50,682 nt of DNA, taken from a virus. The position numbers and the translations under genes were made by a program. This document shows positions 1 to 50,682 of the stretch, one piece after another. The stretch covers positions 1 through 50,682 of the IMG/VR virus record IMGVR_UViG_3300042402_007908; one strand, written 5' to 3'. The first letter of the stretch is position 1; every line of letters starts with the position of its first letter. Under the pieces are notes generated by a model. It was not told where the DNA came from. It saw nothing but the letters and a program-made list of their open reading frames with translations, and did not search any database.

Positions 1-408
1 ATGGACCCACTGCCAACCAAGACGCTCGGACAACGAGTGCGTGAGCTGCGCCAGAAGGCCGATATGGCGCTTCGTGATTTGGGCGAAAAGTTGAAAGACC
101 CTGAGACCGGAACCCATGTTTCGGCCGCATTCCTGTCGGACATTGAGAATGGGCGGAGGTTTCCGTCCGATGATCTCATCGACAGGATGGCCGAGGTCTT
201 GGGCGCGGACGCCGAAGAGTTGCGGAAGTGCGACCCCCGCGGGCCGGCACGCGAAATCCAGGATCTGGCGGTCATGAACGCCCGATACGCATTCGCATTC
301 CGGCGGGCGGTGGATTTCGTGCAGGATCACAATCTCTCGCCCGAGGAATTCATCCGCCGCGTCGAATCAGATCCCACCGACAAACCAGATCACCCAAACA
401 GCAAGTAG
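1..408 (+). CDS. XRE-family HTH transcriptional regulator
   Basis: A 135-residue protein with an N-terminal lambda-repressor-like helix-turn-helix, roughly residues 8-75. Visible HTH features are 'LGQRVRELRQ', 'ALRDLGEKL' and 'AAFLSDIENGRRFPSDDLI', the usual XRE pattern of a recognition helix followed by an 'E-x-G-R-x-P' turn. The C-terminal 60 residues are charged and unassigned. It ends two bases before the metallopeptidase gene, so the two are probably co-translated. XRE plus ImmA-type peptidase pairs are known switches in mobile elements, in which the peptidase removes the repressor. The ATG is the first base of the window, so the promoter and any longer start are out of sight. Confidence 0.85.
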   Translation: MDPLPTKTLGQRVRELRQKADMALRDLGEKLKDPETGTHVSAAFLSDIENGRRFPSDDLIDRMAEVLGADAEELRKCDPRGPAREIQDLAVMNARYAFAFRRAVDFVQDHNLSPEEFIRRVESDPTDKPDHPNSK

Positions 409-410
409 CC

Positions 411-1130
411 ATGTCCCAGCGCAATTCAGGCCCATTTTTGGAGTATTTTTTCATCCCGGACAAGCGGATCGCGCGCCTTGCTGAAGAGCGCCTGACGTCA
501 GTCGGCCTGATGCCATCCTCCCCTGGCCCGGTGGCGGTTGAAAAATACTGCGACAGGCGCTGGGGATTTGCGGAAGACTACGTCGAGTTGCCAAAAGGCG
601 TGCTGGGCAAAGCGGAGTTCTCGGAAAATGGTTTGGAAAGCATTCATGTCAACCGGGCGCTGGACGATTCCAGTCCTATCGGAATCATCCGAACGCGCTC
701 GACCATCGCGCATGAAATCGGTCACGGCGAACTGCACGAGGAAAAGTTCATCGCCAAACTCATCCATGACCACGCGCAGGGAGACCTTTTCCTCAAACCG
801 ACCACGAGTTCCGCCAGTGCTAAAAGGGTTGCGACCGTGTGCCGGGAAAATCAGATTTTTGGATACAACAAGGATGAATGGTGGGAGATCCAGGCCAACA
901 AATTCATGGCGGCGCTCCTGATGCCACCGTCGCTGCTCCGTCAGGTATTTGACGAGTGGAACACGGAATTCCCGCGGGAGGAATGGCCGCCGATCTATTC
1001 GCTGGATTGCGTCATCGCCGATACCTTCAAGGTCAGCCAGCAAATGGCCAACATCGCGGCGAAGCGCCTCTGGGAAAGGCAGGCGAAGGAAGGCGGCCGT
1101 GAGAAAATCACGGCGACGGAGGCGAGCTAA
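411..1130 (+). CDS. ImmA/IrrE-family zinc metallopeptidase
   Basis: A 239-residue protein with the zinc-peptidase signature 'HEIGH' at residues 101-105 and a downstream glutamate in 'WWEIQANKFMAALLMP' (about residue 159), which fits the third zinc ligand of the ImmA/IrrE (COG2856) family. The likely role, from the family, is cleavage of the XRE regulator encoded just upstream, giving derepression after a stress signal. I chose the ATG at 411, directly after the regulator stop, over the upstream in-frame start at 228, which lies inside the regulator gene. The last residues are basic and charged. The substrate is inferred, not shown. Confidence 0.85.
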   Translation: MSQRNSGPFLEYFFIPDKRIARLAEERLTSVGLMPSSPGPVAVEKYCDRRWGFAEDYVELPKGVLGKAEFSENGLESIHVNRALDDSSPIGIIRTRSTIAHEIGHGELHEEKFIAKLIHDHAQGDLFLKPTTSSASAKRVATVCRENQIFGYNKDEWWEIQANKFMAALLMPPSLLRQVFDEWNTEFPREEWPPIYSLDCVIADTFKVSQQMANIAAKRLWERQAKEGGREKITATEAS

Positions 1131-1194
1131 ATTTTTTTTGCCCAGCGTGTTCCCAAATCCTGGGAACATCTGTGAATAAGCGAGTAAGACAATT

Positions 1195-1560
1195 ATGAAT
1201 GACAGACAGAACAGCAATATCAGGAAGGAGCGGATTGTCGCCGGCTTGAAGTGGATTGGCAGTGTATGCCGGGAACTCAAGTTCGGATCCATCCGCGGCG
1301 TAATCATCCACGACGGTGCAATGGCCAGGGGTGCGGGATTCCGCACGATACGCACTGGCAAACCAAGACCGAGAGGTTCATCGGCAAATCACGACAAGCT
1401 GGAGGGCGATGATGTTTTGAAAGACGCGTTGCATGACATTCACAGGGAAACCGCCTGTTGCAATGGTGAGTGGGAAATCCACTTCAAGGTGCACAAGGGA
1501 ATCCCGGTAAGCTGGGGCATGGAGGAGTTAGGATCATCTTCCATGTCCGAAAACAGATAG
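1195..1560 (+). CDS. Small hypothetical protein, 121 aa
   Basis: I do not recognise this protein. It is basic at the N-terminus ('RKERIVAGLKWIG') and ends in a stretch that reads like a small alpha/beta domain ('EWEIHFKVHKGIPVSWGMEELG'). It sits alone between the metallopeptidase and the sigma-like gene, about 65 bases after the former, and no strong ribosome-binding site is visible. A long minus-strand frame overlaps its first half but lacks domain features. A short DUF2292-like segment is possible but I cannot confirm it. Confidence 0.5.
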   Translation: MNDRQNSNIRKERIVAGLKWIGSVCRELKFGSIRGVIIHDGAMARGAGFRTIRTGKPRPRGSSANHDKLEGDDVLKDALHDIHRETACCNGEWEIHFKVHKGIPVSWGMEELGSSSMSENR

Positions 1561-1600
1561 ATCCAAAATAACATAACACACAACTAACAGACCGGCCGTG

Positions 1601-1652
1601 AAGCGGAGGTCATCGTCGGTATCGCCCATGCGATGCCACGGTGCCTCCGCTT
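1601..1652 (+). terminator. Hairpin followed by T-rich run, possible terminator
   Basis: A 9-bp perfect stem joins AAGCGGAGG (1601-1609) to CCTCCGCTT (1644-1652), followed by TTCGGCTTTTTAGG. The 34-nt loop is long for an intrinsic terminator and itself contains short complementary segments. It lies 40 bases after the stop of the small gene before it. It may end the regulator transcript or act as a leader for the sigma-like gene. Confidence 0.45.
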
Positions 1653-1683
1653 TTCGGCTTTTTAGGCTCATGCGTGGTGCTGC

Positions 1684-1737
1684 GGCCGTCCCGGGATCCA
1701 ACCCGACGACGGCCCTCCTTTCCCGGCCGGGGAAAGG
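1684..1737 (+). promoter_or_regulatory. Two hairpins in the leader of the sigma-like gene
   Basis: First hairpin: GGCCGTC (1684-1690) with GACGGCC (1708-1714). Second hairpin: CCTTTCCC (1717-1724) with GGGAAAGG (1730-1737), loop of 5 nt. The right arm of the second hairpin is the purine-rich Shine-Dalgarno-like segment just ahead of the ATG at 1744, so folding would hide the ribosome-binding site. This suggests translational control of the sigma-like protein; the mechanism is inferred. Confidence 0.5.
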
Positions 1738-1743
1738 AACCCC

Positions 1744-2328
1744 ATGGGAAAACATAACAATTATCCGGGCATTGATCCCCGGATCACACGCATCATAGCA
1801 GGAGAAGCAGAAAAAGTGGCATGGAGACTCGGATTCACTGAATCCTTCATCCAGGACGTAGAGCAGGACCTGCACATCACCGTGTCCTCGGCATTGGCGG
1901 ATTTGCAGGAAGCCATCTTTGAAAAGTCGGTTCAGCAAATTGTCAAAAACAGGGCAATCGACATCATTCGATGGCATCAGCGAAAATGTCGGACCAGTCA
2001 ACGAGAGGCGTTCTCGATGAACGAGCCATGTCCGGAATGTGATGACTCTGAAGACGAGATGGCGCAGGCGGTGGACCTGGAGTCGCAACGAAGGGCTGGT
2101 TGTGGACTGTCTCCTTCATGGCATGAGCGCCGGGAGGAAAGCGCGGACATATCCAATGCCCTCGCCAAACTTCCGGAGGATCTGAGGCGGCTTGCCGACG
2201 CTCTTGATGCGTCCCAGGGAAATCTGATCGATGCCGCCCGCTTGTTCGGGCTTACCCACAAGAAGGCGAGGATCATGCGTGAGCGGCTGCAGAGGACACT
2301 CAAATGGCTCCTGGATGAGGATTACTGA
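1744..2328 (+). CDS. Sigma-70-like RNA polymerase factor
   Basis: A 194-residue protein with the layout of an ECF-like sigma factor. The first third resembles region 2 ('DVEQDLHITVSSAL', 'VKNRAIDIIRWHQRK', the helix that contacts the -10 element in the family). An acidic linker (about residues 97-110) follows. The C-terminal region 4-like HTH reads 'LAKLPEDLRRLADAL...GNLIDAARLFGLTHKKARIMRERLQRTL'. It would direct host RNA polymerase to phage promoters. It stands alone, preceded by hairpins that could control its translation. It could also be a sigma-like DNA-binding regulator that does not replace sigma. Confidence 0.7.
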   Translation: MGKHNNYPGIDPRITRIIAGEAEKVAWRLGFTESFIQDVEQDLHITVSSALADLQEAIFEKSVQQIVKNRAIDIIRWHQRKCRTSQREAFSMNEPCPECDDSEDEMAQAVDLESQRRAGCGLSPSWHERREESADISNALAKLPEDLRRLADALDASQGNLIDAARLFGLTHKKARIMRERLQRTLKWLLDEDY

Positions 2329-2356
2329 TCCATAGGCCATGGCATAACGGGCTGAA

Positions 2357-2408
2357 CGTGGCGTGGAAAAGTTTTCTGAAAATCAGGGGCAAACTTTTCC
2401 ATGCCACG
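2357..2408 (+). repeat. 18-bp near-perfect inverted repeat
   Basis: Left arm 2357-2374 and right arm 2391-2408 are complementary over 18 bp with a single mismatch (key core TGGAAAAGTTT / AAACTTTTCCA), separated by 16 nt. It is too stable to be chance. It has no T-run after it, so it is not a simple terminator. The right arm contains the ATG of a possible small gene at 2401. Confidence 0.7.
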
Positions 2409-2532
2409 ACGCAGAGGGAATTATGACCCTCAAGAGATCTACCGGCCCGAGACCAACAGGACGCCTCCGCAGGAATTCTGCGACAAGTGTGATTCCCACC
2501 GCAGATGCGGACCGCTCCCGCCAACTGGCTGA
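2401..2532 (+). CDS. Possible 43-aa cysteine-containing small protein
   Basis: A short reading frame starting at the ATG inside the right arm of the 18-bp inverted repeat. The product is basic and polar, with 'CDKCDSHRRC', which could form a small metal site. It fills the first part of a 370-base stretch between the sigma-like and SSB-like genes that is otherwise without a convincing gene. An alternative 62-aa frame (2423-2611) overlaps it in another phase and looks less protein-like. The evidence is composition and motif only. Confidence 0.35.
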   Translation: MPRRRGNYDPQEIYRPETNRTPPQEFCDKCDSHRRCGPLPPTG

Positions 2533-2607
2533 CATCGCGGCATCCGGCGACGACGACAATGCCGAATGCGCCGTCGCGGATCACTTCCGCGAATTCCCTC
2601 CCTCCCC

Positions 2608-2632
2608 CTGACCGATTTCCTCCGTCGGTCAG
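2608..2632 (+). promoter_or_regulatory. 8-bp perfect hairpin upstream of the SSB-like gene
   Basis: CTGACCGA (2608-2615) pairs with TCGGTCAG (2625-2632) around a 9-nt loop. It lies 68 bases before the ATG at 2700. It may be an operator or an RNA structure in the leader. No T-run follows. Confidence 0.4.
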
Positions 2633-2699
2633 GCCGTGCCGGCGGTGGAGCACACGAAGCGGCCAATTCGAAAACCAGAACCAAACCAACAACATCATC

Positions 2700-3413
2700 A
2701 TGAAACTATCCGCCACCGGATCCGCAACCCCATTCGAAGCGCATCCCGAGTATGATGGCCAAGCCGTCTGCGTCGATTGCACGCCGTTGAAGAAGACCAA
2801 CTCCACCTACGGCGAACGCGAGACGTTCCGAATCGTGTTCGAGACCCGGGAACTCCGTCAGGACGGCAAACCCTACCTGCTATTCAGCCGCGGGTTCACA
2901 CCATCGCTCCACGAGAAAGCCGCGCTGCGCGCATTCCTGAAACAGTGGTTTGGTCGCGATTTGACCACCGCCGAGCAGAACGAGTTCGACACCGAATCGC
3001 TCGTGGGTCGTCCGGCCCGCGTCAGCGTGGTCCACAATGATTACAACGGCACGACCTACGCCAACATCGGATTGATCCGTGCGGACAAATCCGGCGAGCC
3101 GTTGAATCCGTCCGGCAAATATGTTCGCCAGAAAGATCGCCAGAACAACGACGAGAAATTCCGGCCCGCATCCAACAGCGGCGAGGCTTCGTCCGACTGG
3201 CGCAGGGTGAAATTACACGTTGGCCGGCACACCGGCATCGACCTTGGAGAACTCGACCGCGAGTCGGTGGAGGCATTGCTGACCAAGTGGCTGCCCACTG
3301 CGCTCGAAATGGAGAAGCCGCTCAAGGCCGACCGCGAACTCATCGCCGCGCTCCAGCAGGCGAAGCAGGCTCTCGCCTCAGACGAGGACGAAGAGGACGA
3401 AATTCCGTTCTAA
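2700..3413 (+). CDS. SSB-like single-stranded DNA-binding protein
   Basis: A 237-residue protein. The middle part ('VGRPARVSVVHNDYNGTTYANI', about residues 100-122) reads like beta-strand OB-fold material. The extreme C-terminus 'DEDEEDEIPF' is the acidic tip used by bacterial SSB proteins and phage gp2.5-like proteins to recruit replication and repair partners. The gene sits directly ahead of a PD-(D/E)XK exonuclease, a common recombination pairing in phages. I chose the ATG at 2700 because the upstream in-frame extension (from 2505) crosses a hairpin and has poor protein character. The DNA-binding role is inferred from the tail and context. Confidence 0.65.
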   Translation: MKLSATGSATPFEAHPEYDGQAVCVDCTPLKKTNSTYGERETFRIVFETRELRQDGKPYLLFSRGFTPSLHEKAALRAFLKQWFGRDLTTAEQNEFDTESLVGRPARVSVVHNDYNGTTYANIGLIRADKSGEPLNPSGKYVRQKDRQNNDEKFRPASNSGEASSDWRRVKLHVGRHTGIDLGELDRESVEALLTKWLPTALEMEKPLKADRELIAALQQAKQALASDEDEEDEIPF

Positions 3414-3431
3414 CACCGAACGCCCACGACC

Positions 3432-4298
3432 ATGCTCATCGTTCCACGAGAGTCCGCGTCGCACTGGTATTTCCCGGACGGCACGCCCCTTCACGAGGTG
3501 CCGCGTGCCGACGGGAAGGGCACCCGCCCAACCAGCCTGCGCGACGCCCGCAAGCTCAACTTGTTTCCCTCCGTCACCAACGTGCTCGGCATCCTTGCCA
3601 AGCCGGCGCTGGATGCATGGAAACAGCAACAAGCGATCCTGGCGGCACTCACCCTGCCACGCAACGAAGGTGAATCGCTCGATGACTTTGCCTCCCGGGT
3701 GGTGACTGACATGCAAAGTGAGGTGGGCCGCGCCGCCGATCTTGGCAGTGCGGTCCATGCCGCCATCGAAGGATACGCGCAAGGCCGATGGTTGCCCGAG
3801 GACAAGGAGATCGCCCGTCTCTTTGAACCGGCCCGCCAGTGGTTTGATGCGGAGGTCACACAAGTTCACTCGGTGGAAATCGCCGCCGCCCATCTTGAAT
3901 GGGGCTACGCCGGACGGGTGGACCTTGTGGCGACGCTCAAGTCCACCGGGCGGCCGTCAGTCGTCGATTTCAAGACGCAGAAAACCCGCCGCGACAAGGA
4001 CGGCAGCTTCAAGCCGATCATCCACGACACCTGGCCGTTGCAGCTTGAAGCCTACCGGGCAGCGCTCGCCTCCCGTGACAAGGGGCTGACTGATGCCGCC
4101 ATCGCATCGGTCGTCATCGGCTCCACCGAACCGGTGCCCGTGGTGGTGAAAGTGTGGGACGACGCTGACAAGCCAGCCTTCTTCAAAGCCTTCCTCGCCG
4201 CCCGCGACCTGTGGGTCTGGCAGAAGAACTACTGCCCCGTGAGGGACGCTCCGGATTCCGGGGATGAAACGCCGCCAACCTCATTGGTTCCAGCCTAA
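3432..4298 (+). CDS. PD-(D/E)XK exonuclease (RecB/lambda-exo-like)
   Basis: A 288-residue nuclease. The catalytic core is visible as 'GSAVHAAIEGY' (G105, H109, E113), then 'GYAGRVDLVATL' (D164) and 'SVVDFKTQK' (D179, K181), the order seen in RecB-family and phage recombination exonucleases. A glutamine-containing helix follows ('WPLQLEAYRAAL'), also typical. It probably resects double-stranded DNA ends for recombination together with the SSB-like protein 18 bases upstream. The last 20 residues are a disordered Pro/Ser tail. Assignment to the fold is firm; direction of resection is unknown. Confidence 0.85.
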   Translation: MLIVPRESASHWYFPDGTPLHEVPRADGKGTRPTSLRDARKLNLFPSVTNVLGILAKPALDAWKQQQAILAALTLPRNEGESLDDFASRVVTDMQSEVGRAADLGSAVHAAIEGYAQGRWLPEDKEIARLFEPARQWFDAEVTQVHSVEIAAAHLEWGYAGRVDLVATLKSTGRPSVVDFKTQKTRRDKDGSFKPIIHDTWPLQLEAYRAALASRDKGLTDAAIASVVIGSTEPVPVVVKVWDDADKPAFFKAFLAARDLWVWQKNYCPVRDAPDSGDETPPTSLVPA

Positions 4299-4325
4299 CA
4301 GAACACCAATCCAAGATCAAAAACC

Positions 4326-4493
4326 ATGACCCATCCAATTTACCCGCAGTCCGCATACCGCCGCTTCCCGATCCAAGGAGTTCACGTAAGCCAGAACCGC
4401 CGCCGTCGTCGCTGGCCGATGATCGTGCTGTCATTTCTCATCGGCCTGCTCGCGGGCTGGTTGATTCGCGGCGGAGGCGCGTGGCTACCGTGA
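4326..4493 (+). CDS. Small single-pass membrane protein, 55 aa
   Basis: A basic N-terminal half with an RRRRR cluster (about residues 25-29) is followed by one clear hydrophobic helix, 'MIVLSFLIGLLAGWLI', and a short Gly-rich end. The predicted topology is N-in. It overlaps the start of the helicase gene by 13 bases, so the two are translationally coupled. No family is recognised. Holin-like or membrane-tethering roles are possible, but nothing in the sequence decides. Confidence 0.55.
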   Translation: MTHPIYPQSAYRRFPIQGVHVSQNRRRRRWPMIVLSFLIGLLAGWLIRGGGAWLP

Positions 4494-6739
4494 GCGCAAG
4501 CCTGGTTGCACGCAGTCCCGCCGACCGGTTCCTCGACCTTGCCGACGCCGGGGAGAACACGTTTCTCACTGGCCCGGCAGGGTCCGGGAAAAGTCATAAC
4601 GTGCGGGATTACCTGAAACGTCACCCGGACACGCAGATCGTGGCATCGACCGGTGTGGCGGCCCTCAATGTCGGCGGCATGACCGTCCACCGATGGAGTG
4701 GAATGTTGCTCGGTCCACAGCCACATCAAGATTTCGAGTGGTTCTTCGCGCATCTGGCGCGGGATGCGAAACCCGGAGTGCGCATCGCCTTCAACCGGGT
4801 GCGTCGATGCAAACGGCTCGTGATTGATGAAATCTCGATGCTCTCGGGGCGTGCGTTCGACTATCTCGAATTCCACTGCCGAAAAATCCGCGATGACAAT
4901 CGTCCGTTCGGCGGCATCCAGATCATCGGGACAGGGGACTTCTGCCTCAAAAAGGGGACGGAAGTTGTGATGGCCGACGGTTCATTGCGGCCAGTCGAAC
5001 TGGTTGGCGTGGGCGACGAGGTGATGGGGCCAGACTCATTGCCAAGGCGCATCATCCGCCTCTTCGCCGGCAAGGCCAAACTCTATCATGTGAGCCAGGC
5101 GAACGGTGACGACTACATCGTCACCGGCAACCACCTTCTCGCCCTGCGCCGTCGTGGAAATTGCGCCGAACGCTACCCACAATTCGGCGATTTCATGACT
5201 GTTCCGGCTAGTGAGATGGTGGCCCGAAGCGGGAAGTTTCTGGAATGCTTTGGAGGCTATAAGGTGGGGCTGGTACATCTTCCAGAAAGGCACCTTAATA
5301 TCGAGCCATACTTTCTTGGCGTTTGGCTTGGAGATGGGGAGTCAAGCGCGTTGCGCATCAGCTCTCCAGAGCCGGAAATCATCGAATATTGCCACAGATT
5401 GGCCGAGCGGAATGGACTTAAATTCGGCCTGCGGCGCGAGCGGGGAGACACCCCGGCCATTAGGATTTCCATCAGCGGAACACGCGGCATATCAAACCAG
5501 CTTCGTGACCATTTCATCAACTATGGATTGTTTGGAAACAAACACATTCCTGAAGATTTCCTTCTTAACTCGGAGCAAAACCGGTTGGAATTGCTGGCAG
5601 GATTGATAGATACGGACGGATGCTGGTCAGGAAACCGGTTCATCTATTGCACCGTTCTCGATCATTTTGCAAGGCAGGTCAAACAGTTGTCCAACCATCT
5701 CGGATTCAGGACAACCCTTCGCCGCAACAGTGAAAATCTTGCATGGGAAATTACCATCGGTGGAGACACTTGGCGGATTCCAACCAAAGTCACGCGGAAG
5801 CAGTCCCGACCGCGCAATCTCGGCCGCTCACGTCTGAACTCCACCCTGCGGGTCACTGAGGCCGAGTTTGGTGAGTTCGCTGGATTTGAGACCGATGGGG
5901 ATCACTTGTTCCTACTCGCCGACGGAACGGTCACTCATAACTGCCAACTCCCACCAGTCAGAACAAACCCGAGCCACCCATACGACTGGGCATTCGATTC
6001 ACCAGCATGGTCGGCAGCGGGATTTCAGACCGTCGAACTGCGGCGGATCATGCGGCAGGACGAACCGGAATTCGTGGCGGCCTTGGCGAAATTCCGCCGT
6101 GGCGAGATCGACGGCGACACCGAACGGCTGCTGCGGCCGCGCATCACCACCTTCCCTGCCAGGGACATCACCCGGCTCTTCACCCACAACTCGATGGTGG
6201 ACCGGTGGAACGACTTCTGCCTTGGCGAGCTTCCAGGTCCCGAATCCGTCCGGGAAGCCGAAACCTGGGGGCCACAGCACCAGATCGACTTCCTCGAAAA
6301 GAACCTGCTCACACCGAAAGTCCTGCGGCTCAAGCCCGGTGCCAAGGTGATGTTCACCGTGAACCGACCCGACGACGGGTTTGTGAACGGCCAGACCGGC
6401 GAAGTGGTTTCCATCGGCATGACTACCGTGGTCGTCTCCACCGAAGGCCGCGAAATCGAGGTGGCTCCCTACCGCTGGCGCTATGACTCCAACGATACAG
6501 GCACCGCTTGGTTCGAGCAACTGCCACTGCGCCTGGCCTACGCCATGACCATTCACAAGGCACAGGGTCTAACACTCAACTCCGCCTTCGTTGACATCCG
6601 CGCCGCCCGCGAACCCGGACAGGCATACGTAGCCCTCTCACGCGTCCGCACGCTCGCCGGACTCCATCTCAAGGACTGGCCCAAGGGCGTCTTCGTCTCG
6701 CAACGGGCCATCGACTTTCACGCATCCGCACACCGATGA
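4481..6739 (+). CDS. Pif1-like SF1B DNA helicase precursor containing an intein
   Basis: A 752-residue precursor with a GTG start (a second GTG lies at 4490). Helicase motifs are Walker A 'TGPAGSGKS' (30-38), 'ASTGVAALNVGGMTVHRWSG' (Pif1-type motif Ia), Walker B 'VIDEISML' (114-121), motif III 'GTGDF...CQLPPV', and near the end 'YAMTIHKAQGLTL' and 'AYVALSRVRTLAGL'. Motif III is interrupted by a 333-residue intein (residues 155-487). Removing it restores GDFCQLPPV and leaves a 419-residue helicase, a normal size for phage Pif1/Dda-type enzymes. The gene lies in the replication block and overlaps both neighbours. The mature enzyme would unwind DNA 5' to 3' by family analogy. Confidence 0.92.
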   Translation: MATVSASLVARSPADRFLDLADAGENTFLTGPAGSGKSHNVRDYLKRHPDTQIVASTGVAALNVGGMTVHRWSGMLLGPQPHQDFEWFFAHLARDAKPGVRIAFNRVRRCKRLVIDEISMLSGRAFDYLEFHCRKIRDDNRPFGGIQIIGTGDFCLKKGTEVVMADGSLRPVELVGVGDEVMGPDSLPRRIIRLFAGKAKLYHVSQANGDDYIVTGNHLLALRRRGNCAERYPQFGDFMTVPASEMVARSGKFLECFGGYKVGLVHLPERHLNIEPYFLGVWLGDGESSALRISSPEPEIIEYCHRLAERNGLKFGLRRERGDTPAIRISISGTRGISNQLRDHFINYGLFGNKHIPEDFLLNSEQNRLELLAGLIDTDGCWSGNRFIYCTVLDHFARQVKQLSNHLGFRTTLRRNSENLAWEITIGGDTWRIPTKVTRKQSRPRNLGRSRLNSTLRVTEAEFGEFAGFETDGDHLFLLADGTVTHNCQLPPVRTNPSHPYDWAFDSPAWSAAGFQTVELRRIMRQDEPEFVAALAKFRRGEIDGDTERLLRPRITTFPARDITRLFTHNSMVDRWNDFCLGELPGPESVREAETWGPQHQIDFLEKNLLTPKVLRLKPGAKVMFTVNRPDDGFVNGQTGEVVSIGMTTVVVSTEGREIEVAPYRWRYDSNDTGTAWFEQLPLRLAYAMTIHKAQGLTLNSAFVDIRAAREPGQAYVALSRVRTLAGLHLKDWPKGVFVSQRAIDFHASAHR
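4943..5941 (+). mobile_element. Intein with LAGLIDADG homing endonuclease inside helicase motif III
   Basis: The insert encodes 333 residues. It begins with Cys155 (block A 'CLKKGTEVVMADGSLRPVEL') and has block B 'TGNH' (T215-H218). It ends 'DGTVTHN' with penultimate His486 and Asn487, followed by extein +1 Cys488. These are the residues needed for protein splicing. Two LAGLIDADG helices are present, 'FLGVWLGDG' (Asp285) and 'LAGLIDTDG' (Asp379), with the acidic residues kept, so the homing endonuclease looks active. AT content is higher than in the flanking extein, in line with separate origin. Confidence 0.95.
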
Positions 6740-7206
6740 ATCATCTATCTCATCCAGACCACCCACAGCCAACGCTCCGCAAAGCGAGCAAACAGGCGCT
6801 CGTCCGGATCATCCGTGAAGGATTGAACGCCGCCGGCATTCGAACCCGCACCCGGAGTTCCACGATCCACTTCGGTTCCAATCCAGTGATGGGAGTGAAG
6901 CTGAATAGCTTCCAACCTGAACTTGGATTGTGGCGCGTCACATGCGGTACGTTGTTGCCGGGAAGTAACTCCGCGCTGGTTAATCCGTGCGAATTCACCC
7001 TTCACCACGATGAATTTGGACCAGAGACAGGTGCCAACGTGGCGCGGCTTCTCACCGAACATGGATGGGTCTGGCCGATCTTCGCGCATGATCCATCCTA
7101 TCCGACCTACGCATGGTCGGTCATTGCGACTCGCACCCTGAAGGCTGAGCAAGATCGGCGCGGCAAGATTCTCGTCGAGGCGATTCTCGGGAGGTGTGCC
7201 CGATGA
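6736..7206 (+). CDS. Hypothetical protein, 156 aa
   Basis: No recognised family. The start codon overlaps the helicase stop, and its 3' end overlaps the start of the polymerase fusion, so it is part of the replication operon. The middle holds aromatic and Gly/Pro-rich segments ('GLWRVTCGTLLPGSNSAL', 'HGWVWPIFAHDPSYPTYAW'). No catalytic motif or membrane segment is seen. A replication accessory role is inferred from position only. Confidence 0.6.
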   Translation: MNHLSHPDHPQPTLRKASKQALVRIIREGLNAAGIRTRTRSSTIHFGSNPVMGVKLNSFQPELGLWRVTCGTLLPGSNSALVNPCEFTLHHDEFGPETGANVARLLTEHGWVWPIFAHDPSYPTYAWSVIATRTLKAEQDRRGKILVEAILGRCAR

Positions 7207-10200
7207 CCGACGATGCACCAGACTTGCCGGTGAATCGTGATTCTCACGAAGCAACCGGGAAGCCAGCTCACCAGACAGCCGTCCGGTTGGCTGCCATTCC
7301 CGCTGACATCAACAACCTTGATCGTCTTGCCGCCGCACGCTTCTACGCCGACACGCTCGGCTGGGCCGTGCATCCGCTCAACGGACCGGACAAGGGCGAC
7401 GAAAAGGCACGCGGCAAGAAGCCGCTCCTGCGCGGGTGGACACAACACCGGGTCGCGGACATCACGCCCGAATTCCTCCAGTCCTATTTCGGCAACGGCA
7501 GCAGCAACAACCTCGGCTGCGTCGTGCGTCCACCGTTCATCCATATCGACCTCGACTCAAAGCGCGACCGCGGGAAGTCGGTGGAAGAATGGATGGCCGG
7601 CATGCCGGAACTGGCGAACGTGCCCCGCGAGCGCACCGGCGGCGGCGTCCATCTCGTTTTCATCTGCCGCGACCTGCCCGAGGAAATCCGCGCCGCGAAG
7701 AAGGCACCGACCGTCGCGATCAACGACGCGGTGAGTGCCGAGCTCTACAAGGACGGGCTCAACATCGTGCTCTCGCCATCGGTGCATCCGAACGGCCACC
7801 GCTACGTCTGGGAAGTCACCGGCACGATACCCGAAGTCCGCTGGGCAGACATCGCTCGTTGGTTTGGCTTCGGCGTGGAGGAACCGAAACGTCGGGGACG
7901 GCCGCCGAAGGAAAAACCCTGGTGGTCGAAGTGGCGCGAGGACTTGCGCACGCTGGATCTGGTCAAGGTCATGGAAACCCTCGGCAGGCTCGGAGAGTGC
8001 GTCGATGCCGATGAATCGAAGTGGTCGGTCGCCTGCCCGTGGGAACACGAGCATTCAGGTGAAAAGCGCGGTGTGGGCACTGACACGGTGATCTTCAACA
8101 AGCCGGAAACCATGCCTAGCTTCCGCTGCCTCCATTCCCACTGCGAGGCGCGTGACATCCGCGAGTTGGTCGAGTGGGCCGAAGAACGCCAATCGGGCAT
8201 CATCGCCGCCAACTGCACCGACCTCCGCGTCTGGGAACCCGGTGGCAAGAACCGCGAGGGACGGCCGCGCATCGTGCTTCCTGGCACGGGCAGGGCGCAC
8301 GGTGTCTTCGGTCTGGAAATCGGCGCTGCCACCGCTCCGCAACTAGACCTGTTCCGTTTCGGCAACAGCATTGTCGAAATCGCTGTGGTGCCGGTTTCGA
8401 CATCCGAGGGCGCGATTCCCGGGCACATGCTCAACGCGCTCACGCCGACGAGCCTGATCACCGCCATCGAGCGGTCGGTGGAAACCGGGGTGGTCGTCAC
8501 CGACGATGCCGGCGACCAGGTCTTTCTGCCGAAAAGCATGAGCGACCATGACTCCCGTGTGATCTCGGTGAGCCAGCACTTCACCGGATGTCTGCCACGG
8601 ATCACCCGCGTGCTTGATGTCCCTACCCCGCTCCTCGACCGCGACGGCAAGCTCATCTATCCGGAGACGGGATACGACGAACGCTTCGGCACCTGGCTCA
8701 ACCCGAAGGCACCGAAGCTCCGCACGATGGGCTTGAACGAAGCACTCGACATCCTCACCAACGAGTTGTTTTCCACGCCGGAAAAGGGCGGATTCTGGTG
8801 GCACGACGAACAGGCCCGCATCCACGCGCTCGCCCGACTGGTCACCCCATTCTGCCGCGGACTCATGAACTGGCGGCGACCGCCGCTCTGGATTTACGAC
8901 GGCAACCGCGAGGGGTGTGGCAAAGACACCTGCGCCGACATCACCCATGTCCTCTACTCGGGACGTTCGATCATCTGCGCCCCACTTTCAAAGGACTGCG
9001 ACGAGGAGATGCGAAAGCGGATCACCTCGGCGCTGATGGCCGGCAGCCGGTTCTTCCACTTGGCCAACATGAAGGGCCACATCCGCTATGCCTCGCTGGA
9101 GGCGGCGACCGACAACTCGGGCGTGTGGGAGGATCGACGGCTGGGCGTGAGTGAAACCCTGCGCCTGCCCAACGAAACCGAGTTCAGCTTCTCCGCCAAC
9201 AACGCGACATGGGAGCCGGACATCGAGCGCCGCTGCAGACGGATCCGCCTCCGGTTCACTCCCGAGGACATCAACGGTCACCGATACCGGCACCTCGACA
9301 TCCGCGGGTGGGTCCTCAACAGGCGGGCCGACCTGCTCTCCGCCATCAACGCGTTGGTGCTCGCCTGGGTGCGCGCCGGAATGCCTCCCGGTCCATCATC
9401 ATTCACGTCCTTCCCCGAATGGGGCGTCACCATCGGCGGCATCTTCATGGTGTGCGGGCTGGCCGACCCCTGCCTGCCACACGAGGAAAGCAACTCGTCG
9501 GGCGACCAGAACACCCGTGCGATGCGCCGGCTTTTCGAACTCTCGTTCGACAACTACGGCGACAGTGAGGTCCGCAAGCAGGAATACAATGCCTGGGCAC
9601 AGTCCAACGAGGACGTTCAGGAGCTTTTCGACTGGCTCGATCTCGCCTCGCGCCGAGGCATGACATCGTTCGGAAAGCTCATGGCGAAGTTCGAAGGCCG
9701 CGAATTGGGAGGCATCACGTTCCGCTCGAAGCATTCATCGAAGAACCGGGCCACCTACCAATTTTTCCGCGAAGGCGGGCAGACAGCCCCGGAATTGTCC
9801 CTCATGTCCCCGGGTGCCGATTCGGGGCGGGGACATGGTGACATTGGGGGACATTCTTCTCTCGCATGCATAGGAGAAGAAAAATCCCATGAATGTGAAA
9901 TCAAACATGATGAATTAAAGGGTGTATATAATAGGGGTAGGGAAAAGTCCCCCAATGTCACCATGTCCCCGCTAGGGGTCTTCTGCTCCATCCGTCCCGA
10001 CCTCGACCGGGTTGCCCTCGACCTCAAAGACGCCAGCCGCATCGCCCTGGACATCGAAACCTACGGCGAGCGCAAAGGCGACGGACTCGACCCGTGGAAG
10101 GGCGACATCAGGCTGTTGTCCGTCTGCCGCCACGGTGGCCCGATCTGGACCATCGACCTGCGCGCCATCGGATACGAACTCGGACCGCTCAAGCCGATCC

Positions 10201-11690
10201 TTGAAGAGGCAGGCATCATCATTCACAATGCCAAATTCGATCTCCTCTGGCTGCGGGTGAAGTGCGGCCTGATGCCCAAGCGCGTCCACTGCACTCTAAC
10301 CGCCGCCCGTCTGCTCGTGGCCGGCACCAAACCCGGCAACAACCTCGATCAATGCCTGGAACGATACCTCGGCATCGCACCCGCCGCAGATCACAGCCGC
10401 TCCGATTGGGCGTCGATGCTGCTCACCGATGACCAACTCGCCTACGCCGCCCGCGACGTGGCCCACCTCCACGACCTGCTCGGCACCATGGAATCCGAGT
10501 TGGAGGCATCCGGTCTGGATCTCGTGTGGGCGCTCGAAAGCAATCTCCTGCCCTGCGTCATCTCGATGGAGGCGACAGGCATCCACACCGACAAATTCAA
10601 ACTGGAGTCCATCGCCACCGAAGCCGACCGCCTCGCCAAAAATGCAGCAGATGATCTCCGCACGGCGCTTGGTAATCCGTCACTCAACCCGGCGAGTCCT
10701 AGCCAAGTTCTAGCTGCTCTTCGCGGCGCGGGTATCAAACTTGAATCCACCGCCGAAGAAATCCTAAAGGCGTCCGACGACGGCCACTTGGTTCCCTTGG
10801 TGCTGGCACACCGCGAAACAAGCAAACGTGCCCAACAGGCGGAATCACTGGTCGGCCACATCCAGAAAGACGGGCGCATCCATGGACGCTTCGAACCACT
10901 CGGCACCGCCACCGGTCGATTTTCATCCAAGGAACCAAACCTCCAGAACATCGGACGGGGTGAGATGCGTGAAGCGTTCACCGCACCGGAGGGCAAGTGC
11001 CTCATTGTCGCCGACTACTCGCAGATCGAATTGCGTGCCGCGGCGGCGATCGCGGGCGAAACCAAGATGATCGACGCCTACAAGGCAGGCGCGGACCTCC
11101 ACAAACTCACCGCTGCCACCGTGCTCGGAAAACCGGAAACCGATGTCACGAAGTCTGATAGACAACTCGCCAAAGCGGTGAACTTCGGCCTGCTTTACGG
11201 GCAGTCCGCTCCCGGTTTGGTGAAATATGCCGCCACCTCCTACGGCGTCACTCTCGACGAAGATCAGGCGTTCGAGATTCGCACCACATTCTTCCGCACC
11301 TACTCGCGTCTCCGCCAGTGGCACGGCACTAGCCACAATCAGGCAGAGGAAGGCGTCACCGAAGTTCGCACCCGCACCGGTCGCCGCCGACTCATCCCGG
11401 AAAAGGCCAGCGAGTGGGAACGCTTCACCGCGCTGGTCAACACCCCGGTCCAGGGCGGCACCGCCGACGGCATGAAACACGCCCTCATCCTGATCCACGA
11501 GCGTCTGCCGAAATCAGCCCGCATCGTCTCAACCGTTCACGATGAAGTCGTCGTCGAGTGCCGCGAGGAATCCGCCGAAGAGTGCCGGGAAATCATCACG
11601 ACCGCGATGGTCGAAGCCATGGCCGCCCTCTTCCCCGAGGTGCCGGTCGAAGTCGAAGCCAACATCTGCACCACCTGGGCCGAGAAATGA
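7203..11690 (+). CDS. Fused primase, SF3/D5-like ATPase and family A DNA polymerase
   Basis: A 1495-residue protein counted from the ATG at 7203; a GTG at 7194 is an alternative. The N-terminus (about 40-225) is a bifunctional primase-polymerase (AEP) domain with 'HIDLDSK' (D116, D118) and 'GGGVHLVF' (H150). Residues about 540-690 form a helicase-type ATPase with Walker A 'GNREGCGKDT' (K574). After a low-complexity linker (about 865-925) comes a proofreading exonuclease ('ALDIETYG' D950/E952, 'HNAKFDLLW', 'YAARDVAHLHDL'). It is followed by a PolA core with motif A 'VADYSQIELR' (D1271), motif B 'RQLAKAVNFGLLYG' and motif C 'VHDEVVVE'. All key residues are present. These activities are normally separate phage proteins. 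An internal ATG at 9963 could also make the polymerase alone. Confidence 0.92.
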   Translation: MTDDAPDLPVNRDSHEATGKPAHQTAVRLAAIPADINNLDRLAAARFYADTLGWAVHPLNGPDKGDEKARGKKPLLRGWTQHRVADITPEFLQSYFGNGSSNNLGCVVRPPFIHIDLDSKRDRGKSVEEWMAGMPELANVPRERTGGGVHLVFICRDLPEEIRAAKKAPTVAINDAVSAELYKDGLNIVLSPSVHPNGHRYVWEVTGTIPEVRWADIARWFGFGVEEPKRRGRPPKEKPWWSKWREDLRTLDLVKVMETLGRLGECVDADESKWSVACPWEHEHSGEKRGVGTDTVIFNKPETMPSFRCLHSHCEARDIRELVEWAEERQSGIIAANCTDLRVWEPGGKNREGRPRIVLPGTGRAHGVFGLEIGAATAPQLDLFRFGNSIVEIAVVPVSTSEGAIPGHMLNALTPTSLITAIERSVETGVVVTDDAGDQVFLPKSMSDHDSRVISVSQHFTGCLPRITRVLDVPTPLLDRDGKLIYPETGYDERFGTWLNPKAPKLRTMGLNEALDILTNELFSTPEKGGFWWHDEQARIHALARLVTPFCRGLMNWRRPPLWIYDGNREGCGKDTCADITHVLYSGRSIICAPLSKDCDEEMRKRITSALMAGSRFFHLANMKGHIRYASLEAATDNSGVWEDRRLGVSETLRLPNETEFSFSANNATWEPDIERRCRRIRLRFTPEDINGHRYRHLDIRGWVLNRRADLLSAINALVLAWVRAGMPPGPSSFTSFPEWGVTIGGIFMVCGLADPCLPHEESNSSGDQNTRAMRRLFELSFDNYGDSEVRKQEYNAWAQSNEDVQELFDWLDLASRRGMTSFGKLMAKFEGRELGGITFRSKHSSKNRATYQFFREGGQTAPELSLMSPGADSGRGHGDIGGHSSLACIGEEKSHECEIKHDELKGVYNRGREKSPNVTMSPLGVFCSIRPDLDRVALDLKDASRIALDIETYGERKGDGLDPWKGDIRLLSVCRHGGPIWTIDLRAIGYELGPLKPILEEAGIIIHNAKFDLLWLRVKCGLMPKRVHCTLTAARLLVAGTKPGNNLDQCLERYLGIAPAADHSRSDWASMLLTDDQLAYAARDVAHLHDLLGTMESELEASGLDLVWALESNLLPCVISMEATGIHTDKFKLESIATEADRLAKNAADDLRTALGNPSLNPASPSQVLAALRGAGIKLESTAEEILKASDDGHLVPLVLAHRETSKRAQQAESLVGHIQKDGRIHGRFEPLGTATGRFSSKEPNLQNIGRGEMREAFTAPEGKCLIVADYSQIELRAAAAIAGETKMIDAYKAGADLHKLTAATVLGKPETDVTKSDRQLAKAVNFGLLYGQSAPGLVKYAATSYGVTLDEDQAFEIRTTFFRTYSRLRQWHGTSHNQAEEGVTEVRTRTGRRRLIPEKASEWERFTALVNTPVQGGTADGMKHALILIHERLPKSARIVSTVHDEVVVECREESAEECREIITTAMVEAMAALFPEVPVEVEANICTTWAEK
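9829..9970 (+). repeat. Perfect 24-bp inverted repeat with AT-rich loop inside the polymerase-fusion linker
   Basis: Left arm 9829-9852 and right arm 9947-9970 are exactly complementary over 24 bp and flank a 94-nt AT-rich segment unlike the surrounding GC-rich gene. A further short copy of the arm (CATGTCCCC, 9803-9811) lies just upstream. The whole element is in frame and encodes the linker between the ATPase and exonuclease domains. The loop contains TATAAT (9927-9932), and the right arm contains an in-frame ATG (9963). Confidence 0.9.
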
Positions 11691-12241
11691 AACGCGACGA
11701 CTACACATCACGGCAGTCGGCGCGGGATGCCGCATACGAACGCGAATATCATGCGTGGGTCGATTCGATGACCCTCGATGAACGTCGGGAGGCGGAAAAA
11801 CTTGGCCTTCTGAAACCTTGTCTGCAACGCCACGGCAACGGCGCTGCCTCCGGCGATTCCGCCGACAGCACGATCATGCGCATTGGCGACGATCCGGCAC
11901 TCGTGGTCCCTGCCGCTGACGTGGAGGAAACTGCAGCGGAAACACAAGTCCACGACGTCGCCGATGTCCTTCGTCACTTCGTCGCCGATTTGATCTCTGA
12001 AGGCAACACCCGGCTCACTGTTGAATGCCTGGCAGTGGCACTCGGCCTCTGCGCTTACAACGGCGAAAGCATGACCTCGATTGCCAAGCGCCACGGAGTC
12101 ACCCGTGCCGCCGTCTCGAAGCGCTGCGTTGACATCACCCAGCAACTGAACCTCCCGCCATCACGAGCCATGCGCAGCGAGATGGCACGAAAGATCTACC
12201 GAAACTCACAACTCAAACGAAATCAATCACGCAAACCATGA
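11687..12241 (+). CDS. HTH protein with sigma region 4-like C-terminus
   Basis: A 184-residue protein whose ATG overlaps the polymerase stop (ATGA). The C-terminal third carries an HTH 'ESMTSIAKRHGVTRAAVSKRC' followed by a basic tail. The pattern resembles sigma-70 region 4 or small-terminase HTHs. The N-terminal 60 residues are charged ('YEREYHAWVDSMTLDERREAEKLGLL'). It is probably a DNA-binding regulator of the replication or middle operon. The target is unknown. Confidence 0.6.
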   Translation: MKRDDYTSRQSARDAAYEREYHAWVDSMTLDERREAEKLGLLKPCLQRHGNGAASGDSADSTIMRIGDDPALVVPAADVEETAAETQVHDVADVLRHFVADLISEGNTRLTVECLAVALGLCAYNGESMTSIAKRHGVTRAAVSKRCVDITQQLNLPPSRAMRSEMARKIYRNSQLKRNQSRKP

Positions 12242-12843
12242 ACACACTCGCCACTCCCAATTCAAAGTTCACGCTTACACCCACTGGCATCGAGTTCCAC
12301 GAAGAACTCAATTTCGATGAATGGAAGTTACTCGGCATCGAGCTGGGTAAAGCCGACAACGCGGTCGCATTCATGATTGGCGACTGGATCAATTATGGTG
12401 AAGGTCGCTACGGCGAACGTATCAATGAGGCAATCAAGCTAACCGGTCTCACACGCCAGACGATTTGGGAGTATGCATACGTGACACGAAGGATTCAACC
12501 CTTTGCACGTGCAAAGGATTTGGATTATTCGATCCATCGCACCGTGGCAAAGCTCAAGACTCCCGAGGAGCAAAAGCACTGGCTCGACATTGCCGAAGAG
12601 CACGACTTGAGCGTCCGTCGCCTGCGAAAGTCGATCAACTTTGGCCGCCTCGCTACCGAGGAGGAAGTCCAGGGAGATCCTGCGGACCGTGGCTATGTGA
12701 CTTATCTCGCACTCCTCAACCGCATCCGCCGTTGGTGGGCGCGTGAAACCCAGAAGGCACCCGTCGATGAATGGGATGAGGATCGCCGCCAGGGACTCAA
12801 GAAAGACTTCAAGCTGATCCTCGACATCTACGAGTCGCTTTGA
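12238..12843 (+). CDS. Conserved hypothetical protein, putative DNA-binding, 201 aa
   Basis: Overlaps the previous stop (ATGA). The central part 'FMIGDWINYGEGRYGERINEAIKLTG...TIWEYAYVTRRI' then 'YSIHRTVAKLKTPEEQKHWLDIAEEHDLSVRRLRKSI' matches a layout I know from plasmids and phages: a nested helical region resembling a ParB/KorB-type HTH. It has no named function that I can give. The C-terminus is helical and charged. Operon position suggests a role linked to replication or its control. Confidence 0.6.
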   Translation: MNTLATPNSKFTLTPTGIEFHEELNFDEWKLLGIELGKADNAVAFMIGDWINYGEGRYGERINEAIKLTGLTRQTIWEYAYVTRRIQPFARAKDLDYSIHRTVAKLKTPEEQKHWLDIAEEHDLSVRRLRKSINFGRLATEEEVQGDPADRGYVTYLALLNRIRRWWARETQKAPVDEWDEDRRQGLKKDFKLILDIYESL

Positions 12844-12878
12844 ACCCGAACGATTGAACCCTGAACCAAATCAATATC

Positions 12879-13061
12879 ATGCTCGACTTTCGGATTACCA
12901 TTATGCTCGGCCTGAGCGTTACCCTTGTCCTCTTCTCGCTCGGAGGCTGTGTGATCTGGATGATTGAGAAATTCCAGATTGCCGCACGGGATCGTAGGGA
13001 ACGCCTCGAACGTCTCATCGCGGCACTCGAACGCATCGATCTCAACACCCGCAAACCATGA
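12879..13061 (+). CDS. Small single-pass membrane protein, 60 aa
   Basis: One hydrophobic helix near the N-terminus ('IMLGLSVTLVLFSLGGCVIWMI', about residues 8-29) is followed by a charged amphipathic helix 'RDRRERLERLIAALERI', a coiled-coil-like cytoplasmic tail. It is similar in plan to small phage membrane proteins that anchor other factors. The gene ends just before the tRNA-like sequence. No family is recognised. Confidence 0.55.
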   Translation: MLDFRITIMLGLSVTLVLFSLGGCVIWMIEKFQIAARDRRERLERLIAALERIDLNTRKP

Positions 13062-13066
13062 TCAAC

Positions 13067-13139
13067 CGCAGGGAGGGACGGTCCCAGACGAGTCTCATAC
13101 CCTCGTCCTCTGCGGGTTCAATTCCCGCCCCTGCAACCA
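13067..13139 (+). tRNA. Initiator-tRNA-like gene, anticodon CAT, reduced D-arm
   Basis: The acceptor arms 13067-13073 and 13129-13135 give six pairs and a C1-A72 mismatch, the hallmark of bacterial initiator tRNA. The T-arm is canonical (GCGGG/CCCGC around TTCAATT, 13112-13128). The anticodon arm 13089-13105 has CAT at 13096-13098 with U33 and A37; four pairs form and 31-39 is mismatched, but a 6-bp stem is possible with a wider loop. CCA is encoded (13137-13139). The D region is only 15 nt (13074-13088) and can form a 4-bp stem with a 3-nt loop. The usual three G-C pairs of initiator anticodon stems are absent. It may be a functional reduced tRNA, a pseudo-tRNA, or an integration relic. Confidence 0.55.
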
Positions 13140-13150
13140 CTCACCCAATC

Positions 13151-13357
13151 ATGACCACTCCGATCCAACGAATCTCGCGACTCCTCAATGAAGGTGCGCG
13201 GTTCATGGTCGAACTGCCAGGGCAGATGTCGATTGACCTCACGCCGGACGTCATCGCCGCGATGGCGGAGGTTCAAACGCAGCGCGAAGGATTCGAACCC
13301 GGGAAGGAATCTATTGAAGCACAACGACTAAGGCGGGGATGTCCCGACCCTCGTTGA
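13151..13357 (+). CDS. Small hypothetical protein, 68 aa
   Basis: Begins 11 bases after the tRNA-like CCA. I chose the ATG at 13151 because the longer frame (from 13058) would run through the whole tRNA-like sequence. The product is mixed polar ('RISRLLNEGARFMVELPGQMSIDLTPDVIAAMAEV'), with two short helices. No family or motif is recognised. Confidence 0.45.
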   Translation: MTTPIQRISRLLNEGARFMVELPGQMSIDLTPDVIAAMAEVQTQREGFEPGKESIEAQRLRRGCPDPR

Positions 13358-13382
13358 ATTTACATGAAAAATCATTTTTTCC

Positions 13383-13552
13383 ATTTCCCACATAACGGAG
13401 GGGTCGGCGGCGGTGCCAGGCACGCGAAAAACCTAGCAAAATCAATGGTTTCCGCCGATTTCAGCTTCGGGTGAAACGCCCGAAAATGTGGGAAATAGGG
13501 GTGTCTATTTCCCACCTGCTTCCCATCGCCGCAGACTGGCAACTTCCCATCG
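13383..13552 (+). repeat. Non-coding stretch with inverted and direct repeats
   Basis: The stretch 13358-13579 holds no convincing gene. It contains a perfect 10-bp inverted repeat GTGGGAAATA (13488-13497) / TATTTCCCAC (13506-13515), and a further ATTTCCCA at 13383-13390. It also has a hairpin from TTCGGG to CCCGAA near 13466-13484, and the direct repeat CTTCCCATCG at 13519-13528 and 13543-13552. This is a plausible operator or replication-origin region. Confidence 0.55.
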
Positions 13553-13579
13553 GCGGGTTGACTTGGCGGGCCGGATCAA

Positions 13580-13912
13580 ATGGCAGGTTCCAAGCTCGAA
13601 TCCCGGTTTCTCTTCCTCTGGCGAGTGGCACAAGGCCCGCCCCTGGAGCGTGAAGTCCGGTTCCACCCCACCCGGAAATGGCGTGCGGATTTCGGGCACC
13701 TGGAGAGCCGGACCCTGATCGAAATCGAGGGCGGGATCTTCATCCCTGGAGGCGGCAGACACAACCGGGGTGGCGGCTACGCGAAGGATGCGGAGAAGTA
13801 TCTCGAAGCGGTGCTGGCGGACTGGACGGTCATCCGTCTGACCCGCGCCCAGCTCGAACTCGAATTCATCGAGCGAATCGTCGCCTGGATCAATACTCCT
13901 CCGGGAGCATGA
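13580..13912 (+). CDS. Small PD-(D/E)XK endonuclease (Vsr/DUF559-like)
   Basis: A 110-residue protein with 'KWRADFGHLESRTLIEIEGG' (D37, E48, E50) and downstream 'GRHNRGGGYAKDAEKYLEAVLADWTVIRLT', the layout of short Vsr/DUF559-type nucleases found in many phages. The probable role is DNA cleavage in recombination, repair or packaging; the family is broad. Its 3' end overlaps the convergent minus-strand gene by 23 bases. The active-site glutamate in place of the usual lysine position is common in this subfamily. Confidence 0.7.
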   Translation: MAGSKLESRFLFLWRVAQGPPLEREVRFHPTRKWRADFGHLESRTLIEIEGGIFIPGGGRHNRGGGYAKDAEKYLEAVLADWTVIRLTRAQLELEFIERIVAWINTPPGA

Positions 13913-14168
13913 TGGCAGTCGAGCTGCGGTCGTGCTCGGTGATGATGTAGATGCGCCGGCCGCCGCCCACCTTGTAGTGGCTGAGTATGCGGTCGCCGTG
14001 GATCAGCGCATCCTCGTTCGCCTGCTTGTCGCATTCGTCGAGGTCGCCCCAGTCGCCGCAGTGGTGGCGACGCATGTAGGATGCCAGGTCGATGCCGAGT
14101 GCCAGGGCCCCTGGCGTGGCGACTGTCCTCCCGAGCGGGAAGCGTGGTTCCATGATTCGGTATGCCAT
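13890..14168 (-). CDS. Plasmid/phage-related conserved protein, 92 aa
   Basis: Matches a small conserved family common on plasmids and mobile elements, with 'GALALGIDLASYMRRHHCGDWGDLDECDKQANEDAL' and 'RILSHYKVGGGRRIYIITEHDRSSTAIMLPEEY'. Homologs are often labelled 'plasmid-related protein' or, misleadingly, a type I restriction subunit; the real function is unknown. It is the last gene of a three-gene minus-strand block headed by an amidoligase. Confidence 0.75.
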   Translation of the reverse strand: MAYRIMEPRFPLGRTVATPGALALGIDLASYMRRHHCGDWGDLDECDKQANEDALIHGDRILSHYKVGGGRRIYIITEHDRSSTAIMLPEEY

Positions 14169-14174
14169 GGCGGT

Positions 14175-14447
14175 TCAGTCGTTGGTGTTTCCCCATTCCG
14201 GGTGGCACTTGCCGGTGGCGATCAGTCCGGAGGCGAGCATGTCTTCGACCAGGGCCTTCGGCGGCCACGGGCGGTGCGGTTTCCCGGTCTGCATCTTGGA
14301 TGCCCGTGCGGTGGCCCGGCAGTAGGACGGCAGGTCGGCTTCCGGGTTGAAGCTGTCCTGGCGGAGCTTGGTCATCAGGTCGGTGGCGTCGGCGGCGGAG
14401 AACGTCGCGCCGTCGATGGTGTGGTATTCGGTGTTCATGGTTGTCAT
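14175..14447 (-). CDS. Hypothetical protein in amidoligase block, 90 aa
   Basis: Lies between the amidoligase and the plasmid-related gene on the minus strand, with short gaps that imply one transcript. The N-terminal half 'DGATFSAADATDLMTKLRQDSFNPEADLPSYCRATARAS' resembles small helical proteins seen beside amidoligases in mobile elements. The C-terminus is Pro/Trp-rich. No enzyme motif is visible. A substrate or partner of the amidoligase is possible. Confidence 0.6.
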   Translation of the reverse strand: MTTMNTEYHTIDGATFSAADATDLMTKLRQDSFNPEADLPSYCRATARASKMQTGKPHRPWPPKALVEDMLASGLIATGKCHPEWGNTND

Positions 14448-14462
14448 TGTCGTTGGTGGAAA

Positions 14463-15269
14463 TCAGGCGGCCAGTTTTTTGGCGCGGGCGGTGTAGAATT
14501 TGGTGAGGCCACGGGCGTCGATGGCTTGGAAGAACCACTTCATGCGGGGCATCCCGACTCCATTGTCTTCGGGGCGGTTGCGGACAGTGGCGGCGGCTTC
14601 GGCGGCGTCGAACATGCGGGCCATCAGTCGCACCCAGTTGGTGATCTTGGCTGGATCGGTGGTTCCCGAGTGGTGGCGGACTTCGAGTGTCTGGTGGCGG
14701 AAGTAGGAATGGATGTTCAGCTTCCGATAGCGGCAGGGGTAAAGCGCCTTCATTTCCTCCATGCTGCGGCAGGCGTCGATCTTGCGGAACATCCGGTAGC
14801 ATTGGCCCCGGTGGTTCCCGGCATCGGAGACACTGCTTTCGAGGTTCGTGCGGCAGTAGGTGTTGGCATTGCCCCGGCGGGACGGCGGCTGGAAGGTGTC
14901 GAGCACATCCTCGAATTTCAGCCAGAGTTTGAAGAGGTTCTTGACGGCCTTCAGTGACATCGTGCGGGCGTCGAAATGGACGTGAAGTCCGCAGCGCTTG
15001 TCCACTTGGGCACCGGCGGCTTCGAGTGCGGCGGCGGCGATCCTGACTTCCTCGATGCCGGCCTCGCCTTCGAGGACTGGTGAGACGAGTTCCAATCCGC
15101 AGGAGCCGTCGGTGACGATCTTCCAATAGGGCGTGGTGTCGTGGGTGTAGTAGGAGGATTCGACCCGGATGCCTGCGGCTCTCAGGCTCATGACGGCCTG
15201 CTCTTTGGTGATGGTGGAGAGGAATTCGATCTCGACTCCGAAGCGGCGGGACATGGTTTGCGTTGTCAT
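14463..15269 (-). CDS. Putative amidoligase (COOH-NH2 ligase fold)
   Basis: A 268-residue protein with the amidoligase pattern: 'RRFGVEIEF' at the start (residues 8-16), 'DGSCGLELVSPVLEG' (54-68), 'CGLHVHFD' (93-100) and a later 'LEVRHHSGTTDPAKITNW'. These correspond to the metal- and ATP-binding acidic and histidine residues of the glutamine-synthetase-like amidoligase family (PF12224). The family forms amide bonds, possibly ligating amino acids or peptides to proteins. I chose the start at 15269 because the longer frame (to 15371) crosses the symmetric control region. The substrate is unknown. Confidence 0.8.
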   Translation of the reverse strand: MTTQTMSRRFGVEIEFLSTITKEQAVMSLRAAGIRVESSYYTHDTTPYWKIVTDGSCGLELVSPVLEGEAGIEEVRIAAAALEAAGAQVDKRCGLHVHFDARTMSLKAVKNLFKLWLKFEDVLDTFQPPSRRGNANTYCRTNLESSVSDAGNHRGQCYRMFRKIDACRSMEEMKALYPCRYRKLNIHSYFRHQTLEVRHHSGTTDPAKITNWVRLMARMFDAAEAAATVRNRPEDNGVGMPRMKWFFQAIDARGLTKFYTARAKKLAA

Positions 15270-15335
15270 GGGTAATATCTGCCATGGTGCCACCTCACGT
15301 CCATGGCTAAGTGGAGTTAGAGGAAAAAAGACATA

Positions 15336-15443
15336 ATTGGCACACGTCGTGGCACCCATGAAACGTGCCAATCATGACAGATTCGGAGTGCTCCGAATGA
15401 CGCGTGATTGGCACGCATCGTGACGCTCAGGCAGCGTGCCAAT
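15336..15443. promoter_or_regulatory. 108-bp symmetric control region with four ATTGGCAC boxes
   Basis: ATTGGCAC occurs at 15336-15343 and 15407-15414, and its complement at 15365-15372 and 15436-15443. Each facing pair is separated by 21 nt, and the two pairs are 71 bp apart. The array is exactly symmetric about 15389.5, where a further palindrome ATTCGGAG-TG-CTCCGAAT (15381-15398) sits. The pair interiors are also related by direct repeat (13 of 21 positions). It lies between the divergent amidoligase and the 15530 gene, so it is probably an operator/promoter pair or an origin. Confidence 0.85.
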
Positions 15444-15479
15444 ATGTCATCTATCCGACATCCGGGAAGGGACGAAAAA

Positions 15480-15529
15480 AGACGAAAAAAGACATGGACT
15501 CAAGTTGTCAGACTGGCAGATGAAGGACG
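15480..15529 (+). promoter_or_regulatory. Leader element copy 1 with nine-codon upstream reading frame
   Basis: A 50-nt element nearly repeated at 17161-17210. The first 20 nt are identical, then come 8 divergent nt, then 22 nt with two changes. It contains a short frame (15494-15523) reading MDSSCQTGR-stop; the second copy reads MDVPDQTGR-stop. The stop lies 6 nt before the ATG of the next gene, so the short frame could control its translation. Confidence 0.65.
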
Positions 15530-15805
15530 ATGAAAGCAAACACGCCATCCACTGAAAACACCGCCCTCCACCTGACCGCAAAAGTCCCTGCCTACAATCC
15601 CGGGACATTCAGAACGGAAACCTTCGATTCACCGTTCGCAACTGACGAAGAGGCACTGGATGCACTCCGCGAACGCCTTTCCACCCGCGCCGTCCGCGAC
15701 TTTCCGTCCGCACGCCACTTGGTCGCCATGATGGACAACAAGCCCGGCATGAAGCTGGCCGACATCTGGAGAATCCATCTTCACCGCTACGCCGCAGGAC
15801 TCTGA
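15530..15805 (+). CDS. Hypothetical protein, 91 aa
   Basis: Starts directly after leader copy 1, with AAGGACG as a possible ribosome-binding site. The protein is mostly alpha/beta with 'FATDEEALDALRERLSTR' and 'LADIWRIHLHRYAAGL'. It has no recognised family and heads a run of small accessory genes. It is probably made early or under control of the adjacent symmetric region; function unknown. Confidence 0.6.
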   Translation: MKANTPSTENTALHLTAKVPAYNPGTFRTETFDSPFATDEEALDALRERLSTRAVRDFPSARHLVAMMDNKPGMKLADIWRIHLHRYAAGL

Positions 15806-15826
15806 TTCACCAACCCCAACAAAACC

Positions 15827-16111
15827 ATGAACACCACCATCAACACCCCCGAGGAACTCGACGCCTTCGTCAGTCAACTCAACTCCCGCACCATCGCCGC
15901 CCAGCACAAGCACGTCGAGGAAACCATCGAAACACTGGAACGCCGGATGAGCGACCTGCGCTCGTCGCTCAAATACGCCAAGCAGGACAGCAAGGAATGC
16001 GAGGTCGAATGCAACCTCGGCAACATCATATCCGCCGCCACCACGGCGCTGGCCCGCAGCCCGAAGACCATCGACTCCTTCGATGCCTATCTCGCCATCA
16101 ACGGCCGCTGA
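15827..16111 (+). CDS. Hypothetical coiled-coil protein, 94 aa
   Basis: The central segment 'KHVEETIETLERRMSDLRSSLKYAKQD' is a predicted coiled coil, flanked by 'NTPEELDAFVSQLNSR' and an alanine-rich C-terminal helix. It lies 21 bases after the previous gene on the same strand. No family is recognised. It may bind a partner through the coil. Confidence 0.55.
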   Translation: MNTTINTPEELDAFVSQLNSRTIAAQHKHVEETIETLERRMSDLRSSLKYAKQDSKECEVECNLGNIISAATTALARSPKTIDSFDAYLAINGR

Positions 16112-16131
16112 ATCTCCAACCACACACCACC

Positions 16132-16422
16132 ATGGACATTGAATACATCAAGCAACACCGCCGCCTGACGCTCGAATTCGGACGCGGCGAAACCTACTGC
16201 TCCAACAAACCGACGCTCTACGGCCACTCGACCTATGGCCGCAGCTCGGTTCTCGCCGGCCTTCCGCGCCGGCTCTTCCTCGAAAGCTGGGACGATCTGG
16301 ACAGCGCCCGGGCCGAACTCAAGGCCGCGAAGATCCGCTATGCCGACCTTTGCGACACGCACGGCTCCACCCACATCCCGGTGGACGTCATCACCGCAGG
16401 CCTGCCCGACGAAGACATCTAA
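16132..16422 (+). CDS. Hypothetical protein, 96 aa
   Basis: Starts at the ATG at 16132, 20 bases after the preceding stop; the longer in-frame extension overlaps that gene and was discarded. The N-terminal half has 'LTLEFGRGETYCSNKPTLYGHSTYGRSSVLAGLPRRLF', followed by a helical 'DSARAELKAAKIRYADLC'. No known family. The context is the small accessory gene block. Confidence 0.55.
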   Translation: MDIEYIKQHRRLTLEFGRGETYCSNKPTLYGHSTYGRSSVLAGLPRRLFLESWDDLDSARAELKAAKIRYADLCDTHGSTHIPVDVITAGLPDEDI

Positions 16423-16442
16423 CCACCAACCACTGAGATTCC

Positions 16443-17144
16443 ATGAAATCCGAATCCGACATCCTCGATAAAATCCGCAAGCTCCTGCGACTGGCCGACC
16501 GCTCCCGCGGCTCCACCGAAAACGAAGCCAAGGTGGCGCTGGCCAAGGCACAGGAGTTGATGACCCGCCACAACATCGACTCAGCACTGCTCCGCATGGA
16601 ACGCGGCGAATCCGGCGGCGCGGGCTTCACCGTCAACAAGGGCAAGGTCGATCTGCCCAAGACCCTCAACCCTGCGGACTTGATGATCCTCTCGATCTTG
16701 CAGGCGCACTTCAACGTGAAGACGATCCTGATGCCCAACGGGCGCGGGACTCCGGTGGACATCATCGGTGCCGCCGCCGACATCGACTTTGCCATCTATG
16801 CCTTCAACTACCTGCGGCAGACATTCTTCCGCTGCTGGAACGAGTTCAAGCGGATCCACGCCAACCCGGACAAAGCATCCTACTACCGAGGCCTGCGCGA
16901 CGGACTCAACGCCGAACTCAAGGCGGCGAAACAACGCGCCGAACAATCCTACGCCGCCGACCAGCGCCAGGCATACGGACTGGTCGTGGTGGATCAGGAG
17001 GCCGTTATCACCCGCTACGTCGCCGAGCACTACGGCAAGCTCCGCAATCGATCGCAACGCCACCGCCACCTCCATTCCGGCAGTTATGTCGCAGGTGAAA
17101 CCAAAGGCCGAACCATCCAAATCAACCGCCCGCTACCATCATGA
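16443..17144 (+). CDS. DUF2786 domain protein
   Basis: A 233-residue protein opening with 'ILDKIRKLLRLADRS...NEAKVALAKAQELMTRHNID', the DUF2786 signature. The rest fits the companion region found in phage DUF2786 proteins: 'IDFAIYAFNYLRQTFFRCWNEF' and a basic C-terminus. The family is common in phages and mobile elements and is thought to interact with nucleic acids or metals, but its function is not settled. It is followed directly by leader copy 2. Confidence 0.8.
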   Translation: MKSESDILDKIRKLLRLADRSRGSTENEAKVALAKAQELMTRHNIDSALLRMERGESGGAGFTVNKGKVDLPKTLNPADLMILSILQAHFNVKTILMPNGRGTPVDIIGAAADIDFAIYAFNYLRQTFFRCWNEFKRIHANPDKASYYRGLRDGLNAELKAAKQRAEQSYAADQRQAYGLVVVDQEAVITRYVAEHYGKLRNRSQRHRHLHSGSYVAGETKGRTIQINRPLPS

Positions 17145-17160
17145 AAACCATCCAACAGAA

Positions 17161-17210
17161 AGACGAAAAAAGACATGGACGTGCCCGATCAGACGGGCAG
17201 ATGAGGGACG
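17161..17210 (+). promoter_or_regulatory. Leader element copy 2 with nine-codon upstream reading frame
   Basis: Second copy of the 15480-15529 element. Its short frame (17175-17204) reads MDVPDQTGR-stop. It can form a 6-bp hairpin TGCCCG/CGGGCA (17182-17187 with 17194-17199) that copy 1 lacks, so the shared feature is the peptide end QTGR rather than the fold. The next gene starts within 9 bases of the stop. Confidence 0.65.
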
Positions 17211-17212
17211 CT

Positions 17213-17443
17213 ATGACAACAGCATCCATACCTAACAAGCATATCACAAAAGCGATGCAGCAAAGCATTCGCGGTCTTGAGAAAAACGGCTTCCACGCCC
17301 GGCGCATCATGCCGGTCGATCCGATGGCCGGCATCCATGCCCGCGAATTCCGCGCCGACTTCGCCAAGCAAACTCCCACCGGACTGCTGGTGTTCAGCGT
17401 CCGAATCGACACCGACGGCAACGTCACCAACCCCAAACCATAA
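17213..17443 (+). CDS. Hypothetical protein, 76 aa
   Basis: The start at 17213 follows a good Shine-Dalgarno (GAGGGA). A longer in-frame start at 17141 overlaps the DUF2786 stop (ATGA), but translation from there would run through the leader element and has no clear ribosome-binding site. The product is short alpha/beta: 'KNGFHARRIMPVDPMAGIHAREFRADFA', 'GLLVFSVRIDTDG'. No recognised family. Confidence 0.55.
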   Translation: MTTASIPNKHITKAMQQSIRGLEKNGFHARRIMPVDPMAGIHAREFRADFAKQTPTGLLVFSVRIDTDGNVTNPKP

Positions 17444-17450
17444 CACCACC

Positions 17451-17960
17451 ATGAACAAACTGTATTGGATCGTCTGCGACGACAAGGAAACCAACGTATT
17501 CGAAGGCCGCTACCAAGGCCGCACACGCGGCGAAGCCTTGAAGTTCCTCAAGCAATCCATCGGGCGCAAGACACTCAACGGACTGGTCTTCACCATCACC
17601 GAAATCCCGGTGCCGCTGATCCGCGAGATCGTCGCGGAAATCATCGCCAGTGGCAATGCCACCCCCGCTGCGAACGTTGTGCCGCTCACCAGGCCGGAAC
17701 CTGAGGCCAGCCCGGGACGTTACGACGCGTTCGCCGACGCGGCTGAGGCCGAACCAAGGCCCGCAGAGGCCACGACACCGAAGGCGAAAGCATCCAAGCC
17801 CGCCAAGAAGGTCGGCAATCCCGGCCACGGCGATGAACACTGGTCGCAGGTGAAAGCCTACTGGCTTGAATGCCGCAGCGTGAAACAGACCGCCGAGCAC
17901 TTCGGCCTGTCGCCCAACACCTTGAAAACCCGCATCCGCAGGGAGGGATGGAACAAATGA
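17451..17960 (+). CDS. Hypothetical protein with C-terminal HTH, 169 aa
   Basis: The N-terminal part ('LYWIVCDDKETNVFEGRYQGRTRGEALKFLKQ') is a small alpha/beta domain. A Pro/Ala/Lys-rich linker (about residues 85-125) follows. The C-terminus 'VKAYWLECRSVKQTAEHFGLSPNTLKTRIRREGWNK' is a helix-turn-helix of the small-terminase or resolvase type. The protein is likely DNA-binding; target unknown. Its stop overlaps the next start (ATGA). Confidence 0.6.
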   Translation: MNKLYWIVCDDKETNVFEGRYQGRTRGEALKFLKQSIGRKTLNGLVFTITEIPVPLIREIVAEIIASGNATPAANVVPLTRPEPEASPGRYDAFADAAEAEPRPAEATTPKAKASKPAKKVGNPGHGDEHWSQVKAYWLECRSVKQTAEHFGLSPNTLKTRIRREGWNK

Positions 17961-18292
17961 GCGCACCCAACTGGACACCGACCGTTGGCGGCGGCGCAAC
18001 CGTCTGCCACTACAGCGACCGGACCGCCTGCACGGTGATCCGCATCAGCCCGAGCGGCAAGACCGTCTGGATGCAGGAAGACATCGCAGTTCACGACAAC
18101 TGGAAGCCGGATTTCTTCCAAGGCGGATTCGTCGGCCATTGCGCGAACAATGCCGAGCAAACTTACAAATACTCGCCCGATCCTGACGGACCGGTTCACC
18201 GCGCCAGCCTCCGCAAGGACGGTTGGTTCCGCACCACCAACGGCGAGCCGGTCATTCCCGGCCGCCGCCACTTCCACGACTACAACTTCTGA
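17957..18292 (+). CDS. Conserved phage protein, 111 aa
   Basis: Matches a small conserved phage family by pattern: 'GGATVCHYSDRTACTVIRISPSGKTVWMQED', 'GGFVGHCANNAEQTYKY' and a 'F-H-D-Y-N-F' C-terminus. Function is unknown in the family. It overlaps both its upstream and downstream neighbours by ATGA, so it is translated as part of the same unit. Confidence 0.65.
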   Translation: MSAPNWTPTVGGGATVCHYSDRTACTVIRISPSGKTVWMQEDIAVHDNWKPDFFQGGFVGHCANNAEQTYKYSPDPDGPVHRASLRKDGWFRTTNGEPVIPGRRHFHDYNF

Positions 18293-18531
18293 TGAAGGTC
18301 GAAGTCGCCAAATACCGAAAACCCGACGGCTACCTCACGCGCTACTGGTCGGTGAGTGTCGATGGCGAATTGCTCGCCGTCACCCTCTACCGCAAGGGCG
18401 CTGAGGCCGTCGCCCGGGCCATCACCAACTCCAACACAGATCCCTATGTCACAACTCTTCAAGATTCTGCCAAGCCCGTCACCATGCCCCACAAGCCCAC
18501 CGCTAGCCTGGCGACCTACCGGACCCGATGA
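18292..18531 (+). CDS. Hypothetical protein, 79 aa
   Basis: The ATG at 18292 starts on the last base of the previous stop. The first 45 residues look like a compact domain ('KVEVAKYRKPDGYLTRYWSVSVDGELLAVTLYRKGAEAVARAI'). The last 28 residues overlap the start of the AAA+ gene by 86 bases in another frame, which is long for a phage overlap. The frame may be real, with its tail free to vary. Confidence 0.5.
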   Translation: MKVEVAKYRKPDGYLTRYWSVSVDGELLAVTLYRKGAEAVARAITNSNTDPYVTTLQDSAKPVTMPHKPTASLATYRTR

Positions 18532-19114
18532 CCTCTGCGGCCCCGCCGCCACCGTCGCCCGCCGACTGGTCGCCAAGGCGCGAAAACTCCACGATAATCC
18601 CGCCGTCCCGGTGAAGATCCTGCTCTACGGACCGCCCGGCGTCGGCAAGACCAGCATCGCCGACATGGTAGCCGATGCATTGTCGGGCACGCGATTCGCC
18701 ATCGAGGAATTCAACGGCAAGCTCGTCACCGTCGAAACCGTGAAACAGTGGATGGCCACGCTGGGTGTCTGCTCCCTGTTCGGAGTCTATTCGGTGAAGA
18801 TCATCAACGAAATGGATAGATGCACGCGGGATGCACAGGACCTGCTCCTGAGCTATCTCGACCGACTGCCACCGGGCCGCGCCGTGATCGGCACCAGCAA
18901 CCTGCAACTCGACCTGCTCACCGAGCGGTTCCAGACGCGCTTCCAGTCGATCAAGCTCGCCGCTCCGTCCACTGAGGAAATCGCCACGATGCTACGCTGT
19001 CACTGGCCGGTCGATCAGGCGACCGCATTGCGGATCGCCGTCGGCAGCGGCGGATGCGTCCGGGCCGCGCTCGCCGATCTGGAATCCTGGCTGGATGCGG
19101 AGGGGCTGTCATGA
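18446..19114 (+). CDS. AAA+ ATPase, clamp-loader/RuvB-like
   Basis: A 222-residue AAA+ protein with Walker A 'GPPGVGKTS' (62-70), a Walker B-like strand 'VKIINEMDR' in which the usual DE is NE (121-122), sensor-1-like 'VIGTSN', and an arginine-finger-like region 'RFQTRFQSIKL'. It resembles the ATPase core of RFC small subunits or phage loader ATPases, shorter than full clamp loaders. It could load a helicase or clamp, or serve the methyltransferase genes downstream. The altered Walker B suggests reduced hydrolysis. Confidence 0.75.
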   Translation: MSQLFKILPSPSPCPTSPPLAWRPTGPDDLCGPAATVARRLVAKARKLHDNPAVPVKILLYGPPGVGKTSIADMVADALSGTRFAIEEFNGKLVTVETVKQWMATLGVCSLFGVYSVKIINEMDRCTRDAQDLLLSYLDRLPPGRAVIGTSNLQLDLLTERFQTRFQSIKLAAPSTEEIATMLRCHWPVDQATALRIAVGSGGCVRAALADLESWLDAEGLS

Positions 19115-19356
19115 AAGCGAGAATCCATCAGATCACCTTCGACCGCTGTGGTCGTCTCGCCCGCGCCGTCTTCCGATACCGCTCGCCGGACATGCGGCGG
19201 GAAACACCGGTCACCGTGGAATGGCGCGACGTGGCCGGCAGCCGCGAATGGTTTGCCCTCGGATGGTGCCCACCGGATGCGTGGAAGGAAATCCTCCCGC
19301 TGCTCGCGCAAGTCACCCATGCCGTTGACACCATCCAAAGCGACGATGACGGATGA
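19111..19356 (+). CDS. Hypothetical protein, 81 aa
   Basis: The start overlaps the AAA+ stop (ATGA) and the 3' end overlaps the ParB-like gene by 11 bases. It contains beta-strand-like 'ITFDRCGRLARAVFRYRSPDM' and 'VTVEWRDVAGSREWFALGWCPPDAWKEILPLL'. No family is recognised. Tight coupling to its neighbours suggests a shared function with the ATPase or the ParB/methyltransferase pair. Confidence 0.55.
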   Translation: MKARIHQITFDRCGRLARAVFRYRSPDMRRETPVTVEWRDVAGSREWFALGWCPPDAWKEILPLLAQVTHAVDTIQSDDDG

Positions 19357-20002
19357 TTCTCCCAAAGCTCGCACACTCGCCAATGGCATCGAAGTCTGGT
19401 GCAGCTTCGACAAGCTCGTGCCGGTCGGGGAACTGAAACCCAACCCGCGCAACCCGAACACGCACCCGCAGCGGCAGATCGAACTGCTCGCCAAAAACAT
19501 CCGCTACTTCGGATGGCGGCAAACAATCACCGTTTCCAATCTCACCGGCCTGATCGTTTCCGGTCACGGCCGCTTGATGGCTGCCAAGCACCTCGGCGCG
19601 GAAGTAGTGCCGGTGGACTATCAGGACTTCGCCAGCGAGAACGACGAGCTTGCCGTGCTGGTCGCCGACAATCGTTTGGCCGAACTTTCCACGGTCGATC
19701 TCAACGAACTCGAAAAAATCGCCAGCGAGTGGAAAGCCATCGACTTCGATACGATCCTCGCGGGCTTCGAGCCTGCCGACATCGAGGGCCTGCTCAATCC
19801 GGGTGGCAATGACGATGACGAGGATGACGACGACCGCCACGACAAGGAACTCGACAAGAGCGACGTCACCGTCGCGGTCGGACTCTATCGCTTCCGCATC
19901 ACCCAGGAAGATTTCATCGCGTGGTGCGACCGCGTGAAACAGGACGCCGGTTTCGACAAGGAAAGCGTGCTCAACGAAATCCGCAGCCGCCTCGGACTAT
20001 GA
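19346..20002 (+). CDS. ParB-like (ParB/Srx fold) protein
   Basis: A 218-residue protein with an N-terminal ParB/Srx nuclease-like fold: 'LKPNPRNPNTHPQRQIELLAKNI', then 'LIVSGHGRLMAAKHLGAEVVPV' with the GHGRL box at 73-77. An acidic stretch (about 155-166, mostly D/E) precedes a C-terminal helical part. Proteins of this kind commonly sit next to phage DNA methyltransferases and terminases. The CTPase/nuclease role of the fold is known in other members; here the role is probably DNA modification or packaging-linked. Its stop overlaps the next gene by ATGA. Confidence 0.8.
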   Translation: MTDDSPKARTLANGIEVWCSFDKLVPVGELKPNPRNPNTHPQRQIELLAKNIRYFGWRQTITVSNLTGLIVSGHGRLMAAKHLGAEVVPVDYQDFASENDELAVLVADNRLAELSTVDLNELEKIASEWKAIDFDTILAGFEPADIEGLLNPGGNDDDEDDDDRHDKELDKSDVTVAVGLYRFRITQEDFIAWCDRVKQDAGFDKESVLNEIRSRLGL

Positions 20003-21513
20003 ACATCACCCTTGAACCCATCGAAGCGGTGCGTCCCAGCACCTACAATCCACGGTCGGCGGTTGCCGAGCGGCTTGACCTGATTGAACTGTCGCTTCGC
20101 AAGCTCGGTTTCATCGCCCCGATCTTCGCTGACTCGGATGGCGAGATTCTTTCCGGCCACCAGCGCCACCTCGTCGCCTGCCGCATGGGTGCCACCCACG
20201 TCCCGGTATCCCGGACCAAGGCGCTCGACCTCGACCAGCGCAAGGCGCTCAACATCGTCTTCAACCGGGCGACCAATGATTTCGATTTCAACAGCACGCC
20301 TGGCAGGGTCACCAGTGAGTTGCAATCACTGGACATCGAGGCGCTCGCCGCCCGGATTCCCGACAAGGAGGTCGGCAGCGATGGTTTCCTGCGCTGCCTC
20401 AAGCCCGCGGAAGTGAGCGTGAAGGATCTCTGCAAGGTGAATTCGGGCCGCTGGATCCAGTATGCCCGCAACCTCGCCCGCACCCTGCATCGCCACGGCA
20501 TCCTCATGCCCATCGTTTGCCGCGAGGATCTGACCGTCATCAACGGCATCGGTCGCTTGGAAATGCTGGCTGAGAAAGGCGCGGCCTTCGCGCCGGTCGT
20601 GTTCGTCACCGAGCAGGAAGCAGAATTCGCCCGGGCCATGATGAATCTGCTCTCGATGGACTTCGACATCCACACGCGCTATGCCGACATGCTCCGCTTC
20701 AACTCGTTCCGCCGCGCCCGCCGCGTCCGTCGCGAGCTTGGCAACGGCTTCATCTTCGCCACCCATGGCGCGAAGCCATGCAAGGATTTCGACATCGGCA
20801 AAGCATCTGATCGCGCCCGCTGGACCAAGGAGCATGGCTCGACGATTCTCGACTTCGGTGCCGGCCACCTGACGGAAACCTTCCTTCTGCGCCAGGCCGG
20901 GATCGACTGCACGCCGTTCGAACCCTACCGGCTCGGAGCAGGGGGCATCAACAAGGCGGAGAGCGTGGAACTGGCACGCGCATTCCTTGCGGAAGTGGCG
21001 GCGGGCAAGGAGTGGACCAGCATCTTCATTGCAAGCGTGCTGAATTCCGTGCCTTTCCGCGAGGACCGCGAGCACATCGCCTGCCTGTGCGCCGCCCTGT
21101 GCAAGCCGTTCACCAAGGTCTATGCCTGCGCGTCGTCGGCGGGCGAATCCGGCTGGCGGCAGGTCAATGGCAAGGCGTTCATGAACGAGAGCAACGCCGG
21201 GAACATCGCGTTCCGCCTCGACTACGAACCGGGCATCCGCATCGGCGATTTTCAGGACAAGCCCAAGGTCCAGAAGTATCACACCGTTTCGGAGTTCCGC
21301 GATTTGTTCGGCCCGTTCTTCCGTTCGGTGAAGGTCGATGACTTTTCCAACAACATCAATGCAGCGTGCACGGCGGCTCGTCCGGTCGATCCGGCCCGAC
21401 TGCGTGCGGCCATCGAGTTCGAATTCGACCTGCCCTATCCGGACGGCACTCGCATGGATCTCGTGAAATGCGCCATGGACTCTTTCAACCAACGTCTTCA
21501 GATTACCCTATGA
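19999..21513 (+). CDS. Double ParB-like domain fused to a class I methyltransferase
   Basis: A 504-residue protein. Residues 1-95 are a ParB/Srx fold with 'EILSGHQRHLVACRMG' (GHQR box 53-56). Residues about 145-205 look like a second, degenerate ParB-like unit ('HGILMPIVCREDLTVINGIGRLEMLAEKG'). From about 280 there is a SAM-methyltransferase fold with motif I 'ILDFGAGHLTET' (283-294) and a downstream acidic 'FEPY'. No target-recognition motif for adenine or cytosine methylation (NPPY or PCQ) is visible, so the substrate is open. It lies between the ParB-like gene and the HAD and CmoA-like genes. Confidence 0.75.
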   Translation: MNITLEPIEAVRPSTYNPRSAVAERLDLIELSLRKLGFIAPIFADSDGEILSGHQRHLVACRMGATHVPVSRTKALDLDQRKALNIVFNRATNDFDFNSTPGRVTSELQSLDIEALAARIPDKEVGSDGFLRCLKPAEVSVKDLCKVNSGRWIQYARNLARTLHRHGILMPIVCREDLTVINGIGRLEMLAEKGAAFAPVVFVTEQEAEFARAMMNLLSMDFDIHTRYADMLRFNSFRRARRVRRELGNGFIFATHGAKPCKDFDIGKASDRARWTKEHGSTILDFGAGHLTETFLLRQAGIDCTPFEPYRLGAGGINKAESVELARAFLAEVAAGKEWTSIFIASVLNSVPFREDREHIACLCAALCKPFTKVYACASSAGESGWRQVNGKAFMNESNAGNIAFRLDYEPGIRIGDFQDKPKVQKYHTVSEFRDLFGPFFRSVKVDDFSNNINAACTAARPVDPARLRAAIEFEFDLPYPDGTRMDLVKCAMDSFNQRLQITL

Positions 21514-21962
21514 TCATCCTGCTAGACCTGAACTACACGCTGGTGGCAAACAATCCGGCGCGCGGCACCACGCCCGAGCGCATGGAGAAGCGACTGGCCA
21601 ACGAGCAATACCGGCAATGGCTGGTGGAACTTGTCCGGCCACACACGGTCGTTCTCATCACCGCTCGCCCGGAAACCTGGACGATCAAGACGCTCGACCG
21701 CATCGAGGAGCAAACCGGCTGGCGTCCCCAGGATGCGTGCTTCGCGCCCAAAGGCTGGTGGAATCCCCCGGCGATCAAGGAGCACCTTCTCAAGAAGGAC
21801 GTGTTTCCCATCCACGGCGATGACGCCCGCTACATCGCGATTGAGAGCAATCCAAGGACTCGCGAGATGTATGCCCGATTCTCGATTCCGTGTTTCTGGG
21901 TGACGGAAGAGGGCACCTGCCTGACCGAGGGAACGCGCATCGTCAAACGCCTGCCGCGTTGA
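21510..21962 (+). CDS. HAD-superfamily hydrolase-like protein
   Basis: A 150-residue protein that opens 'MIILLDLNYTLVANN', the HAD motif I with Asp6 as nucleophile but Asn8 where the acid/base Asp normally lies (DxNxT instead of DxDxT). Motif II is 'VVLITARPETW', a lysine region follows, and 'IHGDDARYIAIESNPRTREMY' fits motif IV. The change at Asn8 is seen in some phage members and may alter the chemistry from phosphatase to binding. It could act on nucleotides or polynucleotide ends. ATG overlaps the methyltransferase stop. Confidence 0.7.
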   Translation: MIILLDLNYTLVANNPARGTTPERMEKRLANEQYRQWLVELVRPHTVVLITARPETWTIKTLDRIEEQTGWRPQDACFAPKGWWNPPAIKEHLLKKDVFPIHGDDARYIAIESNPRTREMYARFSIPCFWVTEEGTCLTEGTRIVKRLPR

Positions 21963-21978
21963 CATCCGGTCCGCGGGC

Positions 21979-22701
21979 ATGAGTGAAGCCCAACGTGACG
22001 AGGTGATTCCACGCGGAGCCTGGCAGTTCGATCAGGAAGTGACCGCCGTGTTCGATGACATGCTCCAGCGGAGCATCCCACAATACAACGCGATGCGGAT
22101 GGTGACCTTCGAGGTTGGCCGGCGCTTCGTGCAACCCGACACCGCCATCATCGACATGGGATGCTCCCGCGGCCAGGCGCTCTTGCCGTTCGTTTCCATC
22201 TTCGGCGCGGACAACGATTACATCGGCCTGGAAATCAGCGAGCCGATGATCGAGGCGGCACGCCAGAACTTCACCTACCACCCGCACGGCAATCGCGTCA
22301 CCATCCAGTCTGCCGACCTGCGCCACGAGTTCCCTGGTGTGACATCCAGCCTCGTGCTCTCGGTGCTCACCCTGCAATTCACGCCCATCGAATACCGCCA
22401 GCAGATTGTGCGGCGCGTCTTCGAGTCGCTGGCTCCGGGCGGTGCCTTCATCCTCGTGGAAAAGGTTCTTGGCGCGACATCCAAGCTCGATGAGGCATTC
22501 GTGAACCTGTTCCTCAACATCAAGCGCGAGAACGGGTATTCCGAGAGTCAGATCGACCGCAAGCGGATGTCGCTGGAAGGCGTGCTGGTTCCCGTCACCG
22601 CCCGCTGGAACGAGGAGCTTCTCTATCAGGAAGGGTTCACGTCGGTCGATTGCTTCTGGCGGCACTTGAACTTCGCCGGATGGGTGGCGGTGAAACCATG
22701 A
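21979..22701 (+). CDS. CmoA-like carboxy-SAM synthase or methyltransferase
   Basis: A 240-residue class I SAM-binding protein that follows CmoA along its length. It has 'FDQEVTAVFDDMLQRSIPQY' (17-36), 'RFVQPDTAIIDMGCSRGQAL' with motif I at 59-67, 'LTLQF', 'KRENGYSESQIDRKRMSLEGVL' and a final 'HLNFAGWVAVKP'. CmoA makes carboxy-SAM from SAM and prephenate for tRNA wobble-uridine modification. The Lys-Arg pair (195-196) aligns with the CmoA arginine that holds the carboxylate. No CmoB-like partner is visible here, so the acceptor may be phage DNA or host tRNA. Function as a carboxy-SAM maker is inferred. Confidence 0.75.
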   Translation: MSEAQRDEVIPRGAWQFDQEVTAVFDDMLQRSIPQYNAMRMVTFEVGRRFVQPDTAIIDMGCSRGQALLPFVSIFGADNDYIGLEISEPMIEAARQNFTYHPHGNRVTIQSADLRHEFPGVTSSLVLSVLTLQFTPIEYRQQIVRRVFESLAPGGAFILVEKVLGATSKLDEAFVNLFLNIKRENGYSESQIDRKRMSLEGVLVPVTARWNEELLYQEGFTSVDCFWRHLNFAGWVAVKP

Positions 22702-23318
22702 GCAATCCACGATCTCACGACGAATCGCGGCCAAATCTCGCACCGGACATCGCAGAGAAGATCCTCGATGCCGATTTCCAGAACATCGTCAAGAAGGTCG
22801 CTGCTGGAAAGCCGCTCACAGTTGCCGAACGCACCCGCATCGAATCACGGGCTGCGGGTAGCTCGGAAACGCTCGCCTACGCCAATACTCTCGTGGAACT
22901 GGCCGCCGCGCTGGGGGTTTCCCGGCGCACGCTTTCGAACTGGCAGAAGATGGAAGGTGCGCCCAAGGCTCTTTCCAACGGACTCTGGCCGGTGGCGGAC
23001 TGGCGTGAATTCGTTCGCATCCGCGGCTTGAGTGCCGGGCGCGTGCCCGTCGGCAATGAGGAGGCGCTCAAGGCGCGCAAGTTGTTGGCCGAGGTGGAAG
23101 AGCGCGAACTTCGCATCGCCGTGAAGAAGGGCGAATACGTCGCGATCTACCAGGTGAAAAGCGAGTGGATCGGCCTGGTTGCCCAAGCCACTTCCATTCT
23201 GCGGGCGAAGTTTGAGAACGAGCTGCCGCCGATTCTATCAGGTCTCGACGCCACCGGCATCCAGAAGGAATGCCGACGCGCCATCGACGAAGTCCTGCGT
23301 TGCCTTCACGAATCATGA
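22698..23318 (+). CDS. Terminase small subunit (Nu1-like)
   Basis: A 206-residue protein immediately ahead of the large terminase. It carries an HTH 'LVELAAALGVSRRTLSNWQKMEGAPKAL' (about 62-89), then a basic linker, an 'EEALKARKLLAEVEERELRIAVKKGEYV' helix and a C-terminal helical part. This fits Nu1/DUF1441-type small terminases that recognise the packaging site. It starts on the CmoA-like stop (ATGA) and ends on the large-terminase start. Confidence 0.8.
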   Translation: MSNPRSHDESRPNLAPDIAEKILDADFQNIVKKVAAGKPLTVAERTRIESRAAGSSETLAYANTLVELAAALGVSRRTLSNWQKMEGAPKALSNGLWPVADWREFVRIRGLSAGRVPVGNEEALKARKLLAEVEERELRIAVKKGEYVAIYQVKSEWIGLVAQATSILRAKFENELPPILSGLDATGIQKECRRAIDEVLRCLHES

Positions 23319-25132
23319 GTGTCCTCAAGGAAATCTGGCGCGAAGCATGGCAACCGCCCGACCGGCGGCCGGCCTGGGCGTGGTGCGAGGATCACATCGA
23401 AGCCATCCCGTATTCGCCCAACCCGGGACGCTTCCGCTCGGACAACTCGCCGTGGATTCGCGAGGTCATGGAATCGCTGGTCGATCCGCGCATCCGTCTT
23501 GTCTCGATCATCGCGTCCGTCCAGTCATCCAAGACCACCGCCCCGGAGCTGACACTCTGCTACATCATTTCCAACCTACCAGGGCCCGCCCTGTGGCTCG
23601 ACCAGACCGACGAGGACGCCCGCGATTATTCCGAGTCGCGCCTGCAGAAGCTCTTCGACCAATGCGAGCCGGTCGCCCGTCTCATGCCGACAGGCGTTCA
23701 TCGCCACAAGCGCAAGAACAACGCGATCCAGTTCAACAACGGCATGACGCTCTGGATTCTCGGAGCGCACAACAAGACCAACCTCCAGCGTCGTTCGATC
23801 CGCTGGTTGATCGGCGATGAAACGTGGCGCTGGCCGCTCGGTCACATGGCGGAAGCGGAGGCACGCGTCACCGCCTTCGGCTGGCTCGGCAAGTGCATCT
23901 TCATGAGCCAGGGCGGCGAGGAGGATGACGACACTCACCGGAAATTCGAGACCACCGACCAGCGGGAATGGACCTTCGCGTGCCCGGAATGCGGACACCG
24001 CCAACCGTTCAAGTGGGAATGCGTCGAGTGGAGCAAGTCGGCCCGCGACGAAACCGGCGAGTGGGATTTCGACGAGGTCCGTCGCACTGCCGCGATGCGC
24101 TGCGAATCGTGCAACCACTACTTCAACGATGGCGAGCGCACCCGTCGCGAACTCAACGCCACCGGTGCCTTCGTCGCCAAGAATCCCAAAGCCTCGAAGG
24201 AAAACGTCGGATTCCACTGGAACGCACTCTGCGCGATGAGCTGGGGGCAGTTGGCCGAACTCTATCTGCGGGCCAAGGCGGCGGCGCGGAAGGGCGATGT
24301 GAGTTTGCTGCAGCAGTTCTATCAGAAGCGTCTCGGACTGCCGTGGCGGGAATACGTCGAGGATTACAAACTCGAAATCGTCAAATCCGGCTACAAGCGC
24401 GGCGAGACATGGGAAGAGGAGGGCGCGATTGATCCGAAGACGGGCAAAATCCTCGCCGCCCCGCTGCCCGAGCGCACCGGCCTGATCCCGCTGCGCTTCA
24501 TCACGGTGGACTGCCAGATGGATCACCTGTTCGCCGTGGTCCGCTCGTGGTCGGCGGAGGGATCAAGCCGACTGATGTGGAACGAACGCATTCTTTCATT
24601 CACCGACATCGACGTGTTGCAGGAACGCTTCGAGGTTCACCCGAGCCTCGTGTTTCTCGACGCCGGCTACGCGACTTATGACGTCTATCGCGAGTGCTCC
24701 AAGCGAGGATGGGTGGCCTTGATCGGTGACCGTCGGCCGGTCTATGCGCACAAGGGGCGCGATGGCAAAACCGTCCAGCGGTTCTACTCACCCAGGCGCA
24801 AGGTGGTGCTCTCGCATCGCCAGCATTGCCACGTCCATTACTGGAGCAATCTCAACATTAAGGATACGCTGGCCCGCCTGCGTCGCAATCAGGATCCGAG
24901 TCAGGGCCCGACATGGGAAGTGCCGGACGACATCGACGATGACTATCTCGCCCAGATGGAAAGCGAGCAGCGCATCAAGGAAAAGGGCCAGTGGATGTGG
25001 AAGCAGATCGGCTCGCGACCGAACCACCTGTTTGATACGGAATGTCTTCAGGTCGTTGGGGCGACCATGTTGAAGATCGTCGGACGCGAGGCGGTCAAAG
25101 AGTTGGGAAATGAGCGCACGGTGCCGAGTTGA
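23315..25132 (+). CDS. terL: Terminase large subunit, GpA family
   Basis: A 605-residue GpA-type packaging motor. The ATPase N-terminus has a Walker A-like 'ASVQSSKTTAPE' (67-78) and 'GPALWLDQTDEDARDYSESRLQKLF', typical of the lambda GpA family. A zinc-ribbon-like pair of CxxC motifs follows ('CPECGH' about 220 and 'CESCNH' about 265). The C-terminal nuclease domain includes 'ITVDCQMDHLFAVV'. It drives DNA into proheads and cuts the concatemer. It is coupled to the small subunit by ATGA overlap. A longer upstream frame (from 23270) lies inside that gene and was set aside. Confidence 0.92.
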   Translation: MSVLKEIWREAWQPPDRRPAWAWCEDHIEAIPYSPNPGRFRSDNSPWIREVMESLVDPRIRLVSIIASVQSSKTTAPELTLCYIISNLPGPALWLDQTDEDARDYSESRLQKLFDQCEPVARLMPTGVHRHKRKNNAIQFNNGMTLWILGAHNKTNLQRRSIRWLIGDETWRWPLGHMAEAEARVTAFGWLGKCIFMSQGGEEDDDTHRKFETTDQREWTFACPECGHRQPFKWECVEWSKSARDETGEWDFDEVRRTAAMRCESCNHYFNDGERTRRELNATGAFVAKNPKASKENVGFHWNALCAMSWGQLAELYLRAKAAARKGDVSLLQQFYQKRLGLPWREYVEDYKLEIVKSGYKRGETWEEEGAIDPKTGKILAAPLPERTGLIPLRFITVDCQMDHLFAVVRSWSAEGSSRLMWNERILSFTDIDVLQERFEVHPSLVFLDAGYATYDVYRECSKRGWVALIGDRRPVYAHKGRDGKTVQRFYSPRRKVVLSHRQHCHVHYWSNLNIKDTLARLRRNQDPSQGPTWEVPDDIDDDYLAQMESEQRIKEKGQWMWKQIGSRPNHLFDTECLQVVGATMLKIVGREAVKELGNERTVPS

Positions 25133-25147
25133 CGCTAGGCCCGGCCT

Positions 25148-25891
25148 ATGGCCGTAGCAGGAGTCAAGGACAGAACAGAATACAACCGCCGCTGGAGGCT
25201 AGAGAATCCAGACAAAGTAAAAGCACAGCAGGGAAGGCATCGCGAGAAGCGAATCGAACAAACCAAGAAATGGCGGGAGAGGATCATGGCTGATCCGGTT
25301 CGCCGTAAGGAGCAAAGCCGAAAGACATCCGAGTATCATCGTCGGAAGCGGGAGAATGATCCGGAATATGCTGCAAAATCCAAGGCACGCGCCAAACGCT
25401 ACTACCGAAAAATCATGAACGATCCGGTCAAATTCAGTGGACTCCGCGAGTATTCGTTGAACCAATACTATCAACGTAAGAATGATCCAGCGCGACACGA
25501 TGCATATCTTGGTCGCGCTCGTGAGTATCGCAAGATCAGGAAACAGCAAGATCCAGATTTTGCGATCAAGTGTCACCTCCGGGCGAGGTTGGCTGACTTG
25601 GTTAGGGCGGGCAGATGCAAGAAGGAAAAATCTGCTATTGAACTGACTGGGGCAAGTATTTCGGAACTCCACCGACACCTTGAAAGCCAGTTCGAGCGTG
25701 GCATGTCCTGGAAAAATTATGGCGAGTGGCACATCGACCACATCATTCCCTGCGCGAAATTTGATCTGACAGAACCGCGACAGCAGGCTGTCTGCTTCAA
25801 CTACCTGAACCTTCGGCCATGCTGGGCGACTGAGAATATTCGGAAGGGCAACCGGCTCACAGGCCCAGCTCAGATACCTCTCGGCATTTGA
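25148..25891 (+). CDS. Free-standing HNH homing-type endonuclease
   Basis: A 247-residue protein with an extended Lys/Arg-rich N-terminal half made of repeated 'EY-x-R/K' and 'DP' segments. It is followed by a C-terminal HNH core 'GEWHIDHIIPCAKFDL...CFNYLNLRPCWATENIRKGNR'. This is the phage HNH family often found as a selfish gene beside terminases. It is more AT-rich than its neighbours, pointing to recent arrival. Some HNH proteins near terminases also assist packaging, so a domesticated role is possible. Confidence 0.85.
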   Translation: MAVAGVKDRTEYNRRWRLENPDKVKAQQGRHREKRIEQTKKWRERIMADPVRRKEQSRKTSEYHRRKRENDPEYAAKSKARAKRYYRKIMNDPVKFSGLREYSLNQYYQRKNDPARHDAYLGRAREYRKIRKQQDPDFAIKCHLRARLADLVRAGRCKKEKSAIELTGASISELHRHLESQFERGMSWKNYGEWHIDHIIPCAKFDLTEPRQQAVCFNYLNLRPCWATENIRKGNRLTGPAQIPLGI

Positions 25892-25927
25892 AATTGCCGC
25901 ACCGGTTGACACCCCGAACGGGGAGCA

Positions 25928-26305
25928 ATGAAAACCGTCACTATCCTCCGCTTCCTTACCTTCCTTGGTTCCGGTCTCACCACGATTGCCGCGATTGACC
26001 TCTCCGGCATCGCCAACTTGCTGGATCAGGAAAGAGCTCAATACCTGCTCATCGCCGGTCCCGCCGCGCTGGCGCTCAAGGAACTGGTTGTCGTGCTTGG
26101 CGATCTCTTCGACGACGGCAAGCCCAACAAATCGTTCAAGATCGGTCTGTTCTGCTTCGCCATGGCGGTGCTGACCCTGCCGTTTCTCTCGTCCTGCACC
26201 ACGCTGCCCGGCGTCACTGGTGAATTCATCAGCAAGGACGGGCGCATCCGGGTTAATCCGGACGGTCGCGTTGAAATCGTCGTGGAACCCCGCACCGCCA
26301 AGTAA
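25928..26305 (+). CDS. Holin-like protein with lipoprotein box
   Basis: A 125-residue membrane protein. The first half has hydrophobic segments 'ILRFLTFLGSGLTTIAAI' and 'YLLIAGPAALALKELVVVLGDLF', similar to small phage holins. A second hydrophobic stretch then runs into 'LPFLSSC' (about residues 84-90), a lipobox-like site with Cys90, followed by a polar tail. It therefore looks like a holin joined to an o-spanin-like or lipoprotein part. It sits before the M15 peptidase, so a lysis role is likely, though the order of parts is unusual. Confidence 0.55.
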   Translation: MKTVTILRFLTFLGSGLTTIAAIDLSGIANLLDQERAQYLLIAGPAALALKELVVVLGDLFDDGKPNKSFKIGLFCFAMAVLTLPFLSSCTTLPGVTGEFISKDGRIRVNPDGRVEIVVEPRTAK

Positions 26306-26308
26306 GCC

Positions 26309-26749
26309 ATGGCCAACGGAACATTCAGCGAATGGTTCAGTGCCCAGGATTTCCGCCACTTCGGCGCGGGCGAGTTCACCAGCTACTTCGCCCGCGAGCG
26401 CAAGGGCGTGAAGAACAGCCCGCCGCCGAAGCGACTGTGGAAGAACATCGTGCCCGCGCTCCGCATTGTGGATGAGCTTCGCACATCGTTCGGAAAACCC
26501 TGCCGTATTCTGAGTTCCTATCGTGCCCCGGCGTATAACAAGGCGGTCGGCGGTGCGCCACTCAGCCAGCATCTTGAGTTTACGGCACTGGACATCACCG
26601 TGGACGGCATCAGCCCGCAACGTGTCTATGACCGGCTTCTCGAATGGCGCAAGGCGGGCAAGTTCACCGGAGGTCTCGGCCTCTACCCATCGTCCGGCTT
26701 CGTCCACATCGACACGCGGGGACGCAACGCCACTTGGAAAGGCAACTGA
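26309..26749 (+). CDS. Peptidase M15 endolysin
   Basis: A 146-residue protein of the D-Ala-D-Ala carboxypeptidase-like M15A fold. Zinc ligands are seen in 'LSQHLEFTALDI' (His and Asp) and 'GFVHIDTRG' (His), with 'GKPCRILSSYRAPAYNKAVGG' as the substrate loop. It cleaves peptide cross-links in the cell wall and, with the holin-like protein just before it, would release progeny. No signal peptide is seen, in line with holin-dependent export. Confidence 0.85.
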   Translation: MANGTFSEWFSAQDFRHFGAGEFTSYFARERKGVKNSPPPKRLWKNIVPALRIVDELRTSFGKPCRILSSYRAPAYNKAVGGAPLSQHLEFTALDITVDGISPQRVYDRLLEWRKAGKFTGGLGLYPSSGFVHIDTRGRNATWKGN

Positions 26750-26752
26750 TCC

Positions 26753-27013
26753 ATGGCCCGCGGACTCTTCATCACCGGCTTCACGATTTCCGAGGTGCTT
26801 GCCATCCAGCAGCGGGCAAAGGAATTCCTGACCGAAGGCAAAACCCTCATGACTTGGAACGAGGCGGGAAGCTCTGCCACCAAGCAGTTCACCATGCCAG
26901 TCGATCAGGTCCTTGAGGAATGCGGTCACGCTCTTCGCGTGCTTGATCCTGACACCTACGGCCGCCCGCGAAATGTCGCCGCTTCACACGTTTCCGGATA
27001 CCTGCCGAAATGA
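26753..27013 (+). CDS. Small head protein, gpW-like position
   Basis: An 86-residue protein located between lysis genes and the portal. 'EVLAIQQRAKEFLTEGKTLMTWNEAGSSATKQFTMPVDQVLEECGHALRVLDPDTYG' is consistent in size and pattern with the gpW-type head-completion proteins that plug the portal in lambda-like phages. The stop overlaps the portal start (ATGA). Identification rests on position and length. Confidence 0.6.
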   Translation: MARGLFITGFTISEVLAIQQRAKEFLTEGKTLMTWNEAGSSATKQFTMPVDQVLEECGHALRVLDPDTYGRPRNVAASHVSGYLPK

Positions 27014-28449
27014 ACCGCCTCAAGCACATCGCGCACCTGCTCTTGCCACCTATTTTCGTGCCGAAGGCATGGGGCTCACCATACGAATCGGTAAACTGGT
27101 CTCCTCGTCGCGGGAATGTGCCGGGCGCGTCACCAACCGATGCCCGCAACGAACTCACGCCGGGTGTCCGCACTGAGCTGGTTCGCAAGTCGCGATACAT
27201 GCACAAGAACAGCGGGTTCGTGCGGGAGCTTGTCGCCAACATGGCGATCTACTCGACTGGTGACGGCATCCGCGTCCAGGCGCAATCGCCCGACCCGGTT
27301 TGGAACCGAACAGCAGAAGCCTATTTCGCGATGTGGTCGCCCCGCTGTGAGGTGACGCGGCGGTTTTCGTTCGAGGAATGCCAGGCGCTTGTTTGTCGCG
27401 GCATGGACATCGACGGCGAGTATTTCATCCACAAGACCCGTGACACCCAAGGCGAACCACGCATCCAGTTGATCGAATCCCACCGCGTAGGCGACCAGTT
27501 CGGTTCACAAGAAACCATCGACGGAGTCGGCCTCGATGCGTGGGGCGCACCGGTTTTCTATCGCACGTTGGAAGACAACAGCAAACACCGTGATCTCCCC
27601 GCCGCGTCGGTTCTCCATATCCACGAACCCGAGTGGGCCGGTGGTGTCCGGTCTCACCCGACGATCCAGCATTCGATCAATCATGTGCTCGATGAAATGG
27701 AATTGCTCGCGCTCGAAAAGCACGCGGTCAAAGACAATGCCGACGTGGCGCGCATCCTCAAGACGGCTCGCGGAGAGATCGACGACAACGGTGACTTCGT
27801 GGTCGGAGGCGCTGCCGGTGTCAGTGAGTCCAGCGACCCCGTTTCGCTGCAACGCATCGTCGGCGGCAAACTGGTGGCTCTCAGACCCGACGAGTCTCTC
27901 GACAGCTTTCAATCAAATCGACCATCGCCCACCTTCACCGGTTTCCTAGAACACCTGCGCCGGGACTCCGCTCTTGGCATGATTCCGTTCGAGTTTGCAG
28001 CGGATTCCAGCAAGGTCGGCGGCGCGGGCGTTAGATTGATCGTGGCCAAGGCGGATCGTCGCTTCTCATTCCGCCAGATGATTCTTGAAAGCCGACTCAT
28101 TAAACCGGTCTGGGCCTATGTAATCGGCGATGCCATTGCCCGCGGCTTCCTGCCACCGGTGCCTGGCTGGTGGAAGATCTGCACCGTTCCGCCGAAGCGG
28201 GTAACCGTGGACGCCGGACGCGAGGCTCAACAAAACCGGGCCGATGTGGAAATGGGACTGAAAACCCTGTCGGATCACTTCAACGAACAAGGGGCTGACT
28301 TCGGCGAAGAAATCGAACGCCGCGCCAGCGACGCCAAGCTCATCCTCGATACAGCGGCGAAACATGGCGTGCCGGTGGACATGCTGTGGAAACCAAATGG
28401 CATGCCTGTGACACTCCCGGAGCAGGAAGAGCCAACGCCTGGCCGTTGA
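27010..28449 (+). CDS. Portal protein, lambda family
   Basis: A 479-residue portal. It shows 'SPRRGNVPGASPTDARNEL', 'LVRKSRYMHKNSGFVRELVANMAIYSTGDGIRVQ' and 'CRGMDIDGEYFIHKTRD', the features of lambda GpB-type portals, with the characteristic acidic and Trp-rich C-terminal part. It forms the dodecameric DNA entry channel. It is followed at 16 bases by the capsid protease. The start overlaps the small head gene. Confidence 0.9.
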   Translation: MNRLKHIAHLLLPPIFVPKAWGSPYESVNWSPRRGNVPGASPTDARNELTPGVRTELVRKSRYMHKNSGFVRELVANMAIYSTGDGIRVQAQSPDPVWNRTAEAYFAMWSPRCEVTRRFSFEECQALVCRGMDIDGEYFIHKTRDTQGEPRIQLIESHRVGDQFGSQETIDGVGLDAWGAPVFYRTLEDNSKHRDLPAASVLHIHEPEWAGGVRSHPTIQHSINHVLDEMELLALEKHAVKDNADVARILKTARGEIDDNGDFVVGGAAGVSESSDPVSLQRIVGGKLVALRPDESLDSFQSNRPSPTFTGFLEHLRRDSALGMIPFEFAADSSKVGGAGVRLIVAKADRRFSFRQMILESRLIKPVWAYVIGDAIARGFLPPVPGWWKICTVPPKRVTVDAGREAQQNRADVEMGLKTLSDHFNEQGADFGEEIERRASDAKLILDTAAKHGVPVDMLWKPNGMPVTLPEQEEPTPGR

Positions 28450-28464
28450 CAACGCCATCCGGGC

Positions 28465-29778
28465 GTGAACCCGGTAATTCAACATCGCGAGTGGCTGATC
28501 CAACCTGAAGCGCTGCAATCCATGGCCGCGTCCTTGCGGGGACTGGTAGATCGCGGCGGATTCCTCCCGAAGCAGGCATCCGAAAGCCCGCTGCTATCCA
28601 TAGATGATGGCATCGGCGTGGTTGCCATCGAAGGGCCGATCCTTCGCAAGCCCGACCTCTTTGCCCGGATCTTCTTTGGTGCAACCAGTTCTGAGGACAT
28701 CGGCGAGGCTTTGCGCGAAGCGGGCGAGCGCGAGGACATCAAGGCGGTGTTTCTCAACATCGACTCGCCTGGCGGCACCGTGGCCGGCACGCCGGAACTC
28801 GCGGCGACGGTGAAGGCTTTGAATGGAAGCAAACCTGTCTATGCATTCTCGTCCGGTTTGATGTGTTCGGCGGCCTATTGGATCGCCAGCCAGGCCCGCG
28901 CCATCTACGCCACGCCGTCCGCCCAGGTCGGATCCATCGGCGTGGTTCAGGCGGTGATCGACAACACCGCCGCCCTCGACAAGGCGGGACTCAAGGTGGA
29001 GGTCTTTTCCGTCGGAAAATACAAGGCGATGGGCGCACCCGGCACGCCGCTCACCGACGACCAGCGCGAGTTGATTTCCTCCAACCTCGCCGAGATCGCC
29101 AGTGACTTCCATGCGGCGGTGCTTTCCCGCGGCCGTGCGATTCCTGCCGAGGCGATGGAAGGCCAGACCTTCAGCGGCAAGCAGGCACAACACCATAACC
29201 TCGCGGGCATGGTTCCGGACCGCGCCGAAGCGATGCGCCGCCTGCGCGTCTATCACGCCGCTTCGGTTGACACGGCATCACGGTCGATGAAAAGCATCGA
29301 AGACGAACTCGCCGAAGCCCGCACCCAGGTCGTGAACCTCCAGCGGGACCACCAAGCCCAAACCGAACTGCTCAACGAAGCCTCGACCAGCGTCGATTCG
29401 CTTCGTGGTGAAGTGGAGTTGCTTGCCGCCGAAATCGACACGCTCAAAGCCGAGCGCGATGACGCGAAGAGCCAAGCCGCCAATCTCATCACCGAACGCG
29501 ACACCGTCAGCGCCCGTGTTGCCACGATGCAATCCCGCATCACCGAGCTTGAGGCATCGCAGTCCGAATTCGATCGCAAGTTGCAACTGGAAGTCGCCCG
29601 CGTTGTCGCCTCCACCGGCACCACGATGCCCGCTCACGTGACCCCTGCTGGGGACGCCTCTCAAGCTGCGGATCTCCACGCGCGTTTTGCCGCCATCACA
29701 GATCCAGCCGAACAGACCGCCTTCTGGCGCAAGCTCACCCCGGAACAACAAGCCCTCATCCTCAAACACCAAGCCTGA
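28465..29778 (+). CDS. S49 capsid protease with scaffold-like coiled coil
   Basis: A 437-residue protein with GTG start. The N-terminal 250 residues are an SppA/ClpP-like S49 protease: 'VFLNIDSPGGTVAG' (96-109), 'GLMCSAAYWIAS' with Ser135, and 'FSVGKYKAMG' with Lys187. The second half is a coiled coil (about 275-370, heptad pattern 'EVELLAAEIDTLKAERDD'). The combined plan matches lambda GpC/Nu3: protease and scaffold in one gene. It processes the prohead. An internal start in the coiled-coil part could give scaffold alone. Confidence 0.9.
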   Translation: MNPVIQHREWLIQPEALQSMAASLRGLVDRGGFLPKQASESPLLSIDDGIGVVAIEGPILRKPDLFARIFFGATSSEDIGEALREAGEREDIKAVFLNIDSPGGTVAGTPELAATVKALNGSKPVYAFSSGLMCSAAYWIASQARAIYATPSAQVGSIGVVQAVIDNTAALDKAGLKVEVFSVGKYKAMGAPGTPLTDDQRELISSNLAEIASDFHAAVLSRGRAIPAEAMEGQTFSGKQAQHHNLAGMVPDRAEAMRRLRVYHAASVDTASRSMKSIEDELAEARTQVVNLQRDHQAQTELLNEASTSVDSLRGEVELLAAEIDTLKAERDDAKSQAANLITERDTVSARVATMQSRITELEASQSEFDRKLQLEVARVVASTGTTMPAHVTPAGDASQAADLHARFAAITDPAEQTAFWRKLTPEQQALILKHQA

Positions 29779-29787
29779 TAACACGCC

Positions 29788-30684
29788 ATGTCCAACACCC
29801 TCACCAACGTCAAAGACATCAAGGTGGCGCAACGCGCGCTCATGCCCTTCATGTCGAACCTTCTGCCGGTCACGGCGTTCTCCACCGACTTCAGCCCGCT
29901 GCCCGCTGAGAAACTCGACACCATCCGCGTCCCACTCGTTGGTGCACCCAGCGTGTCGAGCGACTTCGCGGGCGACTACTCGGCCAATGCCGACTCCACG
30001 GTCACCGTGGTTCCGGTCACCCTCAACCGGCACAAATACAAGACTGTCCACGTTACCGCCAAGGAATCCGCCGAGACCGCGCTCAGCGTGCTCGAAACCC
30101 TGGTGGAAGCTGCCGCCCAGCAACTCGCCCAGGACGTGCTGGTGGACATCTTCAGCTGCATCACCGCCGCCAACTTCGGCGCTCCCGGCATCGCTGCCCT
30201 GGCTCCCACCGCCTTCGATTACAAGAAGGTGCTCAGCCTGCGCGAATCTTGCGGCAATGCCAAGATGCCGCCCAACCCACGTTCGCTGGTGCTCGATTCC
30301 GGCTACTACACGAACATGCTCGCCGACGATGTGGTGGCAAAGAGTTTCAACCTGAATCTCAATGCCCCCGCCGTTACCGAAGGCATGGTCAAACGGATCG
30401 CCGGATTCAACCTGCACGAAACGACTCTCATCCCGTCGGATCACGCGGAAAAGCTCGTCGGTTTCGCCGCTCACTCCAGCGCCGTCGCGGTGGCCATGCG
30501 CTACCTCCAACCGGTCGCCGACTACCAACAAGCCGGTGCCGTCACCGATCCGACCACGGGCATGACCTTCGGCTACCTCCGTTTCACCGACACCCGCTCT
30601 AACAAGATCTTCGTCACCCTGGAATGCCTCTACGGCTTCGCGGCCGCCAAGACCGACGGACTCAAGCGCATCGTCAAACCCTGA
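29788..30684 (+). CDS. Major capsid protein
   Basis: A 298-residue protein next to the protease/scaffold. Sequence 'SNTLTNVKDIKVAQRALMPFMSNLLPVTAFSTDFSP', 'DTIRVPLVGAPSVSSDFAGDYSAN', 'KYKTVHVTAKESAETALSVLETLVEAAAQQLAQDV' and a C-terminal 'FGYLRFTDTRSNKIFVTLECLYGFAA' are consistent with an HK97-fold capsid subunit. Assignment is mainly positional. A terminator follows at 30713, so it ends the head operon. Confidence 0.8.
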   Translation: MSNTLTNVKDIKVAQRALMPFMSNLLPVTAFSTDFSPLPAEKLDTIRVPLVGAPSVSSDFAGDYSANADSTVTVVPVTLNRHKYKTVHVTAKESAETALSVLETLVEAAAQQLAQDVLVDIFSCITAANFGAPGIAALAPTAFDYKKVLSLRESCGNAKMPPNPRSLVLDSGYYTNMLADDVVAKSFNLNLNAPAVTEGMVKRIAGFNLHETTLIPSDHAEKLVGFAAHSSAVAVAMRYLQPVADYQQAGAVTDPTTGMTFGYLRFTDTRSNKIFVTLECLYGFAAAKTDGLKRIVKP

Positions 30685-30712
30685 GCCAAATTCCTGCAAA
30701 TGTGGATCGTGG

Positions 30713-30752
30713 AAAACGCCCTCACCGGGAAACTGGAGGGGGTGTTTTGTTT
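30713..30752 (+). terminator. Intrinsic terminator after the capsid gene
   Basis: Imperfect stem AAAACGCCCTC with GAGGGGGTGTTTT around a loop of about 12 nt, ending TTTTGTTT. It separates the head genes from the secreted cargo genes and would lower read-through into them. Confidence 0.7.
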
Positions 30753-30833
30753 AAAATCTGCCCCCTAACTCTAACTTCAAAATTCGCATTTTAGAGGTTG
30801 CTGTCTATCAATCTGTCGGATACGCATTCGCCA

Positions 30834-31436
30834 ATGAAACCGATATTTGTTATTTCATGCTTCCTAGCGGGCTACCTTGCCGCCGAAATTGACTCGGGTG
30901 GAGGAGCCTCTCTTGTAGGCAGCATGACGAACCATTCGTCCATCGGATCCCCCTTTGCGACGGGGAATTCCATGATCGGGGCCAATGAAAACAAGAGTGG
31001 CTTGATCCAAGTGCTCTTCACCGGCAATACCGATCCAGATCTCGATGCCGACGCCAACGGACTTCCAGACGCCTGGGAGGAGCAGTATTTTTCAGCACAA
31101 GCTGTTGACCCTCTGGCGGATTCGGACGGAGACGGCACCAGCAACCTCATGGAATACTTGGCCGGAACCAATCCGACCGACCGTTCTTCGAAGTTCCAGC
31201 CGACCGGCGCGCTCACCGGCTTAACCTACAACATGCCTATCCAAACCGTTCAGGGCAGGACCTACAAAGTGTGGGTTACCAAGGACCTCAGCAACTGGAC
31301 GCTGCAGCAGACCTACTCGGGCGACGGAACCCAGAAGGTGTTCTCGTTCGATCCAACCACCATCTCGGCAGGCCCCCTGCATTCCTTGACTCACCCATCC
31401 AGCTACTTCTTCCGCGTCGAAGTCGTCCTTCCATAA
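30834..31436 (+). CDS. Secreted protein with Asp-rich calcium-type repeats
   Basis: A 200-residue protein with an N-terminal signal peptide ('MKPIFVISCFLAGYLAAE'). Two repeats of thrombospondin type 3-like form follow: 'DPDLDADANGLPDAWEEQYF' and 'DPLADSDGDGTSNLMEYLAG', ending 'TNPTD'. These bind calcium in related proteins and are typical of extracellular proteins of Verrucomicrobiota and Planctomycetota. The C-terminal part is a beta-rich domain ('GRTYKVWVTKDLSNWTLQQTYSGDG'). I chose the second ATG (30834) over 30798 because the signal peptide begins there. It is cargo of host type, not a virion gene in appearance. Confidence 0.65.
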   Translation: MKPIFVISCFLAGYLAAEIDSGGGASLVGSMTNHSSIGSPFATGNSMIGANENKSGLIQVLFTGNTDPDLDADANGLPDAWEEQYFSAQAVDPLADSDGDGTSNLMEYLAGTNPTDRSSKFQPTGALTGLTYNMPIQTVQGRTYKVWVTKDLSNWTLQQTYSGDGTQKVFSFDPTTISAGPLHSLTHPSSYFFRVEVVLP

Positions 31437-31455
31437 ACTCTCAAATCCACGAACC

Positions 31456-32748
31456 ATGAAAACCATCCTATCCACCATTCTGTCAGCAGCCTTTGCAGGT
31501 GCTGCATTTGCCCAAGTTCCAAGCCTGATCAATTACCAAGGCCGCCTGACCGATGCCAATGGCGCAGCAGTCACGGGCACCAAGAATTTCTCCATCAGCA
31601 TTTACGATGCTGCCACAGGAGGAAATCTGCTCTACACGGAATCAATCGGCGCAGTGACCCTCGATGACAACGGGGTTTACAGCTTCCAGTTCGGGTCGGC
31701 CGGGACCAGCGACACCCAGGTAACAGAGACCATCGGCACCACGGAGGGTTCCACCCTCACCTACACCAAAACGCTCTCGAACACTCCGGTCGTCGCGAAT
31801 TCCATCACGGTTACGGACGGCACCAATTCCTGGAGCCAGTCGGTGGGTAATCCAGGCGTAGCAGCCACCGCCACGGCAAGCAGGGTTGCAGGCTTCGTGA
31901 TTGGAGCGGAGATCACCAATGGCGGATCAGGCTACACCAGTGCTCCTGAGGTGACCATTACCGGGGCTGGTTCGGGAGCTACTGCCACGGCAACACTTAC
32001 TGATGGCGTGGTTACGGGTATCACGATCAACAGTGCCGGAAGCGGCTACACAGGAGATGTGACGATCTCCATCGCTCCACCGGTCATTCCATTGCGCGTG
32101 GATTACAGTGGAGGGGCGATTACAGCCACTTATTCTTCAGCCCCTGCGTCAGGAATGACAATCACAGCCACCTACCGCTACGGCACGAATGGAATTACAG
32201 GTACCCTCAGTAGCGCTGCGGAGCATTGGATCGTGATTAGTGTCGACGGGGCTTTGCAGGGGAGCAGGCACAGATTGCTGGCCACACCATTCGCGCTTGA
32301 AGCGAAAGCCCTGCAAAAATTAACCAAAAGAAAAGTCCTCGCGGCCTGGAGTCTTCGCGATGCTGCAGCAGGTACCACCGCTGCCACTTTGTATAAAATT
32401 ATTTTGAATCAAGATAATCAGGGTCAGAGCAAAGCATTGTTCCGTGAAGTCGATCCGAGTATCAAAGAAATTACTAGAATTAGCACGTCTGTCGCTATTC
32501 AAAACGAACCTGCGGGAGGGGCATCATTAGAGCTCATCCGTGTCGATTCAAATGGGAATGAAGAAACAGTCCTTAACCTAGTGAGGAACAACTCAAGCGG
32601 TTCAATGATATCGGACAAGCGGATCCCTCTCGACTGGGATCAATACGAATACTATTTTAAACTCTATTATAGTGGATGGTATGATGGAGCGCGAGGTCAA
32701 ATTGGATCTGCTCTTCTTAAGCCCGTTGTGATTGATTACATTCAATAA
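31456..32748 (+). CDS. Secreted beta-rich protein with GSGY repeats
   Basis: A 430-residue protein with a signal peptide 'MKTILSTILSAAFAGAAFAQ'. It continues 'LINYQGRLTDANGAAVTGTKNFSISIYDAATGGNLLY', a domain found in secreted proteins of Verrucomicrobiota and relatives. The middle has 'ITNGGSGYTSAPEVTITGAG' and a related 'SAGSGYTGDVTISIAP' repeat, then a collar-like 'GSRHRLLATPFALEAKAL'. The last 130 residues are less GC-rich and unassigned. It could be a surface or fibre-like protein exported from the lysogen. Confidence 0.65.
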   Translation: MKTILSTILSAAFAGAAFAQVPSLINYQGRLTDANGAAVTGTKNFSISIYDAATGGNLLYTESIGAVTLDDNGVYSFQFGSAGTSDTQVTETIGTTEGSTLTYTKTLSNTPVVANSITVTDGTNSWSQSVGNPGVAATATASRVAGFVIGAEITNGGSGYTSAPEVTITGAGSGATATATLTDGVVTGITINSAGSGYTGDVTISIAPPVIPLRVDYSGGAITATYSSAPASGMTITATYRYGTNGITGTLSSAAEHWIVISVDGALQGSRHRLLATPFALEAKALQKLTKRKVLAAWSLRDAAAGTTAATLYKIILNQDNQGQSKALFREVDPSIKEITRISTSVAIQNEPAGGASLELIRVDSNGNEETVLNLVRNNSSGSMISDKRIPLDWDQYEYYFKLYYSGWYDGARGQIGSALLKPVVIDYIQ

Positions 32749-32779
32749 TTATAATCCTTTTGCTCTAACTAATAAAGGT

Positions 32780-33097
32780 ATGGCAAACAAAATATGCTTA
32801 GTTGAAAGAAAGAACTACTATGCAATCAAATCTGATTGCGGAGATCGATGGAATCTTGGATTGCTTGAAAAGGCCACAGGCGTACTTGCCGACAACAATG
32901 GCAAGCGGGGATCTCTCGGTGCTCTAATTGAGGCACATGGCGGATCTATAAGGCGCTGTGGGCGTAAATTCACCAAGTCTGCTGATGGGTCTTCTATGAC
33001 ATGCGGAGGCACATCCTATCTTGGATGGGTTGACTTTGGATGCCAAGCTTCTGCATTAGCATACTTGGAAAAATACTTTTCCATCAGGTATTGCTGA
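32780..33097 (+). CDS. Cysteine-containing hypothetical protein, 105 aa
   Basis: An AT-rich gene unlike the head and tail genes on either side. The product has several cysteines (for example 'CLVER', 'SDCGDRW', 'SMTCGG', 'FGCQ') and a basic middle. No signal peptide is clear. I set the start at 32780 after AAAGGT; the longer frame from 32732 overlaps the previous gene's end. Together with the previous gene's C-terminus it looks recently acquired. Confidence 0.45.
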   Translation: MANKICLVERKNYYAIKSDCGDRWNLGLLEKATGVLADNNGKRGSLGALIEAHGGSIRRCGRKFTKSADGSSMTCGGTSYLGWVDFGCQASALAYLEKYFSIRYC

Positions 33098-33130
33098 CGG
33101 GTTATGGCGATTTGACAGCGCAGCATTGGC

Positions 33131-33307
33131 ATGAGCCTAGAATCGGAAATCCTCGCTGACCTACGGCAGCTTCTATCAGAGCATGGAGTGAAAGCGCGGT
33201 GGAAGGGCATCGTCCTGCTCGTGCTCGTAAGCCGCGTTCGCAATGACCAGCAGATCGAGATGGGCTGCTTTACGGAATCACCTGAATGCTGCCAGCGCGT
33301 GCTGTAA
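33131..33307 (+). CDS. Small hypothetical protein, 58 aa
   Basis: A short frame with good codon pattern: 'MSLESEILADLRQLLSEHGVKARWKGIVLLVLVSR', then a Cys-rich tail 'CFTESPECCQRVL'. It lies between the cargo genes and the connector genes and probably belongs to the head-tail region. No family is recognised. Confidence 0.45.
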   Translation: MSLESEILADLRQLLSEHGVKARWKGIVLLVLVSRVRNDQQIEMGCFTESPECCQRVL

Positions 33308-33397
33308 TGGATGTAATCAGACCATTCCAAAGTTTAGTAATATTCCCCTGGTGGACGACACCGATCTTCTACACCTGATTGACACGCCACCCCGTGA

Positions 33398-33706
33398 GTG
33401 AACTCGCTCCAAGCCGCCGCAGCCGAGGCATTCGTTGAAATCCTGCGTGATGCAGGTGTGCCGGTGACCATCGGCGGCAAGGACTATCAGGCGATGGTCT
33501 CGCCGAGCGGACTTGCCGTCGATCTTGAGGAAGGCGGCTTCACGCAGGATGGCGCGCTTACGGTGAGGTTGCTCGTGGCGCACCTACCAACTCCCCTCCC
33601 CGCCCACAACGACACGATCCACATCGGGGGCGAGCGCTACAAGATCGAGGAGATCAACCGCAAGCCAGGCGCTGGCATCATCGAATACCGCGTGGCTCGT
33701 CGCTAA
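33398..33706 (+). CDS. Head-tail connector-like protein, 102 aa
   Basis: The GTG start is the first good one after the intergenic space. 'IHIGGERYKIEEINRKPGAGIIEYRVARR' at the C-terminus and its size resemble lambda FII or head-closure proteins that join the portal to the tail. It begins the tail operon. Confidence 0.6.
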   Translation: MNSLQAAAAEAFVEILRDAGVPVTIGGKDYQAMVSPSGLAVDLEEGGFTQDGALTVRLLVAHLPTPLPAHNDTIHIGGERYKIEEINRKPGAGIIEYRVARR

Positions 33707-33717
33707 CCATCACCGCC

Positions 33718-34119
33718 ATGAACCAAGCGATCGAAGACTATCTGGCCGAACTGATCACCTCCGTGCCGTTTGTTCCCGCGCCTGCGATTTTCACAGGGAC
33801 ATCATCCAGCATCCGCCCGCCTGAATCCCATGCGGTTCTGGTTCTAGCTGATTCGATAGAAACCGTGGTGGGGCCACTGCATCGGGCGACGATCAAGATC
33901 ATGGTGTCGTCCCCCACCGAAGACCGGGCGCAACACGCGGCACTCGCCCAAGCGGTAAAGGACGTGATGGAAGGCGCACTACCTGCGGCGAGCGGATTTA
34001 CGGTTGGAGGATTTAGGACGAGGTCACACGCCACCGCAGTGAGTGACGACGACCGCTGGCTCACCACTATCGAGGGGATTCTCGGGGTGGATTGGACGCC
34101 GGTTGACAACCCGCCGTAG
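33718..34119 (+). CDS. Tail completion/terminator-like protein, 133 aa
   Basis: Position and size correspond to lambda gpU or gpZ-type proteins that complete the tail end. 'ATIKIMVSSPTEDRAQHAALAQAVKDVMEGAL' is a beta-strand-helix arrangement typical of that class, and the C-terminus has 'WLTTIEGILGVDW'. Which of U or Z it is cannot be decided. Confidence 0.6.
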   Translation: MNQAIEDYLAELITSVPFVPAPAIFTGTSSSIRPPESHAVLVLADSIETVVGPLHRATIKIMVSSPTEDRAQHAALAQAVKDVMEGALPAASGFTVGGFRTRSHATAVSDDDRWLTTIEGILGVDWTPVDNPP

Positions 34120-34124
34120 GTGTC

Positions 34125-34439
34125 ATGCCCGCCACTTTCGGAGTCACCAATCTGCACGGACTCGCACCCGCCACCGGCCACGCCCAAGAAGCATCCGCCG
34201 ATGCGTCCATCGAAGTGGCCACCCTGCGTGACTCGCTCGGCATCACCGTGGTGGCCAAGCCGAAAAAGCTCATCACCCGCAGCATCACGCTTTCGGGCAA
34301 AGGCACCGTGAATTTTGGCGATGTCGCCGCCGGTGCGATCACCAAGGGCGCGGCGTTCGTGACCTCCGTCAAGGTGACCGAAAGCAACGACGATTTCCCA
34401 TCCTTCGAGATTCAGGCAGTCGCCTACGACGATATCTAA
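34125..34439 (+). CDS. Small tail protein, 104 aa
   Basis: A beta-rich protein ('SIEVATLRDSLGITVVAKPKKLITRSITLSGKGTVNFGDVAAGAITKG') in the tail tube region. With the next gene it forms a pair of small structural-type proteins. It resembles no named family that I can assign. Confidence 0.55.
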   Translation: MPATFGVTNLHGLAPATGHAQEASADASIEVATLRDSLGITVVAKPKKLITRSITLSGKGTVNFGDVAAGAITKGAAFVTSVKVTESNDDFPSFEIQAVAYDDI

Positions 34440-34454
34440 CTTCCCATCATTCCT

Positions 34455-34790
34455 ATGCCCGCCGCATTCAACGAAATCGGAGTCAAGTGCGTCACCGCCG
34501 CCCTGGTGGAGAGCGTGGACGTGCAGAAGCAACTCGAACACAAGATCATCAAGAAGAGCGATGGCGCATTCGAGACGGGCAACCGCTACGACCCGTCCTT
34601 CAGCTTCAGCGTCAAGGGTCGGGGTGTTGCTGATGAATCGCTGCTGGGCGGAGCCTCCGCCGCCTACGTGCCCGAACAGATCACCGGCGGAACCACCATC
34701 ATCACCACCGTCAAAAACTCCCAGACCAACGAGGACTACAACTCGTTCGAACTATCGGGAGTGAACCATCCCGGCGCAGGCGCGGCCTAA
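34455..34790 (+). CDS. Small tail protein, 111 aa, tube-like
   Basis: Similar in size and feel to the gene before it: 'KKSDGAFETGNRYDPSFSFSVKGRG' and 'GGTTIITTVKNSQTNEDYNSFELSGVNHPG'. It could be a tail tube subunit or a paralogue of it. Identification is by position only; the tube gene is normally larger. Confidence 0.55.
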   Translation: MPAAFNEIGVKCVTAALVESVDVQKQLEHKIIKKSDGAFETGNRYDPSFSFSVKGRGVADESLLGGASAAYVPEQITGGTTIITTVKNSQTNEDYNSFELSGVNHPGAGAA

Positions 34791-34814
34791 CTATTTTCCG
34801 AACAAGATCACCCC

Positions 34815-35282
34815 ATGAAAGAAGGAACCACCATCAGCGTCGTGCGCGATCACGACACGAAACCCACCGAAAGCCGCAACACCCGACTGGTTGCCGCAGC
34901 ACTCTCCAGCGGCGGCATGTTCGCCACCGAAGCCGCCTATTCCGACACGGTCGAACAGACGCCCAACGGCGCGAAGCGCACCGTCACCTGGCTGATGGAC
35001 GGCGCGGCGAAACTCAGCTTTGAGCCCATCGAGGTCGCGGAAAGCATCACCTTCGACGAGTTCCGCAAGCGCTATGAGTCCCTCGCCTGGTGCGAGGCCA
35101 ACGCCAACCACCCCATCGCCTATCTGCGGGCGATGAATGACCAGCACAACCGGCTGCTCGACAAGGTCAAGACGATGCGCCCGATGCTGCTGATCCGCAA
35201 AGGCAAGCGCATCGCCATCGTGCCGAGCGGTTCTGACGAAGCGTCGAAAGCCACCCGCGAGCAAATTCTCTCCGAATTCTAA
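34815..35282 (+). CDS. Hypothetical tail-region protein, 155 aa
   Basis: Lies just before the G gene. 'TTISVVRDHDTKPTESRNTRLVAAALSSGGMF' then 'VTWLMDGAAKLSFEPIEVAESITFDEFRKRYES' has mixed alpha/beta character. A basic C-terminal region follows ('RKGKRIAIVPSG'). No known family. It belongs to the tail operon by spacing (24 bases after the previous gene). Confidence 0.55.
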   Translation: MKEGTTISVVRDHDTKPTESRNTRLVAAALSSGGMFATEAAYSDTVEQTPNGAKRTVTWLMDGAAKLSFEPIEVAESITFDEFRKRYESLAWCEANANHPIAYLRAMNDQHNRLLDKVKTMRPMLLIRKGKRIAIVPSGSDEASKATREQILSEF

Positions 35283-35286
35283 CATC

Positions 35287-35706
35287 ATGAATGACCGCGA
35301 ACTTCAACTTGCCACCGGCATGATCGACAGCGGGGAACGCCGGATCGGCAATCTCAAGCTCCGTCCGTACACCATGGGCTCGATGCAACTGGCCTATCTG
35401 CTCAAGCTCACCATGTTCACCCGTGGCAAGGATGACCCACCTTTGGAGCTTGATGATTTGGAAGAGCAGCGACAGATCATGGCCTTTGCGTGGATGCAGT
35501 CGGCGGATGAAGATGACATCGCGGACGCCGTTCGTGACGACACCGTGGACCGCTGCGTGCTCAAGTTCTCCCTCAACGTCACCTTCGACATGCTCCCGGG
35601 GTTGATGGCGGAAATCAACCGGATCAACGCGATGCTTGCCGCATCCAGCGTCCGCGTCGAAAGCAAGTATCCGTCCAGCAATGACGATGCGCCGGGAAAG
35701 TCCTGA
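35287..35706 (+). CDS. Tail assembly chaperone G
   Basis: A 139-residue protein that starts 4 bases after its neighbour. 'LKLRPYTMGSMQLAYLLKLTMF' and an acidic middle 'QSADEDDIADAVRDD' resemble lambda-type G proteins. Near its end lies a GGGAAAG heptamer and the stop, after which the -1 frame continues as the T part, so two products (G and GT) are expected. The chaperone covers the tape measure protein during tail assembly. Confidence 0.8.
   Translation: MNDRELQLATGMIDSGERRIGNLKLRPYTMGSMQLAYLLKLTMFTRGKDDPPLELDDLEEQRQIMAFAWMQSADEDDIADAVRDDTVDRCVLKFSLNVTFDMLPGLMAEINRINAMLAASSVRVESKYPSSNDDAPGKS
35694..35700 (+). promoter_or_regulatory. -1 programmed frameshift slippery site GGGAAAG
   Basis: The heptamer GGGAAAG is in the correct phase (G GGA AAG in the G frame) four to ten bases before the G stop at 35704, identical to the lambda G-T slippery site. 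A -1 shift continues without a stop for 249 bases to 35948. Confidence 0.88.
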
Positions 35707-35948
35707 ACCCCGGCTGGCTGGCGAGTGCGGTATTCACCATCGCCAAGGACACCGGTTGGAGCGAGGACTTCATCATCTGGCAGTTGCCGATGGCGCGTGC
35801 CCTCCAGTATTACCATTGCTCGCTCCAAGCGGCCAATCTCTGGACGCTTGAACCACCCACCGAAGAGACAATGCAGGCACTCGCACCGGACGCGTTGATC
35901 GGACTCATCGACCGCATGATTGACGAAACCGAAAGTGACGATGGGTGA
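35700..35948 (+). CDS. T part of the G-T frameshift fusion
   Basis: The -1 frame after GGGAAAG reads 'VLNPGWLASAVFTIAKDTGWSEDF' and ends 'IDETESDDG'. It has no start of its own and is made only by frameshifting from the G gene, giving a GT protein of about 220 residues. It overlaps the start of the next gene (ATG 35941). In lambda, GT binds tube subunits while G covers the tape measure. Confidence 0.85.
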   Translation, partial: VLNPGWLASAVFTIAKDTGWSEDFIIWQLPMARALQYYHCSLQAANLWTLEPPTEETMQALAPDALIGLIDRMIDETESDDG

Positions 35949-36615
35949 TGAGGTGAAATTCAAACTGCATGTCGATGAGTTCCAGCGCGCCGCCGACCGT
36001 CTCGCTGCTTACTCGAAGCGCGACGGCGAGACCTTCATGAAGGAACAGGTTCGCGGCTTCATCCGGCACTTGTTGGATTTCACGCCTCCTAGCCGTGGCA
36101 GCACACGCGGAGTGAAGGCAAAGAAGCTGGGTGAGCAGGCGATTGTGGGCGACATCCGCGCCGTGTTTCGTGGTGTGTCCGATCCGAAGCGGGCGGATGT
36201 GGATTCGTTGGCGCAAATGCGTTCGGTGCTCAAGTCGCGGCGAAAGAGCGGGACTATGCGCGTGGCCAAGGGCGGCACCAAGCTCAAGGCACCGAAGGCG
36301 CTGATTGCCGAGTTGATCAAGGCGAAGAAGGCGCGGGTCGGCTATCTCGCATCGGCATGGGCGACGGCGGCGCAGAGTGTTGGAAAAATCCGAGTGCCCG
36401 CGTGGGTGTCGCGCCATGCCGCGCCGGGAAGCACCGACATCACTGTGAAGGATGGCGAGATCAGCGCGTCGATCACCAACGCGGTGGAGTGGGCCGCCAA
36501 GGTCAATGGCCTGCGGGCGCGGGTGAATGCCGCGCTCCGGGTGCAAACCCGCTCCATGGAAAAACGGCTGCTCTATTTCTTCGCCAACGTGAAGGGGAAG
36601 TCCGGCTTCGATTGA
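35941..36615 (+). CDS. Tail-region protein, 224 aa
   Basis: Starts inside the T stop (ATGGGTGA). The first half is charged and helical ('DEFQRAADRLAAYSKRDGETFMKEQVRGFIRHLL'), followed by basic Gly/Lys stretches ('RVAKGGTKLKAPKALIAELIKAKKARVGYLASAWATAAQSVG') and a beta-rich end. It lies between the chaperone and the tape measure. It could be a minor tail or gp10-like protein; not assigned. A TTG at 35920 gives a longer version but is less likely. Confidence 0.55.
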   Translation: MGDEVKFKLHVDEFQRAADRLAAYSKRDGETFMKEQVRGFIRHLLDFTPPSRGSTRGVKAKKLGEQAIVGDIRAVFRGVSDPKRADVDSLAQMRSVLKSRRKSGTMRVAKGGTKLKAPKALIAELIKAKKARVGYLASAWATAAQSVGKIRVPAWVSRHAAPGSTDITVKDGEISASITNAVEWAAKVNGLRARVNAALRVQTRSMEKRLLYFFANVKGKSGFD

Positions 36616-36633
36616 CATGCCACCCGTGGCCAG

Positions 36634-38328
36634 ATGGCCAAGCTCACCGCACTGCTGACACTCAACACGGCTGGATTCCAGTCCGCGTTGAAGACTGCCA
36701 AGTCGGAAACCAGCGGCTTGAAAAACTCGATGGCCGGCATGTCGTCGGGCGCTTCCAAGGGCTTTGCGTCGATGGGCAGCGCCATGAAATCCGTGGCCAA
36801 GGGAACGGCAGTTGTCGCCGCCGCTGTGGCAGCCGCAGGCGCGGCGATTGGCGCGTTGACCTACAAGCTGATCCTGTCGGGTGAGGCGGCTAACTCCGCC
36901 GACGCCCGCGTCCGCAACATCGCCAAGTCGATGGGGCTGTTCGGCGACCAGTCCGACGCGGTGGCCGAGCGACTCAACAACCTTGCAGACAAGATCGAGT
37001 TGCAAACCGGAGTTGATGGCAATGCGATCCAACTCACCCAGGCGAAGCTGCTCACCTTCAAGGAACTCGCCAACACCGCCGACGAATTGGGCGGCAACTT
37101 TGATCGGGCCACCCAAGCGGCGGTGGATATGGCGGCGGCGGGTTTCGGCGCTGCCGAACAGAACGCTGTCCAGCTCGGCAAGGCGCTGAACGATCCGGTC
37201 AATGGACTCGCGGCCTTGCGGCGTTCGGGCATCACCTTCACCGAAGACGAAAAAGCGAAGATCAAGACTCTGGCCGAATCCAACCGGATGCACGAGGCGC
37301 AGGCGTTGGTTCTCGCCGCCATCGAAAAGCAGGTCGGCGGCACGGCGGCGGCAACCGCGGACGCGTCCGTCCAGATCAAGGCCGCGCTGAATCAGGGATT
37401 TGAGGAAGTGGGAAAACCACTGGCGGCAGCACTCGCATCCATCACGCCGCAGTTCATCGAATTCGTGGAAATGGCAAAGCCCAAGCTGGCCGAAGCTGGA
37501 CAATTCCTGGTCGCGATCTTCCGCAGTGGCGAGGCGCTCAACCTCGTCTGGTCGTCGCTCAAGCTGGCGTTTGCGCAGAGCGTGAATTTCCTGTGGGCCA
37601 CGCTGCGGGCGACCATCGCCGCCACCGGCCAATACATCGTCGAGTATTTCAAGACGGCGGTCACCTTCTTCCAAGTCCTCACCACTCCCGAGTTCTGGAG
37701 CGGAATGGGCAATGCCATCATCGGAATTTTCCTATCAGTCATCAGCTTCCTGCAAAAGGGCTTCGCGGAGGTCATCGAGGTGGCACGTCCGCTGGCTGAA
37801 ATCTTTGGCAAGGGGGACGCCATCACCGGCATGCAGAAGACGATCCGCGAAAGCGCGGCGATCCTGGATGAAGACGCGGCGGCACGCTTCTCGAAGGCGG
37901 GCGATCTGTTGGAGCCTGCCGCCGAAAAGGTGGCGGCACGTCTGGCCGAGGCCGGTGCGAACGTGAAGGACCGCTTCAACGACGCTTTCGCCAACACCGC
38001 GGAGGCCATCGACACGTCTGGGATGAAGCGCGAGTTTGGTGAAACCGTGGAGCGCATCAAGGCGGCGATTCCCCCGGCCAAGGAGGGCAAGAAAGTTGGA
38101 ACGGGGGCAACGGCACAAGAGAAGCCCAAGGCCCCGGCAACCATCGCCAGTGGCGGCAGTGCGGCTCTCGGCGGCTTCGCCCAATCCATGAACGTGCTCT
38201 TCGGCCGCAGCGCCAACGCGGGACTGCTGGAAGAAAACAAACGGCAGACCGAATGGCTCAAGAAGATCCACGACAACACCCGCGCCAAGGACACTCCCAA
38301 GGGCGGGGGTGAGGCCGTCTTTGCATAA
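36634..38328 (+). CDS. Tail tape measure protein
   Basis: A 564-residue, alanine- and glycine-rich helical protein. It begins 'KLTALLTLNTAGFQSALKTAKSETSGLKNSMAGMSSG', the common opening of tape measures, then has a hydrophobic Ala-rich segment (about 55-80) and further long helices. The rest has phage tape-measure style repeats and ends in a charged tail. It sets tail length and is extruded at infection. At about 1.5 angstrom per residue this would suggest a rather short tail; that estimate is inferred from length only. Confidence 0.85.
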   Translation: MAKLTALLTLNTAGFQSALKTAKSETSGLKNSMAGMSSGASKGFASMGSAMKSVAKGTAVVAAAVAAAGAAIGALTYKLILSGEAANSADARVRNIAKSMGLFGDQSDAVAERLNNLADKIELQTGVDGNAIQLTQAKLLTFKELANTADELGGNFDRATQAAVDMAAAGFGAAEQNAVQLGKALNDPVNGLAALRRSGITFTEDEKAKIKTLAESNRMHEAQALVLAAIEKQVGGTAAATADASVQIKAALNQGFEEVGKPLAAALASITPQFIEFVEMAKPKLAEAGQFLVAIFRSGEALNLVWSSLKLAFAQSVNFLWATLRATIAATGQYIVEYFKTAVTFFQVLTTPEFWSGMGNAIIGIFLSVISFLQKGFAEVIEVARPLAEIFGKGDAITGMQKTIRESAAILDEDAAARFSKAGDLLEPAAEKVAARLAEAGANVKDRFNDAFANTAEAIDTSGMKREFGETVERIKAAIPPAKEGKKVGTGATAQEKPKAPATIASGGSAALGGFAQSMNVLFGRSANAGLLEENKRQTEWLKKIHDNTRAKDTPKGGGEAVFA

Positions 38329-38333
38329 CCGTC

Positions 38334-39071
38334 ATGTCCACCACCAACACCACAGTTCTCGAAGGAGCAAGCGGCGGGAGGGATGAAAACTTCATCTCGT
38401 CATTCTCCGTGCCGTATCACGCCAAGAGTATCGGCGAGGTCACTACCGTCGGGGAAAGGCGCTTCCGGGGACTGGTTGAATCCGGCCGTTCCTGGCAGGC
38501 GCTCAACGACGGCACCGACGGCTGGCTCGTCACCGTGAATTACAAGGGCTACAACACGGAATACACCCCGGACCCGGAGGAAACCGAGCAATGGAGTCTG
38601 GATTTTGATTTTTCCGAAGAGCCGATCGAATCGCACCCGAACCTGAAAATCATCAAGGACACCTACGGCGGCTATTACGAGGAACCGGGCGGGCCGCTCA
38701 AGTTCCCCGAGTTCATGCCCAAGGAGGCCAAGGGCAAGGGCGGACTCGGCGGCAAGGGCAAGGCCAAGCCCGGCGACAAGAACCCGATGTATGGCACCTC
38801 GACCTTCGCCGTGATGACGGCCCGCGTCAGGCGCACCTGGTCGTCCAAGCAGATTCCAAAGAACGCCGTGAACGACATCGGCAGGGTGTATTCCAGCATC
38901 CCCGGTGCGCCCAACGGCATCTCCGCCGTGGATTTCGGCGACCGGACGTGGATGGCGATGCCGCCCAAAATCTCCCAGAACGGCGACGTGTGGCGCATCG
39001 AGAACGAATGGATGCTCTCGCCGCCCAACGGCTGGGTCGAGGAGGTCTATCAGAAAGCGAGCAGGCAATGA
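38334..39071 (+). CDS. Tail-tip protein candidate, 245 aa
   Basis: Follows the tape measure at 5 bases. It contains 'VGERRFRGLVESGRSWQALNDGTDGWLVTVNYKGYNTEYTPDPEETEQWSLDFDFSEEPIESHPNL', a Gly/Lys-rich loop (about 130-150) and 'PPKISQNGDVWRIENEWMLSPPNGW'. Location suggests a distal-tail or tip role. No named family is recognised. Confidence 0.55.
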   Translation: MSTTNTTVLEGASGGRDENFISSFSVPYHAKSIGEVTTVGERRFRGLVESGRSWQALNDGTDGWLVTVNYKGYNTEYTPDPEETEQWSLDFDFSEEPIESHPNLKIIKDTYGGYYEEPGGPLKFPEFMPKEAKGKGGLGGKGKAKPGDKNPMYGTSTFAVMTARVRRTWSSKQIPKNAVNDIGRVYSSIPGAPNGISAVDFGDRTWMAMPPKISQNGDVWRIENEWMLSPPNGWVEEVYQKASRQ

Positions 39072-39748
39072 CCACGCGGGAAATCAAAGTGAGGAAGGGC
39101 GAGAAGGTCCGCGATGCGTGGGAACGCCTCGTGCGCTGGGTGGAAACGCTCAAAATCATCCCCGACGACGGCATCGAGGTGCGCGTCACTCGCCACGGGA
39201 CCATCGTCAGGGTGCGGGACAACGACACCTTCCGCCATCCGTTCCGGGTGAAGTTGAGTGGAAATGCGGTGCGCGTTTCGCCCGGGACCGTGAATGATCT
39301 GATTCCCGTCATCACCGAGAATGGCGAAAAGCGCCGCATCGACAACCGTGACAAGGACGGCGTCCGGGTGAAGGACCGGGACTGGCCGGCGCTCAAGCTC
39401 GATCCGAAGAAGGCATCCAAGGACGGGCGCATCTACATTTCGCTGCGCATCAAACAATCGGTGAGCGGCGGGATTTCAGGCGTGAAGGAAAACAAGGCGG
39501 GTGAGCAGGTGAGCGAGAATGTCGAAATCGTTCAGACCGACTCGGCCAAAGGCCCGCTCGACGGCTTCGGCTATTACCCGCTCGCGTTCCTCCGGGCATC
39601 GGCAGACGGCAGTTCGATTGAAGAGGTGTTCCAGATCGTCCACCACAACATCCGCTACGAATTCCAGGAGCGCCGACCGGGCGAAGCCGATCTCAAAAAA
39701 GACCCGGATGCGAAAGCCGTCGGCCGCCATCTTTTCATCCCGACATGA
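39068..39748 (+). CDS. Tail-tip region protein, 226 aa
   Basis: ATG overlaps the previous stop. A beta-rich N-terminus ('REIKVRKGEKVRDAWERLVRWVETLKIIPDDGIEVRVTRHGTIVRV') is followed by 'ALKLDPKKASKDGRIYISLRIKQSVSGGISG' and a C-terminus that couples to the next gene. Not assigned; the pattern is that of structural tail proteins. Confidence 0.5.
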   Translation: MTTREIKVRKGEKVRDAWERLVRWVETLKIIPDDGIEVRVTRHGTIVRVRDNDTFRHPFRVKLSGNAVRVSPGTVNDLIPVITENGEKRRIDNRDKDGVRVKDRDWPALKLDPKKASKDGRIYISLRIKQSVSGGISGVKENKAGEQVSENVEIVQTDSAKGPLDGFGYYPLAFLRASADGSSIEEVFQIVHHNIRYEFQERRPGEADLKKDPDAKAVGRHLFIPT

Positions 39749-40797
39749 AGCGCAAGGTTCCCATCATCAATCACCGGACATGGAACGCCATGATCGACGA
39801 GGTGTCGCGGCGGCTGCCATTGCGGTGTGTGAGAACGTCTCGCCGCTGGGTGCATCCGTGGACGATTGTGCCGGAATGGAGCAACATCGCCGAAAGCTGG
39901 GTGTTCCGCATCCGGCCCGGCTTCGTCAACGGAGTGGAACCTGAGATTGCGACCATGGCGATGCTCGCCTCCGAGCGCACGCTTGATCGGATCGAGGAGG
40001 AAACCGGCAAGCGGCCTGAAAAGGAGCAGTCCGTCAATGCTCTCATCACCGAGTCGCCGCAAATCGTTGTGCCCTCCACCCGCATCATTGGCAAGGGGGC
40101 CAATCCCGAATCGGTTTCGGTTTCGACATCGGGAAGTATCGCCGTCGAATTCGAGTCCGTGCCCGAGTTCTTCATCCAGTTCGGCGTGACCGATGAAAAG
40201 GTCGTGTTCCAAGGGAATCTCAATTCCGGAATCCAAGAGGTTCAATACGAATCGGCCAGCGAGCCGCCATTGCTGCGTGCCTGCGACGTGGTGCTCTACG
40301 TGGACCGTGCTGCGGCCAAGCTGGATGTCATCAAGGGCAACCCGTTCCTCGATAGTTACAGTGCGTTGCTCGTCATCAACTATGGCAGATCCACACCAGC
40401 GCGGGAACGCCCGTGGTTGAACGTGACAGCCAAATACAAGCCCATTGTTGAGGTCGAGATGGGCAACCTACTGGAAGGGACCGCAGATCCCGAGTTCGAC
40501 GCCATCAAGATCGCCACCATCTATTTCTTATCACCGCCCGGATTCTCACCCGAGCTGCCGATGGATGATACCTGGGCCGCATTCGTGAAGCACGACCAGT
40601 TCTGGAACCTCGCCCACGCACCACAGCGGATTCCAGACCCAACGCCCATCGAGCCCATCAGGCTCCAAACCGGACTGGCCGCCGGAATTGCGGATCCCAT
40701 CTTCAGCAGCCTGCTCGCCCCCGGAAACGACGCTTACAACACCGCGCTCCAAGTGCTCCGCAACCGCAACCTGGCAGGGAGGTTCTGGTCGCTATGA
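39745..40797 (+). CDS. Tail protein, 350 aa
   Basis: Starts on the previous stop (ATGA). 'PWTIVPEWSNIAESWVFRIRPGFVNGVEPEIATMAML' and later 'ATIYFLSPPGFSPELPMDDTWAAFVKHDQFWNLAHAP' are typical of beta-rich structural proteins. It is probably part of the tail tip. The next gene overlaps its stop. Confidence 0.55.
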   Translation: MKRKVPIINHRTWNAMIDEVSRRLPLRCVRTSRRWVHPWTIVPEWSNIAESWVFRIRPGFVNGVEPEIATMAMLASERTLDRIEEETGKRPEKEQSVNALITESPQIVVPSTRIIGKGANPESVSVSTSGSIAVEFESVPEFFIQFGVTDEKVVFQGNLNSGIQEVQYESASEPPLLRACDVVLYVDRAAAKLDVIKGNPFLDSYSALLVINYGRSTPARERPWLNVTAKYKPIVEVEMGNLLEGTADPEFDAIKIATIYFLSPPGFSPELPMDDTWAAFVKHDQFWNLAHAPQRIPDPTPIEPIRLQTGLAAGIADPIFSSLLAPGNDAYNTALQVLRNRNLAGRFWSL

Positions 40798-40955
40798 GTG
40801 ATGAAACCAAAGACGGCTTCGGCTTGGACAAGGCACAGCGGCTTCTCGCCAAACGCCTGGGCAAGGAAGAGGAGGAAGCTGAGCAGGCCGCCGGGCTGGA
40901 ACCGCCGTTTCCCTACGTCATGGCGAGGTTTGACGCGGAGTTTTTTGAGCTGTGA
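40794..40955 (+). CDS. Small acidic protein, 53 aa
   Basis: The ATG overlaps the previous stop. The sequence is strongly acidic and helical ('DKAQRLLAKRLGKEEEEAEQAAGLEPP') with a short hydrophobic C-terminus. It is the last gene before the retroelement, so the original tail operon continues after it. The 129 bases between its stop and 41085 hold no other gene that I can support. Confidence 0.5.
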   Translation: MSDETKDGFGLDKAQRLLAKRLGKEEEEAEQAAGLEPPFPYVMARFDAEFFEL

Positions 40956-41084
40956 GTTGGGGCGGGCGTGATACCCCAAGAATCTGACAGTGAAAACATG
41001 TGCTTTTCATCGGAAAAGCTTTACCACCCCCCGGACACTGGCTAGAGGAATTCCAACAAAATCCCATCAAAAGCCTTTTATTGG

Positions 41085-42962
41085 ATGAAAACACTACTTT
41101 CCCCCTCACCCCTGTGGCTCGCGATTGCGTCGCTCGTCCTTCCTCTCAATGCCCAGAGTGTCAGCGAATTGGAATTGGAAAAATCCTCCACCCTCGATGT
41201 TTGGGAAAGCGTCACGATCACCCCCGAGATGATCAGCAGCACAGGCAAGCTTCTGGTGCCAACTTCGGGCTCGCAGGAGTTTTATCGGATGAAAGTGCGC
41301 TTGCTGGAGTCTCCAACGATATCCAACCCACCGCCAGCCACCACTGGGATTGAGGAAGGTGAGTCGGTGACCTTCACGGTGGATTCACAAGGCGAGGGGC
41401 TGACCTACCAGTGGTATCTGGGGCAAAGTGGAGACGACTCACAGCCCATCCAAGACGCCACCTCGCAGACTTACAACACAGGCGCTCTCGCTGAGGACAC
41501 TTCCTACTGGGTGAAGGTCACCAATGTTGCCGGCAGCGTCAATTCTGAGACCGTAGCGGTGACCATCAACCGCCCACCCACGATTGGCAGCCAACCCACT
41601 TCGCAGTCGATAGTAGCAGGCAGCACAGCAACGCTTACGGTCAGCGCCACGGGTTCCGCGCCTTTCACCTACCAGTGGTATCGGGGCAACCTCGGCGCGA
41701 CCACCGCCCCCGTAGGAACCAATTCACCCACCTTCACCACCCCGGCACTCACGGTGACCACGAAGTATTGGGTTAAAATTTCCAACGCGTTTGGCGAAAT
41801 TCAATCCAGCGCGGTCACCGTCACGGTGCAGGCCAACACCGCGCCGACGATCTCCGATATCGCGGCACAAAACATCAGCGCAGATAGTAATACGGGAGCG
41901 ATCGCCTTCACAATTGGCGATGCACAGACCGTGGAGTCCTCCCTCACTCTCAGCGGTAGCAGCAGCAATACGACTCTAGTTCCCAACGCCAGCATTGTCT
42001 TCGGCGGCAGCGGAGCAAGCCGCACGGTCACGGTGACCCCCGCCAGCAGTCAGAGCGGCACGGCGACGATCACGGTGACGGTGAGTGATGGTTCTTTGAC
42101 TGCGAGCGACACCTTTGTTTTGACGGTCGTCAATGCCCCCGCCGCTCCCACCGGCTTCTCCCTCATCCCGGCAGGTAGTTTCACCATGGGCGATGCGTTG
42201 GATGGCGGCGGAGATGCCCATACGGTGAATGTCAGCGCATTTTACATGGCGAAGAACCTAGTGACCAAGGCGGACTGGGATACGGTGCGGACGTGGGCCA
42301 TTAGCAACGGCTACAGCGATCTTGCGGTTGGCGCGGGCAAGGCCAGCAATCATCCGGTGCAGACGGTCACATGGTGGGATGGGGTGAAATACTGCAACGC
42401 CCGCAGCCAGCAGGAGGGGCTGACGCCCGTTTACACGGTGAGTGGCGAGGTGATGAAGACGGGCACCACGGCTCCGGTCGTAAACTGGGCCGCCAACGGC
42501 TACCGCCTGCCGACGGAAGCGGAGTGGGAGAAAGCCGCGCGCGGTGGCTTGAGCGGCAAACGTTTCCCGTGGGGCGACACGATCAGCCAGAGCCAGGCGA
42601 ATTACTACGCTTATAGCGGCTACAGCTACGACCTAAGTGGAGCGGTGAACAACTACCACCCCACCTACGCGACAGGATCGCAGCCTTACACCTCGCCGGT
42701 GGGCAGCTTTGCGGCGAACGGCTACGGACTGTATGACATGGCTGGGAATGTCTGGCAGTGGTGCTGGGATTGGTATGGAAGCTACGATACCAGCTCACCT
42801 ACCGATCCAAGGGGCGTGAGTTCGGGCTCGAACCGGGTGGTCCGGGGCGGCGGTTGGGACTACGACGCGTACTACTGCCGCGTCGCGTACCGCGACGGCA
42901 ACGTCCCGTCCGGCACGGTCAGCGGCGTCGGTTTTCGTGTCGCCCGCAGTTCAGTTCCCTAG
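41085..42962 (+). CDS. DGR target: secreted Ig-like/FGE-fold variable protein
   Basis: A 625-residue protein. Residues 1-24 are a signal peptide. Ig-like domains lie about 78-162 and 163-248 (both with 'YQWY' and 'YWVKV'-type strands), and a cadherin-like beta domain lies at 251-348. Residues 355-625 form a formylglycine-generating-enzyme-type C-lectin fold ('LIPAGSFTMGD', 'YRLPTEAEWEKAARGG', 'GLYDMAGNVWQWCWDWYG'). The end of this fold carries the variable repeat (about 580-622), where DGR targets of this class vary their ligand-binding face. The signal peptide fits an exported surface protein rather than a virion fibre. Confidence 0.92.
   Translation: MKTLLSPSPLWLAIASLVLPLNAQSVSELELEKSSTLDVWESVTITPEMISSTGKLLVPTSGSQEFYRMKVRLLESPTISNPPPATTGIEEGESVTFTVDSQGEGLTYQWYLGQSGDDSQPIQDATSQTYNTGALAEDTSYWVKVTNVAGSVNSETVAVTINRPPTIGSQPTSQSIVAGSTATLTVSATGSAPFTYQWYRGNLGATTAPVGTNSPTFTTPALTVTTKYWVKISNAFGEIQSSAVTVTVQANTAPTISDIAAQNISADSNTGAIAFTIGDAQTVESSLTLSGSSSNTTLVPNASIVFGGSGASRTVTVTPASSQSGTATITVTVSDGSLTASDTFVLTVVNAPAAPTGFSLIPAGSFTMGDALDGGGDAHTVNVSAFYMAKNLVTKADWDTVRTWAISNGYSDLAVGAGKASNHPVQTVTWWDGVKYCNARSQQEGLTPVYTVSGEVMKTGTTAPVVNWAANGYRLPTEAEWEKAARGGLSGKRFPWGDTISQSQANYYAYSGYSYDLSGAVNNYHPTYATGSQPYTSPVGSFAANGYGLYDMAGNVWQWCWDWYGSYDTSSPTDPRGVSSGSNRVVRGGGWDYDAYYCRVAYRDGNVPSGTVSGVGFRVARSSVP
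42822..42949 (+). repeat. DGR variable repeat (VR)
   Basis: 128 nt matching the template repeat at 44624-44751 except at 23 positions. Every mismatch is an A in the template (15 A to G, 8 A to T), and no other base differs. At the protein level 17 residues change, mostly from Asn codons (AAC) to Asp, Tyr, Gly, Val or Ser. The last 29 nt are identical to the template and fit the initiation-of-mutagenic-homology segment; non-A differences start right after. Confidence 0.97.
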
Positions 42963-43101
42963 AGCCAGCAGCAGCGGAGCGAACGGAACGAAGTGGCCAA
43001 GGGAGGGACGACCGCAGGCAACGCAGTGAAGGGAGCGGAGCGGGAGAGTAATTTTGAATTTTGAATGATGGATTGTGAATGAAAGAGAATTGGCTTGGGT
43101 T

Positions 43102-43134
43102 GCAGGGGCGTAGCCCCTGCCGGCGATTTTTTTT
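43102..43134 (+). terminator. Intrinsic terminator after the target gene
   Basis: Perfect 8-bp stem GCAGGGGC (43102-43109) with GCCCCTGC (43113-43120) and loop GTA, followed after a few bases by a run of eight T (43127-43134). It separates the target transcript from the HRDC and reverse transcriptase genes. Confidence 0.85.
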
Positions 43135-43156
43135 GGAAAACGGAGTTTAGCGATTG

Positions 43157-43624
43157 ATGCCATTTGAATTTATCCAGATCCCAGCGAACGGGCAGGGCAG
43201 CGCGAAGGAGGAGCTGAATCGGCTGTTGCGCGGCGGGCGGATTGCGTCGGTGAAGAAGGAATTTGTTTCCAATGGGGAGGATTCGTTCTGGGCGTTTTGC
43301 ATTGAGTATCTGGATGGCACGCTGGGTAATGATCGCAGCCGCAGTGGTGGTAGTGCCGCGCCGAAGGTGGATTACAGGGAAATCCTCAGCGAGGGAGATT
43401 TTGCGCGGTTTGTAAAACTGCGGGATTTGCGCAAGGCGCTCTCGGAAAAGGAGGCGATCCCTGCTTACAGCATTTTCACCAACGAGCAGTTGGCGGCGAT
43501 GGTGACAGGCAAGGTGGATTCCCTGACAAGTATGAGTGCCATTCAGGGGATTGGTGCGGCAAGGCTAGAAAAATACGGTAAAGCCTTCCTCGCACTTATG
43601 GCGGAGAAGGGAGGCCCGGCGTGA
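43157..43624 (+). CDS. HRDC-domain DGR accessory protein
   Basis: A 155-residue protein that lies between target and reverse transcriptase and overlaps the latter by GTGA. The C-terminal half has an HRDC domain: 'FVKLRDLRKALSEKEAIPAYSIFTNEQLAAMV' and 'TSMSAIQGIGAARLEKYGKAFLAL', a helix-hairpin-type nucleic-acid-binding fold. HRDC proteins replace Avd as accessory factors in some DGRs. A TTG at 43154 is a possible earlier start. Confidence 0.85.
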   Translation: MPFEFIQIPANGQGSAKEELNRLLRGGRIASVKKEFVSNGEDSFWAFCIEYLDGTLGNDRSRSGGSAAPKVDYREILSEGDFARFVKLRDLRKALSEKEAIPAYSIFTNEQLAAMVTGKVDSLTSMSAIQGIGAARLEKYGKAFLALMAEKGGPA

Positions 43625-44796
43625 AACGTGTGGGGAACTTGTGGCCGGCCATCACCGAGCGTGAAAATCTGGTAAGGGCGTTCCATCAGGCGGCCCGAGG
43701 CAAGCGCTGGAAGCTGGAGGTGCGGCGGTTTTCTGAAAATCTGGATCGGCGCTTGGAGCGCCTGCGCGATGAGTTGCTTGATCGGAGCTTTGAGACAGGC
43801 CGCTTTCATGTTTTTGAGGTGCATGACCCCAAGCGCCGGACGATTCACGCTGCGCATTTTCAAGAGCGGGTGTTCCATCACGCGTTGATGAATCTGTGTG
43901 AGCCTGTGTTGGAAAAGCAGTCGATCTTCCACAGCTACGCCTGCCGCAAGGGAAAAGGAAGGCTGGAGGCGATCGGGGCAGCCGAGAAGGCGGCACGGGC
44001 CTGCGCCTGGCATCTGAAGTTGGATATCCGGAAGTATTTCGAGTCTGTGCCGCATGAGTTTTTGATTTCCAGATTGCACCGGGTTTTCAAAGATCCGGAG
44101 GTTTTGTATTGGCTGGAGAAATTGCTGCGGGGGCACCGGTGCGAAGAAGGACGCGGCCTTCCCATCGGCAGCCTGACGAGCCAGCATCTGGCAAATTTTT
44201 ACCTCGGGCCGCTGGATCGGTTCTGCCATGGGCAGCAGACGGTGAAGGCGTATTGTCGCTACATGGACGACTTCGTGTGCTGGGGCGATGACAAAGCAGC
44301 GATGGTTGCTCTGGGCTGGGAGATCCAGCGCTACGTGGAGGCGGATCTGGGCCTGGCGCTCAAGCACCCGCCATCGCCTCAGCCAACATCGCGTGGCATG
44401 GATTTTCTTGGGTACCGCATTTTCCCACGTCACACGGCGCTGAACCGCCGTAGTAAGTTACGCTACCGGCGGCGGCTCACCACCCTAGCCAAGCTGCATG
44501 ACCGCGGTGTGCTCAACGAGAGCCAGGTGCAACAACGTCTCACGGCGCTGACTGCATTTGTGCTTCCGGCAAGCTCGCACGCATTCCGCCGCAGTGTGAT
44601 GGAAAACCATCGGATGACGGCCATCGGGCACGAACCGGGTGAACCGGGGCGGCAGTTGGAACAACAACGCGAACAACTGCCGCGTCGCGAACCGCAACAA
44701 CAACAACCCGTCCAACACGAACAACAACATCGGTTTTCGTGTCGCCCGCAGCTCAGTCCCGGAGAGTCGGATGGCTCTCTGATGAGCAGGAACTGA
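43621..44796 (+). CDS. DGR reverse transcriptase
   Basis: A 391-residue frame with GTG start. Reverse-transcriptase motifs are present: '[14 protein letters not shown]' (motif A, Asp135), '[17 protein letters not shown]' (IGxxxSQ, 182-188, diagnostic for DGR enzymes) and 'YCRYMDDFV' with YMDD at 214-217. It makes error-prone cDNA, mutating at template adenines, and installs it in the variable repeat. From about residue 335 the frame is encoded by the template repeat itself, read in a different phase (Gln/Glu/Arg-rich tail). The functional domain ends before that. Confidence 0.95.
44624..44751 (+). repeat. DGR template repeat (TR)
   Basis: 128 nt rich in AAC codons when read in the target frame (an '[16 protein letters not shown]' style stretch). 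It is colinear with the variable repeat without gaps. It overlaps the 3' end of the reverse transcriptase frame, which reads it in another phase. Only A positions differ from the VR. Confidence 0.97.
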
Positions 44797-44841
44797 ACCG
44801 GCCGTCATCCCGCTCATGCCCGCTATGCGGATATGACAAAC

Positions 44842-44916
44842 CCCAAAAAAGCTCGTCCGCCGTGAGTAGTCCGGTGGATTCCGGCACGAAAACCGCGGGC
44901 GGGCTACTTTTTTGGG
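44842..44916 (+). terminator. Long-looped inverted repeat downstream of TR
   Basis: CCCAAAAAAG (44842-44851) pairs perfectly with CTTTTTTGGG (44907-44916). The 55-nt loop has further short GC complements. The T-run on the right arm makes it a candidate bidirectional terminator, or part of the structured template RNA. The stretch 44797-45118 otherwise holds no supported gene; a 21-codon frame (45027-45092) is present but has no features. Confidence 0.55.
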
Positions 44917-45118
44917 TGTGATGTTTGGTAGATGCATTCACCCGCAGCATTCAGATATTGGCATGGGACGCTTGGAATCAGATCAGGCAATGATATTTTG
45001 CAAGTGAGGGAGTATCTGTTTTCGGCATGGGTTATGAGTTGATTGGCTTTGATTCGGAAAAAGGCAGCAACGTTTTCCAGCCCGTGAGTTGACGCGGCAG
45101 GCATGGCAGGACATCCCC

Positions 45119-47824
45119 ATGCAAGCCACCGTTTACGCCGATCTGACCAACCGCAGACTGACATCCACGCTTGGCGGCGGCGCGATTTCATTCCCGGCCT
45201 TCGTGCAGGGCGACAAGGTGCGCATCGGCCTGCGCTTTGCGGAATCCATCGAAGGCTCGCCCGTCGAGGTCCAGAAAACCGTCACCCATATCCGCGCCTC
45301 CATCGGGTTTGTCGATGCGCGGCCTGCGAGCGGCAGTTTCATCCTCACCGCCAATGGCATCGACACCGCGCCAATCTCCCATGATGCCACGGCGGGAACG
45401 GTGCAAGCCGCCCTGGTCGAAGCGGGATTGCCGGACGTGGTGGTGAGCAAGCAGGACGGCTCGTGGATCATCTCCACCGGCGGGGCGGAAATCAACCTCA
45501 CCGGCACATCCGCCGGGGGATTGCTCACTGAACTTCGCCCTGTCTCGTTCGTGCGCATCCGCTCGACGCAGGTGGCCGGGCAATATCGCCATGAAATCCG
45601 TCTCGTGCAGGCACCGCTCGCCTCCACCGCGAGTTTCGAAACCATCGTGCCGCCCGCGCCAACCATCACCGAGGTGCAGGAGGGCGGATCATCGGCAACC
45701 ACCATCTGGCCCGAAATCCAGGCGCTCAAAATCCAGCCGACCTTCAAGGGCACCTATCAGCTTCGCCGTGGGTTCAGGAAGACCCGCGAGTTGTCCGTGG
45801 ACGACGGCCCCGAGGAAATCCAGGACGCGCTCTCGGTGCTCGCCGATGATGAAGGCTCGTTTTCGGTCACCAACCCGGCGACCCACATCGCCCACATCAC
45901 CTTCAACGGTTCGATGGCCGGCATTGACCAGGACTTGCTCGAAGTCGCCGTGTTTTCCGCGCCGCCCGGCGACCCGACCGTCATCCTCGACCTCAACACC
46001 GCCGAGATTGCCGCCGCCCTGCGCGGTGCCGCCGAACTCAAGCCCGACTTGGAAATCGAAGTCGCCATTCAGGATGAGAACGATCCCAACAAGACCCACA
46101 CGCTCACGCCGTTCCGCGCTCCAATCACCCTGATTCGCGAACTCAACTGGGAGGGACTCGAAACCGCCGCCAACATCGACTGGCTGCGGCCGCCCTACGG
46201 CAGAAGTTATGTGCCGTTCACCCCCGACCAGATCATCACCGGCTCGCAGCATCATGTCAGCGTGATCGGCGACGGCGGCAATCAGGAGTTCACCATCAGC
46301 CACAACCTCGGCACCCGCGACCTGCATGTCACACTGCGGCGCAATGGCGGCGACCTGGCCATCATCCAACCGGTGGCTGTCACACTCGACAGCGAGGACG
46401 ATCTAACTGTCACATTCGCGTCCGCCCCCGCCTTGAACGAGTTCGTCGCCATCATCTCCACCGCAGGTCCGGTGAGCGCGTTCCAGGCCCACGGCCACAC
46501 CATTGCCCAGATCGACGGCCTGCAACTGATGCTCGACGACCTGGGCGGCCGGGTGGAAACCCTCGAATCGTTCATCCCGTCCGGCTCGCTCGGCATGTCC
46601 GAATCCAAGGACCAAACGATCATCGCCTCGTGGGAACTGCCCGAACTGTTCGAGGTGTTCCCGACACGAGCCAAGGTCGAAGCCAAGGACGTTCCTTCGA
46701 TCAAGCCCGGGGAGCTTCCGCGTGTCGGCGGCCTGCTGCCTGCGGTTTATCCCGGGCCGGTGCTGCGCGATTATTTTGTTCAGACCCCTGCGGGCCACCT
46801 CGGGACCAACCCCGCCGACTATGGCAAGCTCGTCTATTTCGGCGACGTGGACGGCTCGCACGTCTGGCACGGCGAATACAACTCCTATGATGATGTCACG
46901 GGCGAAGTCACGGAAGGCACGACGATTTACCGAGACAATGCCGCCTCCCGCTGGGTGCTGAGCGGAATCGTTCCGGGGGGTGAAACGCCTCTTATGTTTG
47001 TCATCAACGGCCCGGTTTATGCTGTCCCTCCGGGTGGCGGTAACGGCCCGCCCGAGTCACCTCCGCTTACCGGATGGGCGTCCGGGTTCGCACTGGCCTA
47101 CGCTCCGCTGGTCTTCGATGACCCCAACGGACTGCCATCTCTACCGGACGCCGGGGTGATCTATGGCCACTACAACACCGGCGTCGATCTGACCCTGCCG
47201 GGCTATCTCGGCCGCCGCTCCACCAAGCTCGAAGCACCGGCGACCTACACCCACGACGGGCGCGGGTTCTATCAAGTCGAGCCGATGAACGCGGACGAGC
47301 TGGTGTTCTATCCCAAAGACTTCGAGCGCGAGCTGTTCCGCATCCATGTGAACGAAAAACAACTGCGGCTCGGCAAAACGCTGCGGCTGGATTTTTCGTT
47401 CGTCGCGGCGGTTTTCAAATCCAACACCTCCGTCCAGTGGGGCGTGGCCATTGACATCGGCCTGCCATCCGCTGATCCCGCGAGCCCGAGCAACATCGCG
47501 GATGTCACGTTTCTGCCGCCCTCGCTCGATCACACCTTCATGCTGACGGCCGTGCCATCGAGCCATAACTTCGGCCTGCGTGTGCAGCGCAAGATCGTCG
47601 ATTCCGTGGATACCTGTGTGGTGGACCGCATCATTTACGGGGCGATTGAAACCACTCCTACCGCCCTCACTTCCGCCAACTTCATCGTGCGCGGCCGACT
47701 GGTGCGCTTCGACACCGACAACCACGAAACCGATCCGCGCGGCCTGGTCGCATTCCACGGACTGAAAGCCACGCTGGTCGAAGGCGGAGATGAATCCGAA
47801 TTCGGCAAAGCCACCATCCAATAA
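45119..47824 (+). CDS. Large tail/tip or fibre protein, 901 aa
   Basis: A 901-residue protein that resumes the tail operon after the retroelement. The N-terminal part ('QATVYADLTNRRLTSTLGGGAISFPAFVQGDKVRIGLRF') carries a beta-rich module that recurs in the genes that follow. Later parts have 'TITEVQEGGSSATTIWPEIQALKIQPTFKGTYQLRRGF' and a receptor-binding-like C-terminus. I chose ATG 45119 over an upstream TTG (45089). It is most likely a tail-tip or side-fibre protein that contacts the host. Confidence 0.65.
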   Translation: MQATVYADLTNRRLTSTLGGGAISFPAFVQGDKVRIGLRFAESIEGSPVEVQKTVTHIRASIGFVDARPASGSFILTANGIDTAPISHDATAGTVQAALVEAGLPDVVVSKQDGSWIISTGGAEINLTGTSAGGLLTELRPVSFVRIRSTQVAGQYRHEIRLVQAPLASTASFETIVPPAPTITEVQEGGSSATTIWPEIQALKIQPTFKGTYQLRRGFRKTRELSVDDGPEEIQDALSVLADDEGSFSVTNPATHIAHITFNGSMAGIDQDLLEVAVFSAPPGDPTVILDLNTAEIAAALRGAAELKPDLEIEVAIQDENDPNKTHTLTPFRAPITLIRELNWEGLETAANIDWLRPPYGRSYVPFTPDQIITGSQHHVSVIGDGGNQEFTISHNLGTRDLHVTLRRNGGDLAIIQPVAVTLDSEDDLTVTFASAPALNEFVAIISTAGPVSAFQAHGHTIAQIDGLQLMLDDLGGRVETLESFIPSGSLGMSESKDQTIIASWELPELFEVFPTRAKVEAKDVPSIKPGELPRVGGLLPAVYPGPVLRDYFVQTPAGHLGTNPADYGKLVYFGDVDGSHVWHGEYNSYDDVTGEVTEGTTIYRDNAASRWVLSGIVPGGETPLMFVINGPVYAVPPGGGNGPPESPPLTGWASGFALAYAPLVFDDPNGLPSLPDAGVIYGHYNTGVDLTLPGYLGRRSTKLEAPATYTHDGRGFYQVEPMNADELVFYPKDFERELFRIHVNEKQLRLGKTLRLDFSFVAAVFKSNTSVQWGVAIDIGLPSADPASPSNIADVTFLPPSLDHTFMLTAVPSSHNFGLRVQRKIVDSVDTCVVDRIIYGAIETTPTALTSANFIVRGRLVRFDTDNHETDPRGLVAFHGLKATLVEGGDESEFGKATIQ

Positions 47825-47830
47825 CCCGCC

Positions 47831-48577
47831 ATGGCCATTCCCGTCATTTCCAACACCACCTCGGTCCTCGGGTTCCGCAGGAATCAGGACTTCGCGTATC
47901 AGCCCTACGCGAGCAACACGCCCACGTCATGGGCGGCCACCGGGCTTCCGGCTGGCGTGACGATCAACGTCACCACGGGACTCATTTCCGGGGCGGCGAC
48001 AATTCCCGGCGTCTATGTGGTGAGTCTCACCGCAAGCAACGCCACCGGCCCCAGCACGCCACAGCAAATCGCAATCGGCATCGAGGACGGCCCGCTCAAC
48101 GACAGCATCGGCATCGAACTCAACGTGGACGTGCGCACCGGCTATGTCGCCGCATCCGGTCAAAGCCAGCCCGATCCCGACAAGGCGATCCTGTTCGCGA
48201 AGCGCGGCGACACGCTGTTTCTCGACATCGGGTTCTGGCGCGGCGACGTGTTGCAGGACCTCCCGATTGCGGAGATCAAGTTCCAGATGCGCGAGTTTGA
48301 CGGCGAAACCGTGCTGGTGACTTCCAACGGGCTGATCGAGGACATCGGCACCAGCGACGCGCCGCGCTACCGAATCGCGGTAAAATTCAGCGGCACGGAA
48401 CTTGCCGGCGTGCTGGGCGGATATGAGGGCGACCTGCGCACCGGGTTTCTGGCGATTGCCGAGCTGCAATGGATCATCATGCACGGCTCGCCCGCGCTGC
48501 CGGAGCCAACCACGGCCGTGCGCACCTCGCAGACCTTCCGCGTCTATCTGCAACGCGACCTGATCCCCAACACCTGA
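47831..48577 (+). CDS. Ig-like domain tail protein, 248 aa
   Basis: Starts 6 bases after the large tail gene. The first 90 residues have a putative Ig (He_PIG) domain: 'TSWAATGLPAGVTINVTTGLISGAATIPGVYVVSLTASNATG'. The C-terminal half has 'AKRGDTLFLDIGFWRGDVLQDLPIAEIKFQMRE', a module shared with the last gene of the window. It is likely an exposed decoration or tip protein. Confidence 0.65.
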   Translation: MAIPVISNTTSVLGFRRNQDFAYQPYASNTPTSWAATGLPAGVTINVTTGLISGAATIPGVYVVSLTASNATGPSTPQQIAIGIEDGPLNDSIGIELNVDVRTGYVAASGQSQPDPDKAILFAKRGDTLFLDIGFWRGDVLQDLPIAEIKFQMREFDGETVLVTSNGLIEDIGTSDAPRYRIAVKFSGTELAGVLGGYEGDLRTGFLAIAELQWIIMHGSPALPEPTTAVRTSQTFRVYLQRDLIPNT

Positions 48578-48583
48578 TCGACC

Positions 48584-49921
48584 ATGGCAACCGCAGCAAT
48601 GATTTGGCCGCTGGCCCAGGCGTATGCCCGGCAAGGATACGCCGTGCGCCGTGCCGGATGGGACAACCCGCTGGTGCCGGTGAACACGCCCGCTCCAACT
48701 GGAAACCACCTGCGCTGGATTTCCTACCACAACGCCCTTTTCTACACGGCGTATCAGGAACGCGGCGTGGACTACCTTGGCAACCGCGTGATCCGGCCGA
48801 CGCTCAATCTGGATTTCACCGCCGCCGATTTTCTGGCCGCCGACTGGACGGTGCTGCCGCCGGGTTGCAGCGGTGGCACCCCTCCCGTTTCCATCCCGGG
48901 CCTACAGAGCGGGCAGCTTGTCTGGAATCAGGAAGGCCATTACCCGTATCCGGTGGAAGGCTCGGAGACGCCGTCGATTGATCCGGCATTCCCAAACATC
49001 GCTTTCGGCGAATGCCCGACGACCGATCCGACGAATCCGACATCCCCCACTGATCCGACCAACCCGGAGCCTCCGCCGGTTTTTCCGACCGATCCGCTGC
49101 CACAGCCCGAAACCGGGGAGCCGCCAGCCGTGCCCGACAGCCCGCCACCTCCCATGCCATCGGGCGGCGGCGGTGGCGGTGGCGGCGGGAGCGGCGGCGG
49201 AAGCTCTAACAACAATCCGCGCCGCCCGAAACCCAAGCCCGCGGCCGCCGCGTTGACCGTCACCATTGATCCCGAGCTGGTGGATTGCCTCACGGGTGAA
49301 ACCGCAAAAGAGGTCAGCGTGTCGGTGCGCTATGAACTCGGTGCCGAGCCGACGCCGGACGCCGCAGGCTTGTATTGGATCACCATTACCTGCAACGGAC
49401 AGGTCCACCGCGATTCCATCGAACCGGGAGACACGGGCCTGCACGTCTTCCAAGTGATGGTCATTCCCGGCAAGACCGAGATTACCGTTCAGGGCACCGC
49501 CTACCTGCCCGTGCGCCGCCTGACCTCGCGCGCCAACCTGGTGGCCGGGCCGATTGATCGCTGCCGGGGATATTATGTCAGCGTCGTCTGCGCATCCTGC
49601 CATTCGGATCACGCCCGCCTGACCGTCACAGGCCCCGGAGTGAGTTACAGCGCGTGCCATGGCGTGGGGGATGTGACCATTGCCGACACGCTCTCCGCAG
49701 GAACCACGGTTGAACTCTCCTACACCGAAGGCCAGTGCGGCTACCACTGCTGCGACAACGCCATCTTCACCATCCTGCTTTCCCGCTCGGTGGAAGGGGT
49801 GAGCCCGGACGCCTTCGTGAACCTCGGAACCATCGACCTCAACAACGCCAGCGATTGCGGGCCGCGTTCCGGCACCAAGACCATCACCCAGGGCGACATT
49901 GACGCGCTCGCCGCACCGTAA
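48584..49921 (+). CDS. DUF2829-like protein with Pro/Gly-rich linker, 445 aa
   Basis: The N-terminus 'AMIWPLAQAYARQGYAVRRAGWDNPLV' resembles DUF2829/MW-type phage domains. A long proline-rich stretch (about 145-195) and a glycine-rich run (196-210) give a flexible stalk. It is followed by a Cys-containing beta domain ('RCRGYYVSVVCASCHSDHARLTVTGPG', 'CGYHCCDNAIF'). The plan suits a surface-exposed virion protein with a disulfide- or metal-stabilised tip. Function unknown. Confidence 0.6.
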   Translation: MATAAMIWPLAQAYARQGYAVRRAGWDNPLVPVNTPAPTGNHLRWISYHNALFYTAYQERGVDYLGNRVIRPTLNLDFTAADFLAADWTVLPPGCSGGTPPVSIPGLQSGQLVWNQEGHYPYPVEGSETPSIDPAFPNIAFGECPTTDPTNPTSPTDPTNPEPPPVFPTDPLPQPETGEPPAVPDSPPPPMPSGGGGGGGGGSGGGSSNNNPRRPKPKPAAAALTVTIDPELVDCLTGETAKEVSVSVRYELGAEPTPDAAGLYWITITCNGQVHRDSIEPGDTGLHVFQVMVIPGKTEITVQGTAYLPVRRLTSRANLVAGPIDRCRGYYVSVVCASCHSDHARLTVTGPGVSYSACHGVGDVTIADTLSAGTTVELSYTEGQCGYHCCDNAIFTILLSRSVEGVSPDAFVNLGTIDLNNASDCGPRSGTKTITQGDIDALAAP

Positions 49922-49925
49922 AGCC

Positions 49926-50438
49926 ATGATCGCCATACCACTCGCCACCCTGGAGCGCGTCGCCGCGCACAAACCCGCCGGATACAAGGCCGCCTGCCTC
50001 GCGGCGGGAACCGTGGAAAACGGCGTGCTGCACCTCGATGAAACGGCGTTTGCCGCGCTGCGCAACAGGTTCACCACGCCCTCGCTGGCAAAGCAGGCGC
50101 TTTCGCTCGGCAGGGCGGTGGTCAATGAATGCAGGGGCATTGCCGAAGGCGTGGAGCCGGTCAGCGATGGAGTGAAAGCCGCCCGCCTCGCCGTCTGCGC
50201 CGGATGCGAGTTTTTCATCGCCGCCGAAAACCGCTGCTCGAAGTGCGGTTGCAAGCTCGACGCCAAAGCGGCCATGCGCACCCAGTCCTGTCCGCTTGGC
50301 AAGTGGCCACAGTTGACAGCCGATCATGGCCGTGAAGCTCTACGTCAGCCTGGACCAACTTCAACTGATCGAGGGACCAGGACTCACCAATCCGGTCAGC
50401 GCCCTGCGGTTCAAACGCGGGGACGAAAGCAGGCTTGA
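49926..50438 (+). CDS. Zinc-ribbon-like phage protein, 170 aa
   Basis: A phage protein with 'GVKAARLAVCAGCEFF' and 'CSKCGCKLDAKAAMRTQSCPLGKW', giving a CxxC and CxxCxC set that fits a zinc-binding ribbon common in tail operons. The C-terminal 38 residues overlap the next gene in another frame and are Arg/Gln-rich with no family pattern. The conserved end 'CPLGKW' suggests they are an extension that arose when the original stop was lost. Confidence 0.65.
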   Translation: MIAIPLATLERVAAHKPAGYKAACLAAGTVENGVLHLDETAFAALRNRFTTPSLAKQALSLGRAVVNECRGIAEGVEPVSDGVKAARLAVCAGCEFFIAAENRCSKCGCKLDAKAAMRTQSCPLGKWPQLTADHGREALRQPGPTSTDRGTRTHQSGQRPAVQTRGRKQA

Positions 50439-50682
50439 GGTCGTTTTCCTCCGGGGCAGTCAAGCAGTGATCCTCGGCGATCCCGCGCTGCTCGCCATCC
50501 AGTTCGGTGCCAAGGAGCGCGGCAAGTTTCATGCGTCCTATCTCGTCCACGCCGCCGATTGGACCATGCCCGCCACCGGGGCAGAGCCGCCGACCTATGC
50601 CTGCGCGGCGAACTTCAACACCACCGAACTCAACTCCGCGATGGGCGTGGGCGGCGACACCGAGTTGTCAGAAATCACCCTC
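50326..50682 (+). CDS. Partial tail-tip protein, runs off the window
   Basis: The ATG at 50326 begins a frame open to the last base of the window (119 codons seen). It shows 'ALRFKRGDESRLEVVFLRGSQAVILGDPALLAIQFGAKERG', the same R-G-D ... F-x-R-G module found in the Ig-like tail gene at 47831. It overlaps the zinc-ribbon gene by 113 bases. It is a real tail-region gene of unknown full length. Confidence 0.65.
   Translation, partial: MAVKLYVSLDQLQLIEGPGLTNPVSALRFKRGDESRLEVVFLRGSQAVILGDPALLAIQFGAKERGKFHASYLVHAADWTMPATGAEPPTYACAANFNTTELNSAMGVGGDTELSEITL

Follow-up and report, generated by a model that had tools for sequence, protein, structure and literature searches.

A cellular-type diversity-generating retroelement as probable cargo of a tailed Verrucomicrobiales phage

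Catalogues of diversity-generating retroelements (DGRs) present those of phages mainly as diversifiers of tail fibres and those of bacteria as diversifiers of surface proteins. The global catalogue of Roux et al. 2021 (PMC8144416) reports a signal peptide or membrane anchor for the targets of cells and a tail-type protein for those of viruses. The locus described here departs from that pattern, in that a target of apparently cellular type lies in a phage genome and has a near-identical chromosomal sister, and it raises the question of what this DGR diversifies and how it came to reside in a virus. The stretch of DNA that we analysed, hereafter the window, comprises an entire virus record (50,682 nucleotides); genes for terminase, portal, capsid, protease and tape-measure proteins mark it as a tailed phage. 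Among 387 genomes from the order Verrucomicrobiales, 38 contain a match to its terminase (E ≤ 1e-50), with identities of up to 95%, and the relatives found in host genomes suggest that the phage is probably temperate. We consider it likely that the window holds a naturally active, complete HRDC-type DGR of a Verrucomicrobiota lineage, carried as cargo by this phage, and that the most probable place of action of the target is the surface of the lysogenic cell rather than the virion.

An earlier note, made from the letters alone, had described a complete DGR here, and Pfam searches together with comparison of the repeats found target, HRDC accessory, reverse transcriptase (RT) and template repeat (TR) all present and in the order given there (Table 1). 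Within the cassette no Avd accessory was found, an HRDC gene standing instead, and there is no further gene. The HRDC gene, which may start at an ATG at 43157, overlaps the start of the RT gene by 4 nt; an HRDC accessory is likewise kept alongside the DGR in six other loci (L022 to L027) and in relatives. The conserved core of the RT ends at about 44607, with the motifs YMDD and IGSLTSQ read from the sequence. The protein matches phrog_1423 over residues 1-329 (E = 1.7e-97), and its closest solved structure is 8ub7 (E = 3e-45).

Table 1. Location of the DGR, its candidate cis elements and the neighbouring phage genes in the window
Feature	Position	Strand	Basis
Phage gene left of the cargo site, 350 aa	39745..40797	+	Sister-phage comparison
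Small gene after the left phage gene	40795-40954		
Left border direct repeat GTGAGTTGGGGCGG, 2 mismatches	40952..40965	+	Sister-phage comparison
Cassette limits	41082..44924	+	Ungapped match, 94% identical, to chromosomal L022:3462-7304
DGR target (variable protein), 625 aa	41085..42962	+	Pfam, PDB phmmer, orthologue alignment
Putative signal peptide MKTLLSPSPLWLAIASLVLPLNAQ	41085..41156	+	N-terminus read by eye; orthologue alignment
Variable repeat (VR)	42822..42949	+	Base-by-base repeat comparison
IMH-like VR end TTCAGTTCCCTAGAG (TR counterpart CTCAGTCCCGGAGAG)	42950..42964	+	Sequence comparison
Conserved element of about 95 nt directly behind the VR	42950..43045	+	Recurrence behind VRs of relatives
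HRDC-domain accessory protein, 156 aa	43154..43624	+	Pfam HRDC, E = 1.5e-14
DGR reverse transcriptase frame, 391 aa	43621..44796	+	Pfam RVT_1, E = 1.1e-17
Template repeat (TR), inside the RT frame	44624..44751	+	Repeat comparison
IMH*-like TR end	44752..44766	+	Sequence comparison
Candidate hairpin behind the TR (CGGAGAGTC-GGAT-GGCTCTCTG)	44760..44781	+	Compensatory changes in four relatives
Right border direct repeat GTGAGTTGACGCGG	45084..45097	+	Sister-phage comparison
Phage gene right of the cargo site	45119..47824	+	Weak PHROG head-decoration/tail matches

The core observation concerns the two repeats. Recomputed base by base, VR and TR align over 128 nt without a gap and differ at 23 positions, all of which are A in the template. 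The TR holds 37 A in its 128 sites, and the probability that 23 randomly placed differences would all fall on them is 4.4e-16. Fifteen of the substitutions are A to G and eight A to T; they affect first (16) or second (7) codon positions and never the third, and alter 17 residues. The repeat coordinates, these counts and the adenine specificity had been given in the earlier note and proved exact. No A to C change occurs in the window, which is only mildly unusual (p of about 0.04), given that A to C makes up some 13% of the substitutions pooled across the order (59/452, one locus being counted twice); on these figures we rejected its absence as a special feature. Just past the 128 nt, 42950-42964 and 44752-44766 show four mismatches, none of them at a template A. 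DGRs carry an IMH/IMH* difference just past the repeat end, and the four mismatches are that expected difference, so that the A rule is unbroken. The same IMH-like and IMH*-like ends, TTCAG.. and CTCAG.., are seen in the window, in the related loci L022 and L023 and in their remote targets. Scanning both strands revealed no second VR in the window, and an exact scan of IMG/VR for VRs of the window template returned none besides the window itself. For the RT of the Bordetella phage BPP-1, an error bias in AAC contexts has been described (PMC12875486).

Evidence that this machinery has operated outside a single genome comes from sister copies. L022, a contig of an Akkermansiaceae metagenome-assembled genome (MAG), matches the window over 41082-44924 alone (3843 nt, no gap), and no similarity was found between the two outside these limits. 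Its flanking genes, for an RlmH-type SPOUT methyltransferase and an M23 peptidase, are chromosomal, and the same MAG also holds a sister prophage with other cargo (L148). Between the VRs of the window and L022, 19 of the 37 template-A sites differ and none of the 91 others. The TR is nearly fixed (1/128 sites), and the rest of the cassette differs at 215 of 3587 sites (6.0%; Fisher test for VR A sites, p = 7.5e-14 against this background and 8e-13 against the non-A VR sites). L154 is a third copy, from genome G225, whose target occupies the phage site that is used in the window; compared with the window template, its VR differs at 21/37 A sites and 1/91 non-A sites, in a region that is 88% identical overall. 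Past its HRDC start, L154 joins chromosomal genes, and we treated it as unreliable there. In their own TR/VR pairs, L022 and L023 have 20/20 and 19/19 differences at template A, the latter over the 128-nt core. The three genomes (window, L022 and L154) thus bear differing products of nearly one template. With genomes rather than reads serving as natural replicates across populations, we saw neither an identical VR throughout nor any non-A variation beyond the one site of L154, and the recent activity proposed in the earlier note is borne out by VRs that differ chiefly at template-A sites. Because a 94% identical chromosomal copy bears a differently rewritten target, the machine has clearly worked in nature, and the sister copies provide a natural read-out in which change falls at template-A sites only.

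One VR per genome is a snapshot, and would also be expected if the phage copy no longer worked and its VR had been set earlier, in a chromosome. Such a decayed or passive copy is quite improbable: VR and TR agree at 91/91 non-A sites while the flanks differ by 6% (L022) or 12% (L154), and the RT and HRDC frames are intact and under apparent purifying selection. In the RT core, window and L022 differ by 29 synonymous and 10 non-synonymous codon changes, which indicates purifying selection on that protein. Amid their 6% divergence, the two cassettes also share six identical runs of 129-382 nt. These runs within a diverged background imply, as far as sequences can tell, recombination between cassette lineages, and the cassette would appear to have passed between viruses and likely hosts. 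With one cassette found in both phage and chromosome, 94% identical and mosaic, the movement of cellular DGRs on phages becomes directly studyable.

The position of the cassette in the phage was resolved by comparison with sister phages. In six of them the genes that flank the DGR adjoin, leaving a 182-bp empty junction, and in seven others the same site holds unrelated cargo. L057 has at this site a target with a VR and no RT; a scan of target-bearing viral contigs for an RT found none, although many are short and their RT may lie off-contig. The 14-nt sequence of the right border repeat is single in empty sites, and stands on both sides of the cargo in several phages and in the window, where the left copy has two mismatches. 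Because the site is empty or filled with unrelated genes in sister phages, and because of these border repeats, the comparison indicates that the DGR occupies a variable site as cargo. Scans for promoters and terminators gave results near chance level. A chromosomal DGR contig misjoined to a phage contig would likewise produce a 94% identical chromosomal cassette with sharp edges, and the right-hand junction is found in the window assembly only. We nevertheless regard an assembly chimera as very improbable, since three independent assemblies (L057 from IMG/VR, L149 from G179 and L154 from G225) repeat the left junction, from the phage gene across 130 nt of intergenic sequence into the start of the target, the 6% difference from L022 shows that the two are not one read population, and the border repeats match those of other cargo.

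The target itself begins with a signal-peptide-like N-terminus (MKTLLSPSPLWLAIASLVLPLNAQS, judged by reading of the sequence), followed by two Ig-like domains, a linker and a C-terminal domain of FGE/C-lectin type, and the VR encodes the C-terminal end of this predicted fold. Pfam reports Ig_7, Ig_3 and FGE-sulfatase (E = 5e-53), the last in agreement with the FGE-type target claimed earlier, and phmmer against the PDB matches the end of the protein to FGE enzymes and to Treponema TvpA (2y3c, E = 1.4e-28). An AlphaFold model (mean pLDDT 49.7) was set aside as too poor. Nine further FGE matches (L079-L083, L088-L090 and L094) lack a VR signature and were rejected as what seem to be ordinary FGE proteins of phages.

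Does this protein belong to the virion? In tropism switching of the BPP-1 type, the target would be a tail or decoration protein, and its variation would alter the host that is bound. The element does lie in a phage genome with genes of the tail region as its neighbours, virions often bear Ig-like domains, the Ig part of the target weakly matches the phage tail family phrog_3995 and Hoc-like PHROGs, and most of the targets published for DGRs of viruses are tail proteins (PMC8144416). However, alignment shows that the signal-like N-terminus is common to phage-borne (L057, L154) and chromosomal (L022, L136) targets, the whole cassette also occurs in a chromosome without phage genes, and the site lies empty or holds other cargo in sister phages. 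In the RT tree, moreover, the window RT nests with DGR RTs of Verrucomicrobiota (SH-aLRT 98-100), apart from those of BPP-1 and of Vibrio and Aeromonas phages, which places it in what appears to be a cellular, non-BPP-1 clade. Taking both sides together, we hold tropism switching to be unlikely. The shared putative signal peptide and the cellular RT clade suggest that the target is probably exported, and the signal-like N-terminus and cargo context make an exported surface display protein considerably more probable than a tail fibre.

The TR begins 17 nt past the conserved core of the RT, in another reading frame, and together with its IMH* end (44624-44766) it occupies the 3' part of the open RT frame (43621-44796). 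Relatives have their RT stop codon upstream of, within or downstream of the TR. Past the core, 5/5 codon changes between window and L022 are non-synonymous. For these two reasons the overlap is probably incidental, and we rejected it as a coding feature. Neither this overlap nor the status of a cellular lineage as phage cargo featured in the earlier note.

By analogy with BPP-1, the RT, with the HRDC protein as a presumed accessory, would copy TR RNA into cDNA with errors at A, and this cDNA would overwrite the 3'-terminal VR of the target gene. The IMH may direct this homing, probably together with the conserved element that follows the VR, while the TR would stay intact because its IMH* end and downstream region differ. 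The product would be an Ig-like-domain protein that presents a hypervariable FGE/C-lectin face.

Two candidate cis elements accompany the repeats. Related genomes contain matches of 81-100% identity to the element of about 95 nt, placed behind the VRs of scattered targets, some of which encode proteins that otherwise differ from the window target; one of these matches (G374 C14) follows a poorly matching VR, and the association with VRs covers neither a weaker match (G004, 73%) nor one of 22 nt (G003 C191). As an independent test of its association with VRs, we scanned IMG/VR for a 29-nt core. Ten contigs matched. In nine of them the core lies 22-24 nt downstream of a VR-like FGE end; the stored stretch of the tenth is cut short, but the VR is visible on that contig. 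The element is absent behind the TR. As DNA, 42950-43045 folds no better than shuffled sequences (z = +0.67, +0.30), and neither a GC hairpin with a GRNA loop of the BPP-1 type shortly behind the VR nor an Rfam match was found; a helix placed on the alignment of the element fitted poorly and was rejected. Behind the TR, by contrast with BPP-1, a hairpin is predicted: its five pairs are kept in 25/25 pair cells over five hand-picked sequences, including four relatives, and three pairs have changed on both sides, which is suggestive only of a covarying hairpin behind several templates. In the literature searched we found no functional study of such elements in HRDC-class DGRs, for which these two are concrete candidates.

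The closest parallel is the HRDC-type DGR of Treponema denticola (TvpA; PMC4891356), which likewise has an HRDC gene overlapping the RT gene and a target of FGE/C-lectin fold, and for which remote targets are described, as are strains with targets but no RT. In that chromosomal element the accessory gene separates TR from RT, whereas the window has the order target-HRDC-RT-TR, a TR within the RT frame and a cassette that is phage cargo. The BPP-1 DGR (brt/avd/mtd) shares adenine-specific mutagenesis, the IMH/IMH* difference and an RT, brt, to which the window RT is 36% identical, but that RT belongs to a different clade, its accessory is Avd, its TR precedes the RT, and the window target is not Mtd-like. 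The DGR of Legionella pneumophila, as cited in PMC4891356, is likewise borne on a mobile element, a horizontally acquired island, with a surface-displayed target; by that description, carrier, target and lineage differ from ours. HRDC accessories, FGE targets, remote or orphan targets and transfer of DGRs between genomes, the last reported by Roux et al. 2021, are known already (PMC4891356, PMC8144416). New here are the phage and chromosomal sister copies, the cargo setting, the putative signal peptide on the target and the candidate cis elements.

More tentatively, the phages of this family might act as shuttles for cellular DGRs and their targets, picking up cassettes or targets at several sites and recombining with host chromosomes, with RT-less targets rewritten in trans by a host DGR guided by the 95-nt element. 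This possible wider reading draws on a second, distant DGR, of a different RT branch, inside another gene of the sister prophage L149, and on orphan targets on short contigs without an RT from two sister phages (L186, L187), in which 28/37 template-A sites and 3/91 others differ and the flanks are about 77% identical. A separate candidate, rewriting of the remote targets of G001 by that genome's own TR, was rejected: with non-A mismatches at 7/92 and 15/92 sites, such rewriting was either not recent or confined to a partial 3' tract.

Three sister prophages carry inserts other than the window's: an LRR protein in L148, a 123-aa PIN/DUF5615-like gene in L151 and a second diversity-generating retroelement (DGR) in L149 (G179:C143). 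Each insert is bordered by direct duplications, 79-329 bp in length, of a neighbouring phage gene, as if the cargo had entered by a single crossover or a duplication. L149 has two DGR-related loci. At the first, a target occupies the window's cargo site and the contig end falls within it; the second is the complete DGR, inserted in an upstream gene (RT and HRDC 43-45% identical). Sister phages L059 and L148 both carry as cargo, at the same site, an unknown protein of 235 aa (MSPQPPGSPDSGKPG...).

Flanking duplication pairs in sister prophages, and FGE targets lying remote from the cassette in the L022 genome
Feature	Locus	Positions	Remark
Direct duplication pair	L148	6529-6857/11777-12105	
Direct duplication pair	L151	8996-9240/10000-10244	
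Direct duplication pair	L149	1396-1474/5886-5964	reverse complement
Remote FGE target	L136	8071-9321	conserved element behind VR
Remote FGE target	L137	5364-6206	conserved element behind VR

L022 is an Akkermansiaceae contig with a chromosomal DGR cassette. Compared with the template repeat of that genome, the remote targets show non-A mismatches at 7/92 (L136) and 15/92 (L137) positions.

Close to the tape-measure gene, related phages (L186-L191, L193 and L194) encode FGE targets that have a variable repeat (VR) and the conserved element; an RT was not found on these contigs. The VRs of L186 and L187 differ at 28 of the 37 template-A sites and at 3 of the 91 non-A sites, with flanks ~77% identical. 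The protein sequence of the VR does not change from contig to contig within a group. Two further related phage contigs, L074 and L078, are ~88-94% identical, but their alignment fails over ~100 nt at the position of the FGE VR; their FGE protein is likely to be another active target.
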